Below are positions 1 to 64,000 of a stretch of DNA of 64,000 bases, piece after piece. Numbering within the stretch: the stretch's first letter is position 1; each line of letters opens with the position of its first letter. The stretch is from Methylocystis sp. B8 (GTDB taxonomy: Bacteria; Pseudomonadota; Alphaproteobacteria; Rhizobiales; Beijerinckiaceae), in NCBI RefSeq assembly GCF_005771425.1, contig NZ_VBTZ01000001.1, positions 310,001 through 374,000 on the forward strand, written 5' to 3'. The notes under the pieces are model-generated. The model did not search any database. It saw only the letters and a program-made list of their open reading frames with translations, and was not told the origin of the DNA. The position numbers were made by a program, and so were the translations under genes.

Positions 1-503
1 GCGTCTAAAATCGACTCGACGACCGCGAGAAGATGGCGCCCCGAGGCGCTAATGATGGATGCATATTCCCGCTGTTTGGCGGGTTCGCATGGCGCGATTC
101 CCTCGTTCGCGAGCATTTGCGAAAAGCCGATAATGGCGTTGAGCGGCGTGCGCAGTTCGTGGCTGATATCGGCGAGTAGCCGCACGTTGCCGATTGTCGC
201 GCGTTTGGCTTCCATGTGAGCGGCGGCAGGGGAATCGAACTCGATGCGCAGGGCTCCCGTGCGCGACAGCACGATCAAGAAAATCAGTGGAATCTGCGCG
301 AGAAAGAAGATTGCCGTCTCAGCGATTGTCGGCGCCCCGTGGAAGAACAGAAACAGCGGCGCCGATGTCAGTAGACAGGCGATGACGACCAGCCGCCCCA
401 GGATGAACGCGCGATGACGGTCTTTCCGCGCCGGTCGACTGGCGATGCTCCTTTGCAACGCGACATCGGTCCAAAACTCGAAACTATCGGGGAAACTACG
501 CAA
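1..503 (-). CDS. Sensor histidine kinase, N-terminal part (cut by window edge)
   Basis: This is the start of a membrane-bound two-component sensor kinase. Its catalytic ATPase domain lies beyond base 1. Two hydrophobic stretches (roughly residues 35-57 and 62-80) form a short membrane hairpin. They are followed by a HisKA dimerisation domain with the H-box ISHELRTPLNAIIGF, whose His is the autophosphorylation site. No periplasmic or PAS sensor domain fits between membrane and H-box, so the sensing part is minimal. There is no ATG in frame. The TTG at 503 is chosen because a GGAG lies 8 bases upstream and the frame is open from there. The layout recalls DivJ/PdhS-type cell-cycle kinases of alphaproteobacteria, but that is inference. 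The cognate regulator is not adjacent (divK is at 47 kb). Confidence 0.72.
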   Translation of the reverse strand, partial: MRSFPDSFEFWTDVALQRSIASRPARKDRHRAFILGRLVVIACLLTSAPLFLFFHGAPTIAETAIFFLAQIPLIFLIVLSRTGALRIEFDSPAAAHMEAKRATIGNVRLLADISHELRTPLNAIIGFSQMLANEGIAPCEPAKQREYASIISASGRHLLAVVESILD

Positions 504-564
504 GACACACGCTCCACATTAGTCCGGATGGGTAGCAGATCGGTCTTAAACACCCGCTAAAGCG

Positions 565-948
565 ATGCCTTTACTGGGCAGACTCCTCCATATGGTTTGT
601 AGTTTATTGATGCGGTTTTCATGGGAAATCGATGCGCGTTTACGAAGGCTCAACTCCCTCGCGACATCACTTCAGCAAACTGCTTCCGTTATGGAGAGGC
701 GCTTGGTTTTTCTTGCCAAATGCGCAATCTGCATTTTTCTCGTCTTAGTCGCGCTGCAGTGGCGGTCTGATCATGCGCCGAACGCCGCGAACAGGGCGGC
801 CATGCGCGCCGCGGCTTCAGCCGTTTCGATGGTCCGTGCGGGCGGCGATGCGCTTGCCGGCGCCGCGCGCGAAAAATGCATGACCGCGCCCCGCGACTGC
901 CTCTCGGCGGCGCAGCGGCTCCAATCGGCGACCTCTCGGGCTCGCTAG
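565..948 (+). CDS. Possible small membrane protein, unknown
   Basis: An open frame of 127 codons runs divergently from the sensor kinase. I recognise no family. A hydrophobic segment (FLAKCAICIFLVLVALQW) is followed by an alanine-rich tail with two cysteines. An internal ATG at 691 would give an 85-residue protein beginning just before that segment, which is the more natural start for a one-pass membrane protein. No convincing Shine-Dalgarno precedes either start. The frame on the opposite strand is also partly open, so this may not be a gene. Confidence 0.35.
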   Translation: MPLLGRLLHMVCSLLMRFSWEIDARLRRLNSLATSLQQTASVMERRLVFLAKCAICIFLVLVALQWRSDHAPNAANRAAMRAAASAVSMVRAGGDALAGAAREKCMTAPRDCLSAAQRLQSATSRAR

Positions 949-1120
949 GCCACAATCCACGAAGGTGGTGTGTGCAATAAGCTGCGGCACGGCCGAGCTT
1001 TTTTGCCGAATCAAAAAATTGACTCTAAACATGGTTTAGCTTGGCGCGCGATTTAGAGGCCGAACCGCCACCGAGGCCAATTTTCGTTCCCCAGCGCGAC
1101 TTGCTCGCGCGTCGTCACTC

Positions 1121-1138
1121 TCTCCTAAAAAAAGGAGA
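1121..1138 (+). promoter_or_regulatory. Small hairpin covering the ribosome binding site
   Basis: TCTCCT (1121-1126) and AGGAGA (1133-1138) are perfect complements around an A6 loop. The right arm is the Shine-Dalgarno sequence of the coiled-coil gene that follows. Folding would hide the ribosome binding site. The stem is only six base pairs, so an effect on translation is speculative. Confidence 0.35.
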
Positions 1139-1143
1139 TGGCC

Positions 1144-1731
1144 ATGTCCGAAGAAACTTCGTCTGAAGATACGGTTTCCCGCGCCGAGTTGAACAATCTG
1201 CAGGAGCAGCTCAAAGCGATTCGCATGGAGCGCGACCGGCAGCTTTTCGAAAAATCCGAGATCGTGGCCAAGGCGAACGCTTACGCTAAGGAGCGCGACG
1301 ACCTTCGAGACAGTCTTGCGGCGATGACCGCCGAGCGCGACCGCCTTGGGGCCGAGAAGGCCGAGGCCACGAATAAGATGCTGGAGGCCTCTCGACAGGT
1401 CGAAGCCGCCAACGGCCGCGCCGACGAGGCTGCGGCGGAGATTACGCGGCTGCGCCACGTGATCGCTACGGCGCCCTCGTCCGATCCCGCTATCGTGCTG
1501 TGGAACCTGGTCCAGCAAAAAACTAAGGGGGGCGTCGCCTGGACGCGGTCCAAGATTCCCGCCGACAGCCCGGCTTTGCCTTGGTTCGATAAGACGATCG
1601 CCATCGTGACTCAGATCGGCTGCTTCGCCATCAAGGCGACAGACGCCTTCATTCGCTGGGCGACGCCGAGGGCCATCGAGCTTTTTCACAAGGGCAAGGC
1701 GGAGCTCGAGGCTCGGCTGGCGAAGAAATAG
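1144..1731 (+). CDS. Coiled-coil protein, unknown function
   Basis: The 195-residue protein is dominated by heptad-like, charged helical sequence over about residues 12-115 (many E, R, K, A, L), typical of a long coiled coil. A more hydrophobic C-terminal third (around FDKTIAIVTQIGCFAIKATD) could pack against a membrane or form a helical cap. There is no signal peptide. ATG codons occur at 1138 and 1144. I chose 1144 because the GGAG at 1134-1137 directly abuts the first ATG but sits six bases before the second. The gene stands alone, 100 bases before lepA. I do not recognise a named family. Confidence 0.7.
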   Translation: MSEETSSEDTVSRAELNNLQEQLKAIRMERDRQLFEKSEIVAKANAYAKERDDLRDSLAAMTAERDRLGAEKAEATNKMLEASRQVEAANGRADEAAAEITRLRHVIATAPSSDPAIVLWNLVQQKTKGGVAWTRSKIPADSPALPWFDKTIAIVTQIGCFAIKATDAFIRWATPRAIELFHKGKAELEARLAKK

Positions 1732-1832
1732 TCTCAGGCTTCGGCGCGCGGCCCTAGGTCCCGGCGTCAAGTGGCGCTAGGGCGACCTGACTCGCTCTTT
1801 CTTTCCCCGGCGGGCGCTGCTATCCCCCGCCC

Positions 1833-3638
1833 ATGACCGCCCACAAGATCGAAAACATCCGCAATTTCTCGATTGTCGCGCACATCGACCACGGCAAATC
1901 GACGCTCGCCGACAGGCTTATTCAGGAGACCGGGACGCTCGCCGCGCGCGAGATGGTCGAGCAGGTGCTCGACTCGATGGATATCGAGCGCGAGCGCGGC
2001 ATCACCATCAAGGCGCAAACTGTGCGCCTCAACTATAAGGCCAAGGACGGCAAGGATTACGTCCTCAATCTGATGGACACGCCGGGCCATGTCGACTTCG
2101 CCTATGAAGTGTCCCGCTCGCTCAAGGCGTGTGAAGGCTCGCTCCTCGTCGTCGACGCCTCGCAGGGCGTCGAGGCTCAAACGCTCGCCAATGTCTATCA
2201 GGCGATCGATGCTGGCCACGAGATCGTGCCCGTCCTGAACAAGATCGATCTGCCGGCGGCTGAGCCCGAACGCATCAAGGAGCAGATTGAAGAGGTCATC
2301 GGGCTCGACGCCTCGGACGCCGTGCTGATCTCCGCCAAGACCGGCCTCGGCATTCCCGATGTGCTCGAGGCGATCGTCACGCGGCTGCCGCCGCCTTCCG
2401 GCGACGAGAAGGCGCCTTTGAAGGCGCTCCTCGTCGACAGCTGGTACGACGCCTATCTCGGCGTCGTCGTGCTGGTGCGCATCTTCGATGGGACCCTGAA
2501 GAAGGGCCAAAAGATAAAGATGATGGCGACGGACGCCCATTACGAGATCGACAAGATCGGCGTCTTCCGGCCGAAGATGCAGGATGTCGCCTCGCTCGGC
2601 CCGGGCGAGGTCGGGTTTATTACGGCGCAGATCAAGCAGGTCGCGGATACGCGCGTCGGCGACACGATCACCGACGACAAGAAGCCGACCGCCGAGCCGC
2701 TGCCCGGCTTCAAACCGGCGCAGCCGGTCGTGTTCTGCGGTCTCTTTCCAGTCGACGCCGCGGACTTCGAGGATCTGCGCGCCGCGATCGGCAAGTTGCG
2801 CTTAAACGACGCGAGCTTCTCCTACGAAATGGAGACGTCTGCGGCGCTGGGCTTTGGCTTCCGCTGCGGCTTTCTCGGCCTCCTGCATCTCGAAATCATT
2901 CAGGAGCGGCTGCAGCGCGAATTCGATCTCGATCTCATCGCGACGGCGCCGTCGGTCATCTACAAGATCACGCTGACGAACGGCGACGAGATCGAGCTGC
3001 ATAACCCCGCCGATATGCCGGATGTGGTGAAGATCGAGGAGATCAAGGAGCCCTGGATTAGGGCGACGATCCTCACGCCCGACGAATTTCTCGGCTCGGT
3101 CTTAAAGCTCTGTCAGGACCGGCGCGGCGTGCAGGTCGATCTTAATTATGTCGGCAAGCGCGCAATGGCCGTCTACGATCTGCCGCTCAACGAGGTGGTG
3201 TTCGATTTCTATGATCGGCTGAAGTCAATCTCGAAGGGCTATGCATCGTTCGACTATCAGCTCACCGACTATCGCGCCGGCGATCTCGTGAAGATGAGCA
3301 TTCTCGTCAACGCCGAGCCGGTCGACGCGCTCTCCATGCTGGTGCATCGCTCGCGCGCCGAGGGACGCGGACGGCAGATGTGCGAGAAATTAAAGGAGCT
3401 TATTCCGCCGCATATGTTCCAGGTGCCGATTCAGGCGGCGTTAGGCGGCAAAATCATTGCGCGCGAAACGGTGCGCGCCTTCCGCAAGGACGTCACGGCG
3501 AAATGCTACGGCGGCGACGTGACCCGCAAGCGCAAGCTCCTCGAGAAGCAGAAGGAAGGCAAAAAGAAGATGCGCCAGTTCGGCCGCGTCGAGATTCCGC
3601 AGGAAGCATTTATCGCGGCGCTGAAAATGGAGGAGTAG
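1833..3638 (+). CDS. lepA: Elongation factor 4 (LepA), ribosome-associated GTPase
   Basis: LepA/EF4 is a translational GTPase that binds the ribosome and affects tRNA movement and late steps of subunit assembly. The 601-residue length is normal for the family. The P-loop [10 protein letters not shown] is near residue 17, the switch region [12 protein letters not shown] follows, then DTPGHVDF (G3) and NKIDLP (G4). EF-G-like domains follow, and the LepA-specific C-terminal domain ends with conserved basic sequence ([20 protein letters not shown]). The gene is monocistronic and is followed by a palindromic intergenic element. Confidence 0.97.
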
Positions 3639-3661
3639 GGGGAATTTCCCGAACCTCTCGC

Positions 3662-3768
3662 GTCATGCCCGCGCTTGTCGCGGGCATCCACGCGATTGGG
3701 CCGCCGCCAATCATGCAAAGCGCACGCAACGTCCCGGCGTGGATGGCCGGGACAAGCCCGGCCATGAC
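3662..3768. repeat. Palindromic intergenic element (about 107 bp)
   Basis: Two 32-base arms (3662-3693 and 3737-3768) are imperfect inverted copies of each other. Each begins GTCATG on its own strand and each contains the core GTCATGnCCGnGCTTGTCnC. Each arm is itself nearly palindromic. The element fills the space between the convergent lepA and the DMT exporter gene. Such elements are dispersed in many copies in Hyphomicrobiales genomes. A related one lies at 6997-7106. Confidence 0.7.
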
Positions 3769-3777
3769 CGCTTTCGA

Positions 3778-4680
3778 TCACCCCCGCGCCAGCGCGATCA
3801 TCACCGCGCCGAGCAGCATCACCGCTGCGCCCAATAGCCTGCCGCCAGACTCTTCCTTCAGCACATGGCCGCTCGCGACCACTGTGAAGAGCGCCGACAG
3901 GCGCTTGATGGCGATCACGTAAGGCGTGAACAGCACGGTGAGCGCCCACATCTGCAAAGTGTTGCCGAATGCCATCGCCGAACCCGCGCCGACCGCGTAG
4001 CGCAGCGCAAACAGACTTGGCGCCGCGCGTCGCCCGGCGAACCAGTAGAGCAGGGCGCATAGCGAGATGACGATCGTCACCGCGGTGACCCAGATGAGCG
4101 GCGTCGACGCCCTGACGCCGAGCTTGTCAATATTGGCGGTGATGCTCCAGATCACCGCGACGCCGATCATGAACCGCGCGCCCTTGTCACGCGCGAAGAC
4201 ATGGAAGTTGAAGCGGCGTCCATTTTCTTGGTTTGCATCGAGCAAGCCGACGCCAAGCACGGTGAACAGAACGCCGAAGACGCCCATCGGCGGCGCGTGC
4301 TCGCCTGTCATGATCGGCGAGGTGAACAGCATCAGCACCGGCGTGAGCAGCACGAGCGGCGCGACGAGCGACGCGTCTGAGAGCCGAAAGGCGCGGATGT
4401 AAAGCAGATAGGCGACGACATTGAGCGCGCCTGACCAGGCAAGAAGAATCCAGAAGTCAGGCTTCGTCAGCGACGCAAGCGTTTCGCGCGGCGCGCCGAG
4501 CAGACCCGGATAGAGAACGAAGCAAGCGAGGGTCAGCAGGACCGCGCCGGCGCACCATTGCGCAGCGAGAATGGCGCGATCGTCCGCCGTCCGCGTCGCG
4601 GCCTTGGTGCCGAGATCGGTGACCGACTGGCAAATGGCGGCGACGAGAGAGGCGAAAAGAGCGAGAAGCGCGAGGTCCAT
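3778..4680 (-). CDS. EamA/DMT-superfamily transporter
   Basis: This is an integral inner-membrane protein of 300 residues with about ten hydrophobic helices in two similar halves, the usual EamA (drug/metabolite transporter) architecture. The first half starts MDLALLALFASLVAAICQ and the second begins near residue 160 (ARFMIGVAVIWSITANIDKLG). It ends with the hydrophobic LLGAAVMLLGAVMIALARG. Members export or import small metabolites, and the substrate cannot be read from the sequence. It is transcribed alone and converges on lepA across the palindromic element. Confidence 0.87.
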   Translation of the reverse strand: MDLALLALFASLVAAICQSVTDLGTKAATRTADDRAILAAQWCAGAVLLTLACFVLYPGLLGAPRETLASLTKPDFWILLAWSGALNVVAYLLYIRAFRLSDASLVAPLVLLTPVLMLFTSPIMTGEHAPPMGVFGVLFTVLGVGLLDANQENGRRFNFHVFARDKGARFMIGVAVIWSITANIDKLGVRASTPLIWVTAVTIVISLCALLYWFAGRRAAPSLFALRYAVGAGSAMAFGNTLQMWALTVLFTPYVIAIKRLSALFTVVASGHVLKEESGGRLLGAAVMLLGAVMIALARG

Positions 4681-4751
4681 GGCGCGCTATAGCGCATGAT
4701 CGGCAAAAGTGAGAGCCGCTTTGGCGTAAGATATCGAGCTTGCGCGCGGCT

Positions 4752-4776
4752 AACCCTCTCCCATTGGGAGAGGGTT
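4752..4776. terminator. Perfect hairpin, likely terminator or repeat
   Basis: AACCCTCTCCCA and TGGGAGAGGGTT form a perfect 12-bp stem around one T. It lies downstream of the minus-strand methyltransferase gene and upstream of the DMT exporter. The same CCCTCTCCC/GGGAGAGGG core recurs at 61987-62007 between two convergent genes, so it may be both a dispersed repeat and a terminator. There is no long T tract. Confidence 0.5.
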
Positions 4777-4831
4777 GCACGCCTCTTATTGGAGGGAATG
4801 AAGCATGATCGTTTCGATCTGATATGGCGGA

Positions 4832-5563
4832 TCAAGCGCTAGGCTTCACCGCTATGACCAGCGTGTCGACGCCTTCGCGAAATTCGACCGTGACCGGCGC
4901 GAAACCAGCTGCGCGCAACTGCTCGATCGACGGCTCGAAATACATGATATGCAGGGGAGATTCATCGCTGAGTAGATGCACGACCCAGCCCTCGAGCAGA
5001 TCGACTCGCTTTCTCTCGGTCAAAATCTTGAACCATCGCCGCACTGTAGCTTGGGTGTCGGCAAGATGCGCGGCGGAATCGTCCATTGCGTAGCGGTCGC
5101 CGTTGACGAAAATACCGTCAGGCCTCAAAGCGCGAAAAATCTCAGCGATTGCGGCCTTACGGTAGTCGTCAGCAAAATTATGGATCGCATAATTTGAAAT
5201 GACGACATCTATGCCCGCATCGGGCAGAGCGCGTAGCGCGGCGAGCGCATCGGCTTCGATGAACTTGACGCGGCCGGCTGATACATAATCAGCGAGATTG
5301 ACGCGCGCCTGATCGAGCATCTCGCCGGCGCTGTCGACCGCGGTGAGCTTGAGGTCATGGCGCGCCGAAAGCGCCGCCAGCGTGCTGATCCCGGTTCCAC
5401 AGCCAATCTCGAAGCCTTCGATCGGCCCGGTGTCGGAACGCCAATCAGCCATCCGCGTCCCGATCATTTTTGCGAGCGCGGCGGCGTTTGGACACAATAG
5501 CCGCAGCACCTCATATTCCGCGCCGATCGGTCCGGTGAAGGGATTATCTTGAAGGGCGGACAT
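4832..5563 (-). CDS. Class I SAM-dependent methyltransferase
   Basis: This 243-residue soluble protein has the Rossmann-fold methyltransferase motifs: motif I FEIGCGTGIS, the acidic strand-2 end KLTAVDSAGEML, an ADALAAL segment, and motif IV DVVISNYAIHNF. The substrate is unknown. The AIHNF signature and the short C-terminal domain fit small-molecule methyltransferases of the ubiquinone/menaquinone type rather than rRNA enzymes. The frame is open to a TTG at 5644, but the ATG at 5563 (MSALQDNPF) leaves a normal promoter gap to the divergent proA. Neither start has a strong ribosome binding site. Confidence 0.8.
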   Translation of the reverse strand: MSALQDNPFTGPIGAEYEVLRLLCPNAAALAKMIGTRMADWRSDTGPIEGFEIGCGTGISTLAALSARHDLKLTAVDSAGEMLDQARVNLADYVSAGRVKFIEADALAALRALPDAGIDVVISNYAIHNFADDYRKAAIAEIFRALRPDGIFVNGDRYAMDDSAAHLADTQATVRRWFKILTERKRVDLLEGWVVHLLSDESPLHIMYFEPSIEQLRAAGFAPVTVEFREGVDTLVIAVKPSA

Positions 5564-5664
5564 GGCGGCTGTTTTTTCATATTGTTCAAGGGCTCGCAAG
5601 ACCGTGGCTTTCCTTGCAGGCGACGTCGTGATAGCGAGGCGCAAGCTTTTGAGGCAATGCAGCT

Positions 5665-6963
5665 ATGACGCAGGCATTACGTAACGAGGCGCCGACAGCG
5701 GACACGACGCTAAGCGACTCGCTTGCCGTGCTCGGGCGGGCCGCGCGCGCAGCGGCGCGAGCCGTGGCGCTCGCCTCGACCAACGCCAAGAACAAGGCGC
5801 TGCGTGAAGCAGCCTGCGAAATTCGCCGCCAAAGCGGCGCGATACTCGCAGCCAATGCGCTCGACGTCGCCGACGCCAGGGCGCGTGGAACGGCGCCTTC
5901 TTTCCTTGATCGGCTGACACTCGATCCGAGCCGCGTGGAGGCGATTGCCCGCGGTCTGGAAGAGATCGCCGGTCTGCCGGACCCTGTCGGCCGCGTTCTG
6001 GCGAGCTTCGAGCGTCCGAACGGCTTGAAGATCGAGCGCGTCTCGACGCCGCTCGGCGTCATCGGCGTCATCTATGAGAGCCGTCCGAACGTCACTGCCG
6101 ACGCCGGCGCGCTATGTCTTAAGGCCGGCAACGCCGCCATTCTGCGCGGCGGTTCTGAGAGCCTGCGTTCGTCAGCGGCCATCCACGCCTGTCTCGTCGC
6201 GGGGTTGAAGTCTGCAGGGCTTCCCGAGGCGGCGATCTCGCTCGTCGCGACGGCGGATCGCACCGCGGTTGGCGCGATGCTCGCGGGGCTTGACGGCAAT
6301 ATCGACGTGATCGTGCCGCGCGGCGGCAAGAATCTCGTGGCGCGCGTGCAGCATGAGGCGCGCGTGCCGGTCTTCGCGCATCTCGAAGGGATCGTGCATG
6401 TCTTCGTGCATAAAGACGCCGATCTCGACATGGCGAAGCGCGTGCTGCTCAACGCCAAGATGCGGCGTACCGGCATTTGCGGCGCGGCGGAAACGCTGCT
6501 CGTCGACAAAGCTTGCGCCGCGACGCATCTTGCGCCGCTCGTCGCCATGCTGATCGAGGCGGGCTGCGAAGTGCGCGGCGACGCCGCGACGCAAGCCGCA
6601 GATGCGCGGGTCAGGCCGGCGACGGAAGAAGACTGGCGCGCCGAATATCTCGACGCGATCATCGCCGCGCGGGTCGTCGACGGACTAGAGGGCGCGATCG
6701 ATCACATCGAAACTTACGGCTCCCATCACACCGATTGCATCATCACCCGCGATGAAAATGCGGCGCGGCGCTTCATGAACGAGGTCGACTCGGCGATCGT
6801 GCTGCACAACGCCTCGACGCAATTCGCCGACGGCGGCGAATTCGGTTTCGGCGCCGAAATCGGCATCGCGACGGGCCGTATGCATGCGCGCGGACCGGTC
6901 GGCGTCGAGCAGCTGACTTCTTTCAAATATCGCGTCTACGGCGACGGCCAGGTGCGGGGGTGA
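5665..6963 (+). CDS. proA: Gamma-glutamyl phosphate reductase (proline biosynthesis)
   Basis: ProA reduces gamma-glutamyl phosphate to glutamate-5-semialdehyde with NADPH, the second step of proline synthesis. The 432 residues match the family length. The cofactor region [20 protein letters not shown] and the catalytic-cysteine region [13 protein letters not shown] are both present, as is the ending [13 protein letters not shown]. It is followed, after a palindromic element, by nadD. A proA-nadD order is common in Hyphomicrobiales. The usual partner proB is not in the window. Confidence 0.96.
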
Positions 6964-6996
6964 GCGGTATTTTCTTGCGTGGAGTCGGCCGAGGAT

Positions 6997-7106
6997 GTCA
7001 TCCCCGGCAGGCCGGCGGCCTGACCGGGAATCCAGAATCGATCCACGGCTTCTGGCCTTGCTGTGGATTCCCGGCCGCTTCGCTATCGCAAAGCGTCGGG
7101 AATGAC
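6997..7106. repeat. Palindromic intergenic element (about 110 bp)
   Basis: The left arm (6997-7034) and right arm (7064-7106) are inverted relatives. The outer ends are GTCATCCC and GGGAATGAC, and the inner ends CCGGGAATCCA and TGGATTCCCGG are exact complements. The arm bodies differ by small insertions. The element occupies nearly all of the proA-nadD gap and is of the same general kind as the one at 3662-3768, with a different core. Confidence 0.65.
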
Positions 7107-7132
7107 GTCCTGGCTGTTCAGCCGGAGATGGC

Positions 7133-7768
7133 ATGACGCAGCCCATCCCCCTTCTCCCGCCCCATGCGCCGGGCGTGCGTATCGGCCTCTTTGGCGGTTC
7201 TTTCGATCCGCCGCATGAAGGCCATGCGCTCGTCTCGCATCTTGCGTTGACTCGGCTAAAACTCGATCGACTGTGGTGGATCTTTTCCCCTGGCAATCCT
7301 CTAAAAGACGCGAGCGAACTGCCGTCAATTGACGCGCGGATAGCGTCGGCGAAAGAGATCGTCCGCAATCCGCGGGTCGCCTTCACCGGATTCGAGGCTG
7401 AAATCGCCGCGCGCTACACCTGCGACACGATCGACTATCTTCACGCGCATTGTCCGGGCGCGCGCTTTGTCTGGATCATGGGCGCCGACAATCTCTTGCA
7501 ATTCCATCTCTGGCGACGATGGAAGGAGATTGCGCGGACGACGCCGATCGCTGTCATTGATCGGCCGGGCGCGACGCTCAAAGCGGCGAACGCCAAGGCG
7601 GCGGTTTATTTCAAGAGCGCGCGGCTTCCCGAAAAGGAAGCGGCGCTTCTTGCCGTCACGCCGCCGCCAGCCTTCATTTATCTGCACGGGCCGCGGATCG
7701 AGCGCTCCTCGACGCAGTTGCGCGAAAGCTACTTGCGCTCGAACAACGGCAGTATCCAGCGCTTATAG
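7133..7768 (+). CDS. nadD: Nicotinate-nucleotide adenylyltransferase
   Basis: NadD adenylates nicotinate mononucleotide to deamido-NAD in NAD biosynthesis. The 211-residue protein opens with LFGGSFDPPHEGH, the nucleotidyltransferase HxGH signature. The C-terminal conserved STQLRES matches the family's ISSTxxR motif. Its 3' end overlaps the last 40 bases of the convergent gene at 7729-8049. The genes that usually follow nadD in this order (rsfS, rlmH) are not here. Confidence 0.93.
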   Translation: MTQPIPLLPPHAPGVRIGLFGGSFDPPHEGHALVSHLALTRLKLDRLWWIFSPGNPLKDASELPSIDARIASAKEIVRNPRVAFTGFEAEIAARYTCDTIDYLHAHCPGARFVWIMGADNLLQFHLWRRWKEIARTTPIAVIDRPGATLKAANAKAAVYFKSARLPEKEAALLAVTPPPAFIYLHGPRIERSSTQLRESYLRSNNGSIQRL

Positions 7769-8049
7769 GCCCAGAAGCTCGCCGGGATGCCGACGAAGAT
7801 GGCGACCCACATCAGCGCCGAATTGTCCGTGCTGCGCTCATAAAAGCCGCCGCCTTCTGTAACCGACTGCGTATAGGGATTGCGCACGAAGAACGTGAGC
7901 GCGAAGGAGCCGACGACGATGAGCGCGGTCGCGATATAAAGGCTGCGCGGAATGACGAACTGCGGCACATGCGGCTGCGTCGGCGCATCTTCAGTTTTGG
8001 GCGGCGGGCTTTCTTGCGGCGTGCCCTTCTCTTCCGGTTCTTCGGTCAT
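7729..8049 (-). CDS. Small two-pass membrane protein, unknown
   Basis: This protein of 106 residues has a hydrophilic, proline- and glutamate-rich N-terminus (about 35 residues). A membrane segment (SLYIATALIVVGSFALTFFV) follows, then a short loop with a tyrosine and three glycines, and a second segment (SALMWVAIFVGIPASFWAY). I do not recognise the family. It is transcribed towards nadD and shares its last 40 bases with nadD's 3' end. It may be cotranscribed with rimO, which lies 46 bases upstream on the same strand. Confidence 0.75.
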   Translation of the reverse strand: MTEEPEEKGTPQESPPPKTEDAPTQPHVPQFVIPRSLYIATALIVVGSFALTFFVRNPYTQSVTEGGGFYERSTDNSALMWVAIFVGIPASFWAYKRWILPLFERK

Positions 8050-8095
8050 GGCGCTTCTCTCCAGATATTATCCTTGAGCCCAATATAGGGCTGCT

Positions 8096-9460
8096 CTAGG
8101 CTGCCGCGCCATAGACGTCGTAGGCCTCCGAGCGTTCGATTTTCGCCGTGACGATGTCGCCCGCACGCAAGGGGCGCCGCGATGCGACAAAGGCCGCGCC
8201 GTCGATCTGCGGGGCGTCCGCCTTGGTGCGGCCCTTGGCGAGCGCCCCCGTTGGTCCGCCGCCCGGCTCGTCGATGATGACCGAAAGGCGCTTGCCCACT
8301 TTGCGTTTCATCAGCCGTGCGCTGATCGCCTGCTGCTTCTCCATGAAGCGTCGCCAGCGCGTCTCCTTCACTTCGTCCGGAACGGCAGGCAGGCCAAGCG
8401 CTTCGGCTGGGGCGCCGGCGACGGGCTCGTATCTGAAGGCGCCGGCGCGATCGATCTCGGCTTCATCCAGCCAATCCAGCAGATACTCGAAATCCGCGTC
8501 AGTCTCGCCGGGAAAGCCGACGATGAACGTCGATCGCAACGCGAGGTCAGGGCACGCCTCGCGCCAGGCGCGAATGCGCTCCAGCGTCTTCTCTTCATTC
8601 GCCGGGCGCTTCATCGCTTTCAGCACATTCGGCGCAGCGTGCTGAAAAGGAATGTCGAGATAGGGAAGAATTTTCCCTTCCGCCATCAAAGGCACGACCT
8701 CGTCAACATGGGGATAGGGATAGACATAGTGCAGGCGAATCCAGAGCCCGAGTTCGCCGAGCTCCCGCGCAAGATCAAGAAAGCGCGCACGCACGCCGCG
8801 TTCGCCGAACATGCTCTCGGCGTAGCGAATGTCCCGCCCATAGGCGCTCGTGTCCTGCGAAATGACGAGCAACTCTTTGACGCCGGCGCGCGCCAGCTTT
8901 TCCGCTTCGCGCAATACGTCGGCGGCTGGCCGCGAGACGAGCGGTCCGCGCAGATGCGGAATGATGCAAAAAGAGCAGCTGTTGTCGCAGCCTTCCGAGA
9001 TTTTAAGATAAGCGTAATGGCGCGGCGTGAGCTTCACGCCCTGTTCGGGGAGAAGGTCGACAAGCGGGTCATGCGCCGGAACGGCCGCGCGATGTACCGC
9101 CTCAACGACGCTTTCATATTGCTGTGGGCCGGTGATGGCCAGCACTTGCGGGAAGCGCTCCAAGACTGCTTCGGGCTCGGCGCCCATGCAGCCGGTGACG
9201 ATTACCTTGCCGTTTTCGTTGAGCGCGGCGCCGATTGCTTCAAGCGACTCCGCCTTGGCGCTATCGAGAAAACCGCAAGTGTTGACAATGACGACGTCCG
9301 CCCCGGCGTGGCTGCGCGACAGCTCGTAGCCTTCAGCGCGCAGACGCGTGACGATCCGTTCGCTGTCGACAAGCGCCTTAGGACAACCGAGAGAGACAAA
9401 GGAGATGCGCGGGGCCGCGTTCGCCGGCCTTTGTTGATCCTGCATGGCGCCCATTGCCAT
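8096..9460 (-). CDS. rimO: Ribosomal protein S12 methylthiotransferase RimO
   Basis: RimO is a radical-SAM enzyme that methylthiolates an aspartate of ribosomal protein S12. The order of domains is the UPF0004 N-terminal domain ([12 protein letters not shown], with further cysteines in VNTCGFL and [10 protein letters not shown], ligands of the auxiliary cluster), the radical-SAM domain with [11 protein letters not shown] (CxxxCxxC, near residue 160), and a C-terminal TRAM domain. At 454 residues it has normal length. A second ATG, five codons downstream, is an alternative start. Confidence 0.95.
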
Positions 9461-9799
9461 GCTCGGGCCGTCTTTGCAATCGCAGGCTCGGCGTTACGCG
9501 GTCAGAGCGCCGAGAAGAGCGAAAAGCGCGACGGCTGCAAAGACGATGGCGTGGATCATGAACGCAACTCCGATGGCCCCTGCAATGGTCTAGTGGTGCG
9601 CGCTTTAAGAAAGGGTTCACGGTGTCCTTTCTGAGACGCGCCGGCGTCGGCCAAAAAAAGCCAATAAGTCGGCCACGATGCCGGGTGTTTGCGGTGGGCC
9701 AAAAAAAGAAAATTTGCGCTTGGCCTGAGCCGCTCTTAATGAATAGCGCCTCGCTGGCGGCAATTGGCCCCAGCTCCTCGAAGAAGGAAGCGCCTCGTC
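9461..9799. other. Intergenic region between rimO and the fabH-type gene
   Basis: This 339-bp divergent gap holds a possible 21-residue minus-strand peptide (9494-9559). It also holds a direct repeat of GGCCAAAAAAAG at 9649-9660 and 9697-9708, 48 bases apart, upstream of the fabH-type gene. I see no longer gene here. The promoters of rimO and of the fabH-type gene must lie in it. Confidence 0.6.
9494..9559 (-). CDS. Possible 21-residue hydrophobic micropeptide
   Basis: An ATG-started frame upstream of rimO encodes MIHAIVFAAVALFALLGALTA, a single hydrophobic helix. A GGAG lies 8 bases before the ATG at the right distance. It could be a small membrane peptide or a leader. Its length gives little statistical support, and there is no overlap with neighbours to argue for it. 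Confidence 0.35.
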   Translation of the reverse strand: MIHAIVFAAVALFALLGALTA

Positions 9800-10783
9800 T
9801 TGACGAATTCCGTAGTTCTCGGAACAGGGTCTTATGCGCCGCAGCGTGTCCTCTCCAACGCCGACCTTGAGAAAATCGTCAAGACGAACGACGAGTGGAT
9901 CGTTAGCCGCACCGGCATCAAGGAGCGCCGAGTAGCTGCGGATGATCAGGCGACATCCGATTTAGCTGCGGCCGCCGCGCGCGAGGCGCTGGAATTCGCT
10001 GGCGTGAAGCCGAACGACGTGGACATGCTCGTCGTTTGCACGGTGACTGGCGACACGCCGACGCCGTCCTGTGCGTCATTTGTCCAGGCGCAGCTTGGCG
10101 CGAAGAACGCTTTCGCCTTTGACGTGGGCGCCGCCTGCGCCGGTTCGCTCTATGGCTTGTCCATCGCTGATCAATTCATCAGAAGCGGCAAAGTGAAGCG
10201 GGCTCTTGTCATCGGCGCCGAGACGTTAAGTCGCTTCGTCGACTGGACCAATCGCGAAACTTGCGTGCTGTTCGGCGACGCCGCGGGGGCGATTTTGCTT
10301 GGCGCCAGCGAAGAGGAAGGACGCGGCGTGCTTGCCGCGAGTCTGCGCACGGACGGCTCCATGACGGGCATACTCGGCATCTATGGCGGCGGCAGCCGCC
10401 GTCCGCCTTCAGCCGAAATGCTGGAAGAAAAGGCCGGCAAAATCAAAATGCGCGGGCGCGAAGTCTATAAGGTCGCCACCCGGCTGTTGCCTGAAGTAGT
10501 TGGCGAGACTCTAAAAGCCGCTGGTTTGACCGCAGCCGACATCAATCACGTTATTGCTCATCAGGCTAATAAGCGGATCATCGAATCCGCGATGCAAAGT
10601 CTCGGCGTTCCTTTCGAGAAATGCTGGATCAACATCGACCGCTATGGAAATACATCGAGCGCCTCCATGCCCATCACGCTCGATGAGGCGAATCGCGCCG
10701 GGAAGCTGAAAAAGGGCGACGTCATCGCGATGATGGCGATCGGCGCGGGGATGACTTGGGGCGGCGCAGTGCTGCGCTGGTAA
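9800..10783 (+). CDS. fabH: 3-oxoacyl-ACP synthase III (FabH-type)
   Basis: The family condenses acetyl-CoA (or another acyl-CoA) with malonyl-ACP to start fatty-acid synthesis. The 327-residue protein has the full catalytic triad: Cys in VGAACAGSLYGL, His in HVIAHQANKRI, Asn in NIDRYGNTSSAS. It ends GAGMTWGGAVLRW, as FabH does. There is no ATG near the start of homology. TTG at 9800 (then TNSVVLGTGSY) is chosen because family similarity begins there, and a TTG at 9764 is an alternative. The usual neighbours plsX, ihfA and rpmF are absent, so this may be a second, specialised copy. Confidence 0.88.
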   Translation: MTNSVVLGTGSYAPQRVLSNADLEKIVKTNDEWIVSRTGIKERRVAADDQATSDLAAAAAREALEFAGVKPNDVDMLVVCTVTGDTPTPSCASFVQAQLGAKNAFAFDVGAACAGSLYGLSIADQFIRSGKVKRALVIGAETLSRFVDWTNRETCVLFGDAAGAILLGASEEEGRGVLAASLRTDGSMTGILGIYGGGSRRPPSAEMLEEKAGKIKMRGREVYKVATRLLPEVVGETLKAAGLTAADINHVIAHQANKRIIESAMQSLGVPFEKCWINIDRYGNTSSASMPITLDEANRAGKLKKGDVIAMMAIGAGMTWGGAVLRW

Positions 10784-10912
10784 CTTCTCCTCTCGCTCTT
10801 CCAGAGGCCAAAAAATCTGCTGAACAGCCGGCGTCCGACGGGAGCGCTCCAATCCGTTTGCCAAAACAGTATACTCATGCTACCGATTTTATAGACTAAT
10901 GGAGAAGCCAAC

Positions 10913-11950
10913 ATGAGTGAGAATTTGCAGAAGCGTCTTGGCCTGGGGATTTTGGGGGGCTTGGTTGCGCTAATGATGCTGGCTAGCGCGCATTCTCAGG
11001 CGGGCCAGACATTCCTGAATGTCTCCTACGACCCTACGCGCGAACTCTATAAGGCGATCAACCCGGCCTTTGTGGCCGACTGGAAGGCCAAGACCGGCGA
11101 AACGGTCGAAATCCAGGCGTCGCATGGCGGATCAGGCGCACAGGCGCGCGCTGTGATCGAGGGGTTGAACGCTGATGTCGTGACGCTGGCGCTCGCCGCG
11201 GATATTGACGCGATCGCCAGCAAGAGCGGCAAGATCCCTGTCGATTGGCAGAAGCGCCGGCCCAACAACTCCTCGCCTTACACGTCGACGATCGTGTTTC
11301 TTGTCCGCAAGGGCAATCCGAGAGCCATGAAGGATTGGGATGATCTAAGCAGACCCGGCGTCGCCGTGATTACCCCCAATCCAAAAACCTCCGGCGGCGC
11401 GCGCTGGAATTATCTGGCGGCATGGGGATATGGGCTGAAAAAGTTCGGCGGCGACGAAGCGAAGACCAAAGACTTCGTGAGAGCTATTTACAAGAACGCG
11501 CCGGTCATGGACACGGGCGCGCGAGGCTCGACGATAACCTTCGCCCAGCGCGGCATCGGCGATGTCCTGCTCGCTTGGGAAAATGAAGCCTTTCTTGCGC
11601 TCAAGGAATTCGGCGCTGACAAATTCGAGATCGTTACGCCGCCGCAATCTATTCTGGCGGAGCCGCCGGTCGCCGTCGTCGACGCCAACGCCGACGCGAA
11701 GGGCAACAGGCAACTTGCGGAAGCTTATCTCGACTTCCTCTATTCGCCGCCGGCGCAGGCGATCATCGCGCGCAATTTCTATCGCCCCGTTCATCCGGAG
11801 TATGCGTCGAAGGACGATATAAAGAAATTCGCCAAAATTGATTTCATCACCGTAGACAAAACATTTGGCGGCTGGACGGCCGCGCAAAAGAAGCATTTCG
11901 CCGACGGCGGCATTTTTGACGAAATCCAGAAACAAGAGCTGACAAGGTGA
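10913..11950 (+). CDS. sbp: Sulfate ABC transporter, periplasmic substrate-binding protein
   Basis: This periplasmic receptor delivers sulfate (or thiosulfate) to the CysTWA importer. A Sec signal peptide occupies about residues 1-31 (hydrophobic [17 protein letters not shown], cleavage after the AHSQA region). The mature part starts with [13 protein letters not shown], typical of Sbp/CysP. It also contains [16 protein letters not shown] and [20 protein letters not shown], which line the oxyanion site. A Shine-Dalgarno GGAG precedes the ATG by 9 bases. It overlaps cysT by four bases. Sbp and CysP are hard to tell apart by eye. Confidence 0.9.
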
Positions 11951-12810
11951 CCTCCCCGATTCTTGTCGGCAAAAACGCTCGGCGCCTCACCGCGCCGAGC
12001 GTCATTCCAGGCTTCGGCCTGACTTTCGGCTATACGCTGATCTATCTCGGCCTGATCGTCCTGTTCCCGCTCGCGACGCTCATCTGGTGGTCCTCGGGAT
12101 TAGGACTTTCCGGCTTATACGCAATAGCCTCTGAGCCGCGCGTCGCTGCAGCGTTGCGTGTGACTTTCTTCATTTCCTTCGCAGCGGCGGTGGTCGATCT
12201 GTTCTTTGGCCTCATCGTCGCCTGGGTGCTCACGCGATATGATTTTGCCGGCCGTCGACTGCTCGACGCATTCGTCGATCTGCCCTTCGCGCTGCCGACC
12301 GCCGTCGCCGGCATTTCCCTCGCAGCGCTTTATTCTCCCAGCGGCTGGTTCGGCGCGCCGCTTGCCGGCTACGACATCAAGATTGCCTTTACCCGCTTGG
12401 GCATTTTGGTCGCGCTCATCTTCATCGGCCTGCCGTTCGTCGTGCGCACAGTACAGCCGATTATTTCAGAGCTTGAAGTTGAGCTGGAGGAGGCCTCCGC
12501 CACTCTTGGCGCCGGTCGGCTACAAACCGTCCTGCGCGTGATGCTGCCGCCTTTGGCGCCGGCATTGTTAACCGGTTTGGCGCTCGCCTTCGCCAGATCA
12601 ATTGGCGAGTATGGCTCGGTGATTTTCATCGCCGGCAATATCGCTTACGTGTCTGAGATCGCGCCTCTGCTCATCGTTGTGAAGCTTGAACAATATGACG
12701 TCGCTGGCGCGACCGGCATCGCGACGATCATGCTGGCGATCTCTTTCGCAGCGCTGCTCCTCATTAATCTGGTCCACGCTTGGAGCCGCAGGAAGTTCGG
12801 TCGTGTCTGA
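11947..12810 (+). CDS. cysT: Sulfate ABC transporter permease CysT (CysU)
   Basis: This is one of the two inner-membrane channel subunits of the sulfate importer. The 287 residues contain six hydrophobic helices and the binding-protein-dependent permease signature [20 protein letters not shown] (EAA loop, near residue 180), which contacts the CysA ATPase. It starts with GTG in a GTGA overlap with sbp, so the two are translationally coupled. Confidence 0.92.
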
Positions 12811-13690
12811 GATTGCCATAACCTCCGCTTACGAGCGTCGCGCCAAATATCGGCCCGTCACAGAAGACTCGCCGCTTGCGCGCTATGCGCTCATTGCGAC
12901 GGCGGTGTTGTTTCTTGCTGTCTTCCTCCTGGCGCCGCTTGCCATCGTCTTCGTCGAAGCCTTCAGCAAAGGGATTGAACCCTTTCTTGCCGCGTTCGAC
13001 GATCCAGATGCGCTCGCCGCCATTCGTCTTACGCTTCTGGTCGCGGCGCTCGCCGTGCCAGCCAATCTCGTGTTTGGGCTCGCCGCGTCGTGGTCGGTCG
13101 CCAAATTTTCCTTTCCGGGCAAGAGCGTTCTCGTCACGCTGATTGATCTGCCCTTCTCCGTATCGCCGGTCGTCGTCGGTCTCGTCTATGTGCTCGTGTT
13201 CGGCGGCCAAGGCCTCTTCGGCCCATGGCTCGCCGCTCATGGCGTGCAGATCATTTTTGCGGTTCCAGGCATCGTCCTGGCGACAATCTTCGTCACCTTT
13301 CCTTTCGTCGCGCGCGAACTCATTCCTTTGATGCAGGAGCAGGGCAAGGTCGAGGAGGAAGCGGCGCTCACGCTCGGCGCTTCGGGCTTCAAGACTTTTC
13401 TCACCGTGACGCTGCCCAACATTAAATGGGGCCTGCTCTATGGAGTGCTGCTGTGTAACGCCCGCGCCATGGGCGAATTCGGCGCAGTCTCCGTCATTTC
13501 CGGCCACATTCGCGGCCTGACCAACACAATTCCGCTTCAGGTGGAGATTCTCTACAATGAGTACAACAATGTCGCCGCTTTCGCTCTCGCGGTTCTTCTT
13601 GCAGGCTTGGCGCTCGTCACGCTCGGGCTCAAGACCTTCCTTGAGTGGCGCCACGCCGATGCGCTTTCCGGAAGCGTTCGCCGACACTAA
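12803..13690 (+). CDS. cysW: Sulfate ABC transporter permease CysW
   Basis: This is the second channel subunit. The 295-residue protein has six membrane helices and an EAA loop ([20 protein letters not shown]), and it contains the CysW-typical [22 protein letters not shown] at 12803 is chosen: it overlaps the end of cysT by eight bases and is followed by MSEIAIT-like sequence. Upstream in-frame codons would run deep into cysT. Its 3' end overlaps cysA by 32 bases. Confidence 0.92.
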
Positions 13691-14783
13691 GACGATTAAG
13701 CGCGGCGCTTCGATTCGCATCGAGGGAGTCGAGCAGGATTTCGGCGCCTTTCCGGCGCTGCGCGATGTCAGCCTCGACATTCAATCCGGCGAACTCGTTG
13801 CGCTGCTCGGGCCCTCGGGATCTGGCAAGACGACGCTGCTGCGCGTGATCGCAGGCCTTAATTCTCCAGATCGCGGTCGAGTCCTGTTCGACGGCGAGAA
13901 TGCGACCGGCCTGCCTGTGCAGGATCGCCATGTCGGCATGGTCTTTCAGAACTATGCGCTGTTCAAACATATGACCGTCGCCGACAATATCGCCTACGGT
14001 CTGAAGGTTCGTCCCAGGCGCACGCGACCGTCACGCTCAGCGATCAGAACTCGGGTCGCCGAGCTTTTGCAATTCGTTCAACTCGACGGACTTGGCGCCC
14101 GCTATCCAGCGCAACTCTCCGGCGGCCAGCGCCAGCGCGTCGCGCTCGCTCGCGCGCTCGCGATCGAGCCGCGCGTGCTGTTGTTAGACGAGCCATTCGG
14201 GGCGCTTGACGCGCGCGTGCGCAAGGATTTGCGCCGCTGGCTGCGTGACATTCATAAGCAAACGGGATTGACCACTGTCTTCGTCACGCATGATCAAGAC
14301 GAGGCGATGGAGCTTGCTGACCGCGTCGTCGTGCTCAACGAAGGCCGCATCGAACAGATCGGCACCCCTGAAGAGCTCTATGATCGTCCAGCTTCGCCTT
14401 TCGTCATTTCTTTCGTCGGCGAAGCAGTCGCTTTGCCAGTCGCTATCGCAGACGGCCAAGTGAGGTTCGGCGGCCGCGAATTGCACATCGACACGCACGG
14501 CTTGCGCAGCGGACCGGCGAGAGTCTTCTTCCGCCCAGCGGACATCGCCGTCGCGGCTGAAGGAAATGGCGATCTCGAAGGTCGCGTTGAAAGTCTGCGG
14601 CGAACGCCCGCTGGCGTTCGCGCCACGATCGCCATCGACGGCTACGATCAAACGCTCGAAATCGACTCGCCGCTCGAACGTTCAGCTTCGCTCGGCGGCC
14701 GCGTCCCGCTTTCGCTGGCGAAAGCCCGCATCTTTCCGGCGGACGAAAATGGCGGATATGTCAACGCCGGAGACGGCATTTGA
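13659..14783 (+). CDS. cysA: Sulfate/thiosulfate import ATP-binding protein CysA
   Basis: CysA is the ATPase that powers sulfate uptake. The Walker [10 protein letters not shown] sits near residue 51, the Q-loop is in [11 protein letters not shown], the signature is [14 protein letters not shown], Walker B is [11 protein letters not shown] and the H-loop is [11 protein letters not shown]-terminal TOBE-like regulatory region (about 240-350) follows. It has 374 residues, normal length. The ATG at 13659 lies inside cysW; the earlier in-frame codons would reach further into cysW. It overlaps the methyltransferase that follows by four bases. Confidence 0.94.
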
Positions 14784-15592
14784 GCTGGACGCTGGCTAAA
14801 AGGATCGAGGCAAGCAGCGCAACAAACGACTGGAACTCGGCTCTCTATCTGAAATTTGAAGCGGAGCGTACGCGCGCCGCCCGCGATCTGCTTGCGCGCA
14901 CGCCTTATTGCGACACGCGACGAGTGTTCGATCTCGGATGCGGTCCCGGAAACAGCACGCAGCTCCTCGCCATGAGTTTCCCCGGGGCTGAAATCATCGG
15001 GATCGATAAGTCCGATAATATGCTTGCCGTCGCCCGCGCGTGCGCGCCGACCGCGACCTTCATTAAAGAGGACATCGCACATTGGCGCCCCTCCGAACCA
15101 GCCGATCTGATCTTCGCCAATGCGGCGCTGCATTTCTTGCCTGATCATCGTGAGTTGATGACGAGGTTGTTGAGTTATCTGCGGCCTGGCGGACGTCTCG
15201 CGGTTCAAATGCCGAACAATACGCATGAGCTTTCCCACGCGGCCATGCGTATGGTGGCGGCGGATGGACCTTGGGCGCCGCGTCTGCTGCCCGTCGCCAA
15301 GTCGATCATGGTGCTCGGTCCGCTCGAGGAATACTACAATTTGCTCGCGCCGCTCTGCACCACGATTGATATTTGGCAGACGGTCTATGTTCACCCCCTC
15401 GACGGCCCTGACGGGGTTGTTGAATGGTTCGAAGGATCGGGACTTCGTCCGTTTCTAGATCTGCTGGACGAAAACGTGCGAGTCGAATTTCTTGAGCGCT
15501 ACCGAGAGCGGCTCACGCAGGCCTATCCGCGACAGCCGGACGGCAAAGTCCTTTTGCGATACCCGCGCCTCTTCTTCGCTTTGCAGAAATAG
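14780..15592 (+). CDS. tam: Trans-aconitate 2-methyltransferase-like SAM enzyme
   Basis: The sequence resembles Tam, which methylates trans-aconitate, a spontaneous and toxic isomer of the citric-acid-cycle intermediate. The N-terminal [20 protein letters not shown] is the Tam signature, followed by SAM motif [24 protein letters not shown] and [14 protein letters not shown]. It has 270 residues. It starts with TTG in a TTGA overlap with cysA, so it is the last gene of the sulfate-transport transcript. The functional link to sulfate is not obvious, beyond the need for sulfur to make SAM. Confidence 0.85.
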
Positions 15593-15683
15593 AAGGCGGA
15601 TGGCGTCTGGCGCCGCCGCCTGAGCGCTCAATCCTGACAAACTGTGACATTACCGCAACGGTTTCGCTCAATTCAAAAGTTTA

Positions 15684-15700
15684 TCTATAAACTATATAGA
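15684..15700. promoter_or_regulatory. Dyad TCTATA-N5-TATAGA upstream of the porin gene
   Basis: A perfect 6+6 inverted repeat (15684-15689 and 15695-15700) sits in an unusually AT-rich stretch about 95 bases before the porin start. The right half continues as TATAGACAAT. A close match, TATAGACTAAT, lies just before sbp (10890-10900). It is a plausible operator for a shared regulator of sulfate genes, or part of the promoter. The regulator is unknown. Confidence 0.4.
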
Positions 15701-15794
15701 CAATATGTAGACATTTCGGTTCACTGACTCTCGCGGCGTGGATGGAGATAGTTCGCAGAGGCGCAAACCTCCACGATGAGAGGCGAGAGCGGGC

Positions 15795-17624
15795 ATGTCA
15801 AAGGGAAAACTAAAACTCGGGGCTGCAGTTACGGCGACGGCTATTGCCCTCGCCTCGAATGTGGCATTTGCCGTTGAAGCGGCGGGCGCCGATACGGCTT
15901 CAGAAATCCGCGCCCTGAAAGAGCGATTGCAGGCGCTTGAGGCGCAGGTCGCCAAGCAGAAGACGGAGGGCAAACGCGCGACCAATGTCGCAAACGCCGC
16001 AGTGGTGGCGAAGGCGCCGCCAGGCCCGCCTCCGCCGCCGCCGGTCTTCGTCAGCTTCAGGAACGGCTTGTTCGTGGAAACCGAGGACAAGGCCTACAGC
16101 TTCAAAATCGGCGGCCGCCTTCAGATCGATGGCGGCGGCATCAGTTATCCAATCGGCGTTCCAAACAACTTCGGCTACAAAGGCTTTGCCGGCGTGCGTC
16201 GCGCACGTCTCGACGTCGAGGGTGTGGCCGCGAAGATCTGGTTCTATAAGCTCGAATACGATTTCGCCGGTTCGACCGGTTCGGGCAACGCGCTCGGCGG
16301 CATCCGCGACGCCTATCTGGGAATTTACGTTCCCGGCACCGAAACCCCTTATTCCAAGGGCCCTGTCTGGGTACAGGTCGGCAATATGAGAGAGCCCTTC
16401 TCATTGGACTCTTTGAACTCGACGAAATATCTCGACTTCATCGAGCGTCCGCTGTCGGTGGATGCCTTCGCTGCATCCCGTCACGTCGGCGCCGCTGTCG
16501 CGGCGCGTGGCGAAGATTGGACGGCCAAATTTGGCGTATTCTCGACGAGCTTCGAGGACAACATTAACAACCCCACCTTGGTCAGCGCTCCGGCAACCTT
16601 CTGGGCGCCGGTTCCGCGCGGCGGCGGACAATATTTCGATCTGACCGGCCGTCTGACCTATGCGCCGATCAAGACCGAACATGAGCTACTCCACCTTGGC
16701 GTCGCGGGCCGGTATCACCAGCCGAACGACGCCACAGGCGTCAGCGACGATCGTATGCTGCGCGTCGGCAATCGCCTGCGTTCGGAAGCCAATGTTCTCG
16801 GCATGCAAACGCTGGGCACGCCGGACCTTTCTTGCAGCACGATTACATTCCCGGGCGCATTCCCGCTCGCCAACCTGACGACGGCCAACCTGACAGGCAA
16901 ATGCGTCACGAGCGAATTCCAATATGGCTTCGAACTCGCCGGCGCCTGGGGTCCGCTTTCAATGCAGGCTGAATATATCGGCATGCAGGTCAATCGTGAC
17001 CCGAACAAGATGCTGCAGGCGGCGCTGATCGGCAACTTCTTCCCAAGCGCCGCTACGCCCTTCGGCTTCACGCCAGGCGGCTCTTCAGCGTTCTTCAACG
17101 GCTTCTATGCCTACGGCCAATGGTACATCACGGGCGAGGAGCGCGCTGCAGGCTACAGCGTTAAAGACAAGAACGGCGCTGTCTTTGAGCAGGTCAAGAT
17201 TCTCAATCCGCTCAGCAAGGGCGGCTACGGCGCCGTGAGCCTTGCCGCCCGCTACAGCTCGATCAACCTCAACAGCGGCCGCTGGTCGGGTTCGGGCCTC
17301 TTTAACATGTTGACCTATACGACGATCGTCGCGCCGAACATTCTCAATACGGCGCTCATCGCCAATCAGGCGGGGATCGCCGGCGGCCGACAGGAGAATA
17401 CGACCTTAGGCATCAACTGGTATCCGGATAACGGCTTCCACTTCCAGGCGAACTGGACGCATGTGCTGCATTGGTCCGCGCCGCTGGGCGCAGGCTCGGC
17501 GGCGGCGTTCGCGGGGACGGGATTCCTCGGTCTTGTTCCGCCAGGGTTGCTCGCTCTTCAGGGCAGATATCAAAGCGCAGCGCATCCGGATCTGTTCGAA
17601 GTTCGCGCTCAAGTTTACTGGTAG
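15795..17624 (+). CDS. Outer-membrane anion porin, OprP/OprO-like
   Basis: This is a predicted outer-membrane beta-barrel of the phosphate-selective porin O/P family (609 residues). A Sec signal peptide covers about residues 1-27. A short coiled coil (EIRALKERLQALEAQVAKQK, about 36-56) is a periplasmic trimerisation stalk typical of such porins. A proline-rich linker (PPGPPPPPP) leads into the barrel, with alternating aromatic strands and the terminal VRAQVYW ending on an aromatic residue. It lies directly after the sulfate-transport operon, so sulfate rather than phosphate may be the ion. That is inference from position only. Confidence 0.83.
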   Translation: MSKGKLKLGAAVTATAIALASNVAFAVEAAGADTASEIRALKERLQALEAQVAKQKTEGKRATNVANAAVVAKAPPGPPPPPPVFVSFRNGLFVETEDKAYSFKIGGRLQIDGGGISYPIGVPNNFGYKGFAGVRRARLDVEGVAAKIWFYKLEYDFAGSTGSGNALGGIRDAYLGIYVPGTETPYSKGPVWVQVGNMREPFSLDSLNSTKYLDFIERPLSVDAFAASRHVGAAVAARGEDWTAKFGVFSTSFEDNINNPTLVSAPATFWAPVPRGGGQYFDLTGRLTYAPIKTEHELLHLGVAGRYHQPNDATGVSDDRMLRVGNRLRSEANVLGMQTLGTPDLSCSTITFPGAFPLANLTTANLTGKCVTSEFQYGFELAGAWGPLSMQAEYIGMQVNRDPNKMLQAALIGNFFPSAATPFGFTPGGSSAFFNGFYAYGQWYITGEERAAGYSVKDKNGAVFEQVKILNPLSKGGYGAVSLAARYSSINLNSGRWSGSGLFNMLTYTTIVAPNILNTALIANQAGIAGGRQENTTLGINWYPDNGFHFQANWTHVLHWSAPLGAGSAAAFAGTGFLGLVPPGLLALQGRYQSAAHPDLFEVRAQVYW

Positions 17625-17641
17625 AAAACCATCCCCAAACC

Positions 17642-17678
17642 AGCCCGCCGAGCCTTAGGCTTGGCGGGCTTTTATTTT
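17642..17678 (+). terminator. Rho-independent terminator after the porin gene
   Basis: AGCCCGCCGAGCC and GGCTTGGCGGGCT pair over 13 positions (one G-U) around a TTA loop. A T-rich run (TTTTATTTT) follows directly. This is the clearest intrinsic terminator in the window and isolates the porin gene from the hydrogenase cluster. Confidence 0.9.
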
Positions 17679-18004
17679 GCCTTCTTTGACCTTCGCGGAT
17701 GCCGCCGGGGGAACCGCTCTGTTCGCGTTCATCTCATATGCTCAGGTCATGAGCGAAATCTGAAAAAAGCGAGATTCGCACACCTCATTATCCAGCCGCA
17801 GAGCAGCGATACGGCATGCCGTCTGCGCCGCACCGCCACGCCCAAGAATAAAAATTTAGTGACTGCAAAATCGAGTCTACTTAGGAACATTTCTTATATT
17901 CCCGAGTTTCCCCCTCAATCGACAGGCCTGTTCGTGGCCGCTCCGCGTAAGCAAGGGTTACCCTCGTGACAGTCGTAGCCCCTTCTCAACATGTGAAAAC
18001 TCCA

Positions 18005-18032
18005 TCCGCCCCGCCGAGCGCCTAGGGGCGGA
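18005..18032 (+). promoter_or_regulatory. Inverted repeat in the hhyS leader
   Basis: TCCGCCCC (18005-18012) and GGGGCGGA (18025-18032) are perfect complements separated by 12 bases, 44 bases before the hhyS start codon. It could be an operator or a leader hairpin controlling the whole hydrogenase transcript. No T run follows, so it is not a simple terminator. Confidence 0.45.
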
Positions 18033-18076
18033 CAAAATTGCGTCGCGCGCGCTTCTTTTGGTGAAAGGATTGACCG

Positions 18077-19162
18077 ATGGCTCCAGACCCCAATCCACTC
18101 CCAAAAGGAAAAGAGACGCCTCCATCCAAAATCGAAGAGGTTCACGTACTCTGGCTCACTGCTGGGCTCAGCTGCGATGGAGATTCTGTTTCCATCACCG
18201 CCGCCAGTGAGCCGAGCATTGAAGACGTCATGCTCGGCGCCATACCAGGACTGCCGAAGGTCCACTTGCATAATGCGGTGCTGGCGTACGACGTCGGCGA
18301 CGATTTCATGCAGGCGTTTCACAAGGGCGCGCGTGGGGAACTCGAACACTTTGTGCTGGTGGTCGAAGGATCGATTCCCAACGAGAAGCTGAGCGGGGAT
18401 GGGTATTGGGCGGCAGTTGGCACGGATACATCGACAGGCCAACCAATCAAAACGACCGAATGGATTGATCGGCTGGCGCCAAAGGCGCTCGCGGTAATCG
18501 GCGCCGGCACATGCGCCACTTTTGGCGGCATCCATGGGATGAAAGGGAATCCGACCGGCTGCATGGGCTTGCAGGACTATCTTGGAGTCGAATGGAAATC
18601 CAAGGCCGGCTTGCCCATCGTGAACGTGCCGGGCTGCCCCGTTCAGCCGGACAATTTTATGGAGACATTTCTTTATCTACTGCGTCAGCTCGCTGGGCTC
18701 GCGCCGATGATTCCTGTCGATGGCCATGGTCGTCCGCGGTGGCTGTTCGGCCCAACCGTTCACGAAGGATGCGATCGCGCCGCTTATTATGAGGAGGCGG
18801 ACTTCGCGCACGAGTACGGCTCGCCGAAGTGCTTGGTGAAGATCGGCTGCTGGGGTCCGGTGGTTCAGTGCAATGTGCCCAAGCGCGGCTGGATCGCTGG
18901 ACTTGGCGGCTGTCCGAATGTTGGCGGCATTTGTATCGGCTGCACGATGCCGGGCTTCCCCGACAAGTTCATGCCGTTCATGGACGAGCCGCCCGGGGGG
19001 CGCATCTCATCGACGTTAATCCAGCCCTACGGCGTTCTGATCCGAAATTTGCGCAAGATCACTAATCACACGCTCAACAGAGAGCCGAAGTGGCGCAATA
19101 AGGAGCCGACCTACACCACTGGCTACGATCCTGAACGGCCGAGCAAGACTCATCCACTCTAA
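18077..19162 (+). CDS. hhyS: Group 1h [NiFe]-hydrogenase small subunit
   Basis: This subunit carries the chain of iron-sulfur clusters that takes electrons from the NiFe site. The 361 residues include WLTAGLSCDGDS at about 26-37. Where other hydrogenases have C-x-G-C, this has C33-x-G-D36, the 3Cys-1Asp proximal cluster described for the group 1h ('actinobacterial') enzyme of Ralstonia. Further ligands lie in GAGTCATFGG, NPTGCMGL, NVPGCPVQP, VHEGC, SPKCLVKIGCWGPVVQC and GGICIGCTMPGFPDKF. There is no Tat signal and no C-terminal membrane helix, so the enzyme should stay in the cytoplasm. It lies 17 bases before hhyL. Confidence 0.95.
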   Translation: MAPDPNPLPKGKETPPSKIEEVHVLWLTAGLSCDGDSVSITAASEPSIEDVMLGAIPGLPKVHLHNAVLAYDVGDDFMQAFHKGARGELEHFVLVVEGSIPNEKLSGDGYWAAVGTDTSTGQPIKTTEWIDRLAPKALAVIGAGTCATFGGIHGMKGNPTGCMGLQDYLGVEWKSKAGLPIVNVPGCPVQPDNFMETFLYLLRQLAGLAPMIPVDGHGRPRWLFGPTVHEGCDRAAYYEEADFAHEYGSPKCLVKIGCWGPVVQCNVPKRGWIAGLGGCPNVGGICIGCTMPGFPDKFMPFMDEPPGGRISSTLIQPYGVLIRNLRKITNHTLNREPKWRNKEPTYTTGYDPERPSKTHPL

Positions 19163-19179
19163 TTTAAGGGACCGCGATC

Positions 19180-20997
19180 ATGGTCGACCTCGCAACCCGT
19201 CCTTCAGCGCCTCCGAGCCCCAAAAAAGCGTCGCCCAACCTCGTCGAGAAAAACTGGGATCCGATTACCCGTATCGTCGGTAGTCTCGGAATTTTCACAA
19301 AGATCGATTTCGAGAATCGGCATGTCGCCGAATGTCACAGTACGTCATCGATTTTCCGCGGCTACAGCATCTTCATGAAGGGCAAGGATCCTCGTGACGC
19401 CCATTTCATCACCAGCCGGATATGCGGCATCTGCGGCGACAATCACGCGACATGTTCGGTCTACGCGCAAAATATGGCCTACGGAATTAAGCCGCCGCCT
19501 TTGGCTGATTGGATCATCAACCTCGGCGAAGCCGCGGAATATATGTTCGACCACAACATCTTCCAGGACAATCTGGTGGGCGTCGACTTTTGCGAGCAGA
19601 TGATCAAGGAAACCAATCCAAGCGTCTGGGCCAAGGCGCAAAGGACGCCGGCGCCGCATGCTGATGCGCACGGATATCGCACGATCGCCGAAATCATGAC
19701 GGCGCTTAATCCATTTTCTGGCGAATTCTATCGTGAGACATTGATTGTCAGCCGGTATACGCGTGAGATGTTCGCCCTGATGGAGGGACGCCATGTGCAT
19801 CCCTCCACCCTTTATCCGGGCGGCGTCGGCACCGTGCCCTCAAACCAGCTCTTCACTGAATATTTGACTCGTCTCGTGCGGTACGCCGAGTTCATGAAGA
19901 AATGCGTGCCGCTGCACGATGATTTGTTCGACTTTTTTTACGAGGCGTTGCCGGGATATGAGGAAGTCGGACGTCGACGAATTCTTATGGGCTGCTGGGG
20001 ATCGTTCCAGGATCCAGACCATTGTGACTACAACTACAAGAACATGACGCACTGGGGTCGAAAGATGTTCGTCACCCCAGGCGTTGTCGTGGACGGCAAG
20101 CTCGTCACGACGGACCTCGTCGACATCAATCTGCAAATTCGCATTCTGCGCGGGCAGTCCTATTACGAGTCATGGGACGATTGCGAAACCTTCGTCAAAA
20201 ACGACCCGTTAGGCAATCCTGTCGATCAGAAACACCCGTGGAATCAGACGACCATTCCAAGGCCGCAGAAACGAGACTTCGACAAGAACTACTCATGGGT
20301 GATGTGTCCGCGCTGGCTCGACAAGAGCAGCGGAGATCATCTTGCGCTCGACACCGGCGGGGGCGCCTTCGCGCGACTCTTCGCAACAGCGCTGGCGGGA
20401 CTCGTGGACATCGGCGGCTATGTCAAAGCGACGGGCGATAGCGTCAAGATTAACCTGCCCAAGACAGCGCTCAAACCTGCAGTGGAGTTTGAATGGAAGG
20501 TTCCGAAGTGGAGCAATGCGATCGAACGTAATCGGGCGCGCACCTATTTCCAGGCCTATTGCGCTGCCGCGGCTTATTACTTCCTCGAGCAGGCGTTCGC
20601 AGAAATACAGGCCGGCCGCACAAAGACCTGGACCGAGTTCAAAGTTCCTGAGGAGGCGATCGGCTGCGGCTTTCATGAGGCGGTGCGCGGCGTGTTGTCT
20701 CACCATCTCGTCATAAGAGACAAAAAAATCGCCAACTATCATCCTTATCCGCCGACGCCTTGGAACGCGACGCCGAGGGACGATTTCGGAACGCCCGGAC
20801 CTTACGAAGATTCGATACAAAACACGCCGATTTTTGAGGAGAACGGCCCGGACAATTTCAAAGGCATCGACATCATGCGCGCCGTGCGAAGTTTTGATCC
20901 CTGTCTACCGTGCGGCGTCCACATGTATGTCGGCGGCGGGAAAACTATCGAGACCCGGCATTCGCCGATGTTTGGCGCATCGCGGAAATCGCCATGA
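19180..20997 (+). CDS. hhyL: Group 1h [NiFe]-hydrogenase large subunit
   Basis: This is the catalytic subunit that splits H2 at a Ni-Fe(CN)2CO centre. Of 605 residues, the N-terminal ligand motif RICGICGDNHAT gives C82 and C85. The C-terminal motif DPCLPCGVH gives C575 and C578 and ends at H581. The 24 residues after that His would be removed by the maturation protease encoded downstream. The L1/L2 wording (CGDNHATC, DPCLPCGVHMY) is that of the high-affinity group 1h enzymes found in soil actinobacteria and some proteobacteria, which oxidise atmospheric H2. It overlaps the next gene in ATGA. Confidence 0.96.
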   Translation: MVDLATRPSAPPSPKKASPNLVEKNWDPITRIVGSLGIFTKIDFENRHVAECHSTSSIFRGYSIFMKGKDPRDAHFITSRICGICGDNHATCSVYAQNMAYGIKPPPLADWIINLGEAAEYMFDHNIFQDNLVGVDFCEQMIKETNPSVWAKAQRTPAPHADAHGYRTIAEIMTALNPFSGEFYRETLIVSRYTREMFALMEGRHVHPSTLYPGGVGTVPSNQLFTEYLTRLVRYAEFMKKCVPLHDDLFDFFYEALPGYEEVGRRRILMGCWGSFQDPDHCDYNYKNMTHWGRKMFVTPGVVVDGKLVTTDLVDINLQIRILRGQSYYESWDDCETFVKNDPLGNPVDQKHPWNQTTIPRPQKRDFDKNYSWVMCPRWLDKSSGDHLALDTGGGAFARLFATALAGLVDIGGYVKATGDSVKINLPKTALKPAVEFEWKVPKWSNAIERNRARTYFQAYCAAAAYYFLEQAFAEIQAGRTKTWTEFKVPEEAIGCGFHEAVRGVLSHHLVIRDKKIANYHPYPPTPWNATPRDDFGTPGPYEDSIQNTPIFEENGPDNFKGIDIMRAVRSFDPCLPCGVHMYVGGGKTIETRHSPMFGASRKSP

Positions 20998-21515
20998 GCG
21001 TGGAAGCGCGTGAGACGGAGACGATCGAGCAAGCGCTGGTTCGGCTCGAAGCGCTCACGGCCGCGCTTGAGCGAATGTCAGATGATAGGGACCGAGAAAC
21101 AGCGCGTGGGCTAGTGACGCTTCTGCTCGATCTGCATGGCCGAGCGCTTGAACGGCTGAGCGCAATTATTGCGGGCTCAGGCGGCGGCCCGGCCTTAATT
21201 GAACAGATCAGTAAGGAAAAGGAAATCGCGGCGATCTTGCTGCTTCATGGGCTGCATCCACAGAGTGTTGAGGAACGCCTGCTGCAGGCCATCGCGCGCA
21301 TGCAGCCAAAGTGGAACGCGCGCGGCCTCCATGTGGAACTCACCACAGCGGAGAAAGCCTTCGCAATCGTTCAACTGCGGCGGAATGGACTTGAAGAGCC
21401 TGGCGATCAGTTACGATTTGAGATTGAGGCCGCGCTCACCGATGCGGCGCCCGACCTCGACGACATTTTGATCGAAATGGACATGACCGAAATTTACGCC
21501 GAACCCGCCGCCTAG
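20994..21515 (+). CDS. NifU C-terminal-like protein lacking cysteines
   Basis: The 173-residue protein has a helical N-terminal half (about 5-60, leucine-rich). The second half, with pattern LLQAIARMQPKWNARGLHVEL...AIVQLRRNG, resembles the NifU/Nfu scaffold domain. The loop that should hold the cluster-binding CxxC reads GLEEPGDQ, and the whole protein has no cysteine. So it cannot carry an Fe-S cluster in the Nfu way and may instead act as a structural or docking protein for hydrogenase assembly. Genes of this kind recur beside group 1h hydrogenases. ATG at 20994 overlaps hhyL's stop, which fixes the start. Confidence 0.72.
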   Translation: MSVEARETETIEQALVRLEALTAALERMSDDRDRETARGLVTLLLDLHGRALERLSAIIAGSGGGPALIEQISKEKEIAAILLLHGLHPQSVEERLLQAIARMQPKWNARGLHVELTTAEKAFAIVQLRRNGLEEPGDQLRFEIEAALTDAAPDLDDILIEMDMTEIYAEPAA

Positions 21516-21533
21516 GGAGAGAGGCGCGAAGGC

Positions 21534-22157
21534 ATGGAAAGGATACAATCAGGTAACTGGGCGTCTCGGCTGCGGCGAATCCTATCCGTAGCACAAGAGG
21601 AGCATTGCGACTTCTGCTCGAAGCCTATTGATCCGCGGCACACGCATTTGATCGAACGCGTGACACGAAAGTTCTTTTGCGCCTGTCCTCAATGCGCGCT
21701 CCTCTTGGGCGAGGGAGAGCGCTTTGCCATCGTAAACCCGCGTATCCATCCGTTGCATAATTTCGAGCTGAACGACGCGGAATGGCAGAGCTATTACATA
21801 CCGATTGACCTCGCTTTCATTTTCCGCAGCACGCCGGCGCAACGCCCGCTAGCGATTTATCCAGGACCAGCTGGAGCGATCGAGGCGTATTTCGCCGATG
21901 ACGCATGGGCCCGCTTAATCGATGCAAATCCAGTGCTGACCGACCTACATCCGGATGTAGAGGCGCTGCTTGTCAATCGAATGAATGGCGCCCGAGAATA
22001 TTACCTCGTTTCCATCGATCGCTGCTATGCCCTGATTGGGGTAATGCGCAGGCATTGGCGCGGATTATCAGGCGGCGCCGAGGTTTGGGAGTCTGTTCAA
22101 GACTATTTTCAAAAGCTGCGCGATGGCGTCGAGATGGCGGAGGCGGCGCATGGTTGA
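21534..22157 (+). CDS. DUF5947 family protein (hydrogenase-cluster protein)
   Basis: This 207-residue protein has a cysteine-rich N-terminal part: CDFC at about 22-25, then CACPQC about 30 residues later. The spacing suggests a zinc ribbon or rubredoxin-like site. The rest is a mixed alpha/beta domain (ELNDAEWQSYYIPIDLAFIF, then REYYLVSIDRCYALIGVMRR). To my knowledge this family is known mainly from group 1h hydrogenase loci, where its role is undetermined. Metal handling or redox transfer for HhySL are reasonable guesses. It overlaps the next gene by eight bases. Confidence 0.78.
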   Translation: MERIQSGNWASRLRRILSVAQEEHCDFCSKPIDPRHTHLIERVTRKFFCACPQCALLLGEGERFAIVNPRIHPLHNFELNDAEWQSYYIPIDLAFIFRSTPAQRPLAIYPGPAGAIEAYFADDAWARLIDANPVLTDLHPDVEALLVNRMNGAREYYLVSIDRCYALIGVMRRHWRGLSGGAEVWESVQDYFQKLRDGVEMAEAAHG

Positions 22158-22797
22158 TCTCGACTTCAGCATCGAAGACGTCAGAGTCGAAAAATATTCA
22201 GCTGCGCCCCTGCTGTTGTTCGCCCTGCATGTCGTCAACCGGACGCCTGAGCTGCCTGTCCTTAACGTGATGCTGAACTGCCAGATCCGCATTGAGCCAA
22301 TGCGGCGGAGATATGCCGGCAACGAGCAGGAGAGACTTTCTGATCTCTTCGGCCATCCTTCACGGTGGGGCGAGACGCTGCGCAGTCTCCTTTGGATTCA
22401 TGCGAATGTTTCCACTCCCGCGATCGATTCGAAGCTGGAAGTCGATCTGCCGGCGCCGTGCAGCTATGATTTTAATATAGCGGCGACGAAATATTTCCAC
22501 GGCCTCGAGCAGGGCGACGTCCCTCTCAGATTCCTTTTCAGCGGCTCAATATTTTATCGCGACAGCGAAGGCAGGGTACAGATTGAACAGATTCCTTGGA
22601 GTAAGGAAAGCGCTTATCGCCTGCCCATTGCGGCATGGCGCGCCATGATGGAAGATTACTATCCGCAAAGCATGTGGCTTCGTCTGCATCGTGACGCTTT
22701 CGAGGAGTTGGACAGCTACCGGCGACTGCGCGGGTTCCCGACATTCGAAGGCGCCTTGCAGTCGCTGCTCGAAAAGAAAGCCGCGGAGGCGACATGA
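22150..22797 (+). CDS. DUF6084 family protein (hydrogenase-cluster protein)
   Basis: This protein of 215 residues is rich in beta-strand patterns (VEKYSAAPLLLFALHVVNRT, LEVDLPAPCSYDFNIAATKYF), which suggests a beta-sandwich. A helical C-terminal tail contains HRDAFEELDSYRRLRGFPTF. There is no signal peptide, membrane helix or cofactor motif. I recognise it as the DUF6084 family that accompanies DUF5947 in group 1h hydrogenase clusters; the function is unknown. The start at 22150 overlaps the end of the previous gene, and the stop overlaps the next start in ATGA. Confidence 0.78.
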   Translation: MVDLDFSIEDVRVEKYSAAPLLLFALHVVNRTPELPVLNVMLNCQIRIEPMRRRYAGNEQERLSDLFGHPSRWGETLRSLLWIHANVSTPAIDSKLEVDLPAPCSYDFNIAATKYFHGLEQGDVPLRFLFSGSIFYRDSEGRVQIEQIPWSKESAYRLPIAAWRAMMEDYYPQSMWLRLHRDAFEELDSYRRLRGFPTFEGALQSLLEKKAAEAT

Positions 22798-24152
22798 ATC
22801 TCGACTCCATCAAGGCGATTACCAATGCTGTTCTTTATGAGGGCTACATTCTCTATCCCTACCGGCCATCGTCGATCAAAAATCGTCAGCGGTGGACCTT
22901 CGGCGGCGTGTTTCCAAAGGCGTTCGATCAGCAGGGCGATTCGTCGCTGATGGAGACGCAGATTCTGCTCCGGGGCGGGGAACATGCGGTGTTTCGCGTC
23001 CATATCCGTTTCTTGCAAGTTGTTAACCGCGAGGTCGGACGACTCGTGACGCCGGCGCAAGAGCCGCCGGAACAAGAAGAGCCGGCATTGACGCTCGTTC
23101 CGAACCTTAATGTCGATGGTCGCGAGCTGCTGGCCTGGGAAGAGGCAATTGAACGAGAGGTCGCTTTGGAGCCGATGCGGCCGATCGATATTCAAGATGC
23201 CATTCTCGCAACGCCGTTCCGCTTTGAAGGCGCGCGTGATTTCGAGCCGGTAAGGACTGGGGACGGCCGCGTCGTCGCTGCTTTCGTTCGTTCGTCCCAT
23301 ACGATCGAAGGCGTCGTCGAAGCGAAGGCGCAGAGGCTCGCGCCCGATCTATGGAAGCTGACCGTTCGGATCGAAAACGTCACGCCGCTTGCCGAGGCCC
23401 ATCGCCAAGACCGTGCGGCGGCGCAGCTTCGCGCCTTTGCCTCAACGCATACAATCCTGATCGTCGAAGACGGCGCCTTCGTCTCGTTGCTCGATCCTCC
23501 CGACGATCTACGCGAGGCTGCGGCGCAATGTCGAAATGTCGGCGCCTTCCCTGTGCTCGTCGGCGGTCGAGACAATCGCGCTGTGCTCTCTTCGCCGATC
23601 ATCCTCTATGATCACCCGGCGATCGCGCCGGAAAGTCCTGGCGATTTGTTCGACGGCACCGAGATCGACGAAATCTTAACGCTTCGCATCCTCGCGATGA
23701 CCGACGCCGAGAAACGTGAGATGGCCTGTGTCGACGCGCGTGCGCGTGCGCTTTTGGAGCGCACGCACGCCTTGACGGCCGAAGATATGGCGCGGTTGCA
23801 TGGCGTCATGCGCGACGGTCAATCGCAAACCAGTCTGACGGATGCGCTGACAGAGATCAAAGAGCGTGAGAAGCCTAGGCTCGTCTCACTGCTGGAAAGC
23901 GGCCGCGCTCTGTGTGTGGGCGCCCGCGTGCGGCTACGTCCGAAGTCGGGCGGTGACATCATGGATATCGCGCTCAGAGACAAGGTCGCCGTTGTCGAGG
24001 CGATCGAGCGCGATTTCGAGGACCGTGTTCATGTCGCTGTGACTTTGATTGACGACCCTGGGCGCGATCTCGGCGCAGAAGGCTTTCCCGGTCATCGTTT
24101 CTTTTTCAGTCAGGAGGAGGTCGAACCGATTGCTGCTGGAGAAGGACCATGA
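22794..24152 (+). CDS. Conserved hydrogenase-cluster protein, unknown function
   Basis: This 452-residue soluble protein opens with NAVLYEGYILYPYRPSSIKN and QRWTFGGVFP, a strongly patterned N-terminus that I associate with genes of group 1h hydrogenase loci. A beta-rich middle follows (residues 50-260; SSHTIEGVVEAKAQRLAPDL). A helical region comes next (about 290-350; LTLRILAMTDAEKREMACVD). A small C-terminal beta-domain (GARVRLRPKSGGDIMDIAL) resembles an SH3-like or KOW-type barrel. I cannot assign catalytic residues. Its fixed place before the protease gene suggests a role in assembly or in linking HhySL to an electron acceptor; this is inference. Confidence 0.75.
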   Translation: MNLDSIKAITNAVLYEGYILYPYRPSSIKNRQRWTFGGVFPKAFDQQGDSSLMETQILLRGGEHAVFRVHIRFLQVVNREVGRLVTPAQEPPEQEEPALTLVPNLNVDGRELLAWEEAIEREVALEPMRPIDIQDAILATPFRFEGARDFEPVRTGDGRVVAAFVRSSHTIEGVVEAKAQRLAPDLWKLTVRIENVTPLAEAHRQDRAAAQLRAFASTHTILIVEDGAFVSLLDPPDDLREAAAQCRNVGAFPVLVGGRDNRAVLSSPIILYDHPAIAPESPGDLFDGTEIDEILTLRILAMTDAEKREMACVDARARALLERTHALTAEDMARLHGVMRDGQSQTSLTDALTEIKEREKPRLVSLLESGRALCVGARVRLRPKSGGDIMDIALRDKVAVVEAIERDFEDRVHVAVTLIDDPGRDLGAEGFPGHRFFFSQEEVEPIAAGEGP

Positions 24153-24691
24153 CGTCGATCCTCGTCGCCTGTATTGGCAACATCTTTAATGGTGATGACG
24201 CTTTCGGAGTCGAGGTGGCGCGGCGGCTTTCACAAGGCGTGCTCCCAGATGGCGTGCAAGTGATCGATTTCGGCATTCGTGGGATCGATCTTACCTATGC
24301 GCTGATGGAGGGCTATGACGCCGTCATTCTCGTGGACGCCGCGCAGCGAGGGGAAGCGCCCGGCGTGGTCTCGATCGTGGAGCCAGCGCCGGTCGAGGCT
24401 GAAAATAACTCGCTGGAGGATTTGGCGCTTTCGCCACATGATCTCGATCCGGCGAAAGTTCTTCGTTTGGTGTCCGCGCTTGGCGGAACTTGCCGGCGTG
24501 TGCTCCTCGTCGCCTGCGAGCCGCTGACGCTCGGCGGTGACGATGGGGTCATGGGTCTAAGCGGGCCAGTCGCTGCGGCCGTCGATGTCGCTGCTGAGAC
24601 AATAGAGGAACTGATCGATGAAATGATGGCGCCGTCACCCGCCGGGGGCTCGCGCGGCGCGCTCTTATCGGCCGAAAGGAGAATGTCATGA
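24149..24691 (+). CDS. Hydrogenase large-subunit maturation protease (HyaD/HupD/HycI family)
   Basis: The enzyme clips the C-terminal tail of the nickel-loaded large subunit, here presumably HhyL after H581. The 180-residue protein opens with VACIGNIFNGDDAFGVEVAR, the family motif, whose GDDAFG supplies the first acidic nickel ligand. The second ligand is the Asp in AVILVDAAQ and the third the His in LSPHDLDPAKV. The C-terminal 30 residues look disordered. It is linked by ATGA overlaps to the genes on both sides. Confidence 0.9.
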   Translation: MTSILVACIGNIFNGDDAFGVEVARRLSQGVLPDGVQVIDFGIRGIDLTYALMEGYDAVILVDAAQRGEAPGVVSIVEPAPVEAENNSLEDLALSPHDLDPAKVLRLVSALGGTCRRVLLVACEPLTLGGDDGVMGLSGPVAAAVDVAAETIEELIDEMMAPSPAGGSRGALLSAERRMS

Positions 24692-24795
24692 GCGGATGGG
24701 AGATTGCGGGGATCATCCTTGGGGTTATCATCCTTGGATTGCTGATCATGAACGCGAAAGACATCTATCGTTACATCAAGATCAGCAATATGTGA
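24688..24795 (+). CDS. 35-residue single-pass membrane protein in the hydrogenase cluster
   Basis: The ATG overlaps the protease stop codon as ATGA, and AAAGGAG lies upstream at the right spacing. The peptide has a short N-terminus (MSGWE), one hydrophobic helix (IAGIILGVIILGLLIM) and a basic tail (NAKDIYRYIKISNM). The charge pattern predicts a cytoplasmic C-terminus. It is too short for ordinary gene finding. It may belong to the small-protein family labelled DUF6893 (from memory, unchecked). Since neither HhyS nor HhyL has a membrane anchor, this peptide could tether the enzyme or its assembly complex to the membrane. hypF begins 15 bases later. Confidence 0.75.
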   Translation: MSGWEIAGIILGVIILGLLIMNAKDIYRYIKISNM

Positions 24796-24810
24796 GGCCA
24801 CAAGAGCATT

Positions 24811-27207
24811 ATGAGTTTCGTGGCGGAGCAATCGCAGGCGCTCGAATTTCGGGTGCGTGGTCGCGTGCAGGGCGTCGGCTTTCGCCCGACGGTCTGGAGG
24901 ATGGCGCGTGAACTTGGCCTTGCCGGCGAGGTTCTCAACGACGGCGAGGGCGTATTGATCCGCGTCAGCGGCGATCAATCGCAAATTGTGGCGTTACTTC
25001 GACAAATCGAGCGAGAACCGCCGCCGCTTGCTCATATCGATGGCATCGAGAGGCAACGATACAGCGGTAAGCTGCCGCTGGATTTCCGCATCGCCGAAAG
25101 CATCGGCGGAAACGCCCGCACGCAAGTCGCGCCAGACGCGGCGCTCTGCGCGGCCTGCGCGGCGGAGTTGCGCGATCCCAGCGAGCGCCGCTTTCGCTAT
25201 CCTTTCACCAATTGCACGCATTGCGGACCGCGACTCAGCATTGTGACGGCCATTCCCTATGACCGTGCGACGACGACAATGGCGCCATTCGCGCTATGCG
25301 AAGCGTGCGAGGCGGAATACCGCAATCCAAGGGATCGTCGTTTTCACGCCGAAGCTGTGGCATGTTCGGCGTGCGGTCCGACCGCATCGTTCATTGCCTT
25401 AGGCCAGGATGACCTTCCGCGCGACGGCGACGGCGACGCGATCGAAGTTGCGGCCCGCTTCATCGCGCGAGGCGACATCATCGCCGTGAAGGGGCTCGGC
25501 GGCTATCATCTGGCGTGCGACGCAACGAATCCTGAGACTGTCGCGCGTCTACGTCTGCTGAAACGCCGTGACGCAAAGCCTTTTGCGCTGATGGCGCGCG
25601 ATCTTGCCGTGATACGTCGCTACTGCGCGGTTGATGCTCTCGAGGAGCGCGAACTCACGAGTGTCGAAGCCCCGATTGTTCTGCTGCGGGCGACGGGTCA
25701 GAAGCGCCTGCCTCAGGCTGTAGCGCCCGGACTCGATACGCTCGGCTTCATGCTGCCGACGACGCCGTTGCATTTATTATTGATAGAGCAGTTCGAGCAT
25801 CCGCTCGTGATGACGAGCGGCAATATTTCGGAGGAGCCTGCGGTCGTCGATGACGCCGAGGCGTGTCGACAACTTGCCGATATCGCATCTTTCGCTTTGA
25901 CGCATGATCGCGCTATCGCCAATCGGGTCGATGACTCGGTCGTGCGGATCATGGGCGAGCGATCGAGAGTTCTTCGCCGCTCTCGCGGCTACGCGCCGGC
26001 ATCGCTTCGGTTACCCAAGGGCTTTGAGAGCGCGCCTGACCTGCTCGCGATGGGCGGCGAGCTGAAGTCTACGTTCTGTCTGCTCAAGGACGGAGAGGCG
26101 GTTCTGTCGCAGCATCAGGGCGATCTCGAAAACGCTGCGACGTTCAATGACTATCGAAAGAATCTCTCTCTCTATGAGCGAATGTTCGATCACGCGGCGT
26201 CCGCGATCGTGATCGACCGGCATCCGGAGTATCTTTCGTCGAAACTAGGGCGCGTCGAGGCCGAAAGACGCGGCGCACAGCTGATTGAGGCGCAACATCA
26301 TCACGCTCACGTCGCCGCCTGCCTTGCCGAGAACGGCCGACCGCTCGAGGCGCCGCCGGCGCTCGGGATCGTGCTCGACGGCCTCGGCTTTGGCGACGAC
26401 GGCGCGATATGGGGCGGGGAATTTTTACTGGCGGATTATCATGGCTATGAGCGGCTGGCGCGATTGAAGCCGATCGCTATGCCCGGGGGCGCTCAGGCGG
26501 CGCGCGAGCCCTGGCGCAATCTTTATGCGCATCTCAGAGCGGCGGGCGAGCTCAACGCTGCACGCCTGGCAGACGAATGGATCGCATTCGAAGGCAAGCC
26601 TCTTGCGACGATCGACAGAATGATCGCGCAAGGCGTCAATTCGCCGCTAGCCTCCTCTTGCGGTCGTTTGTTCGATGCGGTCGCAGCGGCGATCGGCGTC
26701 TGCGCCGACCGTCAGGCTTATGAAGGCGAGGCGGCGGCGCAAATCGAGGCGCTTGCGGCCACGGCGTTGAACGAAGACAGCGGCTATCAGTTTGACATTT
26801 CCGGGTCTGAACTCATTGAGATCGACCCGGCGCCAATGTGGCGCGCGATACGCGATGATCTGCGGGAAGAAGTTGCTGCATCAGCGATCACTCGCCGGTT
26901 CCACCTTGGCCTTGAAAATGCGATCGGTGAAGTCGTCGCGCGGCTAGCGGACGAGCGAGGTTTTGAAACGGTGGCGCTTTCCGGCGGATGCTTCCAGAAT
27001 CGCCTACTCTTTGAAAGCGTCCACGAGAGTTTGCGAGAAGCAGGATACGAGGTGCTGACCCATGCTGACGCGCCCGCCAACGACGGCGGGCTCTCGCTGG
27101 GCCAGGCCGCGATCGGCGCCGCACGTCTGATGAGAACAGCTGACCTGAAAAGAGCTGGAGAGAACCACACATGTGTCTCGGCATTCCCGGCTGCATCGTT
27201 AGCATAG
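24811..27207 (+). CDS. hypF: Carbamoyltransferase HypF (hydrogenase cyanide-ligand synthesis)
   Basis: HypF turns carbamoyl phosphate into a carbamoyl group on HypE, the source of the CN ligands of the NiFe site. The 798 residues show the full domain order: acylphosphatase (RVRGRVQGVGFRPTVWRMA, about 11-29), two zinc fingers (CAACAAEL with CTHCGP, and CEACEAEY with CSACGP, about 110-195), a YrdC domain (GDIIAVKGLGGYHLACDA), and a Kae1-like domain (HHHAHVAACLAENG; VLDGLGFGDDGAIWGGEF). The ATG at 24811 begins 15 bases after the 35-residue membrane gene. The C-terminus overlaps hypC by 37 bases. Confidence 0.97.
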   Translation: MSFVAEQSQALEFRVRGRVQGVGFRPTVWRMARELGLAGEVLNDGEGVLIRVSGDQSQIVALLRQIEREPPPLAHIDGIERQRYSGKLPLDFRIAESIGGNARTQVAPDAALCAACAAELRDPSERRFRYPFTNCTHCGPRLSIVTAIPYDRATTTMAPFALCEACEAEYRNPRDRRFHAEAVACSACGPTASFIALGQDDLPRDGDGDAIEVAARFIARGDIIAVKGLGGYHLACDATNPETVARLRLLKRRDAKPFALMARDLAVIRRYCAVDALEERELTSVEAPIVLLRATGQKRLPQAVAPGLDTLGFMLPTTPLHLLLIEQFEHPLVMTSGNISEEPAVVDDAEACRQLADIASFALTHDRAIANRVDDSVVRIMGERSRVLRRSRGYAPASLRLPKGFESAPDLLAMGGELKSTFCLLKDGEAVLSQHQGDLENAATFNDYRKNLSLYERMFDHAASAIVIDRHPEYLSSKLGRVEAERRGAQLIEAQHHHAHVAACLAENGRPLEAPPALGIVLDGLGFGDDGAIWGGEFLLADYHGYERLARLKPIAMPGGAQAAREPWRNLYAHLRAAGELNAARLADEWIAFEGKPLATIDRMIAQGVNSPLASSCGRLFDAVAAAIGVCADRQAYEGEAAAQIEALAATALNEDSGYQFDISGSELIEIDPAPMWRAIRDDLREEVAASAITRRFHLGLENAIGEVVARLADERGFETVALSGGCFQNRLLFESVHESLREAGYEVLTHADAPANDGGLSLGQAAIGAARLMRTADLKRAGENHTCVSAFPAASLA

Positions 27208-27476
27208 ACAATGCAGACGATCTCATCGCGACCGTCGACGTGAGCGGGGTGCGCCGGCAGATCAATATCAGCTGCGTCGTCGATGACGCGCATCCTGTTG
27301 ACTCTTGCGTCGGCGATTGGGTTCTCGTGCATGTCGGCTTTGCAATGAGCCGGATCAACGAGGCGGAGGCCGCCGAGACGCTGAGGCTGCTTAAAGAACT
27401 CGGCGATCTGCAGGCCGAGCTTGAAAATATGCGAACGCCGGCCGACGCAGTTACGGCGGAGGAACAGGGCTCATGA
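27171..27476 (+). CDS. hypC: Hydrogenase maturation chaperone HypC
   Basis: HypC shuttles the Fe(CN)2CO unit between HypD and the large subunit. The 101-residue protein starts with MCLGIPG, in which the N-terminal Cys2 is the essential iron ligand. A small beta-barrel and a C-terminal helix (RINEAEAAETLRLLKELGD) follow. The start is inside hypF (37-base overlap) with GGAGAG upstream. The tail is somewhat longer than the ~75-90 residues usual for HypC. The ATGA at the end overlaps the SIS gene. Confidence 0.95.
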   Translation: MCLGIPGCIVSIDNADDLIATVDVSGVRRQINISCVVDDAHPVDSCVGDWVLVHVGFAMSRINEAEAAETLRLLKELGDLQAELENMRTPADAVTAEEQGS

Positions 27477-28159
27477 CCAGCAAGAGCGCATTGGAGCTCC
27501 TTTATCCGTTCCTGCATGGCAAAGAGCAGGATCCTGCCGCCGTCGACGCGGCCTTGCTGCATTCGATCGAAGAAAAGGCGCGCGAGTCGCGCGAGACAAA
27601 TGCGAATTTTTTTGCCGAACGGGCGACTGTTCTGCTCGGCGCGGCAAAGGCGCTCGCCGCCGTTTATCGCCGCGGTGGCAGGATGTTCACCATGGGCAAC
27701 GGCGGCTCGAGCTGCGACGCGTCCCACGTGGCCGTCGAGTTTCTCCATCCAATCACCGCCGGTCGGCCGGCGCTCGCGGCCATAAATCTTACCGCCGACG
27801 TTGCGATGAATTTCGCAGTCGCCAATGACGTCGGATTCGAGCATGTTTTCGTGCGTCAGCTTATCGCACATGCGCGTGAGGGAGATGGACTCATCGGGCT
27901 CTCCACGAGCGGCAATTCCGCAAATCTGATCGCCGCCTTTGTCAAGGCGAGGGAGATGGGTCTGACGACCATTGGCTTTTCCGGTGGTGACGGCGGCAAG
28001 ATGACGAACGTCTGCGATCACTGCCTTGTCGTGCCAACCATGTCGGTTCACCGCATTCAGGAGTGTCACGTCGCCGCCTACCACATCCTCTGGGATCTCG
28101 TTCACACGCTGCTCGCCGGCGATCGCGGCTCGGCCATAGACAAGGATGTCGCCGCATGA
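27473..28159 (+). CDS. SIS-domain protein, GmhA/DiaA-like, within the hyp genes
   Basis: This 228-residue single SIS domain has the sugar-phosphate motif MGNGGSSCDASHVAVEFLHP, a second phosphate loop GLSTSGNSANLIAAFV, and near the C-terminus HRIQECHVAAYHILWDLVH. The His/Glu and Gln/His pattern is close to that of sedoheptulose-7-phosphate isomerase GmhA. Yet the gene lies between hypC and hypD with ATGA overlaps on both sides, far from any lipopolysaccharide gene. A role tied to hydrogenase maturation or regulation, or a sugar-phosphate ligand, is therefore likely. Its substrate is unknown. Confidence 0.85.
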   Translation: MTSKSALELLYPFLHGKEQDPAAVDAALLHSIEEKARESRETNANFFAERATVLLGAAKALAAVYRRGGRMFTMGNGGSSCDASHVAVEFLHPITAGRPALAAINLTADVAMNFAVANDVGFEHVFVRQLIAHAREGDGLIGLSTSGNSANLIAAFVKAREMGLTTIGFSGGDGGKMTNVCDHCLVVPTMSVHRIQECHVAAYHILWDLVHTLLAGDRGSAIDKDVAA

Positions 28160-29301
28160 AATTCGTCGACGAGTTTCGCGATCGGGCAAAGGCCGAAATC
28201 CTGGTCAAGGAGATCGAAAGGCTACTTGCGCGAATGAAGCGCGATGAAACTCGGCCGTTACAGATCATGGAAGTTTGCGGCGGGCACACGCATTCGATTT
28301 TCCGATACGGCGTTGAAGGGATGCTGCCGAAATCCATCGAACTGGTGCATGGGCCAGGCTGTCCGGTCTGCGTGCTGCCAATGGGACGCGTCGATGATTG
28401 CGTCGCCATCGCCGAGCGGCCCGAGGTGATTTTCACAACTTTTGGCGACGCCATGCGCGTGCCGGGCTCCCGAAAGAGTTTGCTTCAGGCCAAGGCCGAC
28501 GGCTGTGACATGCGGATGGTTTATTCGCCGATGGACGCGCTGGGGATCGCACGTCAAAACCCCACGCGGGAGGTGGTGTTCTTCGGCATCGGCTTCGAGA
28601 CGACCATGCCGTCGACGGCGTTAACCGTGCTGCAGGCCGAGCGCGAAGGGATCAAGAACTTTTCGGTCTTTTGCAACCACATCACCATCGTTCCGACGAT
28701 CAAGGCGATTCTCGACAGTCCAGACCTGCGGCTCGACGGATTTCTGGGACCGGGGCACGTTTCGATGGTGATCGGCGATGCGCCTTACGAATTTATCGCG
28801 CGCTACTATAAAAGGCCGATGGTGATCGCGGGATTTGAACCTCTCGACATTCTACAATCGATCTGGATGTTGCTGAGGCAGATCGACGAAGGGCGTTGCG
28901 AGATCGAAAATCAATATGCGCGGGTGGCGCCGCGGGCCGGTAACGCCGTGGCGCTCGAGGCGGTTGCGCAAGTGTACGAACTTCGCGAGTTTTTCGAATG
29001 GCGCGGTCTCGGGTCGATCGACCACTCGGGCGTGAAGATCCGAGAGGCCTATGCGCGCTTCGACGCCGAGCGCAAATTTGCGGTGCCAAACGCACGGATA
29101 GCCGATCCCAAGTCCTGCCAATGCGGCGAAGTCCTTAAGGGCGTTATCAAACCGTGGGAGTGCAAGGTTTTCGGTCGCGCTTGCACGCCCGAGACGCCGC
29201 TCGGCGCGCTGATGGTGTCGTCCGAGGGCGCATGCGCCGCCTATTATCAATATGGCGGCGTGAAGCGCGGACGCGACGAAGCGGAGGCGAGCGCCGCATG
29301 A
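28156..29301 (+). CDS. hypD: Hydrogenase maturation protein HypD
   Basis: HypD carries a [4Fe-4S] cluster and is the scaffold on which Fe(CN)2CO is built with HypC. The 381-residue protein has MEVCGGHTHSIFRYG (Fe-binding Cys), GPGCPVCVLPMGRVDDC (redox cysteines), and GFETTMPSTA. The C-terminal cluster ligands lie in SCQCGEVLKGVIKPWECKVF, GRACTPETPLG and EGACAAYYQYGG. ATG at 28156 is fixed by the ATGA overlap with the SIS gene and by family similarity starting at once (MKFVDEFRD). Confidence 0.97.
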   Translation: MKFVDEFRDRAKAEILVKEIERLLARMKRDETRPLQIMEVCGGHTHSIFRYGVEGMLPKSIELVHGPGCPVCVLPMGRVDDCVAIAERPEVIFTTFGDAMRVPGSRKSLLQAKADGCDMRMVYSPMDALGIARQNPTREVVFFGIGFETTMPSTALTVLQAEREGIKNFSVFCNHITIVPTIKAILDSPDLRLDGFLGPGHVSMVIGDAPYEFIARYYKRPMVIAGFEPLDILQSIWMLLRQIDEGRCEIENQYARVAPRAGNAVALEAVAQVYELREFFEWRGLGSIDHSGVKIREAYARFDAERKFAVPNARIADPKSCQCGEVLKGVIKPWECKVFGRACTPETPLGALMVSSEGACAAYYQYGGVKRGRDEAEASAA

Positions 29302-30368
29302 ATATGGTCTCCTTCCCGTTCCGACGTCCACGCGGCAAGGTGCATGCGCCAACCGTCACGTTGGCGCATGGCGGCGGCGGCAAGGCGATGAAGGATTTGG
29401 TCGACGACGTCTTCGTCGAGGCCTTCGATAACCCATTATTGGCGCTGCTCGACGATTCTGCGCAGATCGACCTCTTGGGCCTTGCCCAATATGGCGATCG
29501 CCTCGCTTTCACGACGGATTCATTTGTTATTGATCCGCTGGTGTTCCCTGGAGGCGACATTGGCAGGCTTGCGGTCTGCGGCACGGTGAACGACCTTGCC
29601 GTGGGCGGCGCGCTTCCACTTTATCTCTCTTGTGCGGTGATTGTGGAGGAAGGCGTTTCCATCGACTTGCTGCGCCAAATCGCCAAGTCAATGGCGACAA
29701 CTGCGCAGGAAGCGGGGGTGAAGATCGTCACTGGCGACACCAAGGTCGTGAACAAGGGCGCTTGCGATCGAATATTCATCACGACGACCGGCATTGGCGT
29801 CGTCGCAGCGGGCGTCGAGCTTGGCGTCCATCGCGCCAGATTAGGCGATGCGGTACTCGTCAACGGGCTTCTCGGCGATCACGGCGCTGCAATCCTTGGC
29901 GCGCGCGGCGACATGGCGTTGCAGTCGCCGATCGAAAGCGATTGCGCACCGCTGCAGGATCTTGTCGCCAGCCTGCTCGACGCGGCGCCGAACACGCGGT
30001 TCATTCGCGATCCGACGCGAGGCGGCATCGCGACCGTGCTCAATGAAATCGCCGAAGCCGCTCAGGTCGCCATCGAAATCGACGAGATGGCCACGCCGCT
30101 TCGCGATGAGGTACGAGGCTTTTGTGAAATACTTGGGCTCGATCCGCTCTATCTGGCCAACGAAGGCAAGATCGTCGCGATTACGCCGCCCGACGAGGCC
30201 GAGCAGGCGATCGATGCGATGCGCGCGCACCCGCTAGGACGACAGGCGGCCATTATCGGCAATGTCGTCGCCGGCGAGCCGGCGGGTCGCGTCACCATGC
30301 GCACCATTTTCGGCGGCCGCCGCATCGTTGACATGCTGGTCGGCGAGCAATTGCCGCGCATCTGCTAA
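29298..30368 (+). CDS. hypE: Hydrogenase maturation protein HypE (carbamoyl dehydratase)
   Basis: HypE accepts the carbamoyl group from HypF on its C-terminal cysteine and dehydrates it with ATP to a thiocyanate, the CN donor. The 356 residues show the PurM-like fold. The N-terminal LAHGGGGKAMKDLVDDVF and the core motifs GDIGRLAVCGTVNDLAVGG and DPTRGGIATVLNEIA are present. The protein ends in the invariant PRIC with the reactive cysteine last. It overlaps hypD by ATGA and lies 10 bases before hypA. Confidence 0.97.
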   Translation: MNMVSFPFRRPRGKVHAPTVTLAHGGGGKAMKDLVDDVFVEAFDNPLLALLDDSAQIDLLGLAQYGDRLAFTTDSFVIDPLVFPGGDIGRLAVCGTVNDLAVGGALPLYLSCAVIVEEGVSIDLLRQIAKSMATTAQEAGVKIVTGDTKVVNKGACDRIFITTTGIGVVAAGVELGVHRARLGDAVLVNGLLGDHGAAILGARGDMALQSPIESDCAPLQDLVASLLDAAPNTRFIRDPTRGGIATVLNEIAEAAQVAIEIDEMATPLRDEVRGFCEILGLDPLYLANEGKIVAITPPDEAEQAIDAMRAHPLGRQAAIIGNVVAGEPAGRVTMRTIFGGRRIVDMLVGEQLPRIC

Positions 30369-30378
30369 AGGAGCCGAC

Positions 30379-30717
30379 GTGCACGAACTCTCGATCGTTT
30401 GCAGCATCGTCGAACTGGCGTCTGAGGCCGCCGAGGGCCGCGCCGTGCGCCGCGTGACGATCGAGATCGGCAAATTGTCGGGCGTTGAGCCGGAAGCCGT
30501 CGCCTTCTGCTTTCCGGAGGTCGCTCGAGGCACGCCACTCGAGGACGCGACGCTGGACATCCGCGAAGTCGAGGCCGAGGCGCGTTGCGACATCTGCGGC
30601 GCCGAGTTTCCCACGCCCGACATGCTCTCGGCGTGTCCTTGCGGCTCTCGTCAGTTTGAGCGCTTGCGCGGCGACGAGCTGAATATCAAAAGCATCGAAA
30701 TTGAAGAGGCTGCATAA
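30379..30717 (+). CDS. hypA: Hydrogenase nickel-insertion protein HypA
   Basis: HypA delivers nickel to the large subunit together with HypB. The start is GTG: the frame reads (M)HELSIVCSIVELA, so the N-terminal amine and His2 needed for nickel binding are preserved. The zinc site uses two CxxC pairs, CDICG and CPCG (the second as C-P-C, with a cysteine a few residues before in LSACPCG). The C-terminus is GDELNIKSIEIEE. It has 112 residues, normal length. Stop and hypB start overlap in TAATG. Confidence 0.94.
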   Translation: MHELSIVCSIVELASEAAEGRAVRRVTIEIGKLSGVEPEAVAFCFPEVARGTPLEDATLDIREVEAEARCDICGAEFPTPDMLSACPCGSRQFERLRGDELNIKSIEIEEAA

Positions 30718-31646
30718 TGTGCACGAGCTGCGGCTGCCAAGGGCAGGGGACCACGATGACCAATCTGCAGACCGGCGCAAGCGCGGAGATCGCGGGGCCC
30801 GAGCATGGTCGGCATGGCCATGGTCATTCGCATGGCGCGGGCGATCATGGCCACGATCATTCTCGTGGTGAGCATCATCACGCTCATGAAGAACATCATC
30901 ATGCTCACGGGATTGATCACAGCCACGCACATTCTCACGATCATAGCCATCATGATCATGCTCACGAGCATTCCCACGGCCGCGTGGACATGGAAGCGCG
31001 GATTCTCGCGAAGAACGACGCAATCGCCGCCAAATGTCGGGCCTGGCTCGCAGGCCGCGAGATCGTGGCGCTCAATCTTCTCAGTTCGCCCGGCGCCGGA
31101 AAGACGACGCTGTTGGAGCGCGCCATCACGGACTTATCGTGCGAACTGCCGCTGTTTGTCATCGAGGGCGATCAGGCGACGTCGAATGACGGCGAGCGCA
31201 TTCGCGCGGCGGGCGGGCCGGTGGTTCAGGTCAATACCGGGACTGGATGCCATCTCGACGCGGAAATGATCGCGCGCGCCCTTTCCGAACTCAAGCCGAG
31301 CGTGGGTTCGCTCGTGTTTATCGAAAACGTCGGCAATCTCGTATGTCCGGCCCTCTTCGATCTTGGCGAACACGCCAAGGCTGTGACTTTTTCAACGACG
31401 GAGGGCGAAGACAAGCCGCTCAAATATCCGCATATGTTCAGCGCCGCGAAGGTGGTCATCTTCAATAAGATCGATCTTTTGCCGCATCTCGATTTTTCGA
31501 TGGAGCGGGCGAGAGAAAATGTTCTCCGCGTCAATCCAGACGCTGAGATCGTTGAAGTCTCCGCCAAGACGGGCGCAGGCATGCAGGCGCTGTACGGTTG
31601 GATTCGCGCGCAGCTAACGGCAGCCAAACAATCTATTCTCGTTTGA
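30717..31646 (+). CDS. hypB: Hydrogenase nickel GTPase HypB with long histidine tract
   Basis: HypB is a GTPase that drives nickel transfer to HypA and the hydrogenase. The N-terminal MCTSCGCQ is the high-affinity nickel motif. Residues about 28-90 hold some 27 histidines in Asp/Gly/Ser/Ala-rich repeats, a nickel-storage segment as in rhizobial HypB/HypB-nickelin. The G-domain follows with LSSPGAGKTTLLERA (P-loop), VIEGDQATSND, NTGTGCHLDAEM (metal site) and NKIDLLPH. It has 309 residues and is the last gene of the cluster, ending 13 bases from the convergent transglutaminase gene. Confidence 0.97.
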   Translation: MCTSCGCQGQGTTMTNLQTGASAEIAGPEHGRHGHGHSHGAGDHGHDHSRGEHHHAHEEHHHAHGIDHSHAHSHDHSHHDHAHEHSHGRVDMEARILAKNDAIAAKCRAWLAGREIVALNLLSSPGAGKTTLLERAITDLSCELPLFVIEGDQATSNDGERIRAAGGPVVQVNTGTGCHLDAEMIARALSELKPSVGSLVFIENVGNLVCPALFDLGEHAKAVTFSTTEGEDKPLKYPHMFSAAKVVIFNKIDLLPHLDFSMERARENVLRVNPDAEIVEVSAKTGAGMQALYGWIRAQLTAAKQSILV

Positions 31647-31659
31647 AGACAACTTCATT

Positions 31660-32541
31660 TTAAATCGCCGCCTCTTTAACATCGACGCTGACGTCCAAAT
31701 CTTGACCGCCGGCGCCAAGAATTACGCCGTCGATCGGCGAAACATCCGCATAGTCGCGTCCGATGGCGATAGCGATATGGTCATTTCCGACCGCCATGGC
31801 GTTCGTAGGATCAAGGTCGAGGAAGCCAAATTCTGGTCCGCACCAAACAGACACCCACGCATGGGTTGAATCGGCGCCTTCCAGCCGCGCCTGGCCAGGA
31901 GCGGCGACGGTGCGAAGATAGCCGCTGACATAGGCTGCCGGCAGGCCGAGGCCGCGTAGAGCCGCGATCATGATGTGTGCGAAGTCCTGACAGACCCCAC
32001 GGCGGCGCGCGAAGGCCTGCGCGATAGGGGTAGCGACATGCGTCGCATCCGTATCGTAGGCGAAATCGGCGTGGACGCGCATCATCAGTTCAAGCGCGCC
32101 TTCGAGAAGAGGCCGACCGGGCGAAAAGCTTTCTCGCGCGTAATTCGTCGCCGCGTCGAACAGCGGCGCGAAGCGGCTCACATAGATGTAATGGGCGGGA
32201 GACGAAGCCGCGAGTACGTTCGATGCATAAGCTGCGTTCCTCACGATTTCCCATGCCGGCGTCAACGCCGGAGCAGGGGGTGGCGCCCGATCCACCTCGA
32301 CGCGCGCCGCGAGGGCGATTTGCAGTTTCGTGTGGGGCTTGAGAATGTGCGCCTCGCAAACACGATTTCCGTGAAAGTCGATCCTGTCGCTGACGACTTC
32401 AGCCGCTGGCGACAGCTCGATACGATCGGACAGCACGGTTTGACCACGATCATTACGTGGGAGCAGACGCATGGCGCAACGCGCCGAAGCGACAGGTGCG
32501 TCATAATTGTACGTCGTGCGATGGGCGATGTCGTATATCAC
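31660..32541 (-). CDS. Transglutaminase-like cysteine protease-fold protein
   Basis: This soluble 293-residue protein has the bacterial transglutaminase N-terminal beta-domain (YDIAHRTTYNYDAPVASARC) and the catalytic core: Cys in RRGVCQDFAHIMIAALRGLG, His in DSTHAWVSVW, and Asp in FLDLDPTNA. No signal peptide is present. GTG at 32541 is chosen because it overlaps the stop of the ATP-grasp gene (GTGA) and similarity begins right after it. It is the third gene of a set of proteins whose joint reaction (amide formation or hydrolysis) has not been settled. The substrate is unknown. Confidence 0.88.
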   Translation of the reverse strand: MIYDIAHRTTYNYDAPVASARCAMRLLPRNDRGQTVLSDRIELSPAAEVVSDRIDFHGNRVCEAHILKPHTKLQIALAARVEVDRAPPPAPALTPAWEIVRNAAYASNVLAASSPAHYIYVSRFAPLFDAATNYARESFSPGRPLLEGALELMMRVHADFAYDTDATHVATPIAQAFARRRGVCQDFAHIMIAALRGLGLPAAYVSGYLRTVAAPGQARLEGADSTHAWVSVWCGPEFGFLDLDPTNAMAVGNDHIAIAIGRDYADVSPIDGVILGAGGQDLDVSVDVKEAAI

Positions 32542-35054
32542 GCGATCCGCGACGGCTGATAATTTGCTGCGCCATCGGCGCCATGCGTGAAATAGCGCTC
32601 GGCAATTTGGTCGGCGAGAGTCATCAAGCGCTGCTCGAACGCAAGAATTATTGCTGCATCCAAATGGCGCGCGTCCGCCGACTCGAGCTCGGCGCGTAGC
32701 CTGACGGAAAGTCGTCGCGGCGACTCCATGACTCCGTCGTTGCGCAGAACGGGCAGCGCCGCGAGATGTTCGTCGATGCGCATGGCCTGAAAGGCGACAG
32801 ATCGCGGATTGAACGGATCGAGCATCGCCATGTCGAGGACGGGCGCCAGCGCGGCGCCGGCGATGTAACGCGAACGATAAGTGATCTGTGAATCGAGGAG
32901 ATCGAGCAGCGCATCGAGCGTCTCGACAGTCGCCTCGTCGCTGGCCAGCTGTCGAGCGAAACGGCAAGTCCCGATGGCGCGTTCGATCCTTCGGCCAAGA
33001 TCGATAAAGCTCCAGCCGGCGACCCGGTTGAAATTTTCGTCAATCAGCCCGGACAGCGCCGCCAGCGTATGGAGCGAACGCTCAACGATTTCCAGAGCTT
33101 CGGGTTCCGTTATGGCGCGCGCGTCTGCGCGCATCAGACGCGTTTCGATGCGTCCGATAAGCTGCCAGGCATCGTGCGACAGGCGTTCACGCACGATCGA
33201 TGCCGCACGTTTTGCATTGCGCACGACCGACAGCGCTGAACCGTAATTGTCGGCGCCGGCCGCTGCCGCCCACGCGATCTGTGTCGGATTCATGTCCGCT
33301 ATGTCTTCCGGCGCGGCGCCCCAGGCGATCAGCAGTCGCGCAAGCCGTTCGATCGACTGGCGCCCTTGAAGATCGATGTGCTGGGGTTCGCCCAACCTTG
33401 CCCTCAGCGACCGCACGATGCGCAATGTCGCTTCGGCGCGCTCAAGATAGCGGCCCATCCAGAAAAGATTATCGGCGGCGCGGCTTGGCAAATTGCCGAG
33501 CGTGCGCACGATCGGCGGATCTTCGTCGGAGGGCAGCAGCGTCGACCATTCGATCGGACGGCTTGTCAGCACCCACACGTCGCTTGATTGCGCCCCCTCG
33601 TCCATGGACACGGCGCGCGCGTCGAGCCGGTGGGAGATGCGACAAAAGCCTCCAGGCATCACGGTCCATCCGTCAGCCGTCGCGGCGGCGAAAACGCGTA
33701 GCACGAAAGGTCTCGGCGCCAGGCGATCGTCGGTCCAGGCCGGAGTGGTGGAAAGATTGATCGGCTCCTGAGCGACATAGTCGACGCCGCGCTGATTTAT
33801 AGCGTCGATCACCCGCATGCGCTCTTCGCTCGTAAGCGCATGGCCAAGCGCCTCGCGACGTTCGCCAAATCCGGGAAGACGTTCGGTGAACGCGCCGCTG
33901 ATCGCAAATTCGCCTAATGCGTTGATAACCTGTCTGCGTTCGCCCTCCCGTCCGCACCACCAGCTTGTGACATTAGAAAGTTTGAGGCTCTCGCCGAGCA
34001 CGCGCTTTGACAGTTCCGGCATGAAGCTCATCAGCGCGCGCGACTCGATGACGCCCGCGCCGGGCATATTGGCGACGACAACAGCGCCCCGACGGATGGC
34101 TTCGAACATGCCCGCGACGCCGAGCCGCGACGAAGCATTTTGCTCCAGCGGATCGCACCAATCCGCGTCGACGCGACGCCAAATCGCATCGGCGCGCTTG
34201 AGGCCGGCGATGGTGCGCACATGGAGCTTGCCGTCGCTCGCGACGAGATCTTCGCCCTCAACCAGCGTAAAACCGAGATAACGGGCGAGATGCACCTGTT
34301 CGGAATAAGTTTCGCTCCAGGCGCCGGGCGTGAGCAGGCAGATCCGCGGGTCGACGCGCTCCGCTGCGCGGGACATGCTTGCGCGGAATTCTCGAAAGAA
34401 CGGCGCCAGGCGCTCGACATTTAGGTCTCGATAGAGACTTGGAAGCGCGTGCGACAGCACGAGCCGATTCTCCAACGCGTAGCCGGCGCCCGAAGGCGCC
34501 TGAGCGCGATCGCCGAGAACACGCCAATTGCCGTCTGGCCCTCGCCCCAGGTCGGCGGCGTAAAAGCGAAGCCAGCGTCCACCCGGCGGAGCGACACCAC
34601 ACATCGGTCGAATAAAATCTTGAGACCCAGCGACGGCTGCGGCGGGCAGCGCGTCCTCCGCGACAAGGCGCGCGTCGCCGTAAATGTCATGCAGGACGCG
34701 ATCGAGAAGTTCGGCGCGCTGCGCGACGCCTGCCGCGATGTCACGCCATTCGAACTCCGGGATCAGCAGCGGCAAACGGCCCAGCGGCCAGCTGCGCTCC
34801 TTGGTTTCGCCATGAACGCGATAGGAGATTCCCATGTCGTCGATGCGGCGGCCGGCTGCGGCGAAGCGCTGTTCCAGCCCCGCGTCGCCTAATGCCGCGA
34901 GCGATTCCAGGAACTGACGCCAATGCGCGCGCGGACGCCCGTCGCGGTCGAGCAACTCATCAGGCGCGTCGCGCTTCGGCGCATAATCGGCGATCCAGGC
35001 CGCGACGCGGCTTGACGCCTCGTCCCTTTCGATGTCGCGCTCAGCGGACAACAC
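32538..35054 (-). CDS. Circularly permuted ATP-grasp and alpha-E domain fusion
   Basis: This protein of 838 residues has two parts. Residues about 1-480 are a circularly permuted ATP-grasp ligase ([78 protein letters not shown]). Residues about 510-830 are the all-helical alpha-E domain ([40 protein letters not shown]). In many genomes these are two adjacent genes; here they are fused. The family is predicted to join an amino acid or peptide to a carboxylate with ATP. It starts with GTG, overlapping the upstream DUF2126 gene by 14 bases. Confidence 0.92.
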
Positions 35055-38000
35055 GCCTCCGAAGATCCAGTGTCAGCGGAAACTCATGGCTCGCCTCCTC
35101 GCGCGGCGGATCGACTGGTCCGGGCGTATGTCCATGATCCTGGAATCGCGCCAATCGCCGCGCTTCGGCTTCGTTACTGTTGACGGGGAAGGCGTCGTAA
35201 TTGCGGCCTCCGGGGTGCGTTGCATGATAGACGCAGCCGCCCAGAGAACGCCTGCTCCAGCAGTCGATAACGTCGAAGGTCAGCGGGGCGTCGACAGGAA
35301 GAGTCGGATGCAGTCCCGAAGGCGGCTGCCAGGCCTTGAAGCGCACGCCCGCCACCGCCTCGCCTGGGGCGCCAATGCTCGTCATCGGCACGCGATGTCC
35401 ATTACAGGTGATGACGTGTCGACCAGGAACGAGCCCGTTCGCCTTGATCTGCAACCGCTCAAGCGAAGAATCGACGTAGCGCACCGTGCCGCCGTTTCCG
35501 CCTTCCTCGCCCATCACATGCCAAGGTTCGAGCGCTCCGCGGACCTCCAGGTGAACGCCGCCATGTTCGACACTGCCAGCCAATGGGAAGCGGAACTCGC
35601 GCTGCGCCTCGAACCATTCCGGCTCGAAGGCGTAGCCCGCTCTATGCAAGTCGTCGACAACGCCAAGGAAATCCTGCCACACGAAGTGCGGCAACATGAA
35701 TTTATCATGCAGCGCCGTTCCCCAGCGCACCAGATCACCGTGCTGTGGCTCCCGCCAGAACCAGGCGACGAGCGCACGAAGCAACAGTTGCTGCGCGAGA
35801 CTCATGCGGGCGTCGGGGGGCATTTCGAACGCGCGAAATTCCACCAGTCCGAGACGCCCCGTCGGTCCCTCGGGCGAATAAAGCTTGTCGATACAGATTT
35901 CCGCGCGATGAGTATTGCCGGCGACATCCACCAGCAGATTGCGAAACAGCCGATCGACGAGCCACGGCGGGACATAGCCTTCGCCGGGCGACGGCGTCTG
36001 AGCTAGGGCGATCTCCAACTCGTAAAGCGAGTCGTGTCGCGCTTCGTCGACTCGCGGCGATTGGCTGGTCGGTCCGATGAACAGCCCGGAGAATAGATAG
36101 GACAGCGACGGATGGCGCTGCCAATAGAGCACGAGACTCTTCAGCAGGTCAGGGCGGCGCAGAAAGGGCGAGTCGGCGGGCGTTTCGCCCCCAAGCACCA
36201 CATGATTGCCGCCGCCGGAACCAATCTGTCGTCCGTCGACCATGAATTTGGCGGTCGTCAACCGCGCCTGCCGCGCTTCCTCATAGAGCGCGGTCGTGGT
36301 TTCGACGGCCTGCCCCCATGTCGCGGCCGGGTGAATATTGACCTCGATGACGCCCGGATCTGGCGTCACCTTAATCACTTCGAGACGCGGATCGTTCGGC
36401 GGCGGATATCCTTCGATGTGGAGCGGCGCCCCCGTGGCTTTGGCGCTTTCCTCCACGGCCTCAAGCAATTCGAGGTAATCTTCGAGCGTCGCTACGGGAG
36501 GCATAAATACGCAGAGATGGCCGTCGCGCGGTTCGATGGTGAAGGCGGTCCGCACAGCGCCTTCAACAATGGACTGTTCATGAACATCTTGACGCGCGTG
36601 GCCGCCCCCGACCTGCCCCGCCTGAATGCGTCGAAAATGTCCAGGCTCCGGTAAGGGATCTCGCGGAACGAAGGGGTCCTGCGGAAGGACGTGGGGATAT
36701 TCGTCTTCCGACAGCTTGGGCAAAGACGTTACGGGAAGCCGCAGTCCGATTGGCGAATCGCCCGGCGCCAAGAACAGTTTTCCGCGACGAAGCGTCCATT
36801 TTTCTGAGGTCCAGCGCGACTGGGAGTCGGCGCGCGCATTCCAGCGCTGGATCGGCAGGACGAAGCCGGTGGGTTTGCTCAGACCGCGCTCGAAAACCCG
36901 CATCATGCGCGAGCGTTCCTCCGCATCGTCGATCTTGGGATCGGACGGATCGACGTTGATCGGAAGGGCGCTCTCCTTCACCATCCAATGCGCGGGATCT
37001 TCATAGGCAGGCACCGCATGGTCGGCGCCGACGCCGAGTCGCTCTGCGAGATCGTGCACAAAGACTTCCGCGTCCGCCGTGGTCGCGCCCTTCGGCTTCG
37101 TGATATCAGCGACGAACTGCGGCTCGGACCAAATTGGCTTGCCGTCGCGCCGCCAATAAAGACCAAAGGCCCAGCGCGGCAGGCTTTCGCCGGGATACCA
37201 TTTGCCCTGGCCGTAATGCAGAAAGCCGTTTGGCGCGAAGCGTTCGCGCAGCCTACGAATGAGATCGTCGGCCCGCTCGCGCTTGCTTGGGCCGGTCGCT
37301 ACGGTATTCCATTCGGCGGACTCGAAATCGTCAATCGAGACGAACGTCGGCTCGCCGCCCATGGTAAGGCGAATGTCCAGCGCTTCAAGGTCGGCGTCTA
37401 CTTTTTCTCCGAGCGCGTCGAGTCGGCGCCATGCTTCATCGGAAAAAGGCGCGGTGATGCGCGGCGCTTCATTGATGCGATCGACGCGCATCTCGAAACC
37501 GAATTCAACTTGAGCTGGCTCTACGAAGCCCGATATAGGCGCCGCGGAGCGGTAATGCGGCGCGCCGCATAGCGGCAAATGGCCTTCCCCGCAAAAAAGG
37601 CCCGAGGTCGCGTCGAGACCGACCCAGCCGGCGCCGGGCAGGAAAACTTCCGTCCAGGCGTGCAGATCGGTGAAGTCGTGATCGGTTCCTTTCGGGCCTT
37701 CGATGGGATCGGTGTCGGCCTTCAGCTGAATGAGATAGCCCGAGACGAAACGCGCCGCGAGACCAAGCCTGCGCAAGATCTGCACGAGGAGCCAAGCGGA
37801 ATCGCGGCACGAGCCTGACCCAAGCGCGAGAGTCTCTTCCGGCGCTTGCACGCCAGGCTCCATTCGGATGACGTAACGAATATCGCGGTGCAGACGAGCA
37901 TTAAGCTCGACGAGAAAATTGATGGTTCGCGTCTTTTCCCGTGGGAGACTCTGGACGAAGGCATTCGTCAGGGGTCCGACGTCCTCGGGTTCGAGATAGG

Positions 38001-38346
38001 CGGCAAGCTCTGTTTTCTGTTCTTCAGGATAAGCGAAGGGAAAGTCTTCAGCATAAGGCTCAATAAAAAAATCGAAGGGATTGTAGACGGCAAGCTCCGC
38101 CAGTAGATCGACCTCGATTTTGAATTCGCTCGCTTTCTCCGGGAACACGAGACGCGCCAGCCAATTGCCGTTCGGGTCCTGCTGCCAGTTTATGAAGTAG
38201 TCCGAAGGCGCGATCTTGAGCGAGTAGCTCGACACCTTCGTGCGACAATGCGGCGCCGGGCGCAGGCGAATGATCTGCGGACCCAGCGAGACAGGCCGGT
38301 CATATTTGTAGTGCGTGATGTGATGGAGGGCGATCTGGATCGACAC
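35041..38346 (-). CDS. Large transglutaminase-family protein with DUF2126
   Basis: This 1101-residue protein starts with a transglutaminase N-terminal domain ([20 protein letters not shown]) and a transglutaminase core (catalytic Cys in [20 protein letters not shown], His in [12 protein letters not shown], Asp in [10 protein letters not shown]). The rest is DUF2126 (about 320-1095), with glutamine-synthetase-like features such as [22 protein letters not shown] and [10 protein letters not shown]. It is the first gene of the minus-strand set and lies divergent from the zinc peptidase gene. It is cytoplasmic by lack of a signal. The reaction is unproven. Confidence 0.93.
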
Positions 38347-38634
38347 GTTATTTAGGGTCTCATCGCAGCGCCATCCGCTTTCGAACTGGCGCGAAGCCGC
38401 TATCGAAGTTTAGCGGCGCTGGGCCGCGAAGTGTCAATCTGAAAGGCCAAGAAATTCGCGGCTTTGTTCGAAAATCCGGCAAAAAGCCTAGCCTCTGAGT
38501 GCGACCTGCGCAATCAGCCGGCGCCGAATGATGTCCCGGAGGAAGGACTTTATGTCCGATTCAACCAGTTTGAGCCCGGAACATTAGGTCTGCCGCACAG
38601 TTATGGCCGCAAGCCGTCGGGGGAAAGATCTCCA

Positions 38635-39756
38635 ATGAAAGCCTTTCGATGCCAAGCTTGCCGCCAGAGCATACTTTTCGAGAACACCAGATGCGAAAGT
38701 TGCGGGCACAAGCTCGGCTACCTCCCGTGTCTCGGCGAAATGACCGCCGTCGAACCGGTCGGCGACGGTTGGGCCGCGCTGGCTGACGGAACTCGCGAAT
38801 ACCGGTTCTGCAAGAATTGGGAGCTGCATGGATGCAATTGGATGGTCGAGAAAGGAGGTCCCTCGGAATACTGTCTCGCCTGTCAACACAATCGGACTGT
38901 GCCCGACTTATCAGACGATAAGCGCCATGCCGCTTGGCAGAAAATCGAAACCGCCAAGCGGCGGCTGTTTTACAGTCTCACCCGACTAAATCTTCCTGCG
39001 CCGAACGTTTCCGATAACGACGGCGAGCCGCTTATCTTCGATTTTCTTGCGGAGGAGCTTTCTAAAAAGCCGGTTCTGACAGGCCATAGCTCGGGTTTGA
39101 TAACGATCGCCTTGAAGGAAGCGGATGATCCAGAGCGAGAGAAAATGCGTGATGAAATGGGCGAGCCCTATCGCACCTTGCTCGGTCATTTCAGACATGA
39201 GATCGGCCATTATTATTGGGAGCGCATCGTGTCGAACTCACGTCACCTCGCGTCCTTTCGTGAGCTTTTTGGAGACGAGCGAGACGACTATTCCACCTCC
39301 CTGAAAAAACATTATGAAGAGGGGCCTTCGGCCGACTGGCGACGGAACCATATCAGCGCATACGCCTCATGCCACCCATGGGAAGATTTCGCGGAGACCT
39401 TTGCGCATTACCTCCATATCGTCGATACGCTCGAAACGGGCCGCAGCGCGGGGCTCGTGGTACGACGGAACGATGGCTCTCCTGCACGGGTCGATTTTGA
39501 TCCGTACAGCTGTCCCGACATCAGCGAGATGATCGATAACTGGCTCGATATTTCATTCGCGCTGAACAACATCAACCGATCGATGGGTCAGCCGGATATC
39601 TATCCCTTCGTGATCTCGCCAGTCGTCAAGGAGAAGCTGGGCTTTGTCCAAGGCCTCTTAAAGGATCATGCACAGCGCCCGTGTGCTGCGAGCGGCGTTT
39701 CAAGGCAGGGATTGCTCGCCATGGAGCATTGTGGCGGGCAAGTTCCCAACCAATAA
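38635..39756 (+). CDS. Zinc-binding metallopeptidase family protein
   Basis: This 373-residue soluble protein has an N-terminal zinc ribbon (FRCQACRQSILFENTRCESC, about 3-22), then a second cysteine group (CKNWELHGCNW, CLACQ). The catalytic HEIGH of a zincin lies in LLGHFRHEIGHYYWERI, followed by a downstream acidic/His segment (CHPWEDFAETFAHYLHIVDT) that gives the third metal ligand. ATG at 38635 is chosen because a GGGGAAAG lies upstream and the zinc ribbon starts immediately. It is divergent from the DUF2126 gene, and this pairing with the ATP-grasp/transglutaminase set recurs in proteobacteria, suggesting a shared pathway. Confidence 0.87.
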   Translation: MKAFRCQACRQSILFENTRCESCGHKLGYLPCLGEMTAVEPVGDGWAALADGTREYRFCKNWELHGCNWMVEKGGPSEYCLACQHNRTVPDLSDDKRHAAWQKIETAKRRLFYSLTRLNLPAPNVSDNDGEPLIFDFLAEELSKKPVLTGHSSGLITIALKEADDPEREKMRDEMGEPYRTLLGHFRHEIGHYYWERIVSNSRHLASFRELFGDERDDYSTSLKKHYEEGPSADWRRNHISAYASCHPWEDFAETFAHYLHIVDTLETGRSAGLVVRRNDGSPARVDFDPYSCPDISEMIDNWLDISFALNNINRSMGQPDIYPFVISPVVKEKLGFVQGLLKDHAQRPCAASGVSRQGLLAMEHCGGQVPNQ

Positions 39757-39987
39757 CCAGCCCAATCCTCCTCTCAAAGCCGCCATCGGCTTCGAACCTG
39801 GCCCTGTAGGCTCGACAAGCGCCGCCGATGAGACGATTGCCGCTCAACTCTCCAAACCGGTATAAGGGTTCGCTGGGTTCCCCGTTCCCCAGAGTGAATC
39901 AAAAAACGGTCCGCTGTCCAAGCGCATGAAACGGCGACTTTGGATAGCGGTATCTAAGGGGCGCCGGACGTCTTTCCGGAGAATTGA

Positions 39988-41115
39988 ATGATCGTTTCGT
40001 CGGCTTCAGACTACCGAAAGGCCGCGCAGCGCAGGCTGCCTCGCTTCCTCTTTGATTATATTGATGGCGGAGCGAACGCCGAGGATACGTTAAAGGCCAA
40101 TGTCGCCGATTTGAGAGCCGTCAACCTCAGACAGCGGGTGTTGAAGAATGCCGCGGATCTCAGTCTCGCGACGGAGTGGTTTGGTCAGTCTTCCAAGCTT
40201 CCTGTGATCTTGGCGCCTGTCGGGTTGAGCGGAATGTTTGCCCGTCGCGGCGAGGTTCAGGTCGCCAACGCTGCTGAAAAAAAGGGTGTTCCCTATGTGT
40301 TGTCGACGCTGTCTATTTGCCCGCTTGAAGAAGTTGCGTCGCACTGTTCGTCGCTCTGGTTCCAGCTTTATGTGCTCAAGGACCGCAGGTTCATGCAATC
40401 TATGTTGGAGCGCGCTCAGCACGCAGGCGTAAAAAATCTTGTATTCACGGTTGACCTGCCTGTGCACGGATCGCGCTACCGCGACGCCCCTTCGGGTCTG
40501 TCCGGACCATACGCCGCGCAGCGGCGCATGCTTCAGGTCATCAGTAAACCCGCATGGGCCTTCGACGTTGGAATTAGAGGTCGTCCGCACGATCTCGGCA
40601 ATATCTCGCAATATCTCGGCAAGGCGACCGGTCTGCAGGACTATGTCGGCTGGCTTGGACAAAACATTGATCCATCGATCAGCTGGTCGGACTTGGAATG
40701 GATCCGCGATTTTTGGAAGGGTCCTCTGATTCTTAAAGGCATATTGGATCCCGAGGATGCTCGAGACGCGGTGCGGTTCGGAGCGAATGGAATCGTCGTT
40801 TCGAACCACGGCGGACGTCAGCTGGACGGCGCGCTGTCGACGGTCAAAGCCCTCCCGCCGATCGCCGATGCGGTCGGAAACGACCTCGAGGTTTTCGTCG
40901 ATTCAGGCGTTCGCTCCGGACTGGACGTTATCCGCATGCTGGCGCTTGGCGCAAAAGGCGTCCTGCTCGGGCGGACCGCCGCTTATGCTTTGGCTGCGGC
41001 CGGCCAGGCGGGCGTTGAGAATATGCTCGAGATCTTCGCCAAGGAAATGCGAGTGGCAATGATTTTGACCGGGGTCACTTCGATCGCTCAAATTGACCGG
41101 CGAATTCTTGCTTGA
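39988..41115 (+). CDS. lldD: L-lactate dehydrogenase / alpha-hydroxyacid oxidase (FMN)
   Basis: This FMN-dependent enzyme of the TIM-barrel family oxidises L-lactate or a related 2-hydroxyacid and passes electrons to the quinone pool or oxygen. The 375 residues include [60 protein letters not shown], and the active-site motif [12 protein letters not shown] with the catalytic His. [21 protein letters not shown] binds FMN phosphate. GGAG lies 8 bases before the ATG. It stands alone with its own terminator. Other hydroxyacids (glycolate, mandelate) are possible substrates. Confidence 0.9.
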
Positions 41116-41149
41116 TCTTCTGAGCCATGCATCGGCCCAGAAGATTTTT
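41115..41149 (+). terminator. Rho-independent terminator after lldD
   Basis: ATCTTCTG (41115-41122) and CAGAAGAT (41138-41145) form a perfect 8-bp stem, with inner GCC/GGC pairs, and a run of T at 41145-41149. It begins at the last base of the lldD stop codon. Confidence 0.75.
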
Positions 41150-41196
41150 GCGTTGAATGTGCGCTTCCTGACTCGATAAGGCTCAGGGCCTTAGCT

Positions 41197-41919
41197 TCAC
41201 GCAAAAAGATCCACCCGGCCATTGGCAAGGCGATAAATTCCGCTCACGACTTTGAGGCGCTTTTCGTTGAACGCTGCGCTCAGTAAAGGCGTCGCGGTCT
41301 CGAGCGTTTTCGCGCAAAGCCGAGCATTCTCCATCGTCGCGTTCTCTAATAGATCGCCCGGACGGCCTGCGACTGCATTTACCGCCGGCGCCAGAGCGGC
41401 GACAAGCGACGGAAGGTGGCCAGGTAAAGTCGTATGATCCTGTATCGAAGAAATCGCGGATTTTACAGCGCCGCAGGCTTCGTGACAGAGCACCAGAATG
41501 AGGGGAGTCTTCAGCACTTCCACGGCATATTCCATGCTCGCGACATTGTCCGGGTTCACGATATTGCCGGCGACACGCACGACGAACAGATCTCCGCGCG
41601 AACTGTCGAAGGCGTATTCCGGCGCAATCCGTGAATCCGAACAGCTGAGAATGGCGGCGTAGGGATTCTGCCCGCCGATGAGCGCCTCGCGTTCGGCGGC
41701 GAAGTCGTGGCGTCTGGCGACGCCTTGCTGATATCGTTTATTGCCCTCCATCAGGCGCGCCAACGCGTCGTCAGGAGTCATGACGTTCTCAGGCTTCGGC
41801 GGCGCGCTCGTCTGCTTGGTTTGCTTAGCTTTGGATCGTAGGTCCTTCGCGTTCGCCTGTGCGACTGCGGTCAGCATTCCCGCGGCGGCCGCGCCGAAAA
41901 CGAAGGCTCTGCGACGCAT
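41197..41919 (-). CDS. Exported beta-class carbonic anhydrase (Tat signal)
   Basis: This enzyme interconverts CO2 and bicarbonate at a zinc site. The 240-residue protein starts with a twin-arginine signal (MRRRAFVFGAAAAGMLTAVA, cleavage near AQANA). A lysine/threonine-rich linker and the beta-CA domain follow, with zinc ligands Cys in SCSDSRIAPE and His-x-x-Cys in LCHEACGAV. The Tat motif points to export of the folded, zinc-loaded enzyme to the periplasm, which is less common than the cytoplasmic form. The frame extends 15 codons upstream, but the ATG at 41919 puts the RR at the right place. Confidence 0.9.
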   Translation of the reverse strand: MRRRAFVFGAAAAGMLTAVAQANAKDLRSKAKQTKQTSAPPKPENVMTPDDALARLMEGNKRYQQGVARRHDFAAEREALIGGQNPYAAILSCSDSRIAPEYAFDSSRGDLFVVRVAGNIVNPDNVASMEYAVEVLKTPLILVLCHEACGAVKSAISSIQDHTTLPGHLPSLVAALAPAVNAVAGRPGDLLENATMENARLCAKTLETATPLLSAAFNEKRLKVVSGIYRLANGRVDLFA

Positions 41920-42246
41920 GTTGTTTCCATGAACAATATCAGCAAAGCCACAAACGTTACACATGGCGCGATCCTCCGGGGCAGAGACAACACTCCGCTA
42001 TTTGTGGTGCAAACATAACACGCACAGTCGCCAGCCACATAGCAGGAGAGTGTCTTCTCCTCTCGCTCAAACTCTGCCAGGGATCGGGAGCGCGCCGATT
42101 GGAAGCGTCTTAACGAGTCGAGCCGACGCTATGCATTTAATTTACCATACAATTTACAAATCGTCGTCGCGCAGCGTTGGCCCACATTATGGCCGCAACA
42201 TAAGTCGACGCTCCATCGTCCGCTATTTGACGAGTGGAGGTGCAAC
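41920..42246. other. Intergenic region between carbonic anhydrase and nepR
   Basis: This 327-bp divergent gap contains AT-rich sequence at 42125-42160 that may hold the nepR promoter. I looked for an EcfG-type promoter (GGAAC, 16-17 bases, CGTT) and did not find a good one. There is no supported gene here; open frames lack family features. Confidence 0.55.
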
Positions 42247-42480
42247 ATGCGTCGGCTCCGCTTGTATCGCCAAGAGGTCGGCGATCAATTCGGCGAATTG
42301 TTACGACAAACGTACGATGATGTCCTTCAAGAGCCGCTTCCGGGCCGTTTGCTCGATCTCTTGGAGAGGCTGGAAAGGGACGCGACGTCGCTTTTACAAG
42401 AAGCGCGGCCGTCCAAAATTGGCGAGGCCGCTCGAGAACCGCTAATGTCCTTGGCGCGCCGACGTTCAGCTGTCGACTGA
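42247..42480 (+). CDS. nepR: NepR-type anti-sigma factor (general stress response)
   Basis: NepR binds and inhibits the alphaproteobacterial stress sigma factor EcfG until phosphorylated PhyR takes it away. The 77-residue protein has the core FGELLRQTYDDVLQEPLPGR followed by LLDLLERLE. This corresponds to the NepR helix alpha1, the EP(I/V/L)P turn and helix alpha2. Flanks are basic and look disordered, as in known NepR. GAGG lies 9 bases before the ATG. The usual neighbours phyR and ecfG are absent, so this is an orphan or second copy. Confidence 0.82.
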   Translation: MRRLRLYRQEVGDQFGELLRQTYDDVLQEPLPGRLLDLLERLERDATSLLQEARPSKIGEAAREPLMSLARRRSAVD

Positions 42481-42528
42481 GGTCAGGTTAGGCAGATGGC
42501 GGGGCCGCGTACCCGAAAAATGGCTAAC

Positions 42529-43497
42529 CTATCCCCGAACTGAACGCGGGATGCCGATACTTCCCATCGGACATTCGAGTGCGGCGCGGTCCCATCCGGC
42601 GGCGTTCGCGGCAGCGTCATATGTGCTCTGCAAGAAGTTCAGTAGCGTAGCATCGGGATGCTCGGCGCTCCGCACAACATCATATGGCAGGATAAATTCC
42701 TTGAGATCCTGGCTAAAAAAAGCGCCGTCAGGTTTGACCAGCGCGTGATCAAATCCGGGCGGCGCCGGATAAGCATAGGAATAGAAAGCCGGGAAATCGA
42801 CGGAGCCGCTTCCAGGCCAAAAGCCCGCGCTGCTCACCTCATGCGAGTACGCTTCGCGCACAACAGCGTCGGAGAGGTTGGGAACGCCACCCGGATGGAG
42901 CGGCGCACGGCGACCGGAAAATCTTGTCACCGCCAAATCAAAGCTGCCCCAAAAGAAGTGTACCGGGCTCGCTTTGCCAATGAAGCCCGTGCGAAAGAAT
43001 TTGAACACGCGGTCGGCTTGCATAAGCAATCTGAAAAACCGGTTCGCATAATCAGGATCGTAGGCGGCATGGATCTGGTCCTTCGTGAAGGGAATCGCGT
43101 CAGGGATTTCATTGGGACGCTCATTGATGCGAACAAAAATGTTCAACTCCTCGAGCATTGTCAGAAGATGCGCATAAAAATCAGCGACGGACTGAGCTCG
43201 AAGCTGCATTTGCCGTTGTTTGCCATCGCTGCTCGTAATGCGCAGCACATGGTCAATGAAATTGAAATCAACCTGAAAGGTCCTTGATTCATAGGCTATT
43301 GGCGATGTGGTGAGGCCACGCGCCGTAACGTACATTGTGACGTGCCAGGAGTGGTTTAGCCAGGGCGTAAGCGACAATCGAATCTTGCCGACGATCTGAG
43401 TCCATAAATGCAGAGTCGTATAGGTTTCCCGCCAGGCGTCATATGGCAGTGCGGGCCAAGCGTTTCGATCTGCTTCACTCACGTTCGTCGTGACCAT
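42529..43497 (-). CDS. DUF5996 family protein
   Basis: This 322-residue soluble protein starts WPALPYDAWRETYTTLHLWTQ, followed by HSWHVTMYVTARGLTTSPI, the conserved core of DUF5996. Later come FFWGSFDLAVTRFSGR and SHEVSSAGFWPGSG, with histidines and acidic residues that could bind a metal or small ligand. No enzymatic role is known to me. It lies 29 bases after egtD on the same strand and is probably cotranscribed with the ergothioneine genes. Confidence 0.82.
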   Translation of the reverse strand: MVTTNVSEADRNAWPALPYDAWRETYTTLHLWTQIVGKIRLSLTPWLNHSWHVTMYVTARGLTTSPIAYESRTFQVDFNFIDHVLRITSSDGKQRQMQLRAQSVADFYAHLLTMLEELNIFVRINERPNEIPDAIPFTKDQIHAAYDPDYANRFFRLLMQADRVFKFFRTGFIGKASPVHFFWGSFDLAVTRFSGRRAPLHPGGVPNLSDAVVREAYSHEVSSAGFWPGSGSVDFPAFYSYAYPAPPGFDHALVKPDGAFFSQDLKEFILPYDVVRSAEHPDATLLNFLQSTYDAAANAAGWDRAALECPMGSIGIPRSVRG

Positions 43498-43526
43498 TTC
43501 AGCTCTTCACGTCGTCCGGTCTCCGT

Positions 43527-44489
43527 TCAAGGGGTCAGTAGTTCGTGTACGCTGAACAGGTTCGCCTCATCTGTCCATACGCGCTGAGGAGCCCAGCCCG
43601 CAGATTGCGCCATCAAATGGAACTCCTCGATCGTGTATTTGTAAGCATTTTCGGTATGGATCGTTTCTCCGGCGCGAAATCGGAATCTTCGGCCTTTCAC
43701 CCAAACATCCTGATCGCTTGAGCTGATAAGATGCATTTCGATGCGTCCTTCGAACGGCTCGTAGATCGCTGCATGGCGAAAGTTATTGAGATCGAACGTG
43801 CCGTCGAGTTCACGGTTGATGCGCGCCAGCAGATTAAGATTGAATGCAGCGGTGACGCCATTCGCGTCGTTATAGGCTTGAACGAGCTGGCGAACGTCTT
43901 TCTTCAGATCGACGCCAATGATCAACCTGCCGCTTGGCGAGAGCGTTCCCCGCATCGCTCGCAACAATTGCGTCGCCTCTGCGGGGCCGAAATTGCCGAT
44001 GGTCGATCCAGGAAAAAATCCGAGTCTTGGTCGCTTCGCTAGTTCGATCGGCAGTTCGATTGGATGCGAAAAATCAGCCGCGGCCGGCTGTATGTTAAGT
44101 CGTGGAAATCGAACCGTAAGCCGTTTCCGGGCGTCCGAAAGAGCGCTCTCCGAGATGTCGACTGGCGCATAGGCGTACAGCTCTGGCAGTTCTCGAAGAA
44201 GAATTTCCGTTTTGATGCTCGAACCGGAACCGAATTCGACGAGAACGGTTTCCTCGGACTTCCCCTTAAGCATCTGCGTCGCGTTAGCTTCGAGAATGCC
44301 AATCTCGACTCTTGTCGGATAATATTCCGGTAGGCGCGTAATTTCTTCGAAAAGCGCGCTGCCTGTAGCGTCATAGAAAAAGCGACAGGGCAGACTCTTC
44401 CGCCGTCGGGACAGGCCCTCCAACACGCTGACGGCGAAGTCGTCCACTCGCGGCAGACTCGTCGCAAGGCGTTCGGTCGCCTCTGACAT
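43527..44489 (-). CDS. egtD: L-histidine N-alpha-methyltransferase EgtD
   Basis: EgtD trimethylates histidine to hercynine with three SAM molecules, the first step of ergothioneine synthesis. The 320 residues contain RRKSLPCRFFYDATGSALFE, the SAM motif VLVEFGSGSSIKTEILL, YAPVDISESAL, and FFPGSTIGNFGPAEA. The late IHTENAYKYTIEEF matches the histidine-binding end of EgtD. ATG at 44489 overlaps the egtB stop (TGATG), so the two are translationally coupled. Confidence 0.95.
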   Translation of the reverse strand: MSEATERLATSLPRVDDFAVSVLEGLSRRRKSLPCRFFYDATGSALFEEITRLPEYYPTRVEIGILEANATQMLKGKSEETVLVEFGSGSSIKTEILLRELPELYAYAPVDISESALSDARKRLTVRFPRLNIQPAAADFSHPIELPIELAKRPRLGFFPGSTIGNFGPAEATQLLRAMRGTLSPSGRLIIGVDLKKDVRQLVQAYNDANGVTAAFNLNLLARINRELDGTFDLNNFRHAAIYEPFEGRIEMHLISSSDQDVWVKGRRFRFRAGETIHTENAYKYTIEEFHLMAQSAGWAPQRVWTDEANLFSVHELLTP

Positions 44490-45796
44490 CAGTCGACCTC
44501 CCAAGCGAGGCGTAGGCCCATAAATTGCCAACGCTGGTGCGGGTAAAAGAAATTTCGGTAGCTCGCGCGGATGTGGCTTAGCGGCGTTACGCAAGAACCG
44601 CCACGCAATGCGTGCTGACCAACCATGAACTTGCCGTTGTATTCGCCCAGCGCTCCTTGAGGGGCGCGATAGCCCGGATAGGGCGAATAGGCGCTCTGCG
44701 TCCATTCCCACACATCGCCGAACATCTGCCGAGGCGACCCATTTGTTTCTGCTTCAGCTGGCATGGGACGCAATTCGGCCGTTTCGAGAAAATTTCCTCG
44801 CCTTGGCGATGTTATCGCTGCGACCTCCCATTCGAATTCGGTCGGCAACCGCTTGCCCGACCAGCGCGCAAAAGCGTCGGCTTCATAGTAGCTGACGTGC
44901 GCGACTGGCGCATCGAGACGAAGCGGCTGCAATCCTTCTAGCGACATCCCAAGCCACTCTCCGTCATGCGTTTCCCAGTAGAGTGGCGCATGCCAGTTCT
45001 CGCGATTGACCGCCGCCCAGCCGTCCGACAGCCATAGGGTCGCCGTTTCGTAACCGCCGTCGGCAATGAATTCCAACCATTCCCAGTTTGTGACCAGGCG
45101 GTCGGCGAGTCGGAACGGATGGATCAGCGCATCGTGACGAGGCTGCTCATTATCCCATGCAAAACCGCTTCCTTCGTAGCCGATCTGATAGACGCCGCCC
45201 GGAAAATCAATCCAGCACGCCGGCTCAAGCGGCGCGCCGCCTATGGAGCGGAAGCGCGTTGGTCGGTAGGCCGGCCTCAAGGGGTTGGCGGCGAAAAGCG
45301 AGAGGATGTCTGTGAGCATCAGCTCCTGATGCTGCTGCTCGTGATTGATCCCGATATCGAGCCTATGGGCTAAGCCCGGCGGTAAGTTGGTTTGATCAGC
45401 AAGGAGCTTCGCCAACGCCAAATCGACATGCTCGCGATAGGCGAGAATTCGATCGAGCGACGGCCGAGTAAGAAGCCCACGCTTTGGGCGCGGCTGCCGG
45501 GGACCCTGGCGCTCATAGTAGGAATTGAAGCAATAATTGAACGCTTCATCGAACAGCCGATAGCCCGGCAGGTAGGGCGCCAAGACAAAGGTTTCAAAGA
45601 ACCAAGTCGTATGAGCGAGATGCCATTTGGTCGGGCTGGCGTCCTCCATCGCTTGGACGACCATATCTTCAGCGCTGAGCGGATCCGCAAGTTCGATCGA
45701 ACGCTTGCGCGTCTCAAAAAGGCGATCGCCCAAGGCGCTGCAGGCGCTCGTAGGGCGCTGCGGATCCGGGGTCAAAACCAATCCATGCATCAACAT
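44489..45796 (-). CDS. egtB: Hercynine oxygenase / sulfoxide synthase EgtB
   Basis: EgtB is a non-haem iron enzyme that joins hercynine to gamma-glutamylcysteine or cysteine through C-S bond formation. The N-terminal DinB-like domain has the iron ligands His in WHLAHTTWFFETF and HEQQHQE (HxxxHxE). The C-terminal formylglycine-generating-enzyme-like domain spans about 195-435 (FGDVWEWTQSAYSPYPGY, ALRGGSCVTPLSHIRASYRNF). It has 435 residues, normal length. A GGAG sits just upstream; a second ATG two codons in is an alternative. The separate C-S lyase (egtE) and amidohydrolase (egtC) are not here. Confidence 0.95.
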   Translation of the reverse strand: MLMHGLVLTPDPQRPTSACSALGDRLFETRKRSIELADPLSAEDMVVQAMEDASPTKWHLAHTTWFFETFVLAPYLPGYRLFDEAFNYCFNSYYERQGPRQPRPKRGLLTRPSLDRILAYREHVDLALAKLLADQTNLPPGLAHRLDIGINHEQQHQELMLTDILSLFAANPLRPAYRPTRFRSIGGAPLEPACWIDFPGGVYQIGYEGSGFAWDNEQPRHDALIHPFRLADRLVTNWEWLEFIADGGYETATLWLSDGWAAVNRENWHAPLYWETHDGEWLGMSLEGLQPLRLDAPVAHVSYYEADAFARWSGKRLPTEFEWEVAAITSPRRGNFLETAELRPMPAEAETNGSPRQMFGDVWEWTQSAYSPYPGYRAPQGALGEYNGKFMVGQHALRGGSCVTPLSHIRASYRNFFYPHQRWQFMGLRLAWEVD

Positions 45797-45895
45797 ATCT
45801 CCGGGGAGCGCGCCGAGTTCAAGCGGCTGAGACGGACAAGGAGCATATAGGGCGAAGCGTAGACTAAAGTCTGGGTCCGAAAACCTCGATTGTCA

Positions 45896-46613
45896 TCAGC
45901 CGTCGAGTTCCGGGTAATGACGAAATATTCCTTGCTCGTTGAATTTCACCCGGCGATCGCTAGCGAGATATGCGCAAATGCGCGGGCGTTGCGCGACTGT
46001 CATACGAAGGCGGGCCACTCGCGGCGTCTCGGCGAGAACCGCTCGCGATTTCTTTGGGAAGGCGTAGAGCAGGCCTTCGACGACTTGAAACAGAGAAAGA
46101 TCGGCGTAGCTAAGGGCACTGCCTACAAGATGCGCGTCGCCGTCGCGATTGCGGGCGAGGATGGTTTCGAACCAATCAAAATACTTTTGTATGCGTTCCT
46201 CGCGAAAACCCTTTGCTCGGCGTAAAGCCTCGGGTTTCTGCTCCTCATAGTACAGATCGGCGCCCAAGGGATGGTGGCTATCGTGGGCCTCGCTGACGAG
46301 ATCGGCGATGGTCAGCTGAATTTGGTGAGCCCAAAAGTCTGCTGGCCGCATCTTTAGGGGCGAGACCGTGACGATCGCCCAGATAGAGAAGTATCGCGGC
46401 GGTTTGACCGATGATCACATCTCCGTCTTTCAAGAACGGCGGCGCGAACGACGGATGGGTGACGTCGGTCCGTTCAAAAAAATCTAGAAGCGTCGCCTCG
46501 CCCTGTCGTTTGCGCGCGACATCAATGTAGTTGGCCCCGGCTTCTTCCAACACAAGTCGGACGAACTCTCCGCGTCCCTGAATGCCGGGCCAATAATAGA
46601 GCTCGTAGGTCAT
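45896..46613 (-). pseudogene. Glutathione S-transferase gene with a frameshift
   Basis: The N-terminal thioredoxin-like domain starts at 46613 (MTYELYYWPGIQGRGEFVRL) and stays open to LGDRHGLAPKDAASR. The all-helical C-terminal domain continues in another frame (AHQIQLTIADLVSEAHD to HYPELDG). The break falls at a run of four A on the plus strand (46333-46336). Removing one base restores AASRLWAHQIQLT, the expected family sequence. Both halves are otherwise well preserved, so this is either a very recent pseudogene or an error in the sequence. It would be a soluble GST of about 239 residues. Confidence 0.85.
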
Positions 46614-46803
46614 GGCTGAGCCGCAGCGTGTGGGCGCTTGTCGAGCGCGGCGTTGAATTGGGTGATTTATGCGTTTCAAATATCGTTTGAGGGGCGCGGA
46701 TCAAGGTTGCGCGGAGCGCGCCGGAAGCGGTGGCGCCCAGGTCCCTAATGGCTTGGGAAGCGCCCCGTGACTAAAACGAGCTAGGATCAGCGAATTAGAG
46801 CTT

Positions 46804-46879
<76 letters not shown>

Positions 46880-46998
46880 GTTCTCTTCGGACGTCTCTTG
46901 GGGGAGGTCCGGACGGCTCAACGCCGTCGCGCGCTGTATAGTTCAGCCGCGCGTCGCCCGCAAGCCCGTCAAAAAATGCGACATGGCCGAACGGCCGG

Positions 46999-47373
46999 TC
47001 AGCGCTTTTCTGGGAGAAAGGAATTCACCGTCTCCAAGAATTTCGCCACGGAAATCGGTTTCGACAGATAGGCCTCACAGCCGCCCTGAAGGATTTTTTC
47101 CTCGTCGCCTTTCATCGCGAAGGCGGTGATCGCGACCACGGGTATGTCGCGCAAATTTTCGTCTTCTTTGAGCATGCGTGTGACTTCCAAACCGCTAACC
47201 TCCGGTAACTGAATGTCCATCAGGATGAGATCAGGCCGGTGGCTTCGCGCCAAGGAAATCGCCTCAAAGCCGCTTTTTGTACATAGCGTCGCATAGCCGT
47301 TCGATTCCAGAAGGTCGTTGAAGAGCTTCATGTTGAGCTCATTGTCCTCGACGATGAGGATTGTCTTGGTCAT
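46999..47373 (-). CDS. divK: Single-domain response regulator DivK
   Basis: DivK is the diffusible receiver that links polar kinases (DivJ, PleC, DivL) to CtrA control of the alphaproteobacterial cell cycle. The 124-residue protein is one receiver domain with acidic pocket E9/D10, phosphoacceptor D53 (in [10 protein letters not shown]), and the conserved SKPIS lysine. The N-terminus [20 protein letters not shown] and the [19 protein letters not shown] stretch are nearly those of Caulobacter DivK. No output domain is present. pleD, its frequent neighbour, is not adjacent. It is divergent from glcD. Confidence 0.93.
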
Positions 47374-47614
47374 GCCCTTGGGCCCGTTTTCCGGCGTACG
47401 ATCAGTCTCGGCCGTAGCATAGGCAGATTAATGAAAAGCGCCAAAAATCCGCGCATTGTTAAAGATTAAGGGCTCGCGGCGCGCTTGCGTGTAATACGCC
47501 GCTCGACTAAACCCCTTGGAAAAGCGAGCGCCGCACGAGGGATCATGCCGCCCCGCCGGTAGGCGAAAGCTGTAGCGTTAGCGGCGCTCTTGCTTGCGTT
47601 GGAGGCGCGAGTCG

Positions 47615-49108
47615 ATGACGCTCCTCATGCCGACGCCTGAGCCAGCGATCATGTCGCAACGCGGCGAACTGATCGCGCGTCTTGGGGCCATTCTGCCTAG
47701 CGAAAGCCTGATCGTCGACGAGGTCTCACGTCGCGCCTATGAATGTGACGCCTTCACCATGTATCGGGCGCTTCCGCTCGTCGTCGCGTTGCCGGGGAAT
47801 GTCGAGCAGGTCCGCGCCATCATGGCGCTTGCCGCCGAAATGAACGTCAAGGTCGTGCCCCGCGGCGCCGGCACGTCGCTGTCCGGCGGCTCCATGCCGC
47901 TTGAGGACGGCATTCTTCTCGGCATGTCCAAATTCAACCGGATCCTCGAAATCGACTATGAAAACCGCTGCGCGCGCGTTCAGCCGGGCGTTCAAAACCT
48001 GGCGATCTCGAAAGCCGTTGAAGCGCAAGGCTTCTACTATGCGCCGGATCCGTCGTCGCAGATCGCCTGTTCGATCGGCGGCAATGTCGCTGAGAACGCG
48101 GGCGGCGTTCACTGCCTGAAATACGGCCTGACGACCAACAACATACTCGGGCTCGAAGTCGTGTTGATGGGCGGCGACCTCATCAGGCTCGGCGGCAAGC
48201 ATCTCGACAGCGAGGGCTATGACCTGATCGGGCTGATGACAGGCTCCGAAGGATTGCTTGGCGTCGTCACGGAGGTGGTCGTGCGGCTCTTGCAAAAGCC
48301 GCCTGTGGCGCGGGGGCTGCTGCTCGGCTTTGCCAGCGTGACGGCTGGCGCCCGCTGTGTTGGCGCGATCATTGCGCGCGGCGTCATACCCGCTGGCCTT
48401 GAAATGATGGACAGAGCGACAATCCATGCCGTCGAACGCTTCCAGCCTTGCGGCTATCCGCTCGACGCCGAAGCGCTGGTCATCGTTGAACTGGACGGAA
48501 CGCCGGCGGAAGTCGATCACCTCGTTAGCGTAGTGCAGGATATTGCGCGCGAAGAAGGCGCGACGACGATACGCGCGTCCACGAGCGAGGCCGAGCGGCT
48601 GCAGTTCTGGGCCGGACGCAAGAACGCCTTTCCAGCCGTGAGCTGTATCGCGCCCGACTATCTCTGCATGGACGGCACGATTCCGCGGGCGCGGCTGCCG
48701 GAAGCGCTTGCCGGCATGGAACGGCTCGCCAAGGAGCAGGGGCTGAGCGTCGCCAACGTATTTCATGCCGGCGACGGCAATCTCCATCCGCTCATTCTCT
48801 ACGACGCGTCAAAAGAGGGGGACGTTGAACGCGCGGAAAAGCTCGGTTTCGACATTTTGCGCCTGTGCGTTTCGCTCGGCGGCGTTCTCACCGGCGAGCA
48901 TGGCGTTGGCGTCGAGAAGCGTGACCTCATGGGCGAGATGTTCAGCGACGTGGATCTCGAGCAGCAGATGCGGCTCAAATGCGCCTTTGACCCGGCCGGC
49001 CGACTCAACCCTGGCAAGGTGTTTCCAACGCTGCATCGTTGCGCCGAGTTCGGGATGATGCATGTCGCAGGCGGAAAAATGCCATTTCCCGATCTGCCGA
49101 GATTCTAA
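47615..49108 (+). CDS. glcD: Glycolate oxidase subunit GlcD (FAD)
   Basis: GlcD is the FAD-linked catalytic subunit of the membrane-associated glycolate dehydrogenase that turns glycolate into glyoxylate. The 497-residue protein has the FAD-binding PCMH motif VVPRGAGTSLSGGSMPLEDG and CSIGGNVAENAGGVHCLKYG. The C-terminal domain contains VFHAGDGNLHPLILYD and TGEHGVGVEKRDLM (metal/substrate histidines). ATG at 47615 has GGAGG at 47601-47605. A TTG seven codons upstream also opens the frame. It overlaps glcE by one base. Confidence 0.95.
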   Translation: MTLLMPTPEPAIMSQRGELIARLGAILPSESLIVDEVSRRAYECDAFTMYRALPLVVALPGNVEQVRAIMALAAEMNVKVVPRGAGTSLSGGSMPLEDGILLGMSKFNRILEIDYENRCARVQPGVQNLAISKAVEAQGFYYAPDPSSQIACSIGGNVAENAGGVHCLKYGLTTNNILGLEVVLMGGDLIRLGGKHLDSEGYDLIGLMTGSEGLLGVVTEVVVRLLQKPPVARGLLLGFASVTAGARCVGAIIARGVIPAGLEMMDRATIHAVERFQPCGYPLDAEALVIVELDGTPAEVDHLVSVVQDIAREEGATTIRASTSEAERLQFWAGRKNAFPAVSCIAPDYLCMDGTIPRARLPEALAGMERLAKEQGLSVANVFHAGDGNLHPLILYDASKEGDVERAEKLGFDILRLCVSLGGVLTGEHGVGVEKRDLMGEMFSDVDLEQQMRLKCAFDPAGRLNPGKVFPTLHRCAEFGMMHVAGGKMPFPDLPRF

Positions 49109-50325
49109 TGATGCAGGCCGCATTGGCGACGCTCGAAATCCGCGATGAGTCTGACGCCGTAGATGCGATCTGTGCAGCGAATGCGAAAGGCGTCTCCTGC
49201 GCGATCGTCGGCGGCGGCTCCAAATCTCAGCTCGGGCGCTGCGCGCCGCAAACGCAGGCGCTCTCCACCCCGGCGCTCGCCGGCGTGACGCTCTATGAGC
49301 CCAACGAGCTCGTGCTCTCGGCCCGCGCCGGCACGCGTTTGAGCGAGATCGAAGCGCTGCTTGAGAACAATGGGCAACAACTTGCTTTCGAGCCCATGGA
49401 TTATGGACCGCTTCTCGGTGCAGAGGCGGGCTACGCGACGATCGGCGGCGTCATCGCGGCGAACGCTTCCGGTCCGCGGCGGATTAAGGCGGGAGCGGCG
49501 CGAGACCATTTGCTTGGATTCCGCTGCGTCACCGGACGTGGCGAGCAGGTGAAATCAGGCGGCCGGGTCATGAAGAACGTCACCGGCTACGACCTCTCGA
49601 AACTTGTCTGCGGTTCCTATGGCACGCTGGCGCTTCTGACGGAGCTGACGCTCAAGGTGCTCCCCAAGTCGGAGACGGAATGCACGCTGCTGGCGATCGG
49701 CGCTGATGAGGCGGAGAGCCTTGCGCTCTTGCGCCGCGCCACTGCAACGCCCTGTGAACCTTCGTCGCTCGCGATGCTGCCCGCCGGCGTCGCCTTGGCC
49801 TTAGACGCCGATGCGGCCGCGATACGCCTCGAAGGTCCGACGATATCCGTGACGGCCCGCCGCGACGATCTCGTTGCGCGTTTGTCTGGCGGCGGCGTTC
49901 GATTTGAGACGCTGGACGAACGCGATTCGACGACGCTTTGGAGAGGGCTGCGTGACGCCGCTCCGATTGCCGCGCAGGTCGGCCAAGTCTGGCGCATTTC
50001 CGTGGCGCCCACCGAAGGTTTTGCCGTCGTTGAGCGCATTCGCCGCGCAGGCGTGCCCTTGCTTGCGCATTTCTACGACTGGGCGGGCGGACTGATATGG
50101 CTGTGCGTCGAAACCACGTCGGACGCATACGCCGCCGTAGTGCGCGCCGCCGTCGATGTTAGCGGCGGCCATGCGACTCTCATTCGGGCGAGCCAAGAGA
50201 CGCGTACGATTGTCGACGTCTTCCATCCGCAACCGGCGGCGCTCGCGGCGCTGACGCGCCGCGTCAAGGAAAGTTTCGATCCCGCGCATATTTTGGAGCG
50301 TGGTCGAATGCGCGCGGAGTTCTAA
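49108..50325 (+). CDS. glcE: Glycolate oxidase subunit GlcE
   Basis: GlcE is the second FAD-binding subunit of glycolate oxidase. The 405 residues contain the FAD_binding_4 core (TIGGVIAANASGPRRIKAG; GGRVMKNVTGYDLSKLVCGS) but a shorter substrate domain than GlcD. It starts at TAATG (49108) overlapping glcD, with a second ATG immediately after. It lies 5 bases before glcF. Confidence 0.94.
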   Translation: MMQAALATLEIRDESDAVDAICAANAKGVSCAIVGGGSKSQLGRCAPQTQALSTPALAGVTLYEPNELVLSARAGTRLSEIEALLENNGQQLAFEPMDYGPLLGAEAGYATIGGVIAANASGPRRIKAGAARDHLLGFRCVTGRGEQVKSGGRVMKNVTGYDLSKLVCGSYGTLALLTELTLKVLPKSETECTLLAIGADEAESLALLRRATATPCEPSSLAMLPAGVALALDADAAAIRLEGPTISVTARRDDLVARLSGGGVRFETLDERDSTTLWRGLRDAAPIAAQVGQVWRISVAPTEGFAVVERIRRAGVPLLAHFYDWAGGLIWLCVETTSDAYAAVVRAAVDVSGGHATLIRASQETRTIVDVFHPQPAALAALTRRVKESFDPAHILERGRMRAEF

Positions 50326-50330
50326 AAGCG

Positions 50331-51617
50331 ATGCAGACGTTCTTTTCCCTGCGCGCTTTGGCCGATCCCGACATGGCCGAAACTGAGAAGATACTGCGCG
50401 CCTGCGTGCATTGCGGCTTCTGCTCGGCGACTTGCCCGACCTATCTTCTCACCGGCGACGAACTCGATGGGCCGCGCGGCCGAATCTATCTCATAAAAGA
50501 GATGTTTGAAAAGGAGCGGCCGGCTGACGCTCAAACCGCGCTTCACATCGATCGCTGCCTGTCCTGCCTCTCCTGCATGACGACATGTCCATCGGGGGTG
50601 CATTTCATGCATCTCGTCGATCACGCGCGCGCGCATATTGAGGAAACATACCGGCGGCCCTTTGTGGAGCGCGCCATGCGCGCGGCGCTCGCTTTCGTGT
50701 TGCCGCGGCCTTCTGTGGCCCGTCAGCCGTTTCGCCTTGCGGCGGCCATGCGTCCCTTGGCGCGCTTGCTGCCGCGGCGGCTCGCGGCCCCGTTGGCGCT
50801 CGCGCCGGCGCGTGTCCCAGCTCCTTCCAAAACCGATCTTCCGCAGGTTTTCGCCGCTCAGGGTGTCCACAAGATGCGCGTCGCGCTGCTCAACGGCTGC
50901 GTTCAGACGGTAATCGACACTTCGATCAATGAGGCGACCATACGGCTCCTGACTCGCCACGGCGTCGAAGTCGTTGTCGCAAAGGGCGCCGGCTGCTGTG
51001 GCGCGTTGCCGCATCACCTCGGGAAGGTTGAAGCCTCGCTAGGCTATGCGCGCGCCAACATCGAAGCCTGGATGCGCGAAGTCGAAACTGGCGGACTCGA
51101 CCATATCGTCATCAACGCCTCGGGTTGCGGCACGAGCGTGAAGGACTATGGCCATATGTTCCGCAATGATCCGACTCTCGCGGATAAGGCTGCGCATATC
51201 TCGTCGCTCGCGAAAGACGTAACGGAACTTTTGGAAGAGATCGGCTTCGCATCCTCGGGCGACGCGCCGAAACTTCGGGTCGCCTATCATTCGGCGTGCT
51301 CTCTTCAACATGGGCAGAAGATATCGCAAGAGCCGGTAGCGCTTCTCCACGCGGCGGGCTTTGAGGTCGTCGACGTTCCAGAAGGTCATATCTGCTGCGG
51401 TTCGGCAGGGACCTATAATGTGCTGCAACCAGATTTCGCGGGAGAGCTACGATCGCGAAAGGTCGCCAATATCGAGAGCGTCGCGCCAGACATCGTCGCC
51501 GCGGGCAATATCGGCTGCATCGTTCAAATCAGGTCGGGAACGCCAATTCCGGTCATGCATACGGTCGAATTGCTCGACTGGGCGAGCGGGGGACCGAGGC
51601 CTCCAGCGCTCGGCTAA
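50331..51617 (+). CDS. glcF: Glycolate oxidase iron-sulfur subunit GlcF
   Basis: GlcF carries electrons from GlcDE to the quinone pool. The 428-residue protein has two [4Fe-4S] sites: [16 protein letters not shown] near residue 24 and [17 protein letters not shown] near residue 76. Two CCG domains follow ([23 protein letters not shown]), as in heterodisulfide-reductase-like proteins. It completes glcDEF. Its stop overlaps the stop of the convergent trpS by three bases. Confidence 0.94.
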
Positions 51618-52648
51618 CGCAGAAACCCCACGATGTCCTTCACCGCATTCATATTCTCGCGGGCGATGGCGCGCGCGCGGTCCGCGCCGTCCCGGAGCAC
51701 GCCGTCGATATAGGTTTCATCCTCGCGGATACGGCGCATTTTATCGGTGATCGGCGCGAGTTTCGCGACGGCGAGATCGACAAGCGCGCTCTTGAAAGCC
51801 GAGAAGTTGGCGCCGCCAAATTCGCCGAGCACATCAGCCTTGCTGCGTCCGGAAAGCGCCGCGAATATGCCGACGAGATTGTCAGCTTCCGGGCGCCCTT
51901 CGAGCCCCTTTTCCTCGGAAGGCAAAGCGTCGGGATCGGTCTTCGCTTTTTTGACCTTCTGCGCGATCTGGTCGGCGTCGTCGGAAAGATTGATGCGCGA
52001 ATAATCGGAGGCGTCGGACTTCGACATTTTCTTGGTGCCGTCGCGCAGGCTCATCACCCGCGTCGCCGGGCCGGAGATCAGCGGCTCGGGCAGGGGAAAG
52101 AAGGCCTCGCCAAAGCCGTTGCGCGCAATCGATTCCGAGAAGTCATTGTTGAACTTCTGCGCAATGTCGCGCGCCAGTTCGAGATGTTGCTTCTGGTCGT
52201 CGCCGACAGGCACATGCGTCGCCCGGTAGATCAAAATATCGGCGGCCATCAGCACCGGATAGTCGAGCAGGCCCATGGAGGCGTTCTCGCGATCCTTGCC
52301 TGCCTTGTCCTTGAACTGGGTCATGCGATTGAGCCAGCCAATGCGCGCGACGCAGTTGAGCACCCAGGCGAGTTCAGCGTGCTCCGGCACCTGGCTCTGG
52401 TTGAAGACGATGTTCTCCTTGGGATCGATGCCGCAGGCGATAAAGGCGGCGGCGATCTCCCGCGTGTTCGCCTTCAGCGCGATCGGGTCCTGTGGCACGG
52501 TGATCGCGTGCAGGTCGACGACGCAATACATGCAGTCAAAGCTCTTCTGCAGCTCGACGAACTTAACGATGGCGCCGAGATAGTTGCCGAGATGCAGATT
52601 GCCGGTGGACTGCACGCCAGAGAAGACGCGCTGAGGGAAAGTTGACAT
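51614..52648 (-). CDS. trpS: Tryptophanyl-tRNA synthetase
   Basis: TrpS is a class I aminoacyl-tRNA synthetase that charges tRNA-Trp. The 344-residue protein has the HIGH-type motif [13 protein letters not shown] near residue 15 and the KMSKS loop in [24 protein letters not shown] and [20 protein letters not shown] are typical of bacterial TrpS. ATG at 52648 ([11 protein letters not shown]) is chosen over a longer frame because similarity starts there. It is downstream of hslU on the same strand, with 72 bases between. Confidence 0.96.
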
Positions 52649-52720
52649 GTGATCGGCCAGGGTTTTGCGTTTGGCCGGTCTTATGACGAACCGCAGCCCC
52701 TGGCGCAAGTGCCGTGCGCG

Positions 52721-54025
52721 TCACAAAATAAACCGGCTCAGATCCCTGTTCTTCGCCAGATCGCCGATGTGCTCCTCGACATAGGCGCCATCGATGACGA
52801 TTTTCTCGCCGGCGCGGTCGGAAGCGGAAAAGCTGATGTCATCGAGCACGCGCTCCATGACCGTTTGCAGACGCCGCGCGCCGATATTCTCGACAGAGGT
52901 GTTGACCTGCACGGCGATCTTCGCGATCGCGTCGACGGCTGACGGCGCGAATTCGAGCGTCACGCCCTCGGTGCCCATCAGCGCGGAATATTGCTTCGTC
53001 AGACAGGCCTCGGTTTCGGTGAGAATGCGGCGGAAGTCGTCTTCATTGAGCGAAGCAAGCTCGACGCGGATCGGAAGCCGTCCTTGAAGTTCCGGCAGAA
53101 GATCGGAAGGCTTCGCCACATGGAACGCGCCAGAGGCGATAAACAGGACGTGATCCGTCTTGACCGAGCCATGTTTCGTCGCGACCGTCGTGCCTTCTAT
53201 GAGCGGCAGCAGGTCGCGCTGAACGCCTTCCCGCGAGACGTCGGCGCCGCCGCGCCCTTCACGCGCACAAATCTTGTCCATCTCGTCGATGAAGACGATG
53301 CCGTTGTTCTCCACCTCGATGATCGCCTCGCGGACGCTCGCTTCCTGATCGATCAGCTTGTCGCTTTCCTCAGCGACGAGCGGCCCTTGCGCCTCCTTCA
53401 CTGAAAGCTTGCGCGGCTTTCCGCGCTGCATCGCCTTGCCGAAAATATCGCCAAGCGAAAAAGCGGACACGCTCGCGCCGGGCATATTCGGCAGTTCGAA
53501 CATCGGCATTGAGGGACCCGATTGGGTCAACTCGATCTCGATCTCCTTCTCATCGAGCTCGCCGCTGCGAAGTCGGCGGCGGAAGGTCTCGCGCGTACTG
53601 GGCGAGGCGGCGGGGCCGACTAGCGCGTCAAGCGTGCGCTCTTCCGCCGCTTGCTGTGCGCGCGCCTGCACGTCTTTACGGCGGCGCTCCTTGACCATCA
53701 CGATGGCGACTTCAATGAGATCGCGCACGATCTGTTCAACGTCGCGGCCCACATAGCCAACTTCGGTGAATTTCGTCGCCTCGACTTTCAGGAAGGGCGC
53801 GCTGGCGAGACGGGCGAGGCGGCGGGCGATTTCGGTCTTGCCGCATCCGGTCGGGCCGATCATGAGAATATTCTTGGGCAGCACCTCTTCGCGCATCTGA
53901 CCTTCAAGCTGAAGCCGCCGCCAGCGGTTGCGCAGCGCGATCGCTACCGCGCGCTTGGCGTCGTTTTGCCCGACGATAAAGCGATCAAGTTCGGAAACGA
54001 TCTCGCGAGGCGAGAAATCGGACAT
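52721..54025 (-). CDS. hslU: ATP-dependent protease ATPase subunit HslU
   Basis: HslU is the AAA+ unfoldase that feeds substrates into the HslV peptidase. The 434 residues show [20 protein letters not shown], Walker [16 protein letters not shown] near residue 58, the GYVGRD pore motif, Walker [12 protein letters not shown], and the family end [12 protein letters not shown] that docks into HslV. It lies downstream of hslV across an 83-base spacer with a hairpin, the expected order. Confidence 0.97.
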
Positions 54026-54064
54026 GGGAAGTTCCTTCGGAACGGCAGTGGGCAGTAAGCAATC

Positions 54065-54108
54065 GGCAGTCGGATCATCCTACCGCCGACCGACGACGGC
54101 CGACTGCC
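54065..54108. repeat. Hairpin between hslV and hslU
   Basis: GGCAGTCGG (54065-54073) and CCGACTGCC (54100-54108) form a perfect 9-bp stem directly after the hslV stop. The spacer also carries further GGCAGT-like copies. It could be a REP-like element, or a stem that protects or attenuates the transcript between hslV and hslU. Confidence 0.55.
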
Positions 54109-54672
54109 TTATATCTTCTCCACCACCACATTCTGGTTGGTGTAGACGCAAATCTCGGAGGCGATCACCATCGCGCGCCGCGCGATGGTCTCGGCGTCGA
54201 GCGGCGAATCGAGCAAAGCGCGCCCGGCCGCGAGCGCGTAGTTCCCGCCTGAACCGATGGCCGCTACTGCCCCTTCATCGGTCGCTTCAGGCTCCAGCAC
54301 GTCGCCGGAGCCTGTCAGCACGAGGCCGACGTTTTTGTCGGCGACGAGCATCATCGCCTCCAGACGCCGCAAATAGCGGTCCATCCGCCAGTCCTTGGCG
54401 AGTTCGACGCAGGCGCGCATCAACTGTCCGGGATATTGCTCGAGCTTGGATTCAAGCCGCTCAAAAAGGGTGAAAGCGTCGGCGGTGGCGCCGGCGAAGC
54501 CCGCGATAACGTCACCCTTGCCAAGACGGCGCACTTTCTTGGCGTTACCCTTCATGATCGTCTGACCGAGGCTGACCTGACCGTCGCCGGCGATAACCGT
54601 TTCTCCGGCCTTCTTCACGAGAATGATCGTCGTCGCGTGCATGCCCGCCGAGCGGCTTTGTTCGTTATCCAT
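54109..54672 (-). CDS. hslV: ATP-dependent protease peptidase subunit HslV
   Basis: HslV is the proteasome-like peptidase of the HslUV heat-shock protease. The 187 residues start with a short propeptide ([13 protein letters not shown]) that ends at the Thr-Thr where the catalytic N-terminal threonine is exposed. Then come [20 protein letters not shown], the active-site lysine in GNAKKVRRL, and [16 protein letters not shown] later ATG (MHATTIIL) is an alternative start. Confidence 0.96.
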
Positions 54673-54792
54673 TCGCCTTATCCGAGCCGAGATATGCAGC
54701 CGATGTAAGGTTTGGCGCGGTTTTGAGCAAGGGCGGGACGGCGGCAGGATAATCGTGCTGTTTATCCGGCAGAGCAGGAATTCCTTTGGCGT

Positions 54793-55464
54793 TCACTCCC
54801 GCGGGGCGGGTGCTGGGAAATCCAAAATCTCGCGCGTGTATGTTTCGTGCACCTCGGAGAGGGGGCGCTGATCGCGCGCATAAACGACCGCCGTGTGCTC
54901 GAAGAGATCATGCGGAATGGAGAGAGCGCCGCTCGTTTTTTCGGGCGCAGCATTGGCTGAGACTTCCCAACCTTCAGGCAAGGGAGACCAGCGCATCTTC
55001 ATCTCCATGGTGCGACGAAACGGCTGAAGCGGGGCGATGGCCTTGCCGAAGGGCGTTTCCGTCGTTTCCAGCGCATGATTCATTTCGTCAGAAAGCCGCC
55101 CCGGCACATACCAATTGTCAGCCTCCGAGAGCACGTGCTCGCCGCAGGCGAGCTGCACTCGGCGGTATTTCACCGGCTCCTCGGCGCCGACCTCGAGCCG
55201 TCGGCGCGTTTCGTCACTCGGCTGCTTTTCGTTTCCACCGATTCGGCGCGCGACGATTTTCGGCTCCGCCGACATCTTGTGATCGGCGCACCATTTCTCG
55301 AGCGTCGCCGTGGCGCTTCGGCTCGCGAGCAGAGAGGCGTTCAGCGTTTGAATGAGCGCCAGGGCTTCGATGCGCGACACAAAGCCGTCCCGCCAGGGTT
55401 CGGCTGCCGCCGGAAGAAAGGTTGGCGTCGTCGCGAGAAGGGCGCCGAGAAGTCTGCGCTGCAT
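54793..55464 (-). CDS. Secreted protein resembling the chorismate-lyase/UTRA fold
   Basis: The 223-residue protein has a Sec signal peptide (about 1-21, LLGALLATTPTFLPAAA). The mature part contains VKYRRVQLACGEHVLSEADN, WYVPGRL, TPFGKAIAPLQPFRRTME, and PLSEVHETYTREIL. This order is that of the chorismate-lyase-like superfamily (ubiquinone 4-hydroxybenzoate synthesis and related DUF98 proteins). A periplasmic location does not fit UbiC, so the function is probably different and unknown. It is transcribed alone, divergent from the his operon. Confidence 0.7.
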   Translation of the reverse strand: MQRRLLGALLATTPTFLPAAAEPWRDGFVSRIEALALIQTLNASLLASRSATATLEKWCADHKMSAEPKIVARRIGGNEKQPSDETRRRLEVGAEEPVKYRRVQLACGEHVLSEADNWYVPGRLSDEMNHALETTETPFGKAIAPLQPFRRTMEMKMRWSPLPEGWEVSANAAPEKTSGALSIPHDLFEHTAVVYARDQRPLSEVHETYTREILDFPAPAPRE

Positions 55465-55800
55465 GTTTTGAGCCTCCTCGTTTGGCTTTGGATGACGGAA
55501 AGCCCTCCGGGGCGTGCGGCATTATGCGCGCGTAAACGCCTTCTTAGGCGCTGTTCGCGAAGCTATAAGCGTCTTCCACCGTCGGCATATCGCCGTGGTT
55601 GCGTTCGAGACAGGAATCAGCGCGAACATTTGGACCATTTTCGGTCTTTGCGGCCAATATGCCGAGGAGGGGAGGCCGTTGGCGCGTATCTCGCTTCTGC
55701 TTAACGCCTAAACCATTCGAGTGGCGTATCTAAAATGGAATTGCTACAAGCTGGCCGCTTGCGGCCCAAACCGCCGGTAGAGCCCACAAAAAGGCAGGAA
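55465..55800. other. Divergent promoter region before hisB
   Basis: This 336-bp gap between the secreted protein gene and hisB must hold both promoters. A GTG-started frame (55514-55711) and the in-frame extension of hisB upstream of 55801 are open, but neither resembles a known protein. I see no his leader peptide (no run of His codons), so classical attenuation is unlikely. Confidence 0.6.
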
Positions 55801-56397
55801 ATGCGCAGCGCGACGATCGAGCGCAATACGAAGGAAACGAAGATTTCCGTGACTGTCGACCTCGATGGGGCCGGCCGCTCGGAAATTTCGACCGGGGTCG
55901 GTTTTTTCGATCATATGCTCGACCAGATCGCCCGTCATGCGCCGCTGGATCTCACCGTACGCGCCGAGGGCGATCTGCACATCGACGGCCATCACACGGT
56001 CGAGGACGTCGGCATCGCCATCGGCCAGGCGGTGGATCGCGCCCTTGGCGATCGCAAGGGCATTTCCCGCTATGGCGACGCGCATGTGCCGCTCGATGAG
56101 GCGCTAACCCGCGTCGTCGTGGACGTCTCGGGTCGTCCCTATCTTGTCTACGACGTGTCTTTTCCCGCGCAGCGGATCGGCGCCTTTGACACCGAATTGA
56201 TGCGCGAATTCTTCCAGGCCTTCGCGGTCCACGCCCGCGTCGGGCTGCACATCGAGCGCCTGCGCGGCGTCAACAGCCACCACATCGCCGAGAGCGCCTT
56301 CAAGGGCTTCGCGCGGGCTTTCGGCAAGGCGGTCGCGATAGATCCTCGCCGGACGCAGGGCGAAGCGCCCTCCACCAAGGGAACGCTCACCGCCTGA
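55801..56397 (+). CDS. hisB: Imidazoleglycerol-phosphate dehydratase
   Basis: HisB dehydrates imidazoleglycerol phosphate in histidine synthesis. The 198-residue monofunctional form contains [40 protein letters not shown], and [17 protein letters not shown], with the paired histidines of the manganese sites. ATG at 55801 has AGGAA upstream and begins with the conserved [12 protein letters not shown]. It heads hisB-DUF2628-hisH-hisA-hisF-hisE-coaA. Confidence 0.96.
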
Positions 56398-56429
56398 AAA
56401 GAGGCGCGTGAGCGAGCGAGGGACGGCCG

Positions 56430-56852
56430 ATGGCCATATTCACTGTTCATTTTCCGCCGACCGCGTCGGGCCAGCCTGCATCGCCGGAGAAGATCGTCTT
56501 CCTGCGCGACGGCTTTTCCTGGCCGGCCCTTATTTTCGGGCCGTTTTGGCTTGCCTGGCGGCGCGCTTGGCTTGTCGCCGTCCTTTGGACGCTGCTTCTC
56601 GCCGCTTTGGCGCTCATTGCCTGGAAACTGCGGGTGTCGCGCGAGGCCATGTCATGGCTGACGCTCGCTCTCGCCGTCTGGCTCGGCTTCGAGGGGGAGC
56701 GGCTGGTTGGGTGGAATTTGGCGCGCCGCGGCTATGTCGAGCGTGATCTCGTCATCGGCGAGGACCTCGACGAGGCTGAGGCTGCCTTCTTTTACCGCCA
56801 TCGCCCTGGGCAGATCGGGAATGAAGACGCCTTTCGAGGGCCCGCTCCTTGA
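56430..56852 (+). CDS. DUF2628 membrane protein in the his operon
   Basis: This 140-residue protein starts with a soluble [10 protein letters not shown] segment. Two or three hydrophobic segments follow ([47 protein letters not shown]), then a cytoplasmic tail with [20 protein letters not shown]. The pattern is DUF2628. It regularly sits between hisB and hisH in Hyphomicrobiales, but its function is unknown. The stop overlaps hisH in a four-base overlap. Confidence 0.88.
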
Positions 56853-57499
56853 CGACCGCGATCATCGACTATGGGTCGGGCAATCTTCACTCCGCATTGA
56901 AAGCCTTTGAGCGCGCCGCGCGCGAGTCGCAGCAGCCGGCCGATATTCGGGTCACCAGCGATCCAGACATCGTGCGCGGCGCCGAACGCATCGTCTTGCC
57001 GGGCGTCGGCGCTTTCGCCGATTGCCGCCGCGGTTTGATGGCGATCGAGGGCCTCTACGCCGCGCTGCAAGAGGCTGTCGTCGCTCGTGGCAGGCCTTTT
57101 TTGGGAATTTGCGTCGGGATGCAGCTTATGGGCGCGCGCGGCCTCGAACATGGCGAAACGCCGGGGCTTGGCTGGATTCCCGGAGATGTTGCGGCGATCG
57201 AGCCGGCCGATCCTTCATTGAAAATTCCCCACATGGGCTGGAACACGCTGACGCTGAGCCGAGAGCATCCGCTCTTTGCGAGCGTGCCCACAGGAGAGCG
57301 CGGATTGCACGCCTATTTCGTGCACTCGTTTCAGCTGTCCCCGTCGGCGCCCGAGCATGTGCTGGCGACAACCGACTATGGTGCGCCGCTCACCGCGGCC
57401 GTCGCGCGCGACAATCTGGTCGGCGTGCAGTTTCATCCCGAAAAAAGCCAGAGGCTCGGCCTAGCGTTGATCGGCAATTTCCTCAGGTGGCGACCGTGA
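56849..57499 (+). CDS. hisH: Imidazole glycerol phosphate synthase, glutaminase subunit HisH
   Basis: HisH is the class I glutamine amidotransferase that supplies ammonia to HisF. The 216 residues contain [18 protein letters not shown], the nucleophile Cys in [11 protein letters not shown], and the His-Glu pair in [10 protein letters not shown]. The start is a TTG at 56849, overlapping the DUF2628 stop. The stop overlaps hisA in GTGA. Confidence 0.95.
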
Positions 57500-58245
57500 T
57501 TTTGTTTCCCGCAATCGATTTGAAGGAAGGCCAGTGCGTGCGCCTCGCACAGGGCGACATGGATCGCGCGACTGTGTTCAACGATGACCCTGCCGAGCAG
57601 GCGCGCGCCTTCGAGCGGGTCGGATTCGAATATCTGCATGTCGTCGATCTCGACGGCGCTTTCGCTGGAGCGCCGCGCAATGCCGAGGCTGTCGAAGCCA
57701 TTCTCGCGACGTTGACGATTCCCGTGCAACTTGGCGGCGGCATCCGTGACATGCGCACGCTGTCGCGCTGGCTGGACAAGGGCGTCGCGCGCGTCATCAT
57801 CGGCACGGCGGCCGTTAAGGACCCATCGTTTGTCCGCGAGGCGGCGCGCGTCCATCCCGGCCGCGTCGCTGTCGGGATCGACGCCAAGGATGGCTTTGTC
57901 GCGGTCGACGGCTGGGCGCGCGCCACGCGCATGTCGGCGCTTGATCTCGGCAAGAGCTTCGAAGACGCAGGCGTCAGCGCCATCATCTACACCGACATCT
58001 CGCGGGACGGCATTTTGACTGGCCTGAACATCGAGGCCACCTTGGCGCTTGCTGACGCCTTGACGATTCCCGTCGTCGCCTCCGGTGGTTTGGCGTCGCT
58101 TGCCGACGTGGAGCGGCTGCTGCAGCCCGGTTGCCGCAAGCTCGCCGGCGCCATCACCGGGCGTGCGCTCTATGACGGCAGGCTTGATCCGGCGCAGGCG
58201 CTGGCGATGATACGCCGCGCGCGCGCGGCGACGGAGGATGCGTAA
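57496..58245 (+). CDS. hisA: ProFAR isomerase HisA
   Basis: HisA isomerises the ribosyl imidazole-carboxamide intermediate in histidine synthesis. The 249-residue (beta/alpha)8 barrel has the catalytic Asp in [13 protein letters not shown] and the second in [14 protein letters not shown], with phosphate-binding QLGGGIRDM. It starts with GTG in a GTGA overlap with hisH. Similarity begins at this codon, so the long upstream open frame is only an accident. The stop shares one base with hisF. Confidence 0.95.
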
Positions 58246-59024
58246 TGCTCAAGGCGCGCGTCATTCCCTGCTTGGATGTGAAAGAAGGCCGCGTCGTCAA
58301 AGGCGTCAATTTTGTCGATCTGCGTGACGCCGGCGATCCGGTCGAATGCGCCATCGCCTATGACGCCGCCGGCGCCGACGAGCTTTGCTTTCTCGACATC
58401 ACCGCCAGCCATGAGAATCGCGGCATTCTGCTTGACGTTGTGCAGCGCACGGCGGAAGCCTGTTTCATGCCGCTGACTGTGGGCGGCGGCGTGCGAACGC
58501 TGGACGACATTCGCAATCTCTTGCTCGCCGGCGCCGACAAGGTCTCGATCAATTCGGCGGCCGTCGCCAATCGCGGCTTCGTTCGAGAGGCGTCGGAAAA
58601 ATTTGGCGCACAATGCATCGTCGTCGCGATCGACGCCAAGCGCGTAGCCGATGGACGCTGGGAGATCTTCACACACGGCGGGCGTCGCCCGACCGGAATC
58701 GACGCCGTCGAATATGCGCGCGAGGTGACGGACCTTGGCGCCGGCGAAATCCTGCTGACTTCGATGGATCGTGACGGCACAAAGAGCGGCTTCGATATTG
58801 CGCTGACGCGCGCCGTCGCCGACGCCGTGCATGTGCCGGTCATCGCCTCGGGCGGCGTCGGAACGCTCGATCATCTCGTCGCCGGCGTGAAGGAAGGCCA
58901 TGCGAGCGCGGTGCTCGCCGCCTCGATCTTCCATTTTGGCGAATATTCGATCCCCCAGGCGAAGCTTCACATGGCGGCCGCCGGCCTCCCGATGCGCCTC
59001 GACGGCATGGAGGTGATGGCATGA
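58245..59024 (+). CDS. hisF: Imidazole glycerol phosphate synthase, cyclase subunit HisF
   Basis: HisF is the cyclase that joins ammonia from HisH to the ribosyl intermediate, giving imidazoleglycerol phosphate and AICAR. The 259-residue barrel has the catalytic Asp in [16 protein letters not shown] and in [15 protein letters not shown], with [11 protein letters not shown] and [10 protein letters not shown] as phosphate loops. It overlaps hisA by one base (TAATG) and hisE by four (ATGA). Confidence 0.97.
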
Positions 59025-59347
59025 CGGGATTTACGCTCGACGATCTCGCCGCGCTGATCAAATCACGGCGCGATGACAGCGCGTCGACCTCCTATACGAA
59101 GACCCTGCTCGACGCAGGAATGCCGAAGATCGCCAAGAAATTTGGCGAAGAGGCGGTCGAAACGGTGATTGCCGCGATAGCGGACGACCGAAGCGCGCTG
59201 ATCAATGAAGCCGCCGATACGCTCTATCATCTTCTCGTCGTGCTCGAAGCGAGAGATATCTCGCTCGATGAGGTGTTGCACGAACTGGAGCGGCGCACGA
59301 AGCAGTCAGGCCTTGCGGAGAAGGCCGCTCGAGGAGGGAAGGGATGA
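59021..59347 (+). CDS. hisE: Phosphoribosyl-ATP pyrophosphohydrolase HisE
   Basis: HisE removes pyrophosphate from phosphoribosyl-ATP, the second step of histidine synthesis. The 108 residues contain the all-alpha NTP-pyrophosphohydrolase metal motif: [13 protein letters not shown] and [19 protein letters not shown]. It is a separate protein rather than the HisIE fusion seen in enterobacteria. ATGA overlaps tie it to hisF and coaA. Confidence 0.95.
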
Positions 59348-60306
59348 CGGTGACGGAGCTCGTCCCCAACAACGAAGCTCTTTCTCCTTACCGGCACTTT
59401 ACCCGCGCCGAATGGGCGGCTTTACGCGCGGATACGCCGCTGACGCTGACGCTTGACGATCTTGCCCGGCTGAAGTCGCTCAACGATCCAATCTCGCTCG
59501 AAGAAGTCATCGAAATCTATCTGCCGCTGTCGCGATTGCTCGCGCTTTATGTTGCGGCGACGCAGGGCCTCTTCAAGGCGACGCAGCGCTTTCTTGGCGC
59601 AGAAGACGGCAAGGTTCCTTATATCATCGGGGTTGCGGGCTCGGTCGCCGTTGGAAAATCCACGACGGCGCGCGTGTTGCGGGCGCTGCTGTCGCGCTGG
59701 CCGAACACGCCGAAAGTTGAGCTCATCACCACGGACGGATTTCTCTTGCCCAACAGAATCCTTGAGGCCGAAAGGCTCATGGACAAGAAGGGCTTTCCCG
59801 AGAGCTACGACAACAAGTCGCTGCTGCGATTTCTGTCCGACGTAAAGGCGGGCCGACGCAACGTTTGCGCGCCGGTCTATTCGCATTTGACCTATGACGT
59901 CGTCGAGGGCGAAGCGACCTGCATCGACCGGCCAGACCTTCTGATCGTCGAAGGCGTCAATGTTCTGCTTGCGCCGCGCCTGCGCGACGGCCGCGAAATT
60001 CCCTTCGTCTCCGACTTTTTCGATTTCTCGGTCTATCTCGACGCCCCCGAAGACGTGCTGGAGCGATGGTATGTGGAGCGCTTCCGCCGGCTCCAGCAGA
60101 CGGCGTTCCGCGATCCGAAATCCTACTTCGGGGTCTATGCGGATCTCGATGAAGAAGAGACGACGCGTGTCGCAAGAGACATTTGGACACGGATCAATCT
60201 CGAGAATTTGCGCCAGAACATCGCTCCAACGCGGCCGCGCGCGAGTTTGATCCTGACGAAGGGCTCCGATCACAGGATCGAGGAAGTGGCGCTACGAAAG
60301 CTATGA
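59344..60306 (+). CDS. coaA: Type I pantothenate kinase
   Basis: CoaA phosphorylates pantothenate, the committed step of coenzyme A synthesis. The 320 residues hold the P-loop [20 protein letters not shown] near residue 95, [20 protein letters not shown], and [10 protein letters not shown], all typical of the bacterial type I enzyme, which is inhibited by CoA. It is the last gene of the his transcript, coupled to hisE by ATGA. Confidence 0.97.
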
Positions 60307-60362
60307 GCTTGGCTGCAGCGGCGGACTAGTCCCGCATAAGGCGCGGGCTATAAGGTGGATGC

Positions 60363-61973
60363 ATGCTCGCGGGTCTCCAAATACTCATCTTTCTTCTGGC
60401 GGCGGTGGCGTTCGTCGCCTTCATCGCATTGCGCTCCGGCGTCGCCTTGCCAGTTCTTCTCGTCGCGTCTGGCGTTTTGATCGCCGTTGCGCCTGGCGCG
60501 CCCGCCTTTGTGCTCGAGCCGCAATTCGTGTTGCTCCTCGTGCTGCCGCCGGTGATCTACATTTCCGGCGTCAACATGAGTTGGCGGGAGTTTAAATTCA
60601 ATCTGCGGCCGATACTTCTGCTCGCCGTCGGCTGCGTCGTCTTCACCACGATTTCCGTTTCGCTCGCGATGAAATGGCTGCTTGGCTGGCCCCTGGCGGC
60701 CGGCTTCGTGCTCGGCGCGATCGTCTCGCCGCCGGACGCCGTCGCGCCGCTCGCCATTGCCCGGCGGATGCAGTTGCCGCGGCGCATCCTTGTGATCTTG
60801 GAGGGCGAGGGCCTCGCCAACGACGCCACGGCGCTCGTTCTCTACCGCTTTGCCGTGGCGGCGGTCAGCGTCGGCTCCTTTTCTTTGGCGCAAGCAGGCG
60901 GAACATTCGTCGCAATTATCATCGGCGAGATCATGTGGGGCCTTGTCGTTGGCTGGACGATCCTGCGGCTGCGACGCTTCATGCGCGATCCGCGGATCGA
61001 GATTACGCTGTCGCTGATCACGCCCTACCTTGCCTATTGGCCGCCCGAACATCTCGGCGGGTCGGGAGTCATCGCGACAATTGCGACCGGCCTCTACATC
61101 AGCTGGAACGGGCCTAGGCTGATCAGCGCCGCGACGCGTTTGCAAGGCGTGTTCTTCTGGGATTTCTTCCTCTTTCTGATCGAAGGCCTCGTTTTTCTCT
61201 TCACCGGACTGCAGGCGCAAACGCTCATAGAGCGAATCCGGGATCATTCGCTTTATGAGCTGGCGATGTCCGCGGCGATCGTTTCGCTCGTGGTGATCGT
61301 GGCGCGATTTGTGTGGACCTTTCCAATCATCTATCTGCCGCGCTGGCTCATTCCGCCGCTTGCGCGACGCGATCCTTCGCCGCCCTGGCAATGGGCTTTC
61401 ATCCTCTCCTTCACCGGCGTGCGCGGAATCGTTTCGCTCGCCGCGGCGCTGGCGATTCCACTCGCAACGGCGCGGGGCGAGCCGTTTCCCTATCGCGACG
61501 CGATCTTTTTTCTCACCTTCTGCGTGGTGATGGCGACGCTCGTCTTCCAGGGCTCCCTGCTTCCCTGGATCATTCGCAAACTTGGTCTCGCCAGAGCCGG
61601 CACGGAGGAGCGTCTTCTCGACCGCTCCGAGGAGCTGCGCGTCCGTCACGCCGCGATCGAGGCGTCCAGCGCGAAGCTCGCGAGTCTCGGCGCGGAGATT
61701 GACGTTCCGGAGGAGGCGATGCTGGCGCTTCGCGGGCAGCAGGACTATTTTTCGTCGCGCGTCCGAATGAAGTGCGACATCAAAGAAGAGCGCCGTGAGC
61801 TCGTAGAGCTTCACGACGAAATCGAATTGCAGCTCATCACTGAGGAGCGCGTTCTGATCAACGACATGCTGCGGGAAGGCAAACTCAAGGACGAAGCGCG
61901 CCGCCGCATCGAGCGCGAACTCGATTTGCGCGAGGCCGACGTCCTTAACCGCCGCGCCGAACGGCTGTGGTAG
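60363..61973 (+). CDS. CPA1-family Na+/H+ antiporter
   Basis: This inner-membrane protein exchanges Na+ (or K+) for protons. Of 536 residues, about 1-410 contain some 12 hydrophobic helices. The ion-site motifs are IVSPPDAVAPLAIARR and GEGLANDATALVLYRFA (the ND pair of CPA1). The remaining ~120 residues are a cytoplasmic helical, charged tail (EERRELVELHDEIELQL) as in bacterial NhaP/YjcE-type exchangers, probably regulatory. AAGGTGG precedes the ATG. It converges on clpB across a hairpin. Confidence 0.92.
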   Translation: MLAGLQILIFLLAAVAFVAFIALRSGVALPVLLVASGVLIAVAPGAPAFVLEPQFVLLLVLPPVIYISGVNMSWREFKFNLRPILLLAVGCVVFTTISVSLAMKWLLGWPLAAGFVLGAIVSPPDAVAPLAIARRMQLPRRILVILEGEGLANDATALVLYRFAVAAVSVGSFSLAQAGGTFVAIIIGEIMWGLVVGWTILRLRRFMRDPRIEITLSLITPYLAYWPPEHLGGSGVIATIATGLYISWNGPRLISAATRLQGVFFWDFFLFLIEGLVFLFTGLQAQTLIERIRDHSLYELAMSAAIVSLVVIVARFVWTFPIIYLPRWLIPPLARRDPSPPWQWAFILSFTGVRGIVSLAAALAIPLATARGEPFPYRDAIFFLTFCVVMATLVFQGSLLPWIIRKLGLARAGTEERLLDRSEELRVRHAAIEASSAKLASLGAEIDVPEEAMLALRGQQDYFSSRVRMKCDIKEERRELVELHDEIELQLITEERVLINDMLREGKLKDEARRRIERELDLREADVLNRRAERLW

Positions 61974-61986
61974 GCGGCGCGCAAAA

Positions 61987-62007
61987 CCCTCTCCCAAAGG
62001 GAGAGGG
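61987..62007. terminator. Hairpin between antiporter and clpB
   Basis: CCCTCTCCC and GGGAGAGGG form a perfect 9-bp stem with an AAA loop, in the 47-bp gap between two convergent genes. AAAA precedes it on the plus strand, giving TTTT after it on the minus strand, so it can end clpB transcription best. It shares its core with the hairpin at 4752-4776. Confidence 0.65.
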
Positions 62008-62020
62008 AAGCGCCCGCTGT

Positions 62021-64000
62021 TTACGCGTTCCCCACCGTGCGCAACAGCGGCGCGGCGCGCCCATGCGCCGATTTGCCGTCGATGATGAGGCCTGAGGCGT
62101 CGGCCGAAACTTCGACCGTCGCGCCGTCGACGATCTCGCCGGCGAGCAGCCGCTCGGCGAGCGTGTCCTGCAGCTCCTTCTGAATGACGCGCTTCAAGGG
62201 CCTCGCGCCGTAGGTCGGGTCGTAGCCCTTCGTCGCGAGCCAATCGCGGGCCTTTGAGTCGAGATGCACCGTGATCTTGCGATCTTCGAGCAGCTTCTGC
62301 AGCCGCTTGATCTGAATATCGACGATCGCGCCCATGTCCTCGCGCTGCAGACGATTGAACAGGATGATCTCGTCGACGCGGTTCAGGAACTCCGGCCTGA
62401 AATGAGCCCGCACCACCTGCATGACTTCATCATGCACGGCGGAGGAATCCTCCCCCTCCTTCTGCATGACGAGGAATTCCGACCCGAGATTCGACGTCAT
62501 GATGATCAGCGTGTTCTTAAAGTCCACGGTGCGGCCTTGGCCGTCCGTGAGGCGCCCGTCGTCGAGCACCTGCAGAAGCACGTTGAAAACGTCCGGATGC
62601 GCCTTCTCGATTTCGTCGAAGAGCACGACCTGATACGGCCTGCGGCGGACGGCCTCGGTCAATGCGCCGCCTTCCTCATAGCCGACATAGCCGGGCGGCG
62701 CGCCGATAAGCCGCGCCACAGAGTGCTTCTCCATATATTCCGACATGTCGAGCCGCACCATCGCGGTCTCGTCGTCGAAGAGGAACGCCGCGAGCGCCTT
62801 CGTCAGCTCGGTCTTGCCGACGCCGGTGGGGCCAAGGAAGATGAAGCTGCCGATCGGACGGTTGGGGTCCTGCAGTCCGGCGCGCGCACGGCGCACTGCG
62901 GTCGACACGGCGATGACCGCCTCATGCTGCCCGACAACGCGCTTTGCAAGCTCGCCCTCCATGTGCAGCAGCTTCTCGCGTTCGCCTTCGAGCATCTTGT
63001 CGACCGGCACGCCAGTCCAGCGTGAGACGACCTGCGCCACGTCATTGGCGGTGACCTCTTCGTCGACGAGCGTGTCAGCTTCGCTTTCCGTCTCCGAGAG
63101 TTTCTTTTCGAGATCGGGAATCACGCCGTAAGTGAGTTCGCCCGCGCGCTGATATTCGCCGCGCCGCTGCGCCTGCGCCAGTTCGTTTCGCGCCGCTTCG
63201 AGTTGCTCCTTGAGCTTCTGCGCGGCTCCGAGCTTATCCTTCTCGGCCCGCCAGCGCGCAGTGAGCGCTCCCGATTTTTCTTCGAGGTCGGCAAGCTCGC
63301 CTTCGAGCTTAGCGAGACGATCCTTCGACGCCGTATCCGTCTCTTTCTTGAGCGCCTCCTGCTCGATCTTGAGCTGAATGATGCGCCGATCGAGTTCGTC
63401 GAGCTCCTCGGGCTTCGAGTCGATCTGCATGCGAAGGCGCGACGACGCCTCGTCGATAAGGTCGATCGCCTTGTCCGGTAGGAAGCGGTCGGAAATGTAG
63501 CGGTTCGACAAAGTCGCGGCGGCAACGATCGCGCTATCGGTGATGCGCACGCCGTGATGGAGTTCGTATTTCTCCTTCAGGCCACGCAGGATCGAGATCG
63601 TATCTTCGACCGTCGGCTCGTCGACGAAAACCGGCTGAAAGCGTCGAGCGAGCGCAGCGTCCTTTTCGACATGTTTACGGTATTCATCGAGCGTCGTCGC
63701 GCCGACGCAATGCAATTCGCCGCGCGCGAGCGCCGGTTTCAGCAGGTTGGAGGCATCCATCGCGCCATCCGCCTTGCCGGCGCCCACGAGCGTGTGCATC
63801 TCGTCGATGAAGAGGATGATTTTGCCTGCGGCGGCGGTAATCTCGTTGAGCACGGCTTTCAGCCGTTCCTCGAATTCGCCGCGATATTTCGCGCCGGCGA
63901 TCAGCGCGCCCATGTCGAGCGCGAGCAGCTTCTTGTCCTCGAGGGATTCCGGCACGTCGCCGTTGACGATGCGCAGCGCCAATCCCTCGACAATCGCTGT
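62021..64000 (-). CDS. clpB: Disaggregase ClpB, C-terminal part (runs off the window)
   Basis: ClpB is the AAA+ chaperone that rescues aggregated proteins with DnaK. The window holds about 659 C-terminal residues in frame to base 64000; the N-domain and first Walker A lie beyond. Seen here are the NBD1 Walker B ([20 protein letters not shown]), the arginine-finger region [11 protein letters not shown], and the long coiled-coil M-domain ([19 protein letters not shown] onward). NBD2 follows with Walker [16 protein letters not shown] and [19 protein letters not shown]. The M-domain marks ClpB rather than ClpA or ClpC. Confidence 0.96.

Follow-up and report, generated by a model that had tools for sequence, protein, structure and literature searches.

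A 35-residue membrane peptide of group 1h [NiFe]-hydrogenase loci and its possible role as a membrane partner of the enzyme

A small open reading frame inside a hydrogenase operon of Methylocystis sp. B8 is, judged by its sequence, a real and usually unannotated gene that accompanies the group 1h [NiFe]-hydrogenase across at least six phyla. Its reality, already claimed in the original prediction, is borne out by conservation between phyla, co-occurrence with the large-subunit gene hhyL, purifying selection and its decay where hhySL has been lost. The peptide is probably (at about 0.55) a dedicated membrane partner of the enzyme, tethering the cytoplasmic HhySL. Group 1h hydrogenases are a main route of atmospheric H2 uptake and have no known membrane subunit. 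A 35-residue gene that is near-universal in 1h loci offers a specific and easily deleted candidate for the membrane question, and may be missing from heterologous expression constructs designed on annotated genes.

The peptide gene and its cluster

The window is the whole stretch of DNA analysed (64 kb). The operon around the peptide is a group 1h [NiFe]-hydrogenase cluster with the order hhyS, hhyL, NifU-like, DUF5947, DUF6084, a 452-aa protein, protease, peptide, hypF and more hyp genes. Its features are as follows.

18077–19162, + strand: hhyS, group 1h small subunit, without a strong transmembrane segment (sequence, hydropathy)
19180–20997, + strand: hhyL, group 1h large subunit (sequence and family match)
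20994–21515, + strand: NifU-like protein in the HhyE position, without a Pfam match of its own (homologues annotated as NifU family)
21534–22157, + strand: DUF5947 protein (Pfam)
22123–22797, + strand: DUF6084 protein (Pfam)
22794–24152, + strand: conserved hypothetical protein of 452 aa, encoded in 82 of the 83 complete 1h loci
24149–24691, + strand: HycI-type hydrogenase maturation protease (family match)
24675–24681, + strand: Shine-Dalgarno site AAAGGAG, 6 nt 5' of the ATG (sequence; an SD-like site is retained in relatives)
24688–24795, + strand: DUF6893-like single-helix membrane microprotein, small ORF of 35 aa (sequence, family profile)
24694–24750, + strand: predicted transmembrane helix, residues 3–21 (hydropathy, AlphaFold2)
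24757–24792, + strand: C-terminal tail KDIYRYIKISNM, residues 24–35, with invariant Arg28 and Met35 (conservation among relatives)
24811–27207, + strand: hypF (family match)

The closest solved structure to the hhyL product is 5AA5 (HofG), the sole PDB match at E≤1e-50. The 452-aa protein belongs to no Pfam family and is as universal in 1h loci as hhyS. After hypB, the minus strand (31660–38346) encodes two proteins that look transglutaminase-like by eye and one of 838 aa, with no apparent relation to the hydrogenase.

The coordinates, start, stop and sequence first given for the peptide (MSGWEIAGIILGVIILGLLIMNAKDIYRYIKISNM) were confirmed exactly, as were the AAAGGAG site and the ATGA overlap with the protease stop, which amounts to 4 nt because the protease ORF ends at 24691. 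The overlap is not conserved: it occurs in 5 of 16 loci checked, and a gap of 21–73 nt separates the genes in most others. A purine-rich SD-like site is also retained upstream of the peptide gene in relatives. A scan of both strands for small ORFs (ATG start, 25–60 aa, strong Shine-Dalgarno motif, 19-mer hydropathy of at least 2.0) returned this peptide as the single match in the 64 kb. Automatic calling had been expected to miss the gene, and five RefSeq records that were inspected carry no CDS for it, their locus tags continuing in steps of five past the site. The sequence is not entirely new to databases, as the family already stands in Pfam as DUF6893 (PF21833).

The window peptide scores 20.1 bits (E=6.6e-4) against DUF6893, under the gathering cut-off of 24.6. 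Its residues 9–35 of 35 align to profile positions 6–32 of 32, the match reaching the C-terminus as in a protein of about 32 residues. Matches at E≤1e-3 were obtained for 44 of 48 collected relatives (best E 5e-16); the Cupriavidus necator copy reaches 38.9 bits and a copy from a presumed Methylacidiphilum 14.9. By sequence, the peptide appears to belong to DUF6893, which it resembles in size, transmembrane segment and C-terminal signature, with the window copy below the cut-off. Run over whole genomes, the Pfam model matched nowhere, the peptide's own genome included, and was uninformative; a profile built from an alignment was used instead. Pfam states no function for the family, and neither DUF6893 nor a tie to group 1h hydrogenases was found in the literature searched, which covered few subscription journals. 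The peptide is known as a DUF; its companionship with the group 1h hydrogenase and its candidacy as an anchor appear to be new within the searchable literature.

The family shares one transmembrane helix followed by the C-terminal signature P-D/E-x-x-R-Y-h-K/R-h-x-x-M-stop. Among 72 non-redundant tails (less than 80% alike), Arg(-8) and Met(-1) are present in 72, Tyr(-7) in 70 and Pro(-12) in 58, an invariance that is somewhat overstated because the sequences were collected with a profile favouring the motif. One diverged group (L028, L136, L137, L142) has a broken motif and a C-terminal extension. An acidobacterial long form of about 65–80 aa (L041, L042, L047, L048, L050, L059, L064, L065, L152) carries the helix, a linker of about 20 residues and the same PDxxRYLKLRxM tail. 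Some Verrucomicrobiota, Chloroflexota and Acidobacteriota have two peptide genes in tandem, as in L083, L129 and L155, or with a short form paired with a long one, as in L045 and L057/L153.

The AlphaFold2 model, for which four alignment rows derived from plasmid records were excluded, predicts a helix over residues 3–21, a break at Asn22 and a second helix over residues 23–34 (mean pLDDT 92.6). The 19-mer hydropathy of the peptide is 2.32 versus at most 1.52 in the other cluster proteins tested, HypE excepted, which reaches 1.75 in a segment internal to the protein. The hydrogenase proteins themselves contain no convincing transmembrane segment by hydropathy. The description of the peptide as the only membrane protein of the cluster holds by this measure, since it is the sole clear one among the cluster proteins tested. 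The single helix with a basic tail was likewise recovered: one transmembrane helix is predicted, and the tail (mean net charge +2.7) is more basic than the N-terminus (+1.0) in 43 of 48 peptides. The idea that the tail forms an amphipathic helix was rejected, its hydrophobic moment being 0.34 versus 0.41 for shuffled tails.

Occurrence, gene order and selection

Loci with hhyL were drawn from plasmids, 80 genome contigs and targeted genome regions, and were called complete when at least 3.2 kb lay 5' and at least 4.8 kb 3' of hhyL (n=83). The peptide (E<0.01) is encoded in 73 of the 83, on the hhyL strand in 72 of these; by comparison, 79 have the protease, 72 the NifU-like gene and 71 the DUF6084 gene. 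Peptide-bearing loci come from Pseudomonadota, Actinomycetota, Acidobacteriota, Chloroflexota, Verrucomicrobiota and Planctomycetota. Loss of the reading frame in related loci had been named as the result that would speak against the gene; the frame is conserved there. Loci first counted as negative were mostly short contigs. For L066 the peptide was found where the cluster ends (L121), the genome of L096 has it in a second cluster (L130), L040 has it at a weak score (E=0.02), and L028, L136, L137 and L142, also scored negative at first, hold the diverged version. No peptide was found in the 1h loci L100, L138, L141 and L157. The genome of L096 and L130, one of the Pirellulales, combines an orphan hhySL pair lacking accessory genes with a second, complete 1h cluster.

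A site between the protease and hypF had been expected in other 1h loci. The peptide is present in most of them, and its site varies within the cluster. It usually lies 3' of the protease gene; in mycobacteria (L023) it lies 5' of it, and in Verrucomicrobiota upstream of hhyS (L068, L070, L073, L079, L083, L149). An actinomycete subclade (L139, L143, L144, L146, L147) has the peptide after DUF5947 and the protease moved upstream of hhyS, and one acidobacterium (L121) has the peptide after hypB. In two genomes presumed to be Methylacidiphilum (G781, G891), the peptide (for example MKLWRYLFLILFAWVIVAIVIPSFPGFVRYLRIRQM) directly precedes hhyS, with the protease on the opposite strand. Their gene order matches the published one of SolV (PMC5364354), and on this ground we regard them as SolV and Kam1. 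A canonical, unannotated copy is carried by C. necator pHG1 (L021). In the Methylocystis ND1 MAG (L010:5657-6454, L029:13822-14619), protease and peptide share one uninterrupted frame; a read-through protein is possible there, and the peptide retains its own Shine-Dalgarno site and ATG.

Co-occurrence was assessed in five genome draws totalling 801 genomes, with a peptide threshold of E≤1e-3. The peptide was detected in 72 of the 84 genomes that carry a 1h-type hhyL and in 8 of the 717 that do not. Among relatives the counts were 17/17 versus 3/44 (Fisher p 2e-12) and among actinomycetes 32/41 versus 1/175 (Fisher p 6e-29), where inspection added four canonical and three divergent copies. Acidobacteriota gave 5/6 versus 0/133, Chloroflexota 16/17 versus 4/184 and Verrucomicrobiota 2/3 versus 0/181, the third verrucomicrobial copy being in place at E=0.005. 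Seven of the eight exceptions without hhyL are remnants of 1h clusters after hhySL loss (G001, G027, G033, G468) or broken contigs of such clusters (G984, G1094, G1112); the eighth (G1006) is a chance match internal to a long frame and without the tail. Over the five draws, the peptide behaves as a gene encoded in 1h loci and nearly absent where there is no 1h hydrogenase. No peptide was detected in three Chloroflexota genomes whose hydrogenase is more distant (about 565 bits). Searches over the full length of 40 genomes or plasmid records showed a single copy in most of those bearing the peptide. Solo copies off the cluster were seen in Acidobacteriota (L123, L124, L125, L126, L151, L043), in genomes that also carry hhyL; a search with the window proteins found no hydrogenase genes in the neighbourhood of L123–L126 and L151.

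Among relatives the peptide shows dN of 0.05–0.12 and dS of 0.6–1.0, and omega in those with hhyL is 0.09–0.21. Two genomes of the same genus as the window (G027, G033) lack hhyL and keep hypF, still preceded by the peptide frame, along with hypC and hypD. Their peptides (MSEWEIAGRVFGAAILGLPIMNAEEPYRYNKIGHM and MSGGEIAGRVIGAAILLLPIMNAEEPYRSNKIAHM) have decayed: isoleucine to arginine and leucine to proline changes fall in the transmembrane segment, and the conserved D-I/L pair has become E-P. Omega of the peptide against hhyL-bearing relatives is 0.33–0.68, a rough value because 35 codons give few sites; hypF in the same genomes stays at 0.16–0.21. Between G027 and G033, every change in the peptide is non-synonymous. 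As the peptide decays while hypF remains constrained, it is kept for the hydrogenase or for genes lost together with it, and not for hypF. The protease was lost along with hhySL in both genomes. In G001 (L003), an hhyL fragment abuts peptide and hypF, and the peptide retains 89% identity, in keeping with a recent loss. In G468 (L145), a relic of a deleted 1h cluster, hhyS fragments lie beside an intact peptide and protease.

Possible roles of the peptide at the membrane

Judged by its sequence, the 1h enzyme is cytoplasmic, and its subunits carry no anchor or signal of their own. In Methylacidiphilum fumariolicum SolV, 1h activity in solubilised membranes exceeded that of the soluble fraction more than 2.5-fold, and the membrane-bound enzyme had an affinity above that of the purified one (PMC7174314). 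Membrane association of group 1h enzymes has been linked to their high affinity, and the membrane link of HhySL, which has no transmembrane helix or signal, was described as "unknown" (PMC7174314). In Mycobacterium smegmatis no membrane subunit of Hhy was found (PMC6883350), and Methylacidiphilum Kam1, SolV and V4 lack HhyE (PMC6688271). An anchor role is plausible and agrees with the reported membrane association of 1h enzymes, whose HhySL lacks a transmembrane segment and signal (PMC7174314). The presence of the peptide in 1h loci across phyla and its decay on loss of the enzyme make it a strong candidate for the missing tie.

As a tether, the helix would insert with the N-terminus out and the C-terminus in, according to the positive-inside rule, and the RY...M tail would dock cytoplasmic HhySL or an associated protein. 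Docking could keep the enzyme weakly attached to the inner membrane, and from there it might pass electrons to the quinone pool. We infer translation, insertion, topology, docking and the effect on affinity alike. A wider proposal, in which the peptide is a general overlooked 1h subunit whose RY...M-COOH tail docks the enzyme and so enables atmospheric H2 to be oxidised with high affinity into the quinone pool, falls a little short of even odds. Against a tether stand the 1h enzyme of C. necator, described as cytoplasmic (PMC7174314) although L021 has a canonical peptide, the four loci in which no peptide was found, the acidobacterial solo copies off the cluster and the tail's amphipathicity, which is no greater than that of shuffled tails.

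Known anchors offer limited parallels. The HucM stalk of the group 2a hydrogenase Huc of M. smegmatis was considered for a shared role, the membrane association of a soluble [NiFe]-hydrogenase that oxidises atmospheric H2. HucM, a protein of 188 aa, forms an amphipathic coiled-coil tube that attaches peripherally to lipid head groups (PMC10017518). Whereas a protein of that type is long, amphipathic and helical and forms a tetrameric tube, the peptide has 35 aa and one hydrophobic transmembrane helix. Cytochrome b subunits and the C-terminal helices of small subunits were considered as membrane anchors of group 1 hydrogenases. Such anchors are either haem proteins with several transmembrane helices, attached to periplasmic enzymes, or a helix acting in cis. 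The peptide, in contrast, would act in trans on a cytoplasmic enzyme; it has a single transmembrane helix instead of several and contains no histidine that could ligate haem.

The main rival to the tether is a membrane-located helper of assembly or maturation that brings the pre-hydrogenase, the protease or conserved cluster proteins to the membrane and is absent from the finished enzyme. It fits the data as well as the tether does and is rated here as rather unlikely. The peptide gene often directly adjoins the protease gene, on either side, and the two are fused in frame in one Methylocystis, as a helper would suggest. The decay in G027 and G033 does not separate the two readings, because the protease was lost together with hhySL. 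The peptide is, however, not tied to the protease: they lie apart in the actinomycete subclade, where the protease is 5' of hhyS and the peptide after DUF5947, and on opposite strands in the presumed Methylacidiphilum genomes; the peptide persists in L085, a locus that yielded no protease. It also decays while hypF, hypC and hypD persist.

Less probable still is a structural subunit present in several copies, forming a platform on the quinone side, similar in role to the HucM stalk, and giving access to quinone besides tethering. The invariant tail with its C-terminal methionine would suit a defined binding site, tandem copies exist in some loci (L083, L129, L155), and the peptide is kept in L149 and L150, where the HhyE-like and DUF5947 genes are absent. 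Its 35 residues hold no cofactor ligands, however, and a PDB search with the peptide profile gave one chance match (E=2), leaving neither a solved structure nor a homologue as a template for modelling.

A leader peptide or a device for translational coupling of the downstream gene is very improbable. The ORF is short and ATGA-coupled to the protease in the window, yet its amino-acid sequence, and not merely its frame, is conserved across phyla, its 3' neighbours differ (hypF, hypC, hypA, hhyS, protease) and the overlap is not conserved, which largely refutes this role. A chance ORF, conceivable for a mere 35 codons, is refuted by dN of 0.05–0.12 against dS of 0.6–1.0, profile matches across phyla and co-occurrence with hhyL, and its probability is close to nil.
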